In this document: positions 1 to 37,902 of the stretch, one piece after another | How positions within the stretch are numbered: the first letter of the stretch is position 1 | Layout: the number at the start of each line of letters is the position of its first letter | Program-made: the position numbers and the translations under genes | Notes under the pieces: model-generated | Databases searched by the model: none | What the model was told of the DNA's origin: nothing | Seen by the model: the letters and a program-made list of their open reading frames with translations, nothing else | Origin: a virus | IMG/VR virus record: IMGVR_UViG_3300032285_003485 | Coordinates: 1 to 37,902 of that record | Length of the DNA: 37,902 nucleotides | Direction: 5' to 3' (one strand)

Positions 1-1227
1 GAAAAGACTGCAGATGAGTGTACGTTTGAAACGGTAAAAGAATTTTGTAAAAAATTAAACATTGGATCTAAAGGTGAACCTCTTGAAATTAGAGATTACC
101 AAATAGAGGCAGTATATAAAGCAATAAACGACGGTAGAAGGTTATTACTTTCTCCTACCGGATCTGGTAAATCTTTAATAATCTATTGTATAATTCGTTG
201 GCACTATGAATTTGACAGAAGGCAATTAATTATTGTACCTACAACATCTTTGGTAGAACAGATGTTTTCAGATTTTCGAGATTATTCTTGTTTAAATGGA
301 TGGGATGCAGCATCCCATTGCCATCGCATTTATGGCGGGCATGAAAAATCTACAGATTGTAATGTTGTTATTAGTACCTGGCAATCTATCTATAAATTAC
401 CAAAACAATTTTTTGAAAAATTCCAAGTTGTTTATGGAGACGAAGCTCATCAATTTAAAGCAAAATCTTTAACTGGAATTTTAAATAAATGCCCAGACGC
501 TCCTTATAGAGTAGGGACTACTGGTACATTGGATGGTACACAAACGCATAAGTTAGTTCTTGAAGGTATCTTTGGTCCTGTTTATAAAGTCACAACAACT
601 AAGAAACTTATTACAAGCAAAACATTATCTGATTTAAAAATCTATAATTTGATATTAGATTATCCGGATGAAATTAAAAAAGCTATGAAGGGTAAAACGT
701 ATCAAGAAGAAATGGATTTTCTTGTTCAATACGAACCAAGAAACAAATTTATTAGAAATTTGACTCTTAAACAAGAAGGTAACAGTCTTGTATTATTTCA
801 GTATGTAGAAAAACATGGCAAAAATCTATATGAAATGATTAATGCCAAAGCAGAAAATAGAAAAGTATTTTTTGTTTATGGGGGAACAGATACGGAGCAA
901 AGAGAAAAAATTCGAGCATTGACAGAACTCGAAAATAATGCTATAATAGTGGCTTCATATGGAACATTCTCTACCGGGATTAACATTAAGAATTTGCATA
1001 ATATTGTATTTGCATCTCCTTCTAAATCTCGGATAAGAAATTTGCAATCTATTGGACGTGGTTTGAGAACAACAAAAGACAAAGATAGTTGCAATCTATA
1101 TGATATAGGCGATGATTTAACCTGGAAATCTAAAAAGAATTATACATTACTTCATATGATTGAAAGGATAAAAATATATAATGATGAACATTTTGATTAT
1201 AAATTAGTGAAAGTTCAATTACAATGA
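1..1227 (+). CDS. uvsW: UvsW-like DNA/RNA helicase, 5' end outside the window
   Basis: Superfamily 2 helicase that in T4 unwinds branched DNA and R-loops during recombination-dependent replication. The frame is open from base 1, so 408 codons are present; against T4 UvsW (about 500 aa) roughly the first 90 residues are missing. Seen motifs: Walker A SPTGSGKS (residues 51-58 of the visible part), DEAH in GDEAHQF, a GTTGTL motif III and QSIGRGLR motif VI, so both RecA lobes are complete. The stop overlaps the next start in an ATGA. Position directly upstream of gp55 matches other T4-like phages. Confidence 0.93.
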   Translation, partial: EKTADECTFETVKEFCKKLNIGSKGEPLEIRDYQIEAVYKAINDGRRLLLSPTGSGKSLIIYCIIRWHYEFDRRQLIIVPTTSLVEQMFSDFRDYSCLNGWDAASHCHRIYGGHEKSTDCNVVISTWQSIYKLPKQFFEKFQVVYGDEAHQFKAKSLTGILNKCPDAPYRVGTTGTLDGTQTHKLVLEGIFGPVYKVTTTKKLITSKTLSDLKIYNLILDYPDEIKKAMKGKTYQEEMDFLVQYEPRNKFIRNLTLKQEGNSLVLFQYVEKHGKNLYEMINAKAENRKVFFVYGGTDTEQREKIRALTELENNAIIVASYGTFSTGINIKNLHNIVFASPSKSRIRNLQSIGRGLRTTKDKDSCNLYDIGDDLTWKSKKNYTLLHMIERIKIYNDEHFDYKLVKVQLQ

Positions 1228-1643
1228 CCTTAGGTTTTAAAGTATTGAAGTTAAATAGTGGTGAAGATATAGTATGTAAAACAGATGAAGCAATAAATCT
1301 GAAAGACAATTTTAGTATTTTTATAAAAGATCCTTTGGTATTAAATCAAATAAGATCAAATTATGGAAGTGCAATAGTAGAATCATATACATTATCTCCT
1401 TGGTTTGCATTGGCTGAGGAAGAATTTTATGAAATTCCTGTAAGAAATATTGTAACATATGCATCCGCAAAAGAAGAACTCAAAGAAAATTATATTAAAT
1501 ATCTCGATGCTCGTAAAGAAGCAGAAGAAAACGCAGTTGATGTAACAAATGAATTAAATAATTCAAATTTAGAAAATGAAAGCACAGATGAAGAACACGA
1601 TTACGGACATAGCAGATTTCGAAGAAGAAAAACTTTTCATTAA
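1224..1643 (+). CDS. Phage Sm-like protein (copy A)
   Basis: Protein of 139 aa. The N-terminal half (residues 5-85) has the layout of the small Sm-like beta-barrel proteins known from T4-like marine phages: a first strand with LKLNSGEDIV, then a block around IKDPLVL, then a LSPWFAL strand and a strand around EFYEIPVRNIV. The last 50 residues are acidic and probably disordered, ending in a basic tail RFRRRK. It is translationally coupled to uvsW by ATGA, and its 3' end overlaps gp55 in another frame. A paralogue with the same layout lies at 36772-37110. The Sm-like fold suggests RNA or nucleic-acid binding; the actual role is unknown. Confidence 0.7.
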   Translation: MTLGFKVLKLNSGEDIVCKTDEAINLKDNFSIFIKDPLVLNQIRSNYGSAIVESYTLSPWFALAEEEFYEIPVRNIVTYASAKEELKENYIKYLDARKEAEENAVDVTNELNNSNLENESTDEEHDYGHSRFRRRKTFH

Positions 1644-2199
1644 GGAAAAGAAACCTTCGGTTACTGCACATTATGTAAATAATAAAGAATTTTTAGATGC
1701 ATTAATAGCATATAAGGAACAAGTTGATGCTGCTAAAGAACGAGGCGAAGAACCGCCCGTTGTAACTAGATACATCGGCGAATGTTTTATAAAAATTGCT
1801 ACACACCTTTCATACAAATCTAATTTTATTAATTATACCTTTAAAGATGATATGATCTCGGATGGTATTGAAAATTGTCTAACTGCAGTACAAAAATTTG
1901 ATCCAACTAAATCTTCAAATCCATTTGCATATTATACTCAAATTATTTACTTTGCCTTTATTCGTAGAATACAAAAGGAAAAGAAACAACAGGCCACTAA
2001 GTATAAGATGATTGAGAATATGGATATTGATTCTTTAATCTTGCAAGATCATGACAACGGCGAATTCAGCCACCAATTTTTGGATTACTTAAAACGGCAA
2101 ATGGATAACATTGATATTGAGAAACGTAACATCACTATCCCGAAAAAGGTTAAAAAAGTTGAAATAGATTCGGATAATCCTCTTGACATGGATGACTGA
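1588..2199 (+). CDS. 55: Late-transcription sigma factor gp55
   Basis: Phage sigma factor that directs host RNA polymerase to TATAAATA late promoters, working with the sliding clamp. The central region, with DDMISDGIENCL followed by FDPTKSSNPFAYYTQI and FIRRIQKEKKQ, matches the sigma region 2-like core of gp55. About 203 aa against 185 in T4. I chose ATG 1588 (protein starts MKNTITDIADF); an in-frame ATG at 1576 would add four residues. The start lies inside the previous gene, giving a 56 nt out-of-frame overlap. Three good late promoter sequences occur in this window (16334, 35683, 36700), as expected for a phage that uses this factor. Confidence 0.92.
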   Translation: MKNTITDIADFEEEKLFIKEKKPSVTAHYVNNKEFLDALIAYKEQVDAAKERGEEPPVVTRYIGECFIKIATHLSYKSNFINYTFKDDMISDGIENCLTAVQKFDPTKSSNPFAYYTQIIYFAFIRRIQKEKKQQATKYKMIENMDIDSLILQDHDNGEFSHQFLDYLKRQMDNIDIEKRNITIPKKVKKVEIDSDNPLDMDD

Positions 2200-2212
2200 T
2201 TTACTATATAAT
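2183..2212 (+). promoter_or_regulatory. Sigma70 (early) promoter for queE
   Basis: TTGACA at 2183-2188 and TATAAT at 2207-2212 with an 18 nt spacer, inside the last codons of gp55. Predicted start near 2219 gives a roughly 22 nt leader to the queE ATG with GGAG at 2232-2235. Confidence 0.75.
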
Positions 2213-2240
2213 ATATGTTAATTTAATTATTGGAGTCTTG

Positions 2241-3098
2241 ATGGCAAAACTTAAAGTTGCAGAATTGTTTTATAGTATTCAAGGTGAAGGCCGTTATATG
2301 GGCGTACCTAGTGTGTTTCTTCGCACATTCGGTTGTAACTTTACCTGCAGTGGTTTTGGTATGCCTAAAGGGGAGTTTAGTCATGAAGTTGATTATATCG
2401 CGGCTGACGTACATAAGTTTCTTACCTATAAAGATTTACCTCTTGTTAGTACAGGGTGCGATTCTTACGCTAGCTGGGATCCTCGTTTTAAGCATCTCAG
2501 CCCTGTACTTGATACTGATAACATTGCCGATTCAATTATGGATATACTTCCGTACAAGAAATGGGAAGACGAACATCTTGTAATTACAGGCGGCGAACCA
2601 TTGCTTGGATGGCAAAGATCGTATCCAGATCTTCTAAACAATGAGAAGATGAAATCTTTAAAAGAGATTACGTTTGAAACAAATGGTACTCAAACATTGT
2701 CATCCGAATTTAGACAGTATCTTCTTAATTGGTCTCTTGGTCGTAAAGACAGAGGATATAATGCACTAACATTTTCTGTTAGTCCAAAATTAAGTGTCAG
2801 TGGAGAAAAATGGGAAGAAGCAATCTGTCCAGATATTGTTGCATCATATCAAGACGTTGGATATACTTATCTTAAATTTGTAGTTGCAACTGAAGAAGAT
2901 GCAGAAGAAGCAATGACTGCTATTGATCTATATAAATCTGCAGGATTTAAAGGTCCTGTTTATTTGATGCCAGTAGGTGGTGTCGAAAGTGTTTATGCTA
3001 TGAACAATCGAAAGGTTGCAGAAATGGCAATGAAGAACGGTCTTCGATATAGCGATCGTTTACAAGTGCCCTTATTTAAAAACGAATGGGGAACATAA
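2241..3098 (+). CDS. queE: 7-carboxy-7-deazaguanine synthase QueE (variant cysteine spacing)
   Basis: Radical SAM enzyme converting 6-carboxy-tetrahydropterin to 7-carboxy-7-deazaguanine (CDG) in the preQ0 pathway. Seen: N-terminal LFYSIQGEGRYMGVPSVFLR typical of QueE, GC32NFTC36, and the radical-SAM VITGGEPLL glycine motif. The usual CX3CX2C is altered: after C36 comes SGF rather than XXC, and the next candidate ligand is C73 in TGCDSY after a 36-residue insertion (CX3CX36C). Start chosen at ATG 2241 with GGAG five bases upstream; a TTG one codon earlier is less likely. 285 aa, longer than most QueE (about 210-225), because of this insertion and one further on. First gene of the deazaguanine cassette. 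Confidence 0.88.
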   Translation: MAKLKVAELFYSIQGEGRYMGVPSVFLRTFGCNFTCSGFGMPKGEFSHEVDYIAADVHKFLTYKDLPLVSTGCDSYASWDPRFKHLSPVLDTDNIADSIMDILPYKKWEDEHLVITGGEPLLGWQRSYPDLLNNEKMKSLKEITFETNGTQTLSSEFRQYLLNWSLGRKDRGYNALTFSVSPKLSVSGEKWEEAICPDIVASYQDVGYTYLKFVVATEEDAEEAMTAIDLYKSAGFKGPVYLMPVGGVESVYAMNNRKVAEMAMKNGLRYSDRLQVPLFKNEWGT

Positions 3099-3161
3099 AT
3101 AATAATGCTACACAACGGTAGCAAATTTTCAACTATCATATCCGTGTAAGGAAGGATTCAA

Positions 3162-3851
3162 ATGTCATATAACAAGACAAAATGCGACCCAGAGTTGGGT
3201 CAAAAAGTTCATCAGCATCTAGTTGCAATGGGAGTCGAAACACCTACTCGATTAGATCCTAATACCCGATTAGATCTTGATCGCAAAACAAAGATTGAAG
3301 TAATTGAGTCTCACTTTTCGGAAATTATGCGAGTGTTGGGCCTTGATTTAGAAGATGATAGTTTAATTGAAACACCAAAGCGTGTTGCTAAGATGTATGT
3401 TAACGAAATCTTTTGGGGTTTGGATTATGACGCATTTCCAAAATGTACTACAGTTAACAATAAGATGAAATACAACGAAATGGTTGTTGAACGCAATGTT
3501 AATGTACAAAGTAATTGCGAACATCATTTTGTAGTCATTGATGGATTGGCAACAGTTGCGTATGTTCCAAAGGATAAAGTTCTTGGACTAAGTAAAATTA
3601 ATCGTATTGTAGAATACTTCAGTAAGCGTCCTCAGATTCAAGAACGTCTAACAGAACAAATTTATTATGCGTTGCAGTTTATTTTGGAAACAGATAATGT
3701 TGCAGTTATGATTGATGCTCAGCATTATTGTGTTAAGAGCCGAGGCGTAGAAGATACAGGCAGTTCTACCGTTACAAGTAAGCTAGGTGGAGGATTTAAA
3801 ACAGATCCCTCTCTTAGAAATGAATTCTTAAGCATCGCACGATCAAAATGA
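3162..3851 (+). CDS. folE: GTP cyclohydrolase I FolE
   Basis: Converts GTP to 7,8-dihydroneopterin triphosphate, the first step shared by folate and 7-deazaguanine synthesis. Zinc and catalytic residues are visible: C119 and H121/H122 in NCEHHF, H188 and C190 in QHYCVKSRG, and the family motif RLTEQI near residue 162. 229 aa, normal length, with a 40-residue N-terminal extension. A strong Shine-Dalgarno AAGGAAGG precedes the ATG. Coupled to the following exonuclease by ATGA. Between queE and dpdA its likely role is preQ0 supply for DNA modification rather than folate. Confidence 0.95.
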
Positions 3852-4357
3852 CTATAAATGTAATGGTTGACTTGGAAACAATGTCAACAAGATCAAATGC
3901 TGCAATTTGTTCTATTGGTGCAGTAAAATTTGAAGGTGATAAAATACTTGATAAGTTTTACTGTACTGTTGATATAAAATCTTGCAAAGAAGCGGGTCTA
4001 CATATTGCGAAGGATACTGTTGAATGGTGGTCTAAGCAAAATAAAGAAGCATTTCGAGAGTTGACAAAAAACAATATCTCTTTGCAAGAAGCACTAGATA
4101 AATTTGAAATTTGGTTCGGTCCAAAGAGCCTTCCTTTGTGGGGCAATGGTGCAGTATTTGATAATACTATTCTTGGAAATGCTTATTTTAATACAGGCAG
4201 AAAACCGCCATGGCATCCATGGGATGACCGATGCTATAGAACTGTTAAAGCATTATTTAAATGGATTCCTGCTGACGAGCGTCAAGGAACATATCACAAT
4301 GCATTGGATGACGCAATGCATCAAACAAAACACTTAATTAAAATCTTGGGTAATTGA
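3848..4357 (+). CDS. DEDDh-type 3'-5' exonuclease
   Basis: RNase T/DnaQ-fold exonuclease, 169 aa. The four acidic metal ligands and the catalytic histidine are visible: D8 and E10 in MVDLETM, D105 in GAVFDNT, and H150 with D155 in YHNALDD, which places it in the DEDDh group. It resembles the small 3'-5' exoribonuclease-like proteins (Rv2179c type) common in phages rather than T4 DexA, but the substrate, DNA or RNA, cannot be told from sequence. Coupled to folE by ATGA and one base before the next gene, so co-transcribed with the deazaguanine genes. Confidence 0.8.
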
Positions 4358-4358
4358 T

Positions 4359-5726
4359 ATGAATATTTACAACAGGAGAATTGCTTTTTGTATTAGCGAT
4401 CAGCATTTAATTCCATATGGTGGTATCGGACAATTTGCAAAATCTTTTGTAGAGACTTGTTCTGTTATTGGAATAAAAATTGATATTATATTGGATAAAC
4501 CTGCATCCAATAAAGACTTTAGTGCATACCTTCAATCTAAAGGGGCTAATATTGTTGTACCTAAAGAGCCACTTAGTTATAGTAAGCATGCTAAAACTTT
4601 TATGTTTGAGGATTCTTATAACTTTGAAAAGATGATTAATTTTAGAGAATGCTTTATGTCTGCTCTAAATGATAATCTATATGATGTAGTTATTTGTAAC
4701 ACCGTAGAATCATTTCCTGCAATCTATTCATTGTCTATTCAAGATTCAGTACAAATTGTATACTATACTCATCATGAGAATCTTGTCTTTATGGATGAAA
4801 ATAATCAGAAAAGTAAATTCTCAAATTCATTCAATGAATTTTTTATTAAATTGATGGATGTAAAAGGCATTTATATTGGTACACAAACACGTAGAAATGT
4901 TGCTGAGATTAAATTATCTGGTAAAGATGCATACTATACGCCAATACAAATGACAGAAAAAGATTTGCTTTCTCCTCATACAAAGCCAAGAGAAGGTGTA
5001 CTATGGATTGGTCGTTGGGAACCAAGAAAGAACCCTGAAGAATTTGTTCGCATGATTGCAGAAACAAAATTGCCTGCAAAAATTATTACAAATGATACTG
5101 GTGCGAAAAAATTTGAAGCAGCATTAAAAGAAATTAATGCAAAATTTGAAATTCGTTCAGAAATCTATGGTCAAGAAAAAGTTGATTTTATAACATCTGC
5201 CCGGGTTGCATATAACCCTGCAATACGAGAAAGCTTTGGTTTAGCATTTTATGAATGTATTGGGCATATGCCAACGGTTGCACTTAAAGGAATGTCTTGG
5301 TTAGAAAACTTTAATGGTACGGATTTCTTTAGTGTAGATAAAAAAGATGTAAGTAGCACTATATTAAAATTATATGAACAATACAAAAGTCCATTTGATT
5401 GGTACAATACTGGCGCATTGGAGCGAGTTGTAAATATGGATTTAAGTGGTATTGCAGAATGGTTTAATTTATTTGATTTGTTCAAACCAACACAATCCAA
5501 TTCTAGTAAAGCAAAAATTAATGAATATGAAACGACGCAGTATAAAAAATACATAAACGATCTAAATAGGAAAGATTTATCTATTGATGATATCCGTTCT
5601 GTATTGACAAACAAGCACAAATATAATATAATTTACACAGACAATCACACCTATCTATCAAAAGATAAAAATTTTGTTCCTGATGAACAAAATTCCTCAA
5701 GCACTTTAGAAAGTTTATTCGAATGA
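4359..5726 (+). CDS. GT-B glycosyltransferase (GT4-like), candidate DNA-base glycosyltransferase
   Basis: 455 aa protein with the two-domain GT-B layout. The N-terminal domain starts RIAFCISDQHLIPYGGIGQF. The C-terminal domain starts near residue 207 with VLWIGRWEPRKNPEEF and carries the EX7E motif ESFGLAFYE (E291, E299) typical of GT4-type retaining enzymes. A Lys/Asn/Ser-rich tail of about 80 residues follows. It lies between folE/exonuclease and dpdA and overlaps dpdA by ATGA. In T4 the DNA alpha-glucosyltransferase gene agt occupies the same gp55-gp47 interval, so DNA-base glycosylation is my preferred inference. A role in surface glycans cannot be excluded. Donor and acceptor are unknown. 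Confidence 0.75.
   Translation: MNIYNRRIAFCISDQHLIPYGGIGQFAKSFVETCSVIGIKIDIILDKPASNKDFSAYLQSKGANIVVPKEPLSYSKHAKTFMFEDSYNFEKMINFRECFMSALNDNLYDVVICNTVESFPAIYSLSIQDSVQIVYYTHHENLVFMDENNQKSKFSNSFNEFFIKLMDVKGIYIGTQTRRNVAEIKLSGKDAYYTPIQMTEKDLLSPHTKPREGVLWIGRWEPRKNPEEFVRMIAETKLPAKIITNDTGAKKFEAALKEINAKFEIRSEIYGQEKVDFITSARVAYNPAIRESFGLAFYECIGHMPTVALKGMSWLENFNGTDFFSVDKKDVSSTILKLYEQYKSPFDWYNTGALERVVNMDLSGIAEWFNLFDLFKPTQSNSSKAKINEYETTQYKKYINDLNRKDLSIDDIRSVLTNKHKYNIIYTDNHTYLSKDKNFVPDEQNSSSTLESLFE
5604..5632 (+). promoter_or_regulatory. Sigma70 promoter ahead of dpdA
   Basis: TTGACA 5604-5609 and TATAAT 5627-5632 with a 17 nt spacer, inside the 3' end of the upstream glycosyltransferase. Predicted start near 5639 gives an 84 nt leader to dpdA. 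Both hexamers are perfect but they lie in coding AT-rich sequence, so chance is possible. Confidence 0.55.
5670..5694 (+). repeat. Perfect 10-bp inverted repeat in the dpdA leader
   Basis: AATTTTGTTC (5670-5679) and GAACAAAATT (5685-5694) are exact complements around the loop CTGAT. No T-run follows, so it is not a classical terminator. It lies between the 5604 promoter and dpdA and could affect dpdA translation or mRNA stability. Confidence 0.5.
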
Positions 5727-7009
5727 GCAGACAAATGGAATATGTAATTTCTGGACCGGCGTACTTGCGTCTTGGTGCAGAACAATGTAATGATCCTGAA
5801 GTATTACAGATGATTAATGACCTTATTGGTAAGACTGTTCATAATATGAATAATCATCAGTTCTCATTATTGTACAATGGGTTTACTGAAAAACAATTTG
5901 GTAAACGTCTACAAAAATTTAGACCGGCAATTAAAAATATCCATGCTGATTCTGGTGGTCTGCAGATTATTACTCGAGGTATTCAGAATTCCCCTGAGGT
6001 CCGTAATGGGGTTTATGAGAATCAAGCATCGCATGCTGATATTGGAATGTCCTTTGATGAAATTCCGGTAATTATTACTAATGCAAGTGGTAAATCTGCA
6101 AAGCTTGATACTAAAGGTAGATATTTTGATCGAGATAACTTTGCAAGTTATGCAAAGCAAACAGGACAAAATATTAAAGCACAGATTGAAAAATTTATTG
6201 AAATGAAAAGTGATTGCCGACCCTTCGCAATCATTCAAGGTGCTTGTCACGAAACTTATGCAGAGTGGGCAAATATTTTGCTTGAAGAAATTACCGCACC
6301 ATATCATGATCGTATTGGTGGCGTATCAATGGCATCTGCTGCATTAGGTACTGGTCAACTTGAAGATGTTAAACGAGCATTTTATGTTAAGGTAATGCCT
6401 TTTAAGAAACCATTTCATCTGCACATTCTAGGAGTTGGTGCTCTGCGTCGAATGCTTCCTTATATGGTGTTTAGTCAGACTGGAATGTATGAGAACATTG
6501 AAATCTCTTATGATTCTACAACACATTCTATGTCATTGGATAATGGATTGTTTTATTTCTCATATAGTAAGAAAACACGACATGGGTATGGCGGGTCATC
6601 TGTAAAAATGGGTAGAGAATATTCAAATATCTATAGAACAGTTGTAGATGAAATCAATAGTGTTTGTGGTACAGAATATACCCCAGAAGAATATCATAAA
6701 TTGATGAATATTGCAGTAGGCAAATATCTTGAGAATGGTGGCAAATTCATTGACATTATGAAAGCACGTCTATGTTTTATATTGACAAATGTTCATAATT
6801 TTACATTGGATGTCACAACTTTGTTAGAATCTAAAGATGAATTACTTAAATTCTGCAGAGATAAAGGTTGCGAAAATGAATATGCAACATTGTTTGAAGT
6901 TAAAGATATTGGCGACTTTTCTCATTGGGAAAAGCACGTTGGTAAATATATGGAATCAGAATCTGTGGGCCATCAGCCTAGGATGTCTTTAGAAGATTTA
7001 TTTGCATAA
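5723..7009 (+). CDS. dpdA: DpdA-like DNA/tRNA guanine transglycosylase
   Basis: 428 aa TGT-superfamily base-exchange enzyme. Landmarks match TGT: HADSGGLQ with D76 (TGT has DSGGFQ), MSFDEIP, AIIQGACHETYAEW (TGT FGIVQGG), GGVSMAS near 199-205, HILGVGALRRM near 234-243, and SYDSTTH with D264 where TGT has its nucleophilic aspartate. The CXCXXC...H zinc site of bacterial tRNA TGT is not evident in the C-terminus. Phage DpdA proteins insert 7-deazaguanines into DNA, and this copy sits among FolE, QueE and QueD genes, which argues for DNA as target. The product base is unknown: no QueC is seen in the window. Confidence 0.82.
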   Translation: MSRQMEYVISGPAYLRLGAEQCNDPEVLQMINDLIGKTVHNMNNHQFSLLYNGFTEKQFGKRLQKFRPAIKNIHADSGGLQIITRGIQNSPEVRNGVYENQASHADIGMSFDEIPVIITNASGKSAKLDTKGRYFDRDNFASYAKQTGQNIKAQIEKFIEMKSDCRPFAIIQGACHETYAEWANILLEEITAPYHDRIGGVSMASAALGTGQLEDVKRAFYVKVMPFKKPFHLHILGVGALRRMLPYMVFSQTGMYENIEISYDSTTHSMSLDNGLFYFSYSKKTRHGYGGSSVKMGREYSNIYRTVVDEINSVCGTEYTPEEYHKLMNIAVGKYLENGGKFIDIMKARLCFILTNVHNFTLDVTTLLESKDELLKFCRDKGCENEYATLFEVKDIGDFSHWEKHVGKYMESESVGHQPRMSLEDLFA

Positions 7010-7019
7010 GGATTATATT

Positions 7020-7445
7020 ATGTCTATAATTAAAAAGAGTAGTTTTATTTGGGTTACCTTTCAAAAAGAAGGTATTCATCGTTACCCTGCAGCGGCAACT
7101 GACGTTAAGTTAGCTACACGCAGATTTGGTATACCTGAAGAACATTGGCTGGATGTTAGTTTTCTTGCAGATCCGCATCGGCACATTTTCCACTTTCGTG
7201 TCGAGATGGAAGTATTTCATGATAACAGAGACGTAGAATTTATCCAAGCAAAAAGAATAATGGAGCGTTGGTATAATGATGGTACGTTGCAACTAGATTA
7301 TAAATCATGTGAAATGATGGCAAATGATCTATATGATAAATTGATCGCAAAATGGCCAGGCAGGGGTTATGTAGTTGAAGTATCCGAAGATGGTGAAAAC
7401 GGATGCAGAATTCATTTTGAACATATTAAAGATATAGATGTCTAA
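7020..7445 (+). CDS. Divergent QueD/PTPS-like T-fold protein
   Basis: 141 aa from ATG 7020, with AAGGA seven bases upstream; an earlier in-frame TTG at 7002 is unlikely. The order of motifs follows the 6-pyruvoyl/6-carboxy-tetrahydropterin synthase fold: H20 in GIHRYPAA (like AAHRL), H53 and H55 in PHRHIFHFRVEME (like HGHNYXVEV), DVEF near 71-74 (like the DF of QueD), SCEMMANDLYDKL at 96-108 (like PTAENLA), and VEVSEDGENG with E123 where QueD has its terminal glutamate. The catalytic cysteine and the DHXXLN motif are not evident, so it may be a second QueD with altered activity or a structural partner. It overlaps the next gene by 8 nt. Confidence 0.55.
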   Translation: MSIIKKSSFIWVTFQKEGIHRYPAAATDVKLATRRFGIPEEHWLDVSFLADPHRHIFHFRVEMEVFHDNRDVEFIQAKRIMERWYNDGTLQLDYKSCEMMANDLYDKLIAKWPGRGYVVEVSEDGENGCRIHFEHIKDIDV

Positions 7446-8511
7446 AATTTTTATTGTAGATTTAGAATCGGTAGATACGCGATACACAGGACAATGGAAA
7501 CGATATGTACCCAAATTACTTAAAAAGGAAGGTCATGACATCGAAGTTATATGTGGGCCTGCTGATATTCCTAGTGCCACTACTCCTGGCGCCTTTCTTA
7601 ATTTTGGTGGCACTAATATCTATAAGTCTGCACAAGTTGAGCAAATGGGCCGTTTATTTGTCAGTGGATCCGTTAATGCTAATGATCATTTTTTATTTAC
7701 TGACGCTTGGCATCCTGGCATTATTAACTTAAAATATATGAGTGAATTGTTGCAGATCCCTGTAACGATTCACGCACTATGGCATGCCGGCAGTTATGAC
7801 CCTCAAGATTTTTTAGGTCGCCTTATCGGAGATGCTCAGTGGGTTAGACACGCCGAGCAAAGTTTCTTTCATGCTATTGACCATAACTATTTTGCTACAA
7901 ATTTTCATATTGATTTGTTTGCTGATACATTTAGCGAAACAGTAGATGATGAGTGGAAATTAACTATGATTGAGCAAGGTAAGATTGTTCGTTCAGGTTG
8001 GCCAATGGAATATATGGTTGATACATTAGATAATTATAATACTACAAAACAAGATATTATTTTATTCCCGCATCGTATTGCTCCTGAGAAACAAGTTGAA
8101 ATTTTTAGAGATCTTGCAAAGCAATTGCCTCAATATGAATTTATTGTTTGTCAAGATAAACAATTGACTAAACATGAATATCATGAGTTATTGGGTAGAG
8201 CTAAAATTGTGTTCAGTGCTAACTTGCAGGAAACACTAGGCATTAGTTGCTACGAAGGCGCATTAGTTGATGCTATTCCTATGGTGCCAGATCGTTTGTC
8301 TTATAGTGAAATGTATAATGATATATTCAAATATCCAAGTGAGTGGACAGAATCATTTGAAGCATACGAATTACATCGACAAGATTTATGCTACAAAATT
8401 ATTCAATACATGAATAATCACGATCAATATAAGTATCAAGTTCGTAAACAAGCATCAGACTTAACGGAAAAATTCTTTTCTGCTAATGTATTGACATCAA
8501 TGTTTAAGTAA
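7438..8511 (+). CDS. Second GT-B glycosyltransferase in the deazaguanine cassette
   Basis: 357 aa. The C-terminal half has the GT4 pattern: ILFPHRIAPEKQVEIF near residue 207, a YEFIVCQ strand, and the EX7E motif ETLGISCYE (E265, E273) followed by GALVDAIPMVPDRLSYSEMY. The N-terminal half has several His/Trp clusters (TIHALWHAGSYD). It is clearly different from the glycosyltransferase at 4359, so it is not a recent duplication. It lies between a QueD-like protein and QueD in the gp55-gp47 interval. It may act on modified DNA bases; acceptor and donor are not determinable. Confidence 0.7.
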   Translation: MSKIFIVDLESVDTRYTGQWKRYVPKLLKKEGHDIEVICGPADIPSATTPGAFLNFGGTNIYKSAQVEQMGRLFVSGSVNANDHFLFTDAWHPGIINLKYMSELLQIPVTIHALWHAGSYDPQDFLGRLIGDAQWVRHAEQSFFHAIDHNYFATNFHIDLFADTFSETVDDEWKLTMIEQGKIVRSGWPMEYMVDTLDNYNTTKQDIILFPHRIAPEKQVEIFRDLAKQLPQYEFIVCQDKQLTKHEYHELLGRAKIVFSANLQETLGISCYEGALVDAIPMVPDRLSYSEMYNDIFKYPSEWTESFEAYELHRQDLCYKIIQYMNNHDQYKYQVRKQASDLTEKFFSANVLTSMFK

Positions 8512-8519
8512 TATATAAT
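8491..8519 (+). promoter_or_regulatory. Consensus sigma70 promoter for queD
   Basis: TTGACA 8491-8496, 17 nt spacer, TATAAT 8514-8519: a perfect match. It overlaps the 3' end of the upstream gene. A start about seven bases downstream would fall near 8526, exactly at the first base of the structured leader. Confidence 0.85.
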
Positions 8520-8525
8520 ACATCA

Positions 8526-8587
8526 CATAGCGGTCTACCGGCATCGTCCCGCTTTATAAATTCCGCCGCCTATGATTAACATAGGAG
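8526..8587 (+). promoter_or_regulatory. Candidate preQ1-I-type riboswitch controlling queD translation
   Basis: P1: AGCGG 8529-8533 with CCGCT 8549-8553. The loop begins TC right after P1 and ends with C8548 just before the 3' strand, as in preQ1-I, where that cytosine reads the ligand. An A/T tail TTATAAATTCC (8554-8564) follows. P2 pseudoknot: CGGC 8539-8542 with GCCG 8565-8568. The output hairpin CCTATG 8569-8574 / CATAGG 8580-8585 buries the Shine-Dalgarno AGGAG (8583-8587). The competing pairing CATAGCGG 8526-8533 with CCG-C-CTATG 8566-8574 would break P1 and free the site. This fits a translational OFF switch. The loop is longer than usual (15 nt). Confidence 0.65.
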
Positions 8588-8594
8588 AATAAAC

Positions 8595-9068
8595 ATGGCA
8601 AAATACATTTCAACAAAAACTTATAATCAGATCGGTCCCGTAGCATATAGACAATGGCGGGCAGATAGTCATTGCAATCTAATTCATGGATATGCACTTT
8701 CATTCCATTTAGAATTTGAATGTGATACATTAGATGCTCGCAATTGGTGCATGGACTTCGGTGGATTAAAACCTCTTAAAGGTCTACTTGAGGATTGGTT
8801 TGACCACACATTATTAGTTGCTCAAGATGATCCAATGCGAGAGCATCTATTACATCTAGGCACATTAAAATTAGCAAAGATTACAGAAGTTGAAAAGACT
8901 GGATGTGAGGGTATTGCTGATTTTCTTTATGAATATATTAACACAATTTTCTTGCCCAACTATGGAGAAAAAGATCGTGTTTGGTGTTGCAAAGTACAAG
9001 TACGAGAAACAGATGCTAACATGGCAATGCGTGTTGGACATAGAGAAGATAACGAATTTAAAGATTGA
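8595..9068 (+). CDS. queD: 6-carboxy-tetrahydropterin synthase QueD
   Basis: 157 aa T-fold enzyme converting dihydroneopterin triphosphate to 6-carboxy-tetrahydropterin, between FolE and QueE in the pathway. Seen: YRQWRADSHCNLIHGYALSF (residues 18-37, C27 and H31), DFGGLKPLK (54-62), FDHTLLV with D70/H71, CEGIADFLYEYI (104-115) and E138 in VRETDA. The canonical zinc pattern AAHRL...HGH is changed to AYRQW...HGY, as I recall from a QueD subfamily found in alphaproteobacteria and phages. The start has AGGAG seven bases upstream, inside the riboswitch-like hairpin. It ends three bases before gp47. Confidence 0.9.
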   Translation: MAKYISTKTYNQIGPVAYRQWRADSHCNLIHGYALSFHLEFECDTLDARNWCMDFGGLKPLKGLLEDWFDHTLLVAQDDPMREHLLHLGTLKLAKITEVEKTGCEGIADFLYEYINTIFLPNYGEKDRVWCCKVQVRETDANMAMRVGHREDNEFKD

Positions 9069-9070
9069 AT

Positions 9071-10126
9071 ATGAAGATTTGTTTGTTGGGAGATACACAC
9101 TTTGGAGTTAGAAATGACTCCAAAGCATTTCATGCGTATTATGAAAAATTCTATACCAATGTACTATTCCCATATCTAAAAGATAACAAGATTGATACTG
9201 TTATTCAATTGGGCGATCTATTTGATCGAAGGAAGTATATTAATTTTAATTCGCTTGCAGAGTCAAGACGTTATTTCTTTGATCCAATGGAAGCGAATGG
9301 AATTAAATTAATTACATTAGTTGGCAATCATGATATATTCTGGAAAGAAACTCTTAGTGTAAATTCTCCAGATTTATTGTTACGAGATTATGGTAACATT
9401 ACTATTTTCCAAGAGCCAGGCCAAATGCAATTTGATGGTGTTCAATTTGATATTATTCCTTGGATTTGTAAAGACAACGAAACACAGATTGCAGCATTCA
9501 TGGATGCAAGCACCTCTGATTATTGTATCGGACATTTTGAAATTTCCGGATTTCAAATGATGAAAGGTATTGATAACCATGAAGGATTTGATCGTAGTTA
9601 TTTTAAACAATATAAACACGTATTAAGTGGGCATTTTCATACTAAATCTAGTGAAGGAAATATCTCATATCTTGGCACTCCTTATGAATTAACATGGAAT
9701 GATGAAAGCGATCCAAAAGGATTCTTCATCTTTGATACTGAAGATCATTCTTTAGAGTTTATACAAAATCCATATACTATTTTTACAAAGTATTATTATA
9801 ACGACGAAACAATGGATCCTGATGGTATTGATACTGCATCTTTTGAATCTCAACATATAAAAATTGTTGTCGTTAAGAAAAGAGACTTCCATAAGTTTGA
9901 TAAATTTATAGAACGTATCTACAGACGAGACCCTCTTGAAGTTAAGATTATTGAAGACTTTTCTGAGTTTGAATCTGAGGCATTAGATGATGCTATTGAT
10001 TTAGAAGATACTATGACATTGCTTACAGGGTATGTTGATAGTATTGAAACAGACGCAGACAAAGAACGATTGAAGACACTGCTTAAGACATTATATGTCG
10101 AAGCACAACACTACGACGAAGCATGA
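9071..10126 (+). CDS. 47: Recombination nuclease subunit gp47 (Mre11/SbcD-like)
   Basis: Metallophosphoesterase subunit of the T4 gp46/47 complex, which resects DNA ends and degrades host DNA. Phosphoesterase motifs in order: D8-H10 in LGDTHFG, D49 in QLGDLFDRR, N86-H87-D88 in VGNHD, CIGHFE, and SGHFHTKSSEG near 190. 351 aa against about 339 in T4. ATG 9071 is used; a TTG two codons upstream is in frame but weaker. Coupled to gp46 by ATGA. Confidence 0.95.
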   Translation: MKICLLGDTHFGVRNDSKAFHAYYEKFYTNVLFPYLKDNKIDTVIQLGDLFDRRKYINFNSLAESRRYFFDPMEANGIKLITLVGNHDIFWKETLSVNSPDLLLRDYGNITIFQEPGQMQFDGVQFDIIPWICKDNETQIAAFMDASTSDYCIGHFEISGFQMMKGIDNHEGFDRSYFKQYKHVLSGHFHTKSSEGNISYLGTPYELTWNDESDPKGFFIFDTEDHSLEFIQNPYTIFTKYYYNDETMDPDGIDTASFESQHIKIVVVKKRDFHKFDKFIERIYRRDPLEVKIIEDFSEFESEALDDAIDLEDTMTLLTGYVDSIETDADKERLKTLLKTLYVEAQHYDEA

Positions 10127-11841
10127 GTATAAGATTTACAAAAATACGATGGAAAAATTTCTTATCAACCGGCGGACAATTTACAGAAATAAATTTTGAA
10201 GCATCTCCTTCTACTTTAATTGTTGGTGAGAATGGTGCTGGTAAAAGTACAATTCTTGATGCTATTTGTTTTGGTCTTTTTAATAAACCATTCCGCAGTA
10301 TTAATAAACCGCAATTAATGAATACTATCAACGGCAAGAATCTTGTTGTTGAGGTTGAATTTTCTATTGGCAAAAAGGATTACCGAATAGTTCGGGGCAT
10401 GAAACCGAATGTATTTGAAATCTATTGCGATGGTACGATTCTAAATCAGGATGCAGCATCAAGAGATTATCAGAAATACTTAGAAGAAAGTATTTTGAAA
10501 TTAAATTATAAATCTTTTACTCAGATTGTAATTTTAGGATCGGCATCATTTACGCCCTTTATGCAATTGTCTTTAGGGTATAGAAGAGAAATTATTGAGG
10601 ATATTCTTGATATCCAAATTTTCTCTGTTATGAATACTGTATTAAAGGATAAGATCAATTCTTTAAAAGATTCAATTAAAGATTTAGATGGCAAGATTGA
10701 AATAGGAAAGCACAAAGTAAAAGTCCAACAAGGATACATTCTTCAATTGGAAGAAGATAAAAAGAAACGTGAAAACGATGTCCAAACTAAAATTGACGAA
10801 TCTAATTTAGAAATTGCATCGTTATCTAAACAATTGGAAGAGCTACAAGATGTATATGCTGTTCATGAACTAAGTATTTCTGATTCCGACGAACAAACAA
10901 AAAAGAAAACAGAATTAAATACTCTGTATAAAAATCTTACTGATAGAATTAAAAAAGCTAAAAACGAAATTAATTTCTACGAAGAACATGATAATTGCCC
11001 AACCTGTAATCAAAATATTTCTGATGATTTAAAGACGCAAACTGTCGAGAAGCATACTCATAAGATTGAGGAAGTTACATCTGCATTAGATCAGATCAAT
11101 GCAAAAATTACAGAAGTAGAAACTCGTCTTACTAAAATTGAAGATATTAAAAAGGCAATGTCTGAGGTTCAAGTATCAATTTTAAGAGTAAACAATTCAA
11201 TGATTGCTTCTCAGAATTATATTAAAAAGTTGATGGCGGACTTGGAACAAAAGGATGATACTTTAACATCATTAACTAATGAAAAGTTAAATCTAAAGTC
11301 AATGGCTAAGGATATTGTTGATTTAGTTTCTGATAGGTCAAAAATTAATGAGGATAAATTTTATCATGAAGCAGCGGGGTCTTTATTAAAAGACACCGGC
11401 ATTAAAACTAAGATCATTCGACAATATCTTCCAGTAATAAATAAGTTGGTAAATAAGTACTTGACGGCAATGGATTTCTTTGTCCACTTTGAACTAGATG
11501 AATCGTTTAATGAAACAATTAAATCTAGACATAGAGATGAATTTAGTTATGCATCTTTTAGTGAAGGTGAAAAGCAAAGAATTGATTTGGCGTTATTATT
11601 TACATGGCGAACAATTGCAAAGATGAAGAATAGCGCAAGTACTAATCTATTACTATTAGATGAAGTATTTGATTCCTCATTAGATGCAAATGGCACAGAT
11701 TATGTTATGAATTTGTTGAATACCATAAGTGATGATACAAATGTGTTTGTAATATCGCACAAAGGCGATCAATTAATTGATAAATTTAAATCAGTAATTA
11801 AATTTCAAAAGTATCAAAATTTTAGTAGAATAGTAGTATGA
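10123..11841 (+). CDS. 46: Recombination nuclease subunit gp46 (Rad50/SbcC-like)
   Basis: SMC-like ATPase partner of gp47, 572 aa (T4 about 560). Walker A GENGAGKST at 35-43, coiled-coil arms on both sides of the zinc hook CPTC (C292, C295), ABC signature FSEGEKQRIDLALL from residue 479, Walker B LLLLDEVFD shortly after, and a C-terminal VFVISHKGDQL switch region. All motifs needed for function are intact. Overlaps the deformylase gene by ATGA. Confidence 0.96.
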   Translation: MSIRFTKIRWKNFLSTGGQFTEINFEASPSTLIVGENGAGKSTILDAICFGLFNKPFRSINKPQLMNTINGKNLVVEVEFSIGKKDYRIVRGMKPNVFEIYCDGTILNQDAASRDYQKYLEESILKLNYKSFTQIVILGSASFTPFMQLSLGYRREIIEDILDIQIFSVMNTVLKDKINSLKDSIKDLDGKIEIGKHKVKVQQGYILQLEEDKKKRENDVQTKIDESNLEIASLSKQLEELQDVYAVHELSISDSDEQTKKKTELNTLYKNLTDRIKKAKNEINFYEEHDNCPTCNQNISDDLKTQTVEKHTHKIEEVTSALDQINAKITEVETRLTKIEDIKKAMSEVQVSILRVNNSMIASQNYIKKLMADLEQKDDTLTSLTNEKLNLKSMAKDIVDLVSDRSKINEDKFYHEAAGSLLKDTGIKTKIIRQYLPVINKLVNKYLTAMDFFVHFELDESFNETIKSRHRDEFSYASFSEGEKQRIDLALLFTWRTIAKMKNSASTNLLLLDEVFDSSLDANGTDYVMNLLNTISDDTNVFVISHKGDQLIDKFKSVIKFQKYQNFSRIVV

Positions 11842-12413
11842 TTATATTAAGAAAAGACAAATTAACTTTAGTTGAACCTACTGCGGAGGTTATGACAAAA
11901 ACGCCAAATCTTTTTGATTTTAAGAAGGATGGCAAAAGTGCTACTAATGTTTCAAATGTTCTATTTGAAAGAATGAAACAATTGGGAGGCGTTGGTCTAA
12001 GTGCTAACCAAGTAGGACTTGATATGCGAGTATTTGTAATGGGTTTAGGTGATACAAAAATTGCAATATTCAATCCAGAAATTGTTGAATACAATGTTAA
12101 AGAAGAAAATTATAACGAAGGCTGTTTATCATATCCAGGTATAATGCTAAATATTAAACGCCCAACAACCGTTAAAGTTAAATATCAAAATGAAAAAGGC
12201 GAAGTTGTTGAGAATGAATTCAAAGGACTAACAGCTAGAATTTTCCAACATGAATTTGATCATATGAATGGAACAGACTTTACACATCGAGTTTCTAAAT
12301 TTAAATTAGATTTTGCAAAAAAGAAATTTGAAAATAAACGTAAAAAGATAATTAAAAAATACGCAGTTAAAACAATGGTAGAGGCACTAAATGAGCACAA
12401 AGATTCCAACTGA
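11838..12413 (+). CDS. def: Peptide deformylase
   Basis: Removes the N-formyl group from nascent proteins. All three motifs are intact: GVGLSANQVG (51-60), EGCLSYP with C96, and QHEFDHMNG with H138, E139 and H142. 191 aa; the C-terminal tail is Lys-rich (KKKFENKRKKIIKK), unlike shorter cyanophage deformylases. Deformylases are a recurrent auxiliary gene in marine T4-like phages and may help heavy phage protein synthesis. Placed directly after gp46 with a 4-nt overlap. Confidence 0.93.
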   Translation: MIILRKDKLTLVEPTAEVMTKTPNLFDFKKDGKSATNVSNVLFERMKQLGGVGLSANQVGLDMRVFVMGLGDTKIAIFNPEIVEYNVKEENYNEGCLSYPGIMLNIKRPTTVKVKYQNEKGEVVENEFKGLTARIFQHEFDHMNGTDFTHRVSKFKLDFAKKKFENKRKKIIKKYAVKTMVEALNEHKDSN

Positions 12414-12795
12414 ATATACTGAAATATTTGATTTTGGGTTTACTGCTGTAGATTCGGAAGAATCCATAGTTGAAAAACCTGTACAAGTAGCTGCTCCTGT
12501 TGTAGATACCTCGGGTATTGAAAATAAAATTGCGGCACTTTTAAATAAGGTTGATAATTTGGAAGAACTTGTAAAAGCTGGTTCTGGTGCAAATTTTGAT
12601 ACCGATGCATATCGACAATTAATTGAAAAAGATGTTGCTGAAAAATTAAGCAAAGTTGAAGCCTTAATCATGCCCCTTTTGGCAAATCTTTTGAAGAATC
12701 CCGATAAAGATTTTATCAAATGGCCGAACAGAAAACCCATTATAGAAGCTCAAATATCTAAAATTTTGGCTATCACACGTCCGCCCGCGGCGTAA
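12391..12795 (+). CDS. Conserved phage hypothetical protein
   Basis: 134 aa, no assignable enzyme motif. The N-terminal 40 residues are acidic/Val-Pro-rich. Residues 42-62 look like a short coiled coil (IENKIAALLNKVDNLEELVK). The C-terminus has a conserved-looking block LLKNPDKDFIKWPNRKPII. I recall similar proteins in T4-like marine phages but know no function. It overlaps the deformylase by 23 nt and ends just before a strong promoter. Confidence 0.75.
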   Translation: MSTKIPTEYTEIFDFGFTAVDSEESIVEKPVQVAAPVVDTSGIENKIAALLNKVDNLEELVKAGSGANFDTDAYRQLIEKDVAEKLSKVEALIMPLLANLLKNPDKDFIKWPNRKPIIEAQISKILAITRPPAA

Positions 12796-12802
12796 AAAGT
12801 GC

Positions 12803-12831
12803 TTGACTTCTTTACTAAAAGGTGTTATAAT
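12803..12831 (+). promoter_or_regulatory. Sigma70 promoter for the CobT-like gene
   Basis: TTGACT 12803-12808, 17 nt spacer, TATAAT 12826-12831 in an intergenic gap; predicted start near 12838, leader about 17 nt containing AAGGA before ATG 12855. Confidence 0.85.
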
Positions 12832-12854
12832 ATAGCATCAGTAAGGAAAAAACC

Positions 12855-15023
12855 ATGTCACTAGCAAACTCAAAATCTATTCTTGCAAAGCTGCTTGCAC
12901 AAGAAAACATCTCTGTGCAACATAAGAAAACTTCTACCGCATACTTTGATCCTAAGAACCGAATTCTTGTTCTTCCTATTTGGAAAGAAATGAGCGGTGA
13001 TCTATATGACCTTCTTGTTGGACATGAAGTAGGGCATGCGTGGGAAACTCCTCCCGATGGTTGGCACGACGCGGTGCGTGGCCATACTCCAGGATTCAAA
13101 TCTTATCTTAACGTAATCGAAGATGCCCGCATCGAGAAATGTATTAAAGTTCGATACCCTGGTTTACGTTCATCTTTTTATAAAGCATATAAAGATTTAG
13201 TTGAAAAAGATTTCTTCGGTATCAACGATATTGATGTAAATACTCTGCCATTCATTGATCGTATCAATCTGCATTTTAAGGTAGGTCCTTTTATGGCTGT
13301 ACCTTTTTCAGATGAGGAACAGGTTTACATCAAACGAATTGACTCTCTAAAATCTTGGGACGAGGTTCTAACTATTGCAAAAGAATTGTATAACAATCAA
13401 AAGGCAATTAATGAGGATGAGGTAAAATTAGAACAACGTAAAAAACTTAGAATCAACGGCGACATCGAAGATCTCGATGGAGAATTCTCCGATGACTTTG
13501 ATATTGAATTTGATTCTGATTCTGATGATTTTGGCGATGATGACCAAGACGGCGAAGACGGTGAGACAGGCGAATCTCGAGCAAAAAATAAAAATGCCGG
13601 TAAGAACGATCCAAGTTCTATTACAGATCAAGAATTTCGCAGTCGTGAAGCAGATTTGTTATCGAATGATGTTCGCCCATATAAGTATTTCAATTTACCA
13701 AATGTAAAAATTGAGGATGTAATTATTCCTCACGATTACCTATATAAGAATACTAATTGGGAATCGCTCGATAATAATGACCGGCACAAAGATGCAAATA
13801 CTCTCCTTGCAAACTACAAACAAACTAATGGCAAGTTTATTCAATATCTTGTTAAAGAGTTTGAACTAAAACGAAACGCAGCTCAATTTGCTCGAGCAAA
13901 AGTTTCTAAAACTGGAGAATTAAATCTAGATAAAATTTTTAGTTACAAATATAATGAAGATCTTTTTAAACGTGTTACTAAAATTCCAGGTGGTAAGAAT
14001 CATGGAATGATAATGTTTATAGATTGGTCAGGTTCAATGACCGACAATATTACTCAAACAATTGAACAGACGCTAGTGCTTGCAGATTTTTGCAAAAAAG
14101 TAAATATTCCTTTCCGAGTATTTTCTTTTACAGATTCATCAGGCGGAGTCGTTGAATCATTTATTAAGAATAAGTATGGTCTTCCTGGATATCTTGCAGG
14201 TAAACATCATGCAACTTTTTCAAAGAATCCATTAGATTTGGTAATAAATGGTTACGCTTATAAAAGTTTTGAATTGTTATCCAATAGTATGACAACTGCT
14301 CAATATAATTTTGCGCAGAAAAAATTATTACAATTTGGTGCAATTTATACTAATTCTCGGTATATGAGATATGCTGATATCCCTGCTGGATGGGAGCTAA
14401 ATTCGACTCCTTTAAATGAAGCGGTTATATTTGCAAATCATTTTATACCCGTGTTTAAAGAAATGTATAAATTGGATATTGTTAATACTATTTTCCTTAC
14501 AGACGGAGAAGGTAATTATTTGAATCAAATAGTTACTCCTGAAGGTACACAAAGAGATGCAAATTCATATTATGGATTAGGTTATCGAGTATCTGCAAAT
14601 ACTGTAGTAACTGATCCAAAAACAAAAATATCGGGATATGCCGCACCGGGTCAACCTGTTACCGCAGCTCTTCTAGATTTGCTCAAAAAACGTACAGACA
14701 CAAATCTTGTAGGATATTATATTATGAGCAGATCTTCAAGAGGAGTTGTCCAAAGAATTTTGGATACAAGTGGGCTGCAAAATAAAGAAGATTCTACAAA
14801 TATTATTGGCAAAATTCGAAAAGACAAATTTTATTCTTTATCAACATATGCATATGATAAGTATTTTTTGGTTGTTTCGGATGATCTAGTTATTGAAGAT
14901 GGAGAAATGGTAGTAACCAGCGATACATCGAAAAAAGATCTTATGAAAGCTTTTATTAAGAATCGTAAATCTAAATTGATGAATCGGATACTTTTGAACA
15001 AATTTATTGAAGAAATCGCTTGA
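12855..15023 (+). CDS. cobT: CobT-like protein with HEXXH site and VWA domain
   Basis: 722 aa. The N-terminus carries a zinc-peptidase-like HEXXH: H57, E58, H61 in VGHEVGHAWE, with a possible third ligand in VIEDARIEK. A strongly acidic stretch (about residues 200-235, mostly D/E/S/G) follows. The C-terminal half is a von Willebrand A domain with the MIDAS motif DWSGSM (D390, S392, S394). Phage versions are called CobT by similarity to the cobaltochelatase subunit; with the AAA+ protein that follows it more generally forms a MoxR/VWA-type remodelling pair. There is no sign of other cobalamin genes. It has its own consensus promoter. Confidence 0.85.
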   Translation: MSLANSKSILAKLLAQENISVQHKKTSTAYFDPKNRILVLPIWKEMSGDLYDLLVGHEVGHAWETPPDGWHDAVRGHTPGFKSYLNVIEDARIEKCIKVRYPGLRSSFYKAYKDLVEKDFFGINDIDVNTLPFIDRINLHFKVGPFMAVPFSDEEQVYIKRIDSLKSWDEVLTIAKELYNNQKAINEDEVKLEQRKKLRINGDIEDLDGEFSDDFDIEFDSDSDDFGDDDQDGEDGETGESRAKNKNAGKNDPSSITDQEFRSREADLLSNDVRPYKYFNLPNVKIEDVIIPHDYLYKNTNWESLDNNDRHKDANTLLANYKQTNGKFIQYLVKEFELKRNAAQFARAKVSKTGELNLDKIFSYKYNEDLFKRVTKIPGGKNHGMIMFIDWSGSMTDNITQTIEQTLVLADFCKKVNIPFRVFSFTDSSGGVVESFIKNKYGLPGYLAGKHHATFSKNPLDLVINGYAYKSFELLSNSMTTAQYNFAQKKLLQFGAIYTNSRYMRYADIPAGWELNSTPLNEAVIFANHFIPVFKEMYKLDIVNTIFLTDGEGNYLNQIVTPEGTQRDANSYYGLGYRVSANTVVTDPKTKISGYAAPGQPVTAALLDLLKKRTDTNLVGYYIMSRSSRGVVQRILDTSGLQNKEDSTNIIGKIRKDKFYSLSTYAYDKYFLVVSDDLVIEDGEMVVTSDTSKKDLMKAFIKNRKSKLMNRILLNKFIEEIA

Positions 15024-15048
15024 CACGATCTTCAAAAGATGTTATAAT
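15020..15048 (+). promoter_or_regulatory. Consensus sigma70 promoter for the CobS-like gene
   Basis: TTGACA 15020-15025, 17 nt spacer, TATAAT 15043-15048; perfect hexamers. It begins on the stop codon of the preceding gene. Leader about 28 nt with AGGA before ATG 15083. Confidence 0.88.
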
Positions 15049-15082
15049 TATTTTGTGAAATCCCCATCCCTAGGACTATATT

Positions 15083-16279
15083 ATGAAAACCGATATTGAT
15101 AAAAAACAACTTATTACAGATCTAGTAACTAATTTTGGTAAGACGGCATCGCGAAAAGCTGTCATTGCTTATCTTGAACAAAAAGGAATTAAAACTCCTT
15201 TTTGGTTGATTAATGGTGCTAAATACCGAGCAAGTCGCGGTGTATTAAATCTAGATGTATCAGATAACGATATCCCTAAAACTACTACAAATACGAATAT
15301 TATGAAAGAAGAAATGCCCGCATTGCAGGCACAAGTTGTGCCCCTTCGACAAAAGCGTTTGGTTACAGAAGTGGAAAATCTAGTACCCATTAAAGATGAC
15401 AATTATGTTCCTTTTGGATTTTTCCGAGATCTAGAATCCATCCTTAAATCTAAGGTGTTTTATCCTGTTTTCATTACTGGTCTAACTGGTAATGGTAAAA
15501 CAACTATGGTTGAACAAGTTTGTTCTAAACTAAAACGAGAGTGTGTCCGGGTTAATGTTTCTATTGAAACAGATGAGGATGATCTTGTTGGTGGATCTAC
15601 ATTGATTGACGGTAACGTAACTTTCCGTGAAGGTCCAGTTATTCTCGCAATGCGACGTGGAGCAGTTTTGCTAATTGACGAAATTGATCGTGGTAGTAAT
15701 AAACTAATGTGTATTCAAGGTATTCTTGAAGGCAAACCATATTTCAATAAAAAGAATGGCGACGTAATTTATCCCGCACCTGGTTTTACAGTTGTTGCTA
15801 CAGCAAATACTAAAGGTCAAGGCTCTGATAGCGGCAAGTATATTGCAGCACAAATTCTTGATGAGGCATTCCTTGAGCGTTTCCCTATTACTGTTGAACA
15901 AGAATATCCTAATGCTAAAATCGAGCATAAGATTATTATCAACAACATGAAAGAGTTGGGATGCGAAGATGCAGAATTTGCAGACAAGTTGGTTACTTGG
16001 GCTGAAGTTATTCGTAAGACATATCTTGAAGATGCGATTGATGAACTGATTTCTACCCGACGTCTTGTTCATATTGTAAAAGCATTCTCAATGTTTAAAG
16101 ATCGTCAAAAGGCAATTGAGCTTTGTATTAATCGCTTTGATGGAGACACGAAGAATTCTTTTATGGATCTCTATAAGAAAATGGAAGCTCCTAAGGAAGA
16201 AGAAAAAGTATACGATCAAAAAATTGATACTCCAACTAGTTCGGCTCCAACCCCTCCCGATGATGAAATTCCATTCTAA
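15083..16279 (+). CDS. cobS: CobS-like AAA+ ATPase
   Basis: 398 aa MoxR/CobS-type ATPase. Walker A GLTGNGKT (133-140), Walker B VLLIDEIDRG (195-204), a TANTKGQG sensor region near 250 and an LDEAFLERF arginine-finger region. The N-terminal 110 residues look like a separate small helical domain and linker. Expected to form a ring that works with the VWA protein encoded upstream. The substrate is unknown; in cyanophages cobS is widespread and usually discussed as cobalamin-related. Followed by a clear terminator. Confidence 0.9.
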   Translation: MKTDIDKKQLITDLVTNFGKTASRKAVIAYLEQKGIKTPFWLINGAKYRASRGVLNLDVSDNDIPKTTTNTNIMKEEMPALQAQVVPLRQKRLVTEVENLVPIKDDNYVPFGFFRDLESILKSKVFYPVFITGLTGNGKTTMVEQVCSKLKRECVRVNVSIETDEDDLVGGSTLIDGNVTFREGPVILAMRRGAVLLIDEIDRGSNKLMCIQGILEGKPYFNKKNGDVIYPAPGFTVVATANTKGQGSDSGKYIAAQILDEAFLERFPITVEQEYPNAKIEHKIIINNMKELGCEDAEFADKLVTWAEVIRKTYLEDAIDELISTRRLVHIVKAFSMFKDRQKAIELCINRFDGDTKNSFMDLYKKMEAPKEEEKVYDQKIDTPTSSAPTPPDDEIPF

Positions 16280-16296
16280 GAATTTTTAATTTAACC

Positions 16297-16318
16297 AAAG
16301 GGCGCTTATGCGCCCTTT
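16297..16318 (+). terminator. Rho-independent terminator after cobS
   Basis: AAAGGGCGC 16297-16305, loop TTAT, GCGCCCTTT 16310-16318: perfect 9-bp stem ending in a T-rich tract. It isolates the early CobST unit from the late glycan cluster. Confidence 0.9.
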
Positions 16319-16333
16319 TACCTATTTTAGACT

Positions 16334-16341
16334 TATAAATA
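16334..16341 (+). promoter_or_regulatory. T4-type late promoter of the glycan cluster
   Basis: TATAAATA (followed by TTT) in the 96-nt gap between terminator and gmd, about 35 nt upstream of the gmd ATG. This is the exact -10 octamer recognised by gp55 in T4. Confidence 0.75.
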
Positions 16342-16375
16342 TTTAAGTCGTTATTAATTCATTATAAGGTTTGAA

Positions 16376-17386
16376 ATGAAAAAAGCATTGATTACAGGAA
16401 TCACAGGACAAGATGGTTCCTATCTAGCAGAACTTCTATTGGAAAAAGGATACGAAGTTCATGGTATTATTAGACGTAGTTCTTCGATTAATACTTCTAG
16501 AATTGACCATATATTCAATCATCCAAATTTAGAATTACATTATGGAGATGTAACTGATTCATTGTCATTAATGAATGTTCTAAAAAAACATTCTCCAGAT
16601 GAAATCTATAATTTAGCTGCCCAAAGTCATGTTAAAGTTTCTTTTGAAACTCCTGAATACACAGGTATGGTTGATGCAATGGGCACGTTAAAAATATTGG
16701 AATCTGTAAGATTGCTTAATCTAGATAAAAAGACAAAAATTTATCAAGCATCTACTTCTGAACTATTTGGATTGGTTCAAGAAATCCCACAAAAAGAAAC
16801 AACCCCGTTCTATCCTAGGTCCCCATACGGCGTTGCAAAAATGTATGCTTATTGGATTGTAAAAAATTACAGAGAGTCGTATAATATGTTTGCTTGCTCG
16901 GGCATACTATTTAATCACGAATCTCCTCGCCGAGGACATAATTTTGTAACTAAGAAAATTGTAAATGCTTTAAAGGCAATTAGTGAAGGTAAACAAGAGT
17001 GTTTGTATCTTGGCAATCTAAATGCTATGCGAGATTGGGGACATGCTAAAGATTATGTCAACGCAATGTGGATGATGTTGCAACAGGATACACCGGAAGA
17101 TTATGTTATTGCAACTGGAGAACAATTCTCAGTAAGAGAATTTGTTGAACATTGTGCCCCATATTTTGGTTTAAAAATTCGTTGGGAAGGTGACGGAGTT
17201 AATGAAGTTGGCATTAATAAAGTATCTAAAAAAGTAATAATCCGAGTAGATAAAAAATATTTCCGACCAGCAGAAGTTGAAACATTATTAGGTGATGCAT
17301 CGAAGGCAAGAATACAATTAGGATGGAAACCTACGCAATCATTTGATGATTTGGTTGAAGATATGTGTATGAATTTTGATGAATAA
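16376..17386 (+). CDS. gmd: GDP-mannose 4,6-dehydratase
   Basis: Makes GDP-4-keto-6-deoxy-D-mannose, precursor of GDP-fucose, rhamnose, perosamine and colitose. 336 aa SDR enzyme: NADP-binding TGITGQDG (7-14) followed by the [14 protein letters not shown] block diagnostic of Gmd, T127/E129 in ASTSELFG, and Y151-K155 in [12 protein letters not shown]. First gene of the late glycan cluster. No separate GDP-fucose synthase is clearly recognisable, although the reductase at 24090 could serve. Confidence 0.95.
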
Positions 17387-17395
17387 GAAAGTTAT

Positions 17396-18265
17396 ATGAA
17401 TAAAAAATTAAGTATAGGGTTTACTGATACCCATCCGCATCTAGCAACATTCTTTATGGACTTATTGTCTACACGGTATGATGTAGAAATTAACAATGAT
17501 AATCCTGATTTTTTGTTATTTGGTGATAGAAATTTTGGTGAGAATAATTTAAAATATTCTAAAGATGTTGTTAAGATTTTCTATACAGGAGAAAATCAAA
17601 GACCAGAAGATTATGATTGTAACTATGCAATAAGTTTTGATCATAACTTTGAACCTTGGCATTATAGATTGCCTTTATATGTTGTCTATATGTGGGCATT
17701 AGAACATATACACAAAACAAAGTATGATTTTAATTATATCTTTAATCCCGAAATTAAAGAGAAAACCGACTTCTGTTCTTTTGTTGTAAGTAATCCCAAT
17801 TGCCAAGAACGTAACAATTTCTTTAAAATGTTACACAAAGAAAAGCACGTTGATAGTGCAGGCAAACTATACAAAAATATAGATGTCAATTTGGAAGGCG
17901 AAGCTGCTAAAATTGAATTTTTATCTACACGAAAATTTAATATTTGTTTTGAACCATATTCTCATCCTGGATATGTTACCGAAAAAATACTACACGCATT
18001 CTATGCAGGAACAATTCCAATATACTGGGGAAGTGAAACAATCAGTTCAGATTTTAATCCAAACGCATTTATTGATGTAAATGATTTTGGTAGTTATGAA
18101 GAAGCAATTAAATTTATTATGTACTTGGATAGTCACGATGAGTTGTACAATATAATGCTTAATGCGCCAAAATTTAAAAACGGAATTCCTCCGTCATACA
18201 TCATGCTTGATAATTTCTTAAATTGGTTTGATGCGGTAGTTTATAATAAAATTTTACAACGATGA
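17396..18265 (+). CDS. GT10-family fucosyltransferase-like protein
   Basis: 289 aa. The signature block at about residues 180-212 (FEPYSHPGYVTEKIL, then FYAGTIPIYWGS) matches the alpha-1,3/4-fucosyltransferase family GT10, which uses GDP-fucose. Its place directly after gmd supports a fucose or related GDP-6-deoxyhexose donor. An FNPNAFIDVNDF segment follows as in GT10. Coupled to the next gene by ATGA. Confidence 0.85.
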   Translation: MNKKLSIGFTDTHPHLATFFMDLLSTRYDVEINNDNPDFLLFGDRNFGENNLKYSKDVVKIFYTGENQRPEDYDCNYAISFDHNFEPWHYRLPLYVVYMWALEHIHKTKYDFNYIFNPEIKEKTDFCSFVVSNPNCQERNNFFKMLHKEKHVDSAGKLYKNIDVNLEGEAAKIEFLSTRKFNICFEPYSHPGYVTEKILHAFYAGTIPIYWGSETISSDFNPNAFIDVNDFGSYEEAIKFIMYLDSHDELYNIMLNAPKFKNGIPPSYIMLDNFLNWFDAVVYNKILQR

Positions 18266-18975
18266 ATATACAGACATTTATTTTCAATTGGCGCGGACAA
18301 TATGAAAAGACAAAAGAAAAGCAAAAGCAACTGAGTGCCATTGGGGTCGTGCCTGTCGTTATTAATAGTGACGACAATCACCGTGAGGACGATCCTAATT
18401 GGCACAATATTGGCGAGGAAAGTTATTTCACTGCACAGTTCTTAAAAGCATTGGAATTATTTACTGGCGATGCAATGTTTCACATACAAGCGGATGCATC
18501 ATATAGTAATTGGGCAGAAATTTATCAAGGAGCAAGAGATTGCTTTGATACTTACAATTGGGGAATTTATGCACCAAATGTGGATTATACATTTTATAAT
18601 TCTGCAAGAACTGATCTTACAAGTTTTGATTTAGATGAACCTAATTTAAAAATGGTTGCAAATACAGATTGTACTTGTTGGTTTATTCATAAAGATATTC
18701 TTGAAGATGCAAAAAATAGAAATATAAATTTTGCGCCATATAAAATGGGTTGGAGTTTTGATATAATTTTTACCGCAATTAGTTATATTAATAAACGACC
18801 AGTCATTCGAGATTATTCATTTACTATTGACCATCCGCAAGGAACCAATTATAATAAAGATCAGGCCGAGATTGAGATGGTTCAACTATATCAATCACTT
18901 ACACCCGATGTACAAGAAGCATTTAGATATATTAAAGGCGATAAAGAAAAATTAGCGCAATACTATGCAAATTGA
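18262..18975 (+). CDS. Putative GT-A-like glycosyltransferase
   Basis: 237 aa. The first strand IQTFIFNWRGQYEKT, a VVPVVINSDDN strand and then a DAMFHIQADASYSNW segment (where GT-A enzymes have DXD) suggest a nucleotide-sugar transferase. WFIHKDIL and MGWSFDIIF resemble acceptor-side motifs of GT2-like proteins. The DXD is atypical (DAS), so family placement is uncertain. It overlaps its neighbours on both sides within the glycan operon. Confidence 0.6.
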   Translation: MNIQTFIFNWRGQYEKTKEKQKQLSAIGVVPVVINSDDNHREDDPNWHNIGEESYFTAQFLKALELFTGDAMFHIQADASYSNWAEIYQGARDCFDTYNWGIYAPNVDYTFYNSARTDLTSFDLDEPNLKMVANTDCTCWFIHKDILEDAKNRNINFAPYKMGWSFDIIFTAISYINKRPVIRDYSFTIDHPQGTNYNKDQAEIEMVQLYQSLTPDVQEAFRYIKGDKEKLAQYYAN

Positions 18976-19867
18976 TTATTATAAAATAAATGATCTATTA
19001 ATAGAAAAACTGGACAACAATGTTCCGTTTTCTTTATTAAGAATAGACAATACTGCAGGGTATGTTCTTGATTGCATCTCTCGTGGAATTATTCCCGATA
19101 GACAACATTACAATGAATATACTTTAGTTGAAGGCGGTGTGCCTGACAATATGGATTACGTATTTAAAAAGTTATGGCCGGATACTTTAAGCGTAATGAA
19201 AGAGTGTGATATTTTAGGATTTGTTGATGTGTCGGGGGATATTAAACGATCAAACTTTATAAAGCAATTTGAGGATAAGCCAACATTCTTTCATAAAGAT
19301 ACTGCAGTATTAGATCCCGGAGGATTATTAGGATATTATTCTGAGTATAATAAACTATCTGTACCTTGGACACAACATCTAAAAGGTAAAAAAGTTCTTG
19401 TAGTATCAACACACGCAGAATCTATAAAATATCAATGGAATCACCTTGATAGGATTTGGGGCAAAGACAAAGAAAAAATTGTACCCTTTGAATTAGTAGA
19501 TTGTATTAAAACACCATATCATCCTCTTGCAGATGATAGACAAATTCCTGGGTGTGATACATTCCATAGCATAGTTGAGCATACAAAGAAATTAATTGAT
19601 AGCTATGACTATAATGTTTTGCTAACAGGCGTAACAACTCAATCTCCGTTTTATGCTGAGCATGCTAAGCAACAAGGTAAAGTAGGAATACAGACAGGCG
19701 GAACAATACAATTATTTTTTGGTATTGTTGGATCACGTTGGCTAAAATCGCCTTCGTATAAAGAATGGATTCCTATGTTTAATGAATATTGGATATACCC
19801 ATTGGATGAGGATAAAGCACAAAGAGTGGTTCATCCTAACTTAGAAACTAATTACGCATATTGGTAA
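18965..19867 (+). CDS. Putative sugar-cluster protein, GT-D/DUF1792-like
   Basis: 300 aa. The C-terminal half has a KKVLVVSTHAESI strand, a VLLTGVTTQSPFYAEHAKQQ segment and the block GIQTGGTIQLFFGIVGSRW. I recall this ending from uncharacterised proteins in polysaccharide loci related to GT-D-fold glycosyltransferases. An LLRIDNTAGYVL segment is near the N-terminus where GT-D proteins carry a conserved RXDGE-like motif; here the match is poor. Function inferred only from context. Confidence 0.55.
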   Translation: MQIDYYKINDLLIEKLDNNVPFSLLRIDNTAGYVLDCISRGIIPDRQHYNEYTLVEGGVPDNMDYVFKKLWPDTLSVMKECDILGFVDVSGDIKRSNFIKQFEDKPTFFHKDTAVLDPGGLLGYYSEYNKLSVPWTQHLKGKKVLVVSTHAESIKYQWNHLDRIWGKDKEKIVPFELVDCIKTPYHPLADDRQIPGCDTFHSIVEHTKKLIDSYDYNVLLTGVTTQSPFYAEHAKQQGKVGIQTGGTIQLFFGIVGSRWLKSPSYKEWIPMFNEYWIYPLDEDKAQRVVHPNLETNYAYW

Positions 19868-19870
19868 ATT

Positions 19871-21193
19871 ATGAATAAAGATGATATTTTAATTGGCATT
19901 GCAGAATTTGTCAGAAATAAACGCAATGAAGAAATTTGGATTCCCGGTAAAGATTTTGTTAAGTATGCCGGTCCGTTTTTTGACGAACATGAAATACTTG
20001 CAGCAGTAAGTACATTATTAAATGGTTGGCTTGTTATGGGCGACCAGTCTGTAAAATTTGAAAAAGAATTCCCAAAACAATTTGGAAAGAATCATGGAAT
20101 TCTAACAAATTCTGGATCTAGTTCTAACTTGTTAATGATGTCTACTCTTACATCTAAGCGTGGATATAATTTGCCAAAGGGAACAAAGGTATTGATGCCT
20201 ATTGCAGGATTTCCTACAACATTAAATCCTACCTTACAACTTGGATTTGAACCTGTATTTTTAGACATTGAATTAGATACATTAAATCTTGATCTAACAA
20301 AAGCAGAAGAACTAATTAAAAAACATAATATCAGAGTAATTACATTTGCTCATGTATTAGGTAATCCACCTAATATGGATTGGGTAATGGAATTAGTTAA
20401 ACGATATGATATGATTCTTTTGGAAGATTGCTGTGATGCTTTAGGATCTACATATGACGGAAATCCATTAGGATCTTATGGTGAGATGGCATCTTGTTCA
20501 TTCTATCCTGCCCACCACATGACAATGGGAGAAGGTGGGTTTGTTGCCTGCAAGACATATGAAACAGAAGTCATTGCTAGATCATTTAGAGAATGGGGTC
20601 GCGGATGTTATTGTGTTGGACCTGAAGCAAATAAATTAAAATGCGGTTCTTGTGGCACACGGTTTAAAGAATGGATTCCTGAGATGCCAGGAGAAATTTT
20701 TGACCACAAATATGTATACGATGAAATCGGTTACAATTTGAAACCAATTGAATTGCAAGGTGCAATGGGGTTAATTCAATTGGACAAGTTAGAAACAATA
20801 CACGAGTTGCGAAAACGCAATTATAATTTATTGTTTGATATCTATAGTAAGTATGAAGAATATTTTCACTTGCCAAGAGCCCAGGCAAAGAGTGATCCTA
20901 GTTGGTTTGCATTTCCGCTAACAATTCGCAAGGGTGTTCCTTTTACTCGTAGCGATATTGTGGATTATCTTGAAGAACATCTAATTCAGACACGGCCGTA
21001 TTTTGCTGGTAATATTATGCTCCAACCTGCATATAGTCATCTAATGAATCCCGCAGATGCAAGAGATAATTTTCCAATTGCTACAATGACAATGACTAAT
21101 ACTTATTTCCATGGAACAAGCCCAGTAATTACTCCTGAACAAATTTCATATATAGGTAAAGTAGTTGATGGTTTTATGAGTTTATTTGTATGA
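19871..21193 (+). CDS. rfbH: RfbH/DdhC-like Fe-S 3-dehydrase (DegT family)
   Basis: 440 aa PMP enzyme of the DegT/DnrJ fold. The Schiff-base lysine of aminotransferases is replaced by histidine: SFYPAHHMTMGEGG with H216, the hallmark of CDP-4-keto-6-deoxyglucose 3-dehydrase (E1/RfbH) and of ColD. The segment WGRGCYC (C246, C248) followed by C258 and C261 in KCGSCGTRF matches the [2Fe-2S] cysteine region of RfbH and is absent from ColD. The reaction removes the C3 hydroxyl to build 3,6-dideoxysugars. The reductase partner is not seen and may come from the host. Confidence 0.87.
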   Translation: MNKDDILIGIAEFVRNKRNEEIWIPGKDFVKYAGPFFDEHEILAAVSTLLNGWLVMGDQSVKFEKEFPKQFGKNHGILTNSGSSSNLLMMSTLTSKRGYNLPKGTKVLMPIAGFPTTLNPTLQLGFEPVFLDIELDTLNLDLTKAEELIKKHNIRVITFAHVLGNPPNMDWVMELVKRYDMILLEDCCDALGSTYDGNPLGSYGEMASCSFYPAHHMTMGEGGFVACKTYETEVIARSFREWGRGCYCVGPEANKLKCGSCGTRFKEWIPEMPGEIFDHKYVYDEIGYNLKPIELQGAMGLIQLDKLETIHELRKRNYNLLFDIYSKYEEYFHLPRAQAKSDPSWFAFPLTIRKGVPFTRSDIVDYLEEHLIQTRPYFAGNIMLQPAYSHLMNPADARDNFPIATMTMTNTYFHGTSPVITPEQISYIGKVVDGFMSLFV

Positions 21194-22359
21194 AAAATTT
21201 AAGCAAAGTCGCCTCAAATATTGATGGACAACCAATGTTCAAATATTTGGATAAGGCAAAAAAATTAGAAGCCGAGGGAAAATCTATGATCCATATGGAA
21301 ATAGGTGACCCTGATTTTAACACTCCGGATAATATAATTAATGCCGCAATAAATTCATTACAGAATGGCGGCACACATTATTGCAGTAGTTTTGGATTGC
21401 CTGATTTTAGACAAACTATTGTAGATGCTACTAAACGAAGTAGAGGGTTTGCTCCTGATCTAGATCAAGTATTAGTTACACCGGGTGCAAATATAGGAAT
21501 GTTCTATGCAATTTATTGTTTAGTTGATCCCGGATATGAAGTGATTGTTCCTGATCCTGGATTTGCAACATATTACAGCACAATTAAAATGTGCGGTGCA
21601 ATTCCAGTAAGGGTTCCTTTAAAAGAAGAAAATAAATTTAGAATGAATCCGGAGGATGTTGCAAATGCAATTACAGATAAAACTAGATTAATTATTATAA
21701 ACAGCCCACACAATCCGACCGGTAGTGTAATGACTCCTGAAGAAATTAAAGCAATATATGACTTGGCAAAAGAAAAAGACATATATCTTTATAGTGATGA
21801 AATTTATAGTAGAATGAACTATAGTACATTTAGTAGTCCAGGAATATACGATCATTGTAAAGAACACGTTATTGTGAGCAATGGTTTTAGTAAGGCATTT
21901 GCAATGACTGGATGGCGATTAGGTACTATGATTGGTCCCAGTGTTGTTATTGAAAGAATGGCTGCATTACTACAAACAACAAGTAGTTGTGTTAGTCCAT
22001 TTATACAAGCAGCAGGAAAAGAAGCTATTGACGGCCCGCAAGATTCTGTTTATAATATGATGGAAGAGTATAAGTCTAGACGAGATTTATTGGTGGATGG
22101 TCTAAATAAAATTCCAGGATTTGATTGTTTGACTCCAGGTGGCGCATTTTACGTATTTCCAAATATTACAAAAACAGGATTAACTTCTGAAGAAGTATGC
22201 AACGCATTACTTGACGCGGGGGTTGTGACATTGCCTGGAGATTGTTTTGGCGAATATGGTAAAGGATATCTACGTCTTTGTTATGCTACTAGTAAAAATG
22301 ATATAAATGAAGCATTAAAACGTATTAATGATTGGGCAACAAATCATGCGAGTTTGTGA
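21190..22359 (+). CDS. Class I/II PLP aminotransferase
   Basis: 389 aa fold-type I enzyme. NSPHNPTG (171-178, N175), Y/D pair in YLYSDEIYSRM (D203, Y206), and the PLP lysine K235 in NGFSKAFAMTGWRLG. C-terminal GGAFYVFPN and RLCYATS are complete. Overall it resembles the aspartate/alanine-type aminotransferases rather than sugar aminotransferases, which are DegT-type. Its role in a glycan operon is unclear; it could supply a 2-oxo acid such as pyruvate for the TPP enzyme encoded next. Overlaps both neighbours. Confidence 0.85.
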   Translation: MKNLSKVASNIDGQPMFKYLDKAKKLEAEGKSMIHMEIGDPDFNTPDNIINAAINSLQNGGTHYCSSFGLPDFRQTIVDATKRSRGFAPDLDQVLVTPGANIGMFYAIYCLVDPGYEVIVPDPGFATYYSTIKMCGAIPVRVPLKEENKFRMNPEDVANAITDKTRLIIINSPHNPTGSVMTPEEIKAIYDLAKEKDIYLYSDEIYSRMNYSTFSSPGIYDHCKEHVIVSNGFSKAFAMTGWRLGTMIGPSVVIERMAALLQTTSSCVSPFIQAAGKEAIDGPQDSVYNMMEEYKSRRDLLVDGLNKIPGFDCLTPGGAFYVFPNITKTGLTSEEVCNALLDAGVVTLPGDCFGEYGKGYLRLCYATSKNDINEALKRINDWATNHASL

Positions 22360-23356
22360 TTGGATAGCAGAATACTTATATAATGTAGGTGTATCTAGAG
22401 TACATGGATTGATGGGCGGCGGCGCCAGCGGTCTTAATGATGGTTTTATTAAACATGGAAAAATAAGTTATATTTGTTATCATCATGAACAAGGGGCAGG
22501 CCATTCTGCAATAGGTGAAAGCAAATTTACAGGAAAACTATCTGTAGTAAATCCTACTACTGGATGTGCAGGAACAAATTGTGCAACTAGTGTTTTAAAT
22601 GCTTGGCAAGACTCTGTTCCTGTATTATTCATAAGCGGCAATGTACGTTTGGATACTTGTAGTTCTTGGATAAACCAGAAAAAGAATATTAATATTCGTA
22701 AGTATGGTATACAAGAACATAATGTTATTGATACGTTCAAATCAATGACAAAAATTGCAACATTTATTACTAGTGTTGACGATGTTGCATATCGAATACA
22801 AGAAGCAATTCATATTGCTACAAGCGGCCGCCCCGGCCCCGTATGGATAGATATTCCTAGTAATATTCAAACTGCAGAAATGCCGGAAAAATATACTAGT
22901 TATATTCCATTAAGTTTAAACAAACCAATGTCTGATTTTTCGGAAATTAAACAAAGAATTAATAATGCAGAAAGACCAGTTGTTCTTGCAGGATATGGAA
23001 TAAGACAAAGTAATACTATAGAACAGTTTGTCAATTTTATTGAGAAATATCAAGTGCCGTATGTAAGTACATACGGTGCAAGAGATTATACTGCAGATAG
23101 TCATCCTTTAAGTATTGGTGCAGTTGGAATTAAAGGTTCAAGAGCAGGAAATTTTACAATGCAAAATGCCGATCTATTATTAATACTCGGAAGTAGTTTA
23201 AATAGCAGCGTTGTAGGATATGATCCAAAACAATTTAGTCCTATTAGTTATAAGATTGCAATAGATTTAGATATCAATGAATTGAAAAAAGATATTGTTC
23301 ATATTAATTCTAAATACAATGTTAATCTAGAAAAATTCTTTAGAGGTATGTTATGA
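22346..23356 (+). CDS. TPP-dependent enzyme, N-terminal half (split acetolactate-synthase-like)
   Basis: 336 aa covering the Pyr domain and the central domain of an acetolactate synthase/pyruvate decarboxylase-type enzyme. Start MRVCDWIAEYLYNVGVSRVHG is typical. The catalytic glutamate is E48 in YHHEQGAGHSAIGE, and NPTTGCAGTNCATSVLNAW and SGRPGPVWIDIPSNIQ follow as in the family. An in-frame ATG at 22328 would add six residues. It stops at ATGA, where the C-terminal half begins. In most homologues both halves are one chain of about 560-590 aa; here 336 + 246. Confidence 0.83.
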   Translation: MRVCDWIAEYLYNVGVSRVHGLMGGGASGLNDGFIKHGKISYICYHHEQGAGHSAIGESKFTGKLSVVNPTTGCAGTNCATSVLNAWQDSVPVLFISGNVRLDTCSSWINQKKNINIRKYGIQEHNVIDTFKSMTKIATFITSVDDVAYRIQEAIHIATSGRPGPVWIDIPSNIQTAEMPEKYTSYIPLSLNKPMSDFSEIKQRINNAERPVVLAGYGIRQSNTIEQFVNFIEKYQVPYVSTYGARDYTADSHPLSIGAVGIKGSRAGNFTMQNADLLLILGSSLNSSVVGYDPKQFSPISYKIAIDLDINELKKDIVHINSKYNVNLEKFFRGML

Positions 23357-24093
23357 CACGGCAAGAATGGATTGAAAAATGTAATCATTGGAAAAACATT
23401 TGGCCGGTAATGCAACCAGAATATGCTGCAAATAATAATGATTACGAATTAAATATTTACGCAGTATTAGATGCAATAAACAAATATAGTAAAGCATCTG
23501 ATATTATTATGGGAGATGCTGGCAGTATTAGTTATGCTGGCCCAGTAGCATTAAATGCTAAGGAAGGGCAACGATTTATTTTTAGTCCAGCTCAAGCTGA
23601 TATGGGTTGGGCAGTCCCTGCTGCAATAGGTGTTGCTATGGCAAGCAAACAACAAGTTATTGCAATAACCGGCGATGGTAGTTTTATGAGCAATCTGCAG
23701 GAACTTGCTGTAATTAAACAGCATAACTTAAACATAAAAATTGTTGTACTAAATAATAACGGATATCTAAGTATTAAAAATACTCAATCTAAATATTTTG
23801 AAGGCAGGGTGTTTGGAACAAGTTCTGAAACTGGTTTATGGTTTCCATCTTTTAAAAATGTAGCAACTGCATTTGATATGCATTATCAAGATGTTAGATT
23901 AGAAACACAATTAAATGATTTAAATTATACTTTATCTCTTGTTGGCCCTGCTATTATAGATTGTAAGTGTTTAGAAGACCAAGAAATTTTGCCAGCGCAG
24001 GCATTAAAAAATGGAAAACAGGCTGGATTGCATGATATGCATCCATTCTTATCAGATGACGAACTTAAAAAAGAAATGATTGTTAATATATGA
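23353..24093 (+). CDS. TPP-dependent enzyme, C-terminal half (PP domain)
   Basis: 246 aa with the TPP/Mg-binding motif GDGS (107-110) followed by N135-N136 in VLNNNGYLSI, and AQADMGWAVPAAIGVAM as in acetolactate synthases. Begins MTRQEWIEKCNHWKNIW, which corresponds to the linker helix before the PP domain, so no homologous segment seems lost between the halves. The -1 frame relation and the ATGA overlap allow a functional two-subunit enzyme (as in sulfopyruvate decarboxylase ComD/ComE) or a very recent split. After an RfbH-like enzyme, a YerE-like carboligase acting on a keto-dideoxysugar is a plausible role. Confidence 0.83.
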   Translation: MTRQEWIEKCNHWKNIWPVMQPEYAANNNDYELNIYAVLDAINKYSKASDIIMGDAGSISYAGPVALNAKEGQRFIFSPAQADMGWAVPAAIGVAMASKQQVIAITGDGSFMSNLQELAVIKQHNLNIKIVVLNNNGYLSIKNTQSKYFEGRVFGTSSETGLWFPSFKNVATAFDMHYQDVRLETQLNDLNYTLSLVGPAIIDCKCLEDQEILPAQALKNGKQAGLHDMHPFLSDDELKKEMIVNI

Positions 24094-24869
24094 GAATTAT
24101 AATTATCGGCGCTGGCGGATTTATTGGATCCTATCTAACTAAAGAATTGACTTCTGAACATCAAGTTCTTCCTATCTATAAAGATCAGGTAGATTTATTT
24201 GACAATGAAACTGTAAAGAATTTGTTAACTGCGGTTCAAGCAGATGTTGTTATAAATTGTTTAACATTTGGTGGAAAAGAAAATCTACAAAACAAAGATG
24301 CATACGATGTAGCAAGAAATTTATCGTTGTTTTATAATTTTCATTCTAACTCAAATTTATTTAAAAATTATATTAATATTGCCTCTGGAATAGAAGGCAC
24401 AGATGCAAATAATGCATACACCTTTTCTAAAAAAGCAATTTATAGTTTTGTTAAAGAGGATCCAAAATATATTAATTTGAGATTGTTTGGATGTTTTGGA
24501 AACACAGAAAATGAAACTCGTTTACTAAAAAGATTTCTTGCATCTACCGAAACTTTTAAAATTATAGATGATCGAAAATTTGACTACATCTCAATACAAG
24601 ATTTTTATAATATAATTAAATTTACCTTATCAAATCTAGACACAATAACATCATTGTATAATACAATAGATTGCGTATATTCCGAAAAAATAAAGCTTAG
24701 TCAATTTTTAGATTATTTTTGTGATATAAATAATTTAGAGAAAAATTTTATTGTAGAATCAATCGGTAATAAAGATTATACTGGAAATTCTACTGCTTTA
24801 GATAATTTAAAAAAGCACCATGCTCTTCGTTTATATGGCTTAGCGCATGGATTGAAAGTATATGTATGA
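24090..24869 (+). CDS. SDR-type sugar reductase/epimerase
   Basis: 259 aa. Rossmann motif GAGGFIGSYL at 7-16, an IASGIEGTD strand and Y-K in AYTFSKKAIY form the SDR active site. RLFGCFGNTE and KFDYISIQDF match the RmlD/WcaG region. Sequence is short and divergent. In this operon it might reduce a 4-keto sugar: GDP-fucose synthase for gmd's product, or the reductase following the TPP enzyme. ATGA overlaps on both ends. Confidence 0.7.
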   Translation: MRIIIIGAGGFIGSYLTKELTSEHQVLPIYKDQVDLFDNETVKNLLTAVQADVVINCLTFGGKENLQNKDAYDVARNLSLFYNFHSNSNLFKNYINIASGIEGTDANNAYTFSKKAIYSFVKEDPKYINLRLFGCFGNTENETRLLKRFLASTETFKIIDDRKFDYISIQDFYNIIKFTLSNLDTITSLYNTIDCVYSEKIKLSQFLDYFCDINNLEKNFIVESIGNKDYTGNSTALDNLKKHHALRLYGLAHGLKVYV

Positions 24870-25816
24870 CAAAAATTGTTTATGTGACAGGTTGTTTAGG
24901 ATTCATGGGTTACCATGTTACTAAAAAATGTTTAGATGCTGGATATTATGTTTTTGGTATTGATAAAAAAACGTACGCAAGCAATTTGCATTTCCTTCAA
25001 CTGCTGTTAGATTATCCAAAATTTAAATTTTTAAAATCAGATATCAATGATCTAGAAAAAATTTATGATTGCGACTATATCATTAACATGGCTGCAGAAA
25101 CACACGTTGACAATAGTATTGTTAGTTCAGATGTTTTCCTTAGAAGCAATGTTAATGGAGTCCATAAATTACTTGAACTAATAAAAGCAATCCCAAAAGC
25201 AAGACGCCCCACATTACTTCATTTTAGTACAGATGAAGTATATGGAGATATTGTAGATGGATTTCATACCGAAACAGATTTATTAAAACCAAGCAATCCA
25301 TATTCTGCAACAAAGGCAGCTGCGGATATGTTAGTACTTGCTTGGGCCAGAACATATGAAGTTCCATATGTTATACTTAGACCTACTAATAATTATGGTA
25401 TTGGTCAGTATGTAGAAAAATTTATACCTAAAGCAATTAAGCATTTGACTCTAGGTAGAAAAATTATTATGCATGATGCCGGTATGCCAAGAAGAACATG
25501 GCTCCATGTATCTGATACTGCATCTGCGGTTATTGCAATAATTGAATCTGAGACAAAAAACGAAATCTATAACATATCTGGAAACTATGAAGAACAAAAT
25601 ATAGTTATTGCCAAAAAAATTATAGATAGATTTCACTTATGTACCGAAGAAGCCTATAGTGATTTTATGGATTTATCTGAAAAACGACAAGGCCAAGATG
25701 TTAGATATGCAATAGATGATTCTAAATTAAAATCACTTGGATGGAATCCAAAGGCAAATTTTGACAATGAATTGGAAATTATGGTAGATTATTATAAAGA
25801 GAATTTTGTATGGTAA
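24866..25816 (+). CDS. rfbB: dTDP-glucose 4,6-dehydratase-like (RmlB/RfbB)
   Basis: 316 aa extended SDR. NAD motif TGCLGFMGYHV, AAETHVDNSI, STDEVYGD (catalytic D-E of RmlB), YSATKAAADML with the Y-K pair, RPTNNYGIGQYVEKFIPK and MPRRTWLHVSDTA: all diagnostic of nucleotide-sugar 4,6-dehydratases. The dTDP-glucose substrate is the family default; with an RfbH-like enzyme nearby CDP- or other NDP-glucose is possible. No glucose-1-phosphate nucleotidylyltransferase is present in the window. Confidence 0.85.
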   Translation: MTKIVYVTGCLGFMGYHVTKKCLDAGYYVFGIDKKTYASNLHFLQLLLDYPKFKFLKSDINDLEKIYDCDYIINMAAETHVDNSIVSSDVFLRSNVNGVHKLLELIKAIPKARRPTLLHFSTDEVYGDIVDGFHTETDLLKPSNPYSATKAAADMLVLAWARTYEVPYVILRPTNNYGIGQYVEKFIPKAIKHLTLGRKIIMHDAGMPRRTWLHVSDTASAVIAIIESETKNEIYNISGNYEEQNIVIAKKIIDRFHLCTEEAYSDFMDLSEKRQGQDVRYAIDDSKLKSLGWNPKANFDNELEIMVDYYKENFVW

Positions 25817-26607
25817 TAATAACTGGAGCAAATGGATTTATTGGACAAAATGCAATAGACTATTTTGTAAAAAGAAATTATAATGTCGTTGGTCTTGATA
25901 TTGAGGATGGCCCAATATATTCAAAAGACATAACAGGAGTTGTTCATTTAGGAGCAATCTCTAATACATTAGAAAAAGATTGGGGCAGGTTAACAAGATT
26001 AAATGTTGATAGTACCAATAATTGGTTTGATTATTGTAACGAAAATAATATTCCCTTTATATTTGCAAGTTCTGCTGCAATTTATGGAAATGGAGACGGG
26101 CCATTAAATCTTTATGCCAAAAGCAAACTCGATAGCGAAAAATATATTGATAATAGAGCAGTTGTTCTAAGATTCTTTAATGTATATGGACCGCACGAGG
26201 AGCATAAAGGCAGAATGGCTAGTACAATATATCATTGGTATAATCAAATTAAAGATACAGGTAAGGCAAAAATATTTGAGGAATCTGATTCAATTTATAG
26301 AGATTTTATCTATGTACAAGATGTTATTAAAGTAATAGAATTCTTTTTAAATAACTATGTTCCCGGAACATATGATTTAGGATCAGGTACCCAAAATAAT
26401 TTTGAGTATGTACTACAATGCCTATTAGAAAAAATGGGATTAGGTGAAAAGGAATATATAAAATTTCCTGAAGATATAGTTAATCAGTATCAAAAGAATA
26501 CATCTTCTGATATGACAACATTGGAAAAAATTGGATATAATTTATCAAGTATGACTACAATAAAGGAAGGCGTTTCCAATTATGTAGATTACTTGAAACA
26601 AGGATAA
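25810..26607 (+). CDS. hldD: ADP-heptose 6-epimerase-like (HldD)
   Basis: 265 aa SDR. TGANGFIGQNAI at 5-16, SSAAIYGNGD, YAKSK active-site pair, RFFNVYGPHEEHKGRMAS and YRDFIYVQDVIKV follow HldD closely, as do the C-terminal EYIKFPEDIVNQYQ and SDMTTLEKIGY. HldD epimerises ADP-D-glycero-D-manno-heptose to the L-glycero form used in LPS inner core. The HldE kinase-domain gene lies two genes on, supporting a heptose role. It is shorter than the about 310 aa enterobacterial HldD because internal loops are missing. Confidence 0.8.
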   Translation: MVIITGANGFIGQNAIDYFVKRNYNVVGLDIEDGPIYSKDITGVVHLGAISNTLEKDWGRLTRLNVDSTNNWFDYCNENNIPFIFASSAAIYGNGDGPLNLYAKSKLDSEKYIDNRAVVLRFFNVYGPHEEHKGRMASTIYHWYNQIKDTGKAKIFEESDSIYRDFIYVQDVIKVIEFFLNNYVPGTYDLGSGTQNNFEYVLQCLLEKMGLGEKEYIKFPEDIVNQYQKNTSSDMTTLEKIGYNLSSMTTIKEGVSNYVDYLKQG

Positions 26608-26611
26608 AATA

Positions 26612-27400
26612 ATGGCAGGCGATAGATTATTACTACATACTCATACTGGTCTCGGCGATCATATAATTTGTAACGGAATGGTTCACGCATTTGCAGAAGT
26701 CTGTGATGTGGTATATGTTCCTTATAGAAAATTCTTTAGAGAATCTATGCAAACACTATATGAGGGATTTGGTAATATTGAATTATTAGAATTCCCCGAT
26801 ATTGATATTACGCGCAATAGGCATTTGCTAGAAGATTTTGCAAATAAAAATAATTGCAGTATGTTAAGTGCAGCAGATCCTGAAATACAATATACTAGAT
26901 TATTGCGTAAACTTCCTAATGGTCAACTTGATTATGCAAATCTTGCAATAAGTTCTGATAGACAAATGTATGAAATTGTAGAGGTTCCTTTTTCTGCAAG
27001 ATATACTAAATGTAGAATTCCGCAAACTACTAAGAATTCTAAAAAGCTATTTGATTCCTTATATAAAGGAAATGACTATATGTTAGTCCATAGATACAGT
27101 AGTAACAAGCCTGACGGGTATCCTATAAATCTGAATGTTTCTGGCAATATAAATAATCTTGATATTATTGAAATTAAAGAAGGTGCTACCAATAATATAT
27201 TTGATTATATGGATTTAATTTATAATGCTAAAGAAATTCATGTAGTTCCTAGTAGCGTAGGATGTTTGGTTGATAGTGTTGTTGATAGAACCCCTGCTAG
27301 ATTGTTCTTCCATAACATAAAAGCAAGCGTGGAGACCCAAGTTAATTGTAGATGGAACAATAATCGTTGGGGAGTTATAGGATATGAGGTAATGTATTGA
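26612..27400 (+). CDS. Putative GT-B (GT9-like) glycosyltransferase
   Basis: 262 aa. N-terminal LLLHTHTGLGDHIICNGM resembles the glycine loop that begins heptosyltransferase-like (GT9) and related small GT-B proteins. The C-terminal half has DYMLVHRYSSN, MDLIYNAKEIHVVPSSVGCLVDSV, which resembles the donor-site segment of GT9. It lies between the heptose epimerase and heptose kinase genes, consistent with heptose transfer, but motif support is thin. AAGGA lies a few bases before the ATG. Confidence 0.6.
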   Translation: MAGDRLLLHTHTGLGDHIICNGMVHAFAEVCDVVYVPYRKFFRESMQTLYEGFGNIELLEFPDIDITRNRHLLEDFANKNNCSMLSAADPEIQYTRLLRKLPNGQLDYANLAISSDRQMYEIVEVPFSARYTKCRIPQTTKNSKKLFDSLYKGNDYMLVHRYSSNKPDGYPINLNVSGNINNLDIIEIKEGATNNIFDYMDLIYNAKEIHVVPSSVGCLVDSVVDRTPARLFFHNIKASVETQVNCRWNNNRWGVIGYEVMY

Positions 27401-27401
27401 T

Positions 27402-28343
27402 ATGAAAAGACATTTGATTATAGGTGATTTGATCTTTGATAGGTTTATTTATGGTAATGCTACAAGAATCTCTGCAGAAGCACCGACGTTAGTACTGGAT
27501 ACAGAAGATGAAGTTGATATGCTCGGCGGAGCATACAATGTTGCTGCACATATATGTTCATTGGGACATAATGTAAATTTCATTTCAGCTGTTGGTAATG
27601 ATTATGATTCTGTGGTCTCCACTTTTAAAGACAACTTTCATCTTAACAGTAACTGTTTTATTACAAAAGAAGCAGGCAGAAAAACTACTGTAAAAACTAG
27701 ATTGATATCTAAGTATAAAAATGCACATTTACTTAGATACGACAACGAATCTACGCATCCATTATTAGAAAATACTGAGAATGAAATTATAGAATATGTT
27801 AAGAATAACATATCTTTGTTCGATGATATACTATTGATTGACTATAAAAAAGGTGTTGTCACAAAGAAAGTTGCAGAATCTATTATAGAAATTGCAAATA
27901 TGCACAACATCCCAGTATTGGTAGATACAAAAAGAGATGATCTAAGTATCTTTACTGCGGCAACAGTTATAAAACCAAATAAATACGAATTCGAAAAAAT
28001 TAGATTGCGATATGCATCTGATTTTTCAATGGAAGAGGCGTGTAGAATAATTTGTAATAAATTACGAATTCAGAAAATAGTTATTACTGCAGGCAATGAT
28101 GGCATATACGCTTATGATAGCGTGCAGGGTTTAATACACTCAAAGGCAGAGGAAGTAAAGGTAAAAGAGTTAAGTGGCGCAGGAGATTCTGTACTAGCTG
28201 TTTTAAGTTTTTGCTTTTTAGAAGGACATTCTTTTGAGGAAAGTATTGGATATGCAAATAAATTAGCTGCAAAATTTGTATCTTCAGGTATACAATATAG
28301 AGCAAAATTGGATGATCTAATAAAAGGAAATGAAACTATATGA
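27402..28343 (+). CDS. hldE: HldE-type heptose-7-phosphate kinase domain (PfkB family)
   Basis: 313 aa, covering only domain I of HldE/RfaE. RISAEAPTLVLD (22-33) and GGAYNVAAHI (42-51) are diagnostic of the heptose-phosphate kinase; the catalytic GAGD motif is LSGAGDSVLA with D262. TVIKPNKYEFEKI is the usual pre-nucleotide-binding strand. The C-terminal adenylyltransferase domain is absent, as are GmhA and GmhB, so the host must supply the other steps or those genes lie elsewhere. Coupled to the next gene by ATGA. Confidence 0.85.
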   Translation: MKRHLIIGDLIFDRFIYGNATRISAEAPTLVLDTEDEVDMLGGAYNVAAHICSLGHNVNFISAVGNDYDSVVSTFKDNFHLNSNCFITKEAGRKTTVKTRLISKYKNAHLLRYDNESTHPLLENTENEIIEYVKNNISLFDDILLIDYKKGVVTKKVAESIIEIANMHNIPVLVDTKRDDLSIFTAATVIKPNKYEFEKIRLRYASDFSMEEACRIICNKLRIQKIVITAGNDGIYAYDSVQGLIHSKAEEVKVKELSGAGDSVLAVLSFCFLEGHSFEESIGYANKLAAKFVSSGIQYRAKLDDLIKGNETI

Positions 28344-29371
28344 GCAATTTTTTAGCTGCGGTAATCCGCAAACATTTTGAACCTTTAAGTATTGAAGAAT
28401 TTGAACATCAAGATCCTACCGAAGGGCAAGTTCTTGTTGAAATGATTTCTTCTGGTCTTTGCGGCGCTCAAATAAATGAGATAGACGCAGTTAAAGGGTG
28501 GGACAAATATATGCCACATTTTATGGGGCACGAAGGATTTGGTCAAGTAAAACAAATTGGCGACAAGGTTACTAAAGTAAAACCTGGAGACTATGTTGTA
28601 CTACATTGGAGAAAAGGTATTGGCTGTGATTGTTTTGGTGGGAAATATTTTTCCAAATTAGGAATTGTTGGTTCCGGCCCAGTAACAACTTTTGCAGAAA
28701 AAACAATCGTTGCAGAAAACAGAGTAACTCCTGTAAACTACAAACCAGAATTGACGAATCTTTACCCATTAATGGGATGTGCATTTTCCACAGCATATGG
28801 CATTGTAAAGCACGATTTAAAAATAAAAGATGATGCAAATATTTTAATTACTGGAGCCGGTGGATTAGGATTAACTATTGCATTCTGGCTAAAAGTATTA
28901 TATAATGTAAATGTTACATTAGTTGATCGCTACGAAGTTAAACGTCCGTTTGTAGAACAATTTGGTGCAAAGTATTTTTCCTATGAAACAGCACCAGCAT
29001 TTTTTGCAGAATCTCCTTTAATGGATTATTGTATTGACACTTCAGGAAATACGGATGTAATTTCTAAGGCATTTTCTCTTCTTGGCAAACAAGGCTCATT
29101 AGTATTAGTCGGGCAACCAAAGACAGGAGAAAAATTAACATTGGATAATGCGTTAAAAATATTTGATGGTATAAAAATATTTAGTTCAGATGGTGGTAAT
29201 TTTGTTCCTGAGAATGATTTGGCCGATATTATTATGCACATCGACAATAATATTGAACTTGCAAATAAACTAGTAACCGATGTAATTGGTTTAGAAGATA
29301 TAAATAATGGTTTTGCCAAAATGAGAAACGGCGAGGCTGGAAGAATTGTTATTAATTTTAAGGAGCACTAA
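28340..29371 (+). CDS. Medium-chain zinc alcohol dehydrogenase-like protein
   Basis: 343 aa MDR family. Catalytic zinc ligands C41 (SGLCGAQINE) and H64-E65 (GHEGFGQV); cofactor motif ITGAGGLGLTIAF near 165-177 with D at the following strand end (VTLVDRY), suggesting NAD. The structural-zinc lobe with four cysteines is missing. Probably oxidises or reduces a sugar alcohol or aldehyde, or a product of the E1-like TPP enzyme encoded immediately downstream (1-nt gap). Confidence 0.8.
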   Translation: MSNFLAAVIRKHFEPLSIEEFEHQDPTEGQVLVEMISSGLCGAQINEIDAVKGWDKYMPHFMGHEGFGQVKQIGDKVTKVKPGDYVVLHWRKGIGCDCFGGKYFSKLGIVGSGPVTTFAEKTIVAENRVTPVNYKPELTNLYPLMGCAFSTAYGIVKHDLKIKDDANILITGAGGLGLTIAFWLKVLYNVNVTLVDRYEVKRPFVEQFGAKYFSYETAPAFFAESPLMDYCIDTSGNTDVISKAFSLLGKQGSLVLVGQPKTGEKLTLDNALKIFDGIKIFSSDGGNFVPENDLADIIMHIDNNIELANKLVTDVIGLEDINNGFAKMRNGEAGRIVINFKEH

Positions 29372-30574
29372 ATGAAAAGAGATTGGACACCAGAAGAGCT
29401 AATTGCCTTTGAGGACAGGATTGGCGAGCTATATTTAGATAATAAATTACCATTTTTATTCCATCTATCTGGTGGTAATGAAACACAACTAATTGATATC
29501 TTTAAAGATATTAAAGAAGGCGACTATGTTATTTCTAATCACAGAAGCCATTATCATGCATTGCTACATGGCATTCCACCAGAAGTAGTTGAAGATCGTA
29601 TTCTAAATGGTCGTAGTATGTTTATTTACGACAAGGCTAGAAACTTCTTCTGTTCTGCAATTATTGGCGGAACTCCTGCAATTGCAGCAGGTCTTGCATG
29701 GGCATTGAAACGTAAAGGATCTACACAAAAGGTATGGTGCTTTATTGGAGATGGAACAGAAGATAACGGCCACACTTATGAAGCAATTCGCTATGTAGAT
29801 GGATGGGACTTGCCTTGCAAGTTTGTTATTGAGAACAACAACCGTTCAGTAGAAGCAACCAACGAACAGCGTTGGGGCAAAGCTGCGGATTATGTTTGGA
29901 ATTCCCCTTCTGTTATTAAATACAAATATGAAATTACATATCCTCATGCTAGAAAACCCGGCATGATTGATTTGTCAAAAGCTGTTAAGAAAACAGATGA
30001 TGAATATTTCCCGCCTTTAAAGGAAATCGAATATCCAGAATTTACAGTTGACGAATTAAAATATAAAGATGCTGCATTTAAGGCAATGACCGAATTGGGC
30101 AACGAAGGCGCAATCTTTATTGGATATAATGTTAACAATGCTCCAGGCGGTAACGCAATGGGAACATTGAAAGGCGTATCCGATGAACAAAAATTAGAAA
30201 CTCCTGTTGCAGAAAATCTAATGGCTGGATTGGCAATTGGTATGGGATTTGAAGGATTTATTCCAGTTCTATATTTTGAACGTCATGACTTTATGTTAGT
30301 TGCAATGGATGCGATTGTTAATCATATTGACAAGATTGAAAGAATTTCTCACGGAGAGTATACTGTTCCTGTAATTATCAGAGCAGTTACTGCAGATGGC
30401 GGTCCTTTCTATTCAGGAATTACTCACTCGCAAGACTTTACCAATATGCTTAGAACCGCAGTAAGTTTCCCAGTATATGATCCTGTAACTGGTGCAGATT
30501 TAGAACTTGCATTTAAGAAAGCTAGATATAGTGGACGTCCGGCAATTATTGTTGAAAGAAAATCTAGATATTAA
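29372..30574 (+). CDS. Compact fused E1 alpha/beta-like TPP enzyme
   Basis: 400 aa related to 2-oxoacid dehydrogenase E1. Residues 1-200 match E1 alpha: NHRSHYHALLHG (56-67), the TPP motif GDGTEDNGHTYEAIR from 126 with the asparagines in IENNNRS. Residues from about 280 match E1 beta's Pyr domain: TPVAENLMAGLAIGMG and IPVLYFERHDFMLVAMDAI. The transketolase C-terminal domain of E1 beta is missing. The whole is about half the size of alpha plus beta. No E2 or E3 gene is present, so a carboligase or aldehyde-transfer role is more likely than a dehydrogenase complex. Confidence 0.75.
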   Translation: MKRDWTPEELIAFEDRIGELYLDNKLPFLFHLSGGNETQLIDIFKDIKEGDYVISNHRSHYHALLHGIPPEVVEDRILNGRSMFIYDKARNFFCSAIIGGTPAIAAGLAWALKRKGSTQKVWCFIGDGTEDNGHTYEAIRYVDGWDLPCKFVIENNNRSVEATNEQRWGKAADYVWNSPSVIKYKYEITYPHARKPGMIDLSKAVKKTDDEYFPPLKEIEYPEFTVDELKYKDAAFKAMTELGNEGAIFIGYNVNNAPGGNAMGTLKGVSDEQKLETPVAENLMAGLAIGMGFEGFIPVLYFERHDFMLVAMDAIVNHIDKIERISHGEYTVPVIIRAVTADGGPFYSGITHSQDFTNMLRTAVSFPVYDPVTGADLELAFKKARYSGRPAIIVERKSRY

Positions 30575-30575
30575 A

Positions 30576-31274
30576 ATGAGAAAGATTATATCTATATCTG
30601 TGTGGGGCGATTCGCCCCGCTACATTGTTGGTGCTCATCGACAATATGAATTGGCAAAAGAATTTTACCCTGATTGGGAATTTAGAATTTATACTGACGA
30701 CAAACGAAAGTTTGAAAATCTAACTGATGCTAATATTATAGAAGTAACGGATGACAGTTATGGTATGTTCTGGAGATTTAAAGCTTTATTTGAATCAGAT
30801 GATAATGTTGTAATTGTCCGAGATTCCGATAGCAGAATAACTATCAGAGAACAACGAGCAGTTAATGAATGGTTAAACTCTGATAAAAAATTCCATACAT
30901 TTCAAGATCATGAAGCTCATTACGAATTCCCTATCATAGGATGTGCTTTTGGATATAAAGGTAGATTTAATAATCCAATGTATAATCTAATGTATTATTA
31001 TATGAAAAATTTTGCATATTATCTAGGCGATCAAATATTCTTAAAAGAAGTTATATGGCCTATGGTTAGAGATAGTGCAATGATACATTCTATGAATGCA
31101 GGTTGGTTTGGAGAAACAAGAAAACAATTAGTTAATCCTTACGACTTTTGTGGCAATGGATATAATGAAGATGATATGCCATTATATCCACCAACACTTA
31201 AAGAATGTAATGGATATAATCCAGAAAATACTCCTAAAGAATTTAAATTTAGTAATGGTATTCTTATAAATTAA
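30576..31274 (+). CDS. GT-A glycosyltransferase with DXD motif
   Basis: 232 aa from ATG 30576, placed right after the preceding stop; an earlier in-frame TTG inside that gene is unlikely. ISISVWGDSPRYIVGAHRQ starts the fold, YPDWEFRIYTDD follows, and NVVIVRDSDSRI holds the DXD metal-binding motif near residue 85. HYEFPIIGCAFGYKG and GDQIFLKEVIWP resemble acceptor-side segments of small phage and bacterial transferases. Substrate unknown. Confidence 0.7.
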   Translation: MRKIISISVWGDSPRYIVGAHRQYELAKEFYPDWEFRIYTDDKRKFENLTDANIIEVTDDSYGMFWRFKALFESDDNVVIVRDSDSRITIREQRAVNEWLNSDKKFHTFQDHEAHYEFPIIGCAFGYKGRFNNPMYNLMYYYMKNFAYYLGDQIFLKEVIWPMVRDSAMIHSMNAGWFGETRKQLVNPYDFCGNGYNEDDMPLYPPTLKECNGYNPENTPKEFKFSNGILIN

Positions 31275-31285
31275 AGGCAAATTAT

Positions 31286-31933
31286 ATGGCACAATATTAT
31301 GGCTCTTCTGAAGAAGATAAATTCATTGAGGAATATTTTCCAAAAGGATACGTTGGTAAATGTATCGAGGTTGGCGGCAGTGATGGCATTACTCATTCAA
31401 ACACATACTATTTTGAGAAATCATTGGGATGGGATTGTTTAGTAATAGAGCCCCAACCAGGTCCTAGATTTTTTGATTCGTGTGAAGAAAAAAGAAAACA
31501 AGCATTAAATTGTGCAGTGTCTACTGAGAATACAAATGATGCAGAATTTACAATAGTATATTGTAACTATCAAAACCAAGGGCACCAACCTTGGGGCGGT
31601 ATGAGTGGGTTGCAGGTAGATCAAAAATTAGTTGAGGCACATAAAGAAATGGGACTTGATCCTCAGGAACTTAAAATTAATGTGCCTTCAAGACGTTTAG
31701 ATTGGATTATTGAAAATTATTTTGAGCATCCTGTTATTGACTTTATTACTATTGATACCGAAGGAACAGAACTAGATGTTTTGAAATCTTTTGATACTAC
31801 AAAATATAAAACCAAACTATTAGTTATCGAAAACAATTGGAAGAATGCTGAAATTGAAGAATATTTATCTCAATTTGGTTGGACTAAAGATAAAGTTATT
31901 GAGCAGAATGAATTCTATGTGAGAGACGTATGA
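31286..31933 (+). CDS. FkbM-family SAM methyltransferase
   Basis: 215 aa. SAM-binding CIEVGGSDGI (27-36), VIEPQPGPRFFDS, a central ALNCAVST strand and the FkbM signature IDFITIDTEGTELDVLKS near 150-168, ending LLVIENN. FkbM-type enzymes O-methylate sugars, fitting this locus. Coupled to the following GT2 gene by ATGA. Confidence 0.88.
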   Translation: MAQYYGSSEEDKFIEEYFPKGYVGKCIEVGGSDGITHSNTYYFEKSLGWDCLVIEPQPGPRFFDSCEEKRKQALNCAVSTENTNDAEFTIVYCNYQNQGHQPWGGMSGLQVDQKLVEAHKEMGLDPQELKINVPSRRLDWIIENYFEHPVIDFITIDTEGTELDVLKSFDTTKYKTKLLVIENNWKNAEIEEYLSQFGWTKDKVIEQNEFYVRDV

Positions 31934-32655
31934 CAGACGTTACTATTGTTACGGCAACAACTGGTTCTAAATATTTAAGAAAGAATATAGAATCAGTTGC
32001 AAAACAAACCTATAAAAACATACAACATCTAGTTGTTGTAGATGGTGAACACAGATCATTTGATGCCACAAAACAAATATTAAATTTTAACCATCCAAAT
32101 CTTGATTATATGGTATTGCCATATGCAACGGGACTTGAACAATATAATGGCCATAGAATTTATGGCGCAAGTACATATCTTGCTAAAGGCGACTATATCT
32201 GCTACTTGGATGAGGATAATTGGTTAGAACCAGATCATATTGAAAATCTAATGAATGTAATTGGAGATAAACAATGGGCATACTCATTAAGAAAGATTGT
32301 GGATTCGGATGGCAAATTTATTTGCAACGATGACTGTGAAAGTCTAGGAGACTATAAATCAGTTATAAACGATTACTTTGTCGATGTTAATTGTTTCTTT
32401 TTTGCTAAACCATTGGCATTACAATTGTCACCTATTTGGTATAGACGCGCAAGACATCCTGACGATCAACCTGAAGTTGATCGAGCATTGACATATACAC
32501 TAAAAGACAATACAATTGAGGCTGCAGCAACCGGCAAGTATACTGTTAACTATAGAGCAGGAAACAGATCAGATTCGGTGCAAGCGGAGTTCTTTCTGAG
32601 AGGAAATGAACATATGAATAAATTATATAATGGAAATTTACCATGGCGGAAATAA
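31930..32655 (+). CDS. GT2-family glycosyltransferase
   Basis: 241 aa. Classical GT2 start VTIVTATTGSKYLRKNIESV and SVAKQTYKNIQHLVVVDG, then DYICYLDEDNWLEPDHI with the metal-binding DED near residues 92-94. A later RHPDDQPEVDRAL segment may be on the acceptor side. Last gene of the glycan cluster; its 3' end overlaps the DUF3310 gene by 13 nt. Confidence 0.85.
   Translation: MTDVTIVTATTGSKYLRKNIESVAKQTYKNIQHLVVVDGEHRSFDATKQILNFNHPNLDYMVLPYATGLEQYNGHRIYGASTYLAKGDYICYLDEDNWLEPDHIENLMNVIGDKQWAYSLRKIVDSDGKFICNDDCESLGDYKSVINDYFVDVNCFFFAKPLALQLSPIWYRRARHPDDQPEVDRALTYTLKDNTIEAAATGKYTVNYRAGNRSDSVQAEFFLRGNEHMNKLYNGNLPWRK
32488..32516 (+). promoter_or_regulatory. Possible sigma70 promoter upstream of the gp45 block
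   Basis: TTGACA 32488-32493, 17 nt spacer, TACAAT 32511-32516, inside the GT2 gene. It would give the replication genes early expression independent of the late glycan operon. One -10 mismatch and coding location lower confidence. Confidence 0.4.
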
Positions 32656-32951
32656 ATTATAAGTACAACGAAGGCGAGCTTATTCAGGAATTTAAAGACT
32701 ATATTGATAAAACATATGGTCAACACTATTCAATGAATAAATTTCAAGCAACGGAATTTATTATTGATAATGGACATGGCGTTGGATTCACTGCAGGGAA
32801 CGTCATGAAATATGTCCAAAGGTACGGAAAAAAAGCAGGAAGGAATAGACAAGACCTTCTAAAGGTGTTACACTATGCATTGATGCTTTTATATGTACAT
32901 GATATCGAAGTCAACGATACAGATAAAACTATTGACCACCACCCTGTTTGA
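32643..32951 (+). CDS. DUF3310 protein
   Basis: 102 aa. The block GVGFTAGNVMKYVQRYGKK followed by NRQDLLKVLHYALMLLY matches DUF3310, a small helical domain common in phages (T7 gp1.7 region and others), sometimes annotated as nucleotide kinase. Placed immediately upstream of the sliding clamp. Its role is probably in nucleotide metabolism, but no catalytic motif is visible. Confidence 0.8.
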   Translation: MAEINYKYNEGELIQEFKDYIDKTYGQHYSMNKFQATEFIIDNGHGVGFTAGNVMKYVQRYGKKAGRNRQDLLKVLHYALMLLYVHDIEVNDTDKTIDHHPV

Positions 32952-32970
32952 AAATTGAAAAGGAAATATT

Positions 32971-33627
32971 ATGCAAATTAGTAATGAAACAATCCAACTA
33001 TTAAAGAATTTCGCTGCGATCAACAGTAACATTTTGATTCGTAAAGGAAAGACTTTGTCCACAATCAGTACAGCAAAAAACATTTTTGCTAAAGCAACTG
33101 TGGCTGAAGACTTTCCTGTTGAAGTTCCTGTCTATGATCTAAACTCTTTGTTGGCTTTGCTAACATTGATGGAAAATCAAGATGTTGAATTCGGTGAAAA
33201 GTCTTTGACCATTTCTAAGAACAATGGCAAGTTTGAATACTTCTATTCTAACGCAAGCGTTATTGTTTCGGCTCCAGATAAATCTATTGAAATTGATTCT
33301 CACTTCAAGTTCAGCTTGACCGCAGAAGATATTAATATGATTATTAAAGCAGCAAACATTACAGCTGCTCCAACAATCTCAGTAACATCTAAGGATGGCA
33401 ATGTTGTCCTTACTGTAGGGGATAAGAAAAATGATACAGCAAATACGTATAAACGTACAATTGGTTCAAGCAAAGATGCATTTGAATGCCATATGTCTGT
33501 AGATAATTTTAAAGTAATTCCTGATGCTTATGAAATTACAATCTCTAAAAAGAAATTGTTTCACTTTAAACACGCTACAAAATCTGTAGAATATTTTATT
33601 GCAATGGAACCGGATTCTGTAGTATGA
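32971..33627 (+). CDS. 45: DNA polymerase sliding clamp gp45
   Basis: 218 aa (T4 gp45 about 228), a trimeric processivity clamp that also activates late transcription with gp55. N-terminal ISNETIQLLKNFAAINSNIL and the PVYDLNSLLALLTLM strand-helix match T4-like gp45, and FKFSLTAEDINMIIKAAN begins the second clamp domain. AAGGA precedes the ATG. Overlaps the next small gene by 4 nt. Gene order 45-44-62-regA is as in T4. Confidence 0.93.
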   Translation: MQISNETIQLLKNFAAINSNILIRKGKTLSTISTAKNIFAKATVAEDFPVEVPVYDLNSLLALLTLMENQDVEFGEKSLTISKNNGKFEYFYSNASVIVSAPDKSIEIDSHFKFSLTAEDINMIIKAANITAAPTISVTSKDGNVVLTVGDKKNDTANTYKRTIGSSKDAFECHMSVDNFKVIPDAYEITISKKKLFHFKHATKSVEYFIAMEPDSVV

Positions 33628-33818
33628 AAATCTTCCATACATCAAATGAAGAATATATCGCAGTTCTAGAAACAGAAGCAGAAACTTTGCGTAGATATTA
33701 TTTTGACCGTTTGAAAGAAGGGACGGGTCATTATAATACAGCAATTTCTGTTTTGGAAGAAAGAATTGCAGCATTGAAAAAAGAATTAGAAGATACAATT
33801 ATTGTTTCTAATAATTAA
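33624..33818 (+). CDS. Small coiled-coil protein between gp45 and gp44
   Basis: 64 aa, mostly predicted helix with heptad-like spacing (VLETEAETLRRYYFDRLKE, then VLEERIAALKKELE). ATGA-coupled to gp45, so it is very likely translated. No family recognised. It could bind the clamp or clamp loader, inferred only from position. Confidence 0.7.
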   Translation: MKIFHTSNEEYIAVLETEAETLRRYYFDRLKEGTGHYNTAISVLEERIAALKKELEDTIIVSNN

Positions 33819-33854
33819 TTTGTGCCTTACAAAATTTAATATTATGGGATTATT

Positions 33855-34796
33855 ATGGATATTCGTGAACAAGAGTTTTTGTGGGTTGAAAAGTATCGGC
33901 CACGCACATTAGAAGATTGTATTCTTCCTGCAGATCAAAAGAAGGTCTTTCAGGAAATGCTCTCCAAAGGAGAGATTCAAAATATGCTATTGTGCGGCGG
34001 TGCTGGTATGGGCAAAACTACTATTGCCCGAGCATTATGCGAAGAGTTACAAACTGATTATATCATCATTAACGGTTCGGAAGAATCTGGTATTGATGTT
34101 CTAAGAACAAAGATTAAACAGTTTGCATCTACTGTATCATTTAGCGGTAAAGCAAAAGTAGTTATTCTAGATGAAGCGGATTATTTGAATCCAAATTCTA
34201 CACAACCGGCACTTCGTGCTTTTATGGAAGAATTCTCATCGAATTGCAGGTTCATCTTTACTTGTAATTTTAAGAATCGTATTATTCCTCCGCTTCATTC
34301 TAGAACAACTGTTATAGAATTTAAATTACCTAAGAGCGAAAAGCCTAAGATTGCTGGCGCGTTCTTTAAACGAGTATGCGAAATTCTTAAGCATGAGAAT
34401 GTTGACTTCGATCAAAAGGTTGCAGCAAAAGTAATTGAAAAGCATTTCCCTGATTATCGTCGTATTCTAAATGAAATGCAGCGTTATAGTTCTTCAGGTA
34501 AAATTGACGAAGGCATTCTTGTTAATATGGGCGAAGCCAATATGCAGGAATTGGTTTCTTCTCTTAAAGATAAAGACTGGAAGAAAATGCGTACATGGGT
34601 TGTTAATAACATTGACAATGATCCGCAAACTCTATTTAGAAAATTCTATGATACATTCTGTGATAGCGTAGTACAGGTTCCGCAATTAATTTTATTGCTT
34701 GCCGATTATCAATATAAGTCTGCATTTTGTGCAGATCAAGAAATCAATTTGGTTGCATGCTTAACTGAAATTATGGCTTCTGTTGAATTTAAATAA
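33855..34796 (+). CDS. 44: Clamp-loader ATPase gp44
   Basis: 313 aa AAA+ subunit (T4 gp44 319 aa). N-terminal LWVEKYRPRTLEDCILP, Walker A GGAGMGKTT (48-56), Walker B VVILDEADYLN, sensor 1 FIFTCNFKNRI, and an arginine-finger region LHSRTTVIEF where many clamp loaders have SRC. Forms the 4:1 complex with gp62 that opens gp45. Separated from gp62 by 11 nt containing AGGA. Confidence 0.95.
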   Translation: MDIREQEFLWVEKYRPRTLEDCILPADQKKVFQEMLSKGEIQNMLLCGGAGMGKTTIARALCEELQTDYIIINGSEESGIDVLRTKIKQFASTVSFSGKAKVVILDEADYLNPNSTQPALRAFMEEFSSNCRFIFTCNFKNRIIPPLHSRTTVIEFKLPKSEKPKIAGAFFKRVCEILKHENVDFDQKVAAKVIEKHFPDYRRILNEMQRYSSSGKIDEGILVNMGEANMQELVSSLKDKDWKKMRTWVVNNIDNDPQTLFRKFYDTFCDSVVQVPQLILLLADYQYKSAFCADQEINLVACLTEIMASVEFK

Positions 34797-34807
34797 CAGG
34801 AAATGCT

Positions 34808-35254
34808 ATGAGTTTAGATTTTTTAGGTAAACCGAAAGAAGAGATTACAGTAACGCCATATAAAGCGCCAGCAATTTCTCCTTTTGACTTCATTAATGCT
34901 ATTCATTATTCTAAGGATAATTTAATAGTTGACGATTGGTCTGAGAAACAATATAACCCGTTTATAATTAATAAAGGACTTTCATACGGTCACGACACAG
35001 TAATTCCTGCAAATGAGATGAATTCTCGTCCACATCTCGATAAAAAGCTACAAAATTCGTTTTTAATAAATATAATTAGGCCTAAAAAAAGATTCAATAA
35101 ATGGATTAAGGCTGAGAAAATTGAAGCGATCGAGGTGATTAAGGAATACTATGGATATAGCACAGATAAAGCACGCCAAGTACTCCCACTTTTCGATAAA
35201 AATAAATTAGATTATTTAAGAATAAAACTAATAAAAGGTGGTAGGAATGGCTGA
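34808..35254 (+). CDS. 62: Clamp-loader small subunit gp62
   Basis: 148 aa, shorter than T4 gp62 (about 187). Recognised by SPFDFINAIHYSKDNL, the block YNPFIINKGLSYGHDTV with ANEMNSRPHL, then KKRFNKWIKAEK, which follow the gp62 pattern, and by its position between gp44 and regA. The C-terminus (residues 105-140) contains a helix-turn-helix-like stretch. Ends inside the first codons of regA. Confidence 0.88.
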   Translation: MSLDFLGKPKEEITVTPYKAPAISPFDFINAIHYSKDNLIVDDWSEKQYNPFIINKGLSYGHDTVIPANEMNSRPHLDKKLQNSFLINIIRPKKRFNKWIKAEKIEAIEVIKEYYGYSTDKARQVLPLFDKNKLDYLRIKLIKGGRNG

Positions 35255-35675
35255 AGATATTTTTCACATTGATTTTCCTGGTTATAATCCATTAGAAGTA
35301 ACCTTGACACAACCGGACGACTTTTTGAAAGTCCGAGAAACACTAACACGCATAGGTGTAGCATCACGAAAAGATAAGGTGCTATATCAATCTTGTCATA
35401 TTCTGCACAAGCAGGGTAGATATTTTATTGTACACTTTAAAGAATTGTTTGCGTTAGATGGCAAATCTGCAGATTTAACGGATAATGATCTAGAACGACG
35501 AAACACTATTGCTAAATTGCTAATAGATTGGGGTTTAGTAAAAGTCGTAAAACCAGAATTGTTTCAAGAGCTTGCTCCATTATCGCAGATTAAAGTAATT
35601 GCGTTTAAAGATAAACATGATTGGTCTTTGCAAACAAAATATAATATTGGTAAGAAAAAACAAACAACAGACTAA
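35247..35675 (+). CDS. regA: Translational repressor RegA
   Basis: 142 aa RNA-binding protein that represses translation of many early phage mRNAs by binding their initiation regions. DDFLKVRETLTRIGVA, KDKVLYQSCHILHKQGRYFIVHFKEL and LLIDWGLVKVV are near-identical to T4 RegA. It has about 20 extra N-terminal residues. Start chosen at ATG 35247 with AAGG ten bases upstream; an in-frame GTG at 35238 is the alternative. Overlaps gp62 by 8 nt. Confidence 0.95.
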   Translation: MAEDIFHIDFPGYNPLEVTLTQPDDFLKVRETLTRIGVASRKDKVLYQSCHILHKQGRYFIVHFKELFALDGKSADLTDNDLERRNTIAKLLIDWGLVKVVKPELFQELAPLSQIKVIAFKDKHDWSLQTKYNIGKKKQTTD

Positions 35676-35682
35676 TAATCTA

Positions 35683-35690
35683 TATAAATA
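35683..35690 (+). promoter_or_regulatory. T4-type late promoter of the hsp20 leader
   Basis: TATAAATA eight bases after the regA stop. Transcription would begin near 35697, at the start of the GC-richer structured region. Confidence 0.7.
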
Positions 35691-35696
35691 ATTTTA

Positions 35697-35910
35697 TCCC
35701 CGGGATGGGATGGCAGGGGGTGCGACCTACGCCATAAGTTAAAACGCACACTAATAACACGGCGGATGCCCTGGCGTATCCGTTCTTCTAGGTACCCACC
35801 TTAGGGCTGTTTGATGCTACGGTATAAGGCGTCCGAGAAATTTCACTGCCACTCGTTAGTTGGCCCTGTATAAAGTAAGCAGGAATAACCGCTATGCCTT
35901 CGGGGGTAGC
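35697..35910 (+). ncRNA. Candidate structured leader RNA upstream of hsp20
   Basis: The 264-nt gap 35676-35939 has no plausible ORF and is visibly GC-richer than its surroundings. Pairings found by eye: GTGCG 35720-35724/CGCAC 35745-35749; CGGAT 35763-35767/ATCCG 35778-35782; the two hairpin loops are complementary (ACGCC 35729-35733 with GGCGT 35773-35777), a kissing-loop or pseudoknot; CTAGGT 35788-35793/ACCT-T-AG 35798-35804; AGGGC 35803-35807/GCCCT 35863-35867; TGGCAG 35711-35716/CTGCCA 35846-35851; and a TTCG-capped hairpin 35891-35908. It may be a cis-regulatory RNA or a separate ncRNA. I cannot assign a known family. Confidence 0.6.
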
Positions 35911-35912
35911 AA

Positions 35913-35937
35913 TTTTAACTCGCTTTTAAGGAGAAAA
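35913..35937 (+). promoter_or_regulatory. Weak hairpin covering the hsp20 Shine-Dalgarno
   Basis: TTTT-AA-CTC (35913-35921) can pair with GAGAAAA (35931-35937), partly hiding AAGGAG 35928-35933. Its low stability is what one expects of an RNA thermometer on a heat-shock gene, but such short AU pairings arise by chance. Confidence 0.3.
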
Positions 35938-35939
35938 CT

Positions 35940-36449
35940 ATGACACATCTGTCAGTATTCGGTCCTGGCTTTAAGGACTTTGATAAATTTTTTGTTGGTT
36001 TTGATAATCAATTTACTCGCATGGCCAAGATGCATGATGATCTAACGAAAAACATTCCAAGCTATCCTCCATACAACATTAAGAAAACAGACGAGAACAA
36101 GTATGTTATCGAAATGGCTGTCGCTGGATTTTCCAAGCAGGAAATTGAAATTGAATTTGTAGACGACAAGCTCGTTATCAAAGGCAATGCAGCAGAGGAC
36201 AACGACGCACTAGAGTGGTTGTACAAAGGAATTGCTTCACGTAATTTCACACGAACATTTGCTCTTAACGATCAAATTGAAATTAAAGATGCTGCTCTTA
36301 TTAATGGTATGCTAAAGATTGCTCTTGAGCGTATTATTCCTGAACACAAGAAGCCAAAGAAAATTGATGTGAAAGATGATGCTGAAGTTGCAGCAAAACC
36401 TGCAAAAAAATCTAGTAAGCCTCAGTATCTTACAGAAGATGATTTGTGA
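35940..36449 (+). CDS. hsp20: Small heat shock protein Hsp20/IbpA-like
   Basis: 169 aa ATP-independent holdase chaperone. Alpha-crystallin domain about residues 40-135: YNIKKTDENKYVIEMAVAGF, ELDxx-type strand IEFVDDKLVIKGN, ASRNFTRTFALNDQIEI and the AALINGMLKIALER block in which ingmLkI is the family's conserved GXLXI-like motif. C-terminal Lys/Ala-rich tail. Hsp20 is a regular member of T4-like marine phage genomes. Strong AAGGAG before the ATG; preceded by the structured leader and a late promoter. Confidence 0.94.
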   Translation: MTHLSVFGPGFKDFDKFFVGFDNQFTRMAKMHDDLTKNIPSYPPYNIKKTDENKYVIEMAVAGFSKQEIEIEFVDDKLVIKGNAAEDNDALEWLYKGIASRNFTRTFALNDQIEIKDAALINGMLKIALERIIPEHKKPKKIDVKDDAEVAAKPAKKSSKPQYLTEDDL

Positions 36450-36457
36450 GATATAGA

Positions 36458-36592
36458 ATGCAAAAAATTTGGAAACAAATCGTCAAATCACTGACACCTA
36501 AAAAAGACGTAGAAATATATTTGGCAAAAGCAACAGATCATTTTGATCTAGAGCGCAGAATTGTATTTCTAAATCGCAAAGGTATTCTATAA
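36458..36592 (+). CDS. Small DUF3563-like protein
   Basis: 44 aa, starting MQKIWKQIVKSLTPKKDVE. The segment IYLAKATDHFDLERRIVFLN resembles DUF3563, short bacterial proteins with a YLAXATDXXDLERRMR pattern. A GAG lies seven bases before the ATG, and the gene begins eight bases after hsp20. Function unknown. It is short, but the recognisable motif makes it likely real. Confidence 0.65.
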   Translation: MQKIWKQIVKSLTPKKDVEIYLAKATDHFDLERRIVFLNRKGIL

Positions 36593-36635
36593 TATTCTTT
36601 TGTGAAAAATAACTTTTGTACTTTAGGTGCAGTTA

Positions 36636-36673
36636 AACTAGGGTGTTGGCATGTAAAGGTCAGCACCCTAGTT
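36636..36673 (+). terminator. Strong hairpin, possible terminator or processing site
   Basis: AACTAGGGTGTTG 36636-36648 pairs with CAGCACCCTAGTT 36661-36673 (13 bp, one G-T wobble) around a 12-nt loop. No T-run follows, so it may be an mRNA-stability or Rho-independent-like element with weak tail. It lies in the 179-nt gap 36593-36771, upstream of a late promoter; otherwise I see only the small leader ORF in that gap. Confidence 0.55.
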
Positions 36674-36699
36674 GATCAAATACTTATAATTTGCTTGAA

Positions 36700-36709
36700 T
36701 ATAAATACT
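36700..36709 (+). promoter_or_regulatory. T4-type late promoter for the Sm-like/tRNA block
   Basis: TATAAATACT, the best match here to the extended T4 late consensus TATAAATACTATT, in an intergenic gap 63 nt before ATG 36772. Confidence 0.8.
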
Positions 36710-36727
36710 AATGACATTATAATTAAG

Positions 36728-36775
36728 ATGTTTTATAATGAGATTGAAGCTTTTGAATTTATGGAAACAATATGA
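36728..36775 (+). CDS. Possible 15-codon leader ORF
   Basis: ATG 36728 to TGA 36775 encodes MFYNEIEAFEFMETI, and its stop overlaps the ATG of the Sm-like gene as ATGA. It starts about 15 nt after the expected late start site. The Sm-like gene has only a weak Shine-Dalgarno of its own, so coupling is conceivable. Very short, so low confidence. Confidence 0.25.
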   Translation: MFYNEIEAFEFMETI

Positions 36776-37110
36776 TTAAAATTTTAAAAACAATTACCGG
36801 CGAAGAATTGGTCGGCGACGTCACTAGATTGCAGAGTACGTTAACTATACATAAACCTTTTATGGTAACAATGGCCAGGGATCCTGCAAACCCGAGTGGC
36901 GATATGCAGTTAGCATTATTTCCCTATGTTCCGTATGTAAAAGATCATACATTGTTATTGGATGAAAAAAGTGTAGTGTGGATGACTGACCTAGTTGATT
37001 CTATGGTTAAAGACTATAATAATGCACTTGGATCATTAAAGATTACTGAAGTTGTTCCTGAAAAGAAAGAACAATTTACAACCTTTGCGAATATAACAAA
37101 GACTATATGA
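36772..37110 (+). CDS. Phage Sm-like protein (copy B)
   Basis: 112 aa. It shares the layout of the protein at 1224: KILKTITGEELVGDV (copy A: KVLKLNSGEDIVCKT), LTIHKPFMVTM, LALFPYVPYVKDHTLLLDEKSVVWMTDL (copy A: LSPWFALAEEEFYEIP). This is the Sm-like fold family of T4-like marine phages, probably an oligomeric RNA- or DNA-binding ring. Lacks the acidic tail of copy A. ATGA-coupled to the next gene. Confidence 0.72.
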   Translation: MIKILKTITGEELVGDVTRLQSTLTIHKPFMVTMARDPANPSGDMQLALFPYVPYVKDHTLLLDEKSVVWMTDLVDSMVKDYNNALGSLKITEVVPEKKEQFTTFANITKTI

Positions 37111-37397
37111 AAAAACAATTGAACGGGCCTGTTGTTTTTATAGACCCAGTAACAGGAAAAGCATTATGTGACTCTGTTCAATGTAAGAATAAATTCAAAG
37201 ACATTAAATATAATGTAAAAGAAACAAATTATAAATGGGTCGGCGGACCTGTTATACATAAACAATACTATGCAATATGTAATGAATGTGGTAGATCTCA
37301 TTCTACAAGTAAAGCAAAAGCTTTAACTGGGCAAAGCTTTAGACGTGGAACCGAAAACGCAGGAAAAGATCCTGAAATTAATGAAAGTGAATTATGA
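37107..37397 (+). CDS. Small zinc-ribbon-like protein
   Basis: 96 aa with four cysteines in two pairs, C21-X4-C26 (ALCDSVQCKNK) and C58-X2-C61 (AICNECGRS), which could bind zinc. The family is not recognised. Overlaps both neighbours by 4 nt (ATGA), so it belongs to the late block from 36700. Confidence 0.65.
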   Translation: MKKQLNGPVVFIDPVTGKALCDSVQCKNKFKDIKYNVKETNYKWVGGPVIHKQYYAICNECGRSHSTSKAKALTGQSFRRGTENAGKDPEINESEL

Positions 37398-37513
37398 GCA
37401 AAAAAATTGAAAGCGTTAAAAAGCGCACCCGACAAGGCGGACGAGTAAAGACATCGTCCATGAATAAGACACAAAAAGTGTCACATAAAAAATATCGCGG
37501 CCAGGGCCGTTAA
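37394..37513 (+). CDS. Short, highly basic conserved phage protein
   Basis: 39 aa starting MSKKIESVKKRTRQGGRVK, then KTSSMNKTQKV, ending KKYRGQGR; about one third Lys/Arg. ATGA-coupled to the gene before. I recall similar short proteins with an RTRQGGRVKTSSMNK-like core in T4-like cyanophages; function unknown, though the charge suggests nucleic-acid or ribosome binding. Confidence 0.7.
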   Translation: MSKKIESVKKRTRQGGRVKTSSMNKTQKVSHKKYRGQGR

Positions 37514-37522
37514 TAAATATAT

Positions 37523-37597
37523 TGCGGGTTGGCGCAGTAGTAGCGCGCTGGACTCATAATCCAGAGGTCGGTGGTGCGAATCCATCACCCGCATCCA
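37523..37597 (+). tRNA. tRNA with CAT anticodon (Met or Ile2), atypical elbow
   Basis: A full cloverleaf folds: acceptor TGCGGGT/ACCCGCA, D stem GCGC/GCGC, anticodon stem CTGGA/TCCAG with loop CTCATAA (anticodon CAT 37555-37557), T stem GGTGG/CCATC, and encoded CCA 37595-37597. It is not an initiator: the first pair is T1-A72 and the anticodon stem lacks GGG/CCC. Oddities: D loop AGTAGTA lacks a GG pair, T loop TGCGAAT has G at position 55, and the discriminator base is T. Whether it is Met or lysidine-type Ile2 cannot be decided. Confidence 0.88.
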
Positions 37598-37603
37598 TCA
37601 TCT

Positions 37604-37861
37604 ATGTTAGAATACATAACAACCTTTTTTGCGATGTTTATCGTTGATATATTTTACGCATATTATATCAAAGCGATTCAAGACGAAGAAGCATTAAAGG
37701 CGGGTCTTTGGGCAGGCACAGTTTATGCAATTGCAAGTGTCTCCGTAATTAACTTTACCATAAATCATTGGCTAATTAGTCCCGCTGCATTAGGAGCAGC
37801 ATTGGGAACATATGTTGGAATAAGATTGCGTCAAGATAACGGGCCAGATGAACCTATGTAA
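37604..37861 (+). CDS. Small integral membrane protein
   Basis: 85 aa from ATG 37604; a GTG further upstream would overlap the tRNA. Three hydrophobic segments at about 4-22, 33-50 and 58-74, with a charged loop KAIQDEEALK and a polar C-terminus. No recognisable family, and no clear Shine-Dalgarno. It begins six bases after the tRNA. Confidence 0.65.
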   Translation: MLEYITTFFAMFIVDIFYAYYIKAIQDEEALKAGLWAGTVYAIASVSVINFTINHWLISPAALGAALGTYVGIRLRQDNGPDEPM

Positions 37862-37871
37862 TTGGATTAAA

Positions 37872-37902
37872 GTGAAATTTATATTATGTTTACTTGCTCT
37901 TA
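37872..37902 (+). CDS. Possible start of a further gene, truncated by the window
   Basis: GTG at 37872 opens VKFILCLLAL, which looks like the beginning of a signal peptide or membrane segment. Only ten codons are visible; it could be noise. Confidence 0.25.
   Translation, partial: MKFILCLLAL

Follow-up and report, generated by a model that had tools for sequence, protein, structure and literature searches.

A conserved pseudoknot leader ahead of phage queD: a strong riboswitch candidate of a new viral kind

The window analysed here, a virus record of 37,902 bases with T4-type genes, carries a queD gene behind a short leader that can fold into a pseudoknot, and this raises the question of whether the leader is a conserved regulatory RNA and, if so, of which kind and in which direction it would act on queD. 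The original prediction read it as a preQ1-I riboswitch that shuts queD down when the deazaguanine is plentiful. Our comparison of relatives upholds a riboswitch-like pseudoknot, a platform for translational control and a place ahead of queD in a phage 7-deazaguanine pathway, and speaks against both the preQ1-I identity and the OFF logic.

The queD leader and its genomic setting

The QueE-like, FolE and queD genes of the window (Table 1) belong to one common pathway; its QueD also matched TIGR03367 at E 1e-8, under the cut-off of that model. The window further encodes a TGT/DpdA-like protein (TIGR00430, E 6e-5, far under cut-off), which we read as DpdA, a clamp loader, a sigma-factor-like protein (Pfam E 9e-5, just under cut-off) and a phosphoesterase adjoining an SMC-like ATPase, the last two of which we take to be gp47 and gp46. 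The open reading frame (ORF) before queD ends at 8511, and the leader fills the gap up to the queD start.

Table 1 Features of the queD leader and of the pathway genes in the window.
Feature	Sequence or product	Positions	Strand	Basis or remark
Sigma-70 promoter	TTGACA-N17-TATAAT	8491..8519	+	12 of 12 matches; RNA start about 2-3 nt before P1
P1 5' strand	AGCGG	8529..8533	+	P1 types of relatives
L1 start	N-C-U	8534..8536	+	First base variable in relatives; C-U demanded by search patterns
P2 5' strand	GGC	8540..8542	+	Register from relatives; followed by A8543, an A-C mismatch
L2	UCGUC	8544..8548	+	C8545 pairs with G8565, G8546 with C8564
P1 3' strand	CCGCT	8549..8553	+	P1 types of relatives
L3	NNANANAYUCYGC	8554..8566	+	Predicted along P1, reaching the pocket; fixed letters demanded by patterns
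P2 3' strand	CGCC	8567..8570	+	Final two bases are the first two of P3
P3 5' strand (anti-Shine-Dalgarno)	CCTATG	8569..8574	+	Folding
P3 3' strand	CATAGG	8580..8585	+	Overlaps Shine-Dalgarno AGGAG, 8583-8587
queD	6-carboxytetrahydropterin synthase-like, 157 aa	8595..9068	+	Pfam PF01242, E 3e-15, above cut-off
QueE-like	Radical SAM protein	2238..3098	+	TIGR03963, E 4e-15, under cut-off
FolE	GTP cyclohydrolase I	3162..3851	+	Family matches above cut-offs

All of the leader elements of the original prediction were recovered in place, including P1, which relatives keep, the C that adjoins it (C8548, directly 5' of the P1 3' strand) and the hairpin over the Shine-Dalgarno. The whole element spans 8529-8587, with a core of about 47 nt. 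From the window alone, two registers of P2 are possible, CGGC/GCCG, as originally proposed, or GGC at 8540-8542 with GCC at 8568-8570. The predicted promoter was likewise borne out: TTGACA (8491-8496) and TATAAT (8514-8519) form the sole site with 12 of 12 matches within positions 7001-10000, where looser promoter-like sites number 17 compared with 16.0 expected from shuffles, and the site overlaps the end of the preceding ORF. We rejected the idea that such an upstream promoter is unique to the window, as promoters with at least 10 of 12 matches, placed so that RNA would begin at P1 or shortly ahead of it, lie 3-14 nt upstream of P1 in 46 of the 321 unique elements listed (the window among them), against 3 of 321 upstream regions shuffled base by base.

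Covariation and distribution of the pseudoknot

Relatives were collected by a QueD protein search of IMG/VR, from which the best 80 of 485 were kept, and with three core DNA patterns blind to queD, which returned at least 120 stretches each. The patterns demanded P1 pairing, GG, CT, CCC, A-N-A-N-A and YTCYGC, so that conservation of these features is built in; the parse additionally demanded UC in L2. The patterns made no demand on P2, on P3, on the purine of L2 or on the promoters. A strict scan of the collected loci and the window gave at least 420 matches from 419 sources, 325 of them distinct when the element and a further 60 nt are compared. Contigs recur among them (335 distinct 300-nt downstream stretches among the listed matches having 300 nt), and related sequences are not independent of one another.

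Pairing in the relatives favours the GGC/GCC register of P2 over CGGC/GCCG and keeps the H-type fold: across the 419 elements listed, sliding the 3' strand by 1-3 nt lowered pairing from 4.05 to 1.7-2.3 of 5, and over 131 distinct combinations P2 pairing averaged 3.92 of 5 compared with 2.55 ± 0.10 when 3' strands were shuffled. In an alignment of 66 sequences (A1), 89.2% of the P1 and P2 cells were paired (67.9% when shuffled), with 78.4% for P2 alone, and the covariation score was 0.522 against 0.166 in shuffles, none of 500 of which equalled it; two-sided changes occurred in each of the five P2 pairs. Two of the five measures taken on A1 did not stand out from shuffles, namely pairs changed on both sides (7 versus 6.7, reached by 335 of 500 shuffles) and further pair types (23 versus 21.3, reached by 98 of 500). 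Because the patterns had partly imposed P1, this helix was retested on leaders chosen by QueD; 75 distinct full leaders had 4.88 of 5 pairs compared with 4.02 ± 0.06 when shuffled, in a retest that, for the shuffles likewise, still relied on anchors in L2/L3 and took the best-fitting P1 5' strand. Five pairs were present in 67 of these leaders and four in 7; the last, GATTC/CGCTT with 3 pairs, was parsed wrongly but is included in the counts. Seven Watson-Crick types of P1 were found: AGCGG/CCGCT, ACCGG/CCGGT, AGAGG/CCTCT, AGTGG/CCACT, TGCGG/CCGCA, AGTAG/CTACT and AGACG/CGTCT.

Beyond the two helices, base 3 of L2 and base 11 of L3 formed A-U in 276, G-C in 44 and A-C in 1 of the 321 unique elements listed (49, 16 and 1 of 66 in A1). 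Together with the adjoining C-G pair, which the parse and patterns imposed, this R-Y pair, whose purine was free except that U was excluded, would lengthen P2 toward the pocket. Positions 4 and 6 of L3 track the third P1 pair, with normalised mutual information of 0.86 and 0.75 over 220 cores, values that lineage may inflate; such tracking would follow from an L3 seated in the groove of P1, and we read the remaining P1 types as obeying the same L3 rule. A pairing of the conserved L3 Y with codon 2 was also considered and found unsupported as a rule. The compensatory changes that the original prediction had proposed to look for in related queD leaders are present in P1, P2 and L2-L3. Comparison shows the putative fold to be a compact H-type pseudoknot with a P1 of 5 bp, a P2 of 4-6 bp and a C beside P1, and because compensatory changes preserve both P1 and the pseudoknot among relatives, the queD leader is a real and widely conserved RNA and no chance fold.

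The element is closely tied to queD, which follows within 700 nt on the same strand in 408 of the 420 full-length matches listed. The 12 exceptions comprise 5 that lie at the end of a contig or locus, 4 (L176, L185, L238 and L276) with an inserted ORF that we read as homing-endonuclease-like, and L137, L143 and L295. Identity of the downstream QueD to that of the window is as low as 31%. Applied to 81 sources, a covariance model (R1) built from 66 element sequences gave 65 matches at 41 bits or more; the window scored 54 bits, and nothing else exceeded 17.5 bits. In 33 long contigs (119-383 kb), hand-picked among the element carriers and not comprising all of them, the model found one strong copy per contig (33/33) and, in one contig, an additional partial match of 20.8 bits.

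Leaders chosen by QueD alone gave a similar picture when a second sample (QueD of L379 as query, best 80 of 599 loci) was combined with that from the first QueD search. The resulting 161 leaders, window included, comprise 100 with the full element, 37 with a short form and 24 that lack the anchors; of these 24, 3 are cut by contig ends (L019, L495 and L537), two (L068 and L074) have the element further upstream, and the other 19 have no element. The short form has a P1 of 3-4 bp and a 10-nt L3 (lengths by reading), and its P3 helices are CCATTATT/AATAATGG, GCCATAT/ATATGGC or CCCATA/TATGGG. Its pattern found 105 stretches, 104 of them with queD downstream and the other stopping at a contig end. 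As its sequence hardly varies, the short form lends no support to P1.

Turning to named phages, three QueD queries matched 103, 123 and 104 records, and the element was absent from 13 fetched queD stretches as searched with R1 (best 11.4 bits), a model that scores the short form low and could let it escape there. Leader DNA of the three forms gave partial matches at most to named phages (up to 49% of the query, E 2 to 9). One P1 variant of the pattern had 3 matches in bacterial genome contigs; we regard these as chance since the sequence after them is not queD (by reading) and their L2 is unlike that of the element, although one of the three nonetheless scored 30.9 bits with R1. In 299 bacterial genomes of one phylum, R1 gave 5 matches, all at 22.4 bits or less. 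No convincing copy was found in the bacterial genomes scanned, and our best reading is that the element is phage-only.

Start-site access and promoters within the leader

We sorted leaders by the sequence after P2 into family A (CCTATG hairpin), family B (...TCATC) and family C (the rest), with 161, 94 and 43 members in accessibility folding and 174, 95 and 52 in the promoter and tail-pairing counts, whose rules differ slightly. P3 closes the Shine-Dalgarno or the start codon in most leaders with differing sequences: CCTATG/CATAGG in A, GTCATC/GATGGC or GATGAC in B and ACTCC/GGAGT in one C group. Two or more of the first five tail bases form pairs within the start region in 158 of 165 leaders of A, 86 of 87 of B and 41 of 50 of C, compared with fractions of 0.50, 0.58 and 0.57 when the downstream part was shuffled, an excess that is modest in C; the same first base of the five was taken throughout, ignoring P2 length. 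P3 is leader-specific, at -6.63 kcal/mol in the short form against -5.19 ± 0.29 with partners swapped (n=23) and -7.64 in the full form against -6.47 ± 0.18 (n=63).

Accessibility was folded for 298 unique leaders with nested pairs only, P1 being forced and P2 mimicked by constraint, and a mock constraint blocked L3 bases in place of the P2 3' strand; 23 rows were left out, 12 without queD, 10 without a recognisable Shine-Dalgarno and 1 without a start. Blocking the P2 strands raised the mean unpaired probability of the family A Shine-Dalgarno from 0.29 to 0.59 (mock 0.35), with a change of more than 0.2 upward in 107 of 161 leaders and downward in 0, and that of the family B AUG from 0.04 to 0.56 (mock 0.04; up in 72 of 94, down in 1). 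The family A AUG fell from 0.58 to 0.42 (mock 0.72), by more than 0.2 in 69 of 161 leaders and with rises in 13, and the family B Shine-Dalgarno was unchanged (0.51; 32 up, 34 down). Gains were small in family C (n=43), from 0.34 to 0.45 for the Shine-Dalgarno (mock 0.41) and from 0.41 to 0.65 for the AUG (mock 0.51). For L002, which is identical to the window from P1 to the fourth codon, the Shine-Dalgarno gained little (0.39 to 0.49), and the AUG rose from 0.37 to 0.89.

By prediction, P2 and P3 are mutually exclusive structures that control the start site, most weakly in family C. In 285 of the 302 leaders listed, the predicted fold pairs the Shine-Dalgarno or start region with the 3' strand of P2, and with nucleotides shared between P2 and P3, a stabilised P2 should therefore open the start site, so that the OFF logic of the original prediction is probably reversed. 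The alternative pairing by which that prediction had disrupted P1 and freed the Shine-Dalgarno, CATAGCGG/CCG-C-CTATG, did not hold up: its energy is -9.9 kcal/mol compared with -15.1 for the P1 plus hairpin fold, 5.2 worse, and its 5' CAT precedes P1 in just 5 of the 174 unique family A elements listed.

Most family A members have promoter-like sequence in the P3 region, which would yield a transcript without the aptamer and is an observation that counts against an ON switch. Such an internal promoter scores 10 or more out of 13 (TG and 12 matches to the hexamers) in 155 of the 174 unique family A elements listed, its -35 lying in L3 and its -10, mostly TATAAT after TG in the P3 loop, 4-30 nt after L3. 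It occurs in 0 of 95 unique elements of family B and 6 of 52 of family C among those listed, these families being the sole comparison, with no shuffle control. Upstream and internal promoters tend to exclude each other in family A (both in 1 element, upstream alone in 6, internal alone in 154, neither in 13; Fisher p 5e-6), an exclusivity that rests on about three independent lineages by reading. A transcript from the internal promoter would be without the pseudoknot and the closing strand. This resembles T4, in which the start sites of genes e, soc, 49 and I-TevI are closed in long transcripts and late promoters beside the gene e start site give short, open transcripts in which the 5' portion of the structure is missing (PMC3014915). 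Unlike the T4 start-site helices, however, the leaders studied here have a conserved pseudoknot that competes for the closing strand, and their promoter is of the host sigma-70 type rather than the T4 late type.

Relation to preQ1-I, candidate effector and alternative readings

As in riboswitches generally, the element is a conserved structured leader tied to the gene of one pathway, and it resembles preQ1-I (Rfam RF00522) in being a small H-type pseudoknot with a short P1 and an L3 predicted to lie along P1, with a C before the P1 3' strand that the patterns demanded, as well as in the predicted translational control of a 7-deazaguanine pathway gene. The search with preQ1 Rfam models that the original prediction had called for found no match to a preQ1 family: with Rfam 15 there was none at E<=10 in window positions 8300-8800 or at 14 related loci (5 + 9), and none at gathering score in the whole window. 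Permissive matches to other families were at chance level, far under gathering scores, and were set aside. The base at the L1 start, where preQ1-I has the conserved pocket U that contacts the ligand and an L3 adenine, was free in the patterns and is not conserved here, being U in 182, A in 126 and C in 111 of the 419 elements listed. The pocket A that the A-rich L3 of preQ1-I has right before the P2 3' strand is also absent, the base before the paired L3 Y being a C that the patterns demanded. The C 5' of the P1 3' strand is present in 385 of the 385 listed elements with a 5-nt L2, but was demanded by patterns and parse; the base before it is U in 270, A in 61 and C in 54, and CC is neither of the preQ1-I types (UC, AC). 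Further differences from preQ1-I are the longer L3 of 13 nt, the interruption of P2 by a U-C apposition (letters from patterns or parse) and the use of the P2 3' strand as the anti-start-site strand, from which ON behaviour is predicted. Given these mismatches in the L1 base, the pocket base, the length of L3 and the predicted logic of switching, we do not file the element as preQ1-I, although it may work similarly.

The pathway content of element-carrying phages bears on the candidate ligand. Among the 33 long contigs, which may be incomplete, FolE occurs in 31, QueE in 30 (including 2 short, weak matches) and a QueC-family match at E<=0.001 in 8, above cut-off in 5. A TGT-family search found none in these contigs, and relatives of the window TGT/DpdA-like protein are present in 2 of the 33. 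Annotated QueC or ExsB, the latter presumably being QueC, is present in 7 of the 13 element-free stretches of named phages (L442-L445, L666, L668 and L670). The link between the element and absence of QueC is not strict, since Acidovorax phage ACP17 has queD, folE and queE and no annotated QueC in 12 kb, yet is without the element. As encoded by these phages, the pathway mostly seems to stop at 7-carboxy-7-deazaguanine (names as in PMC6884629), and the QueC pattern fits a signal before preQ0. As element phages are mostly without a clear QueC, our guess for the ligand is a guanine-faced intermediate of FolE, QueD and QueE.

Our main reading, to which we assign a probability of roughly 0.6, is that the element is a phage-specific cis-acting translational ON switch ahead of queD. 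Without effector, P3 would win and queD would go untranslated; an effector that stabilises the pseudoknot would withdraw the P2 3' strand from P3, and loss of P3 would free the start site and turn queD on. As effector we consider a small molecule that presents a guanine-like face most probable, perhaps dihydroneopterin triphosphate, CPH4 or 7-carboxy-7-deazaguanine; these comparisons do not separate metabolite from protein. More tentatively, and at somewhat less than even odds, a phage-only riboswitch class with a pseudoknot pocket of its own may sense a FolE-QueD-QueE intermediate and turn queD on by capturing the anti-start-site strand, with the hairpin promoter of one lineage adding switch-free mRNA to the switch-controlled one.

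One may postulate instead that a phage or host protein steadies the pseudoknot, making the leader a translational operator. Structured leaders of T4 are bound by gp32, gp43 and the repressor RegA (PMC3014915), and the element occurs once in each of the 33 long contigs; QueD down to 31% identity still comes with the element, however, which argues against QueD as the binder, and the conserved unpaired core resembles a ligand pocket, so that we consider an operator unlikely. Slightly less likely still is a 7-deazaguanine OFF riboswitch, in which ligand would steady P1/P2 and the adjacent hairpin and shut queD. End-product repression is the logic of the described preQ1 riboswitches, types I-III (PMC11625349), and that one would expect repression rather than activation from a pathway product counts against our ON reading. 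The C beside P1, though demanded by patterns, and the lowered AUG accessibility of family A under the P2 constraint also agree with an OFF switch, but the P2 3' strand and P3 exclude each other, with bases shared in 285 of 302 predicted folds, and the anti-P1 pairing is 5.2 kcal/mol worse and not conserved.

We give a similarly low standing to a timing mechanism akin to that of the T4 gene e hairpin, with P3 closing read-through RNA, the internal promoter giving open RNA and the pseudoknot being secondary. This would account for the internal promoter of 155 of 174 listed family A elements, which co-occurs with an upstream promoter once, and has the T4 precedent (PMC3014915), but it leaves unexplained the covariation in P1, P2 and L2-L3 and the families B and C (internal promoter in 0/95 and 6/52 listed). 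The same covariation makes it very improbable that the leader has no RNA function and is conserved as promoter or coding sequence; promoter-like sequence does overlap L3 and the P3 loop in family A, but compensatory changes in P1, P2 and L2-L3 over 66 aligned sequences, with 0 of 500 shuffles reaching the score, already contradict it.

The ON switch that we favour can be set beside other phage leaders. The T4 gp32 mRNA operator is a pseudoknot, and the element is like it in being an H-type pseudoknot in the leader of a T4-type phage; it differs from that operator in its conserved pocket-like core and competing P3. Repression by gp32 in T4 is covered in a review which states that T4 had yielded no functionally characterised riboswitch (PMC3014915). 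Phage riboswitches in print include glutamine riboswitches of marine phages, the nearest to the element, and a putative psbA riboswitch of a cyanophage (PMC9004378); the Melnitz glutamine riboswitch is likewise carried on a phage, but unlike the element belongs to a known bacterial class (PMC9004378). No published report of the element was found in titles and abstract openings, a search that covered subscription journals little.

Taken together, these comparisons make the element a strong candidate for a viral riboswitch of a new kind, one that would turn queD on rather than off. An ON switch would differ from the described preQ1 riboswitches, the term 'ON switch' being absent from the available text of PMC11625349. 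If true, a phage-only aptamer at a DNA-modification gene would mean that viruses evolve metabolite sensors of their own, and it would name the signal by which phages time the modification of their genomes.

Elements apart from queD and repeated elements

In four of the related viral loci (L176, L185, L238 and L276), the element is followed by an inserted ORF of 196–293 aa, and queD is absent from the 700 nt downstream; judged by its sequence, this ORF is a putative homing endonuclease. Another locus, L295, carries two elements on its minus strand, one of which stands before a 672-aa ORF rather than queD. Second copies that were only partial, matching positions 1–26 alone of the covariance model of the element, were found about 650 nt or less from a full element.

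Coordinates of elements, partial copies and window genes
Feature	Location	Evidence or remark
Element start (element's own orientation)	L176 4830; L185 4363; L238 2353; L276 9370	
Element, minus strand	L295 9174-9220	
Element, minus strand	L295 11405-11451	before 672-aa ORF
Partial second copies	G026:C1:1050-1077 (long contig); L028 4309-4335; L029 4309-4335	model match, 17.5-20.8 bits
TGT/DpdA-like protein	window 5723-7006	TIGR00430, E 6e-5, below cut-off
Protein pair	window 12855-16276	matches to a peptidase family (PHROG 459) and to an ATPase-like porphyrin biosynthesis family (PHROG 249)
Nucleotide-sugar epimerase-like and aminotransferase-like proteins	window 16376-21190	perhaps a sugar-biosynthesis block
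tRNA gene	window 37523-37594	Rfam RF00005, 65.7 bits

Other genes of the window

Relatives of the TGT/DpdA-like protein, 72–74% identical, occurred in only two of the 33 long element-carrying contigs.

Second codon of queD

GCA follows the assumed queD start in 235 of 407 tabulated matches, which come from QueD-relative loci (the best 80 of 485 relatives) and core-pattern loci (at least 120 stretches from each of three patterns). This preference perhaps arises because codon 2 pairs within P3, the helix closing the Shine-Dalgarno or start codon.
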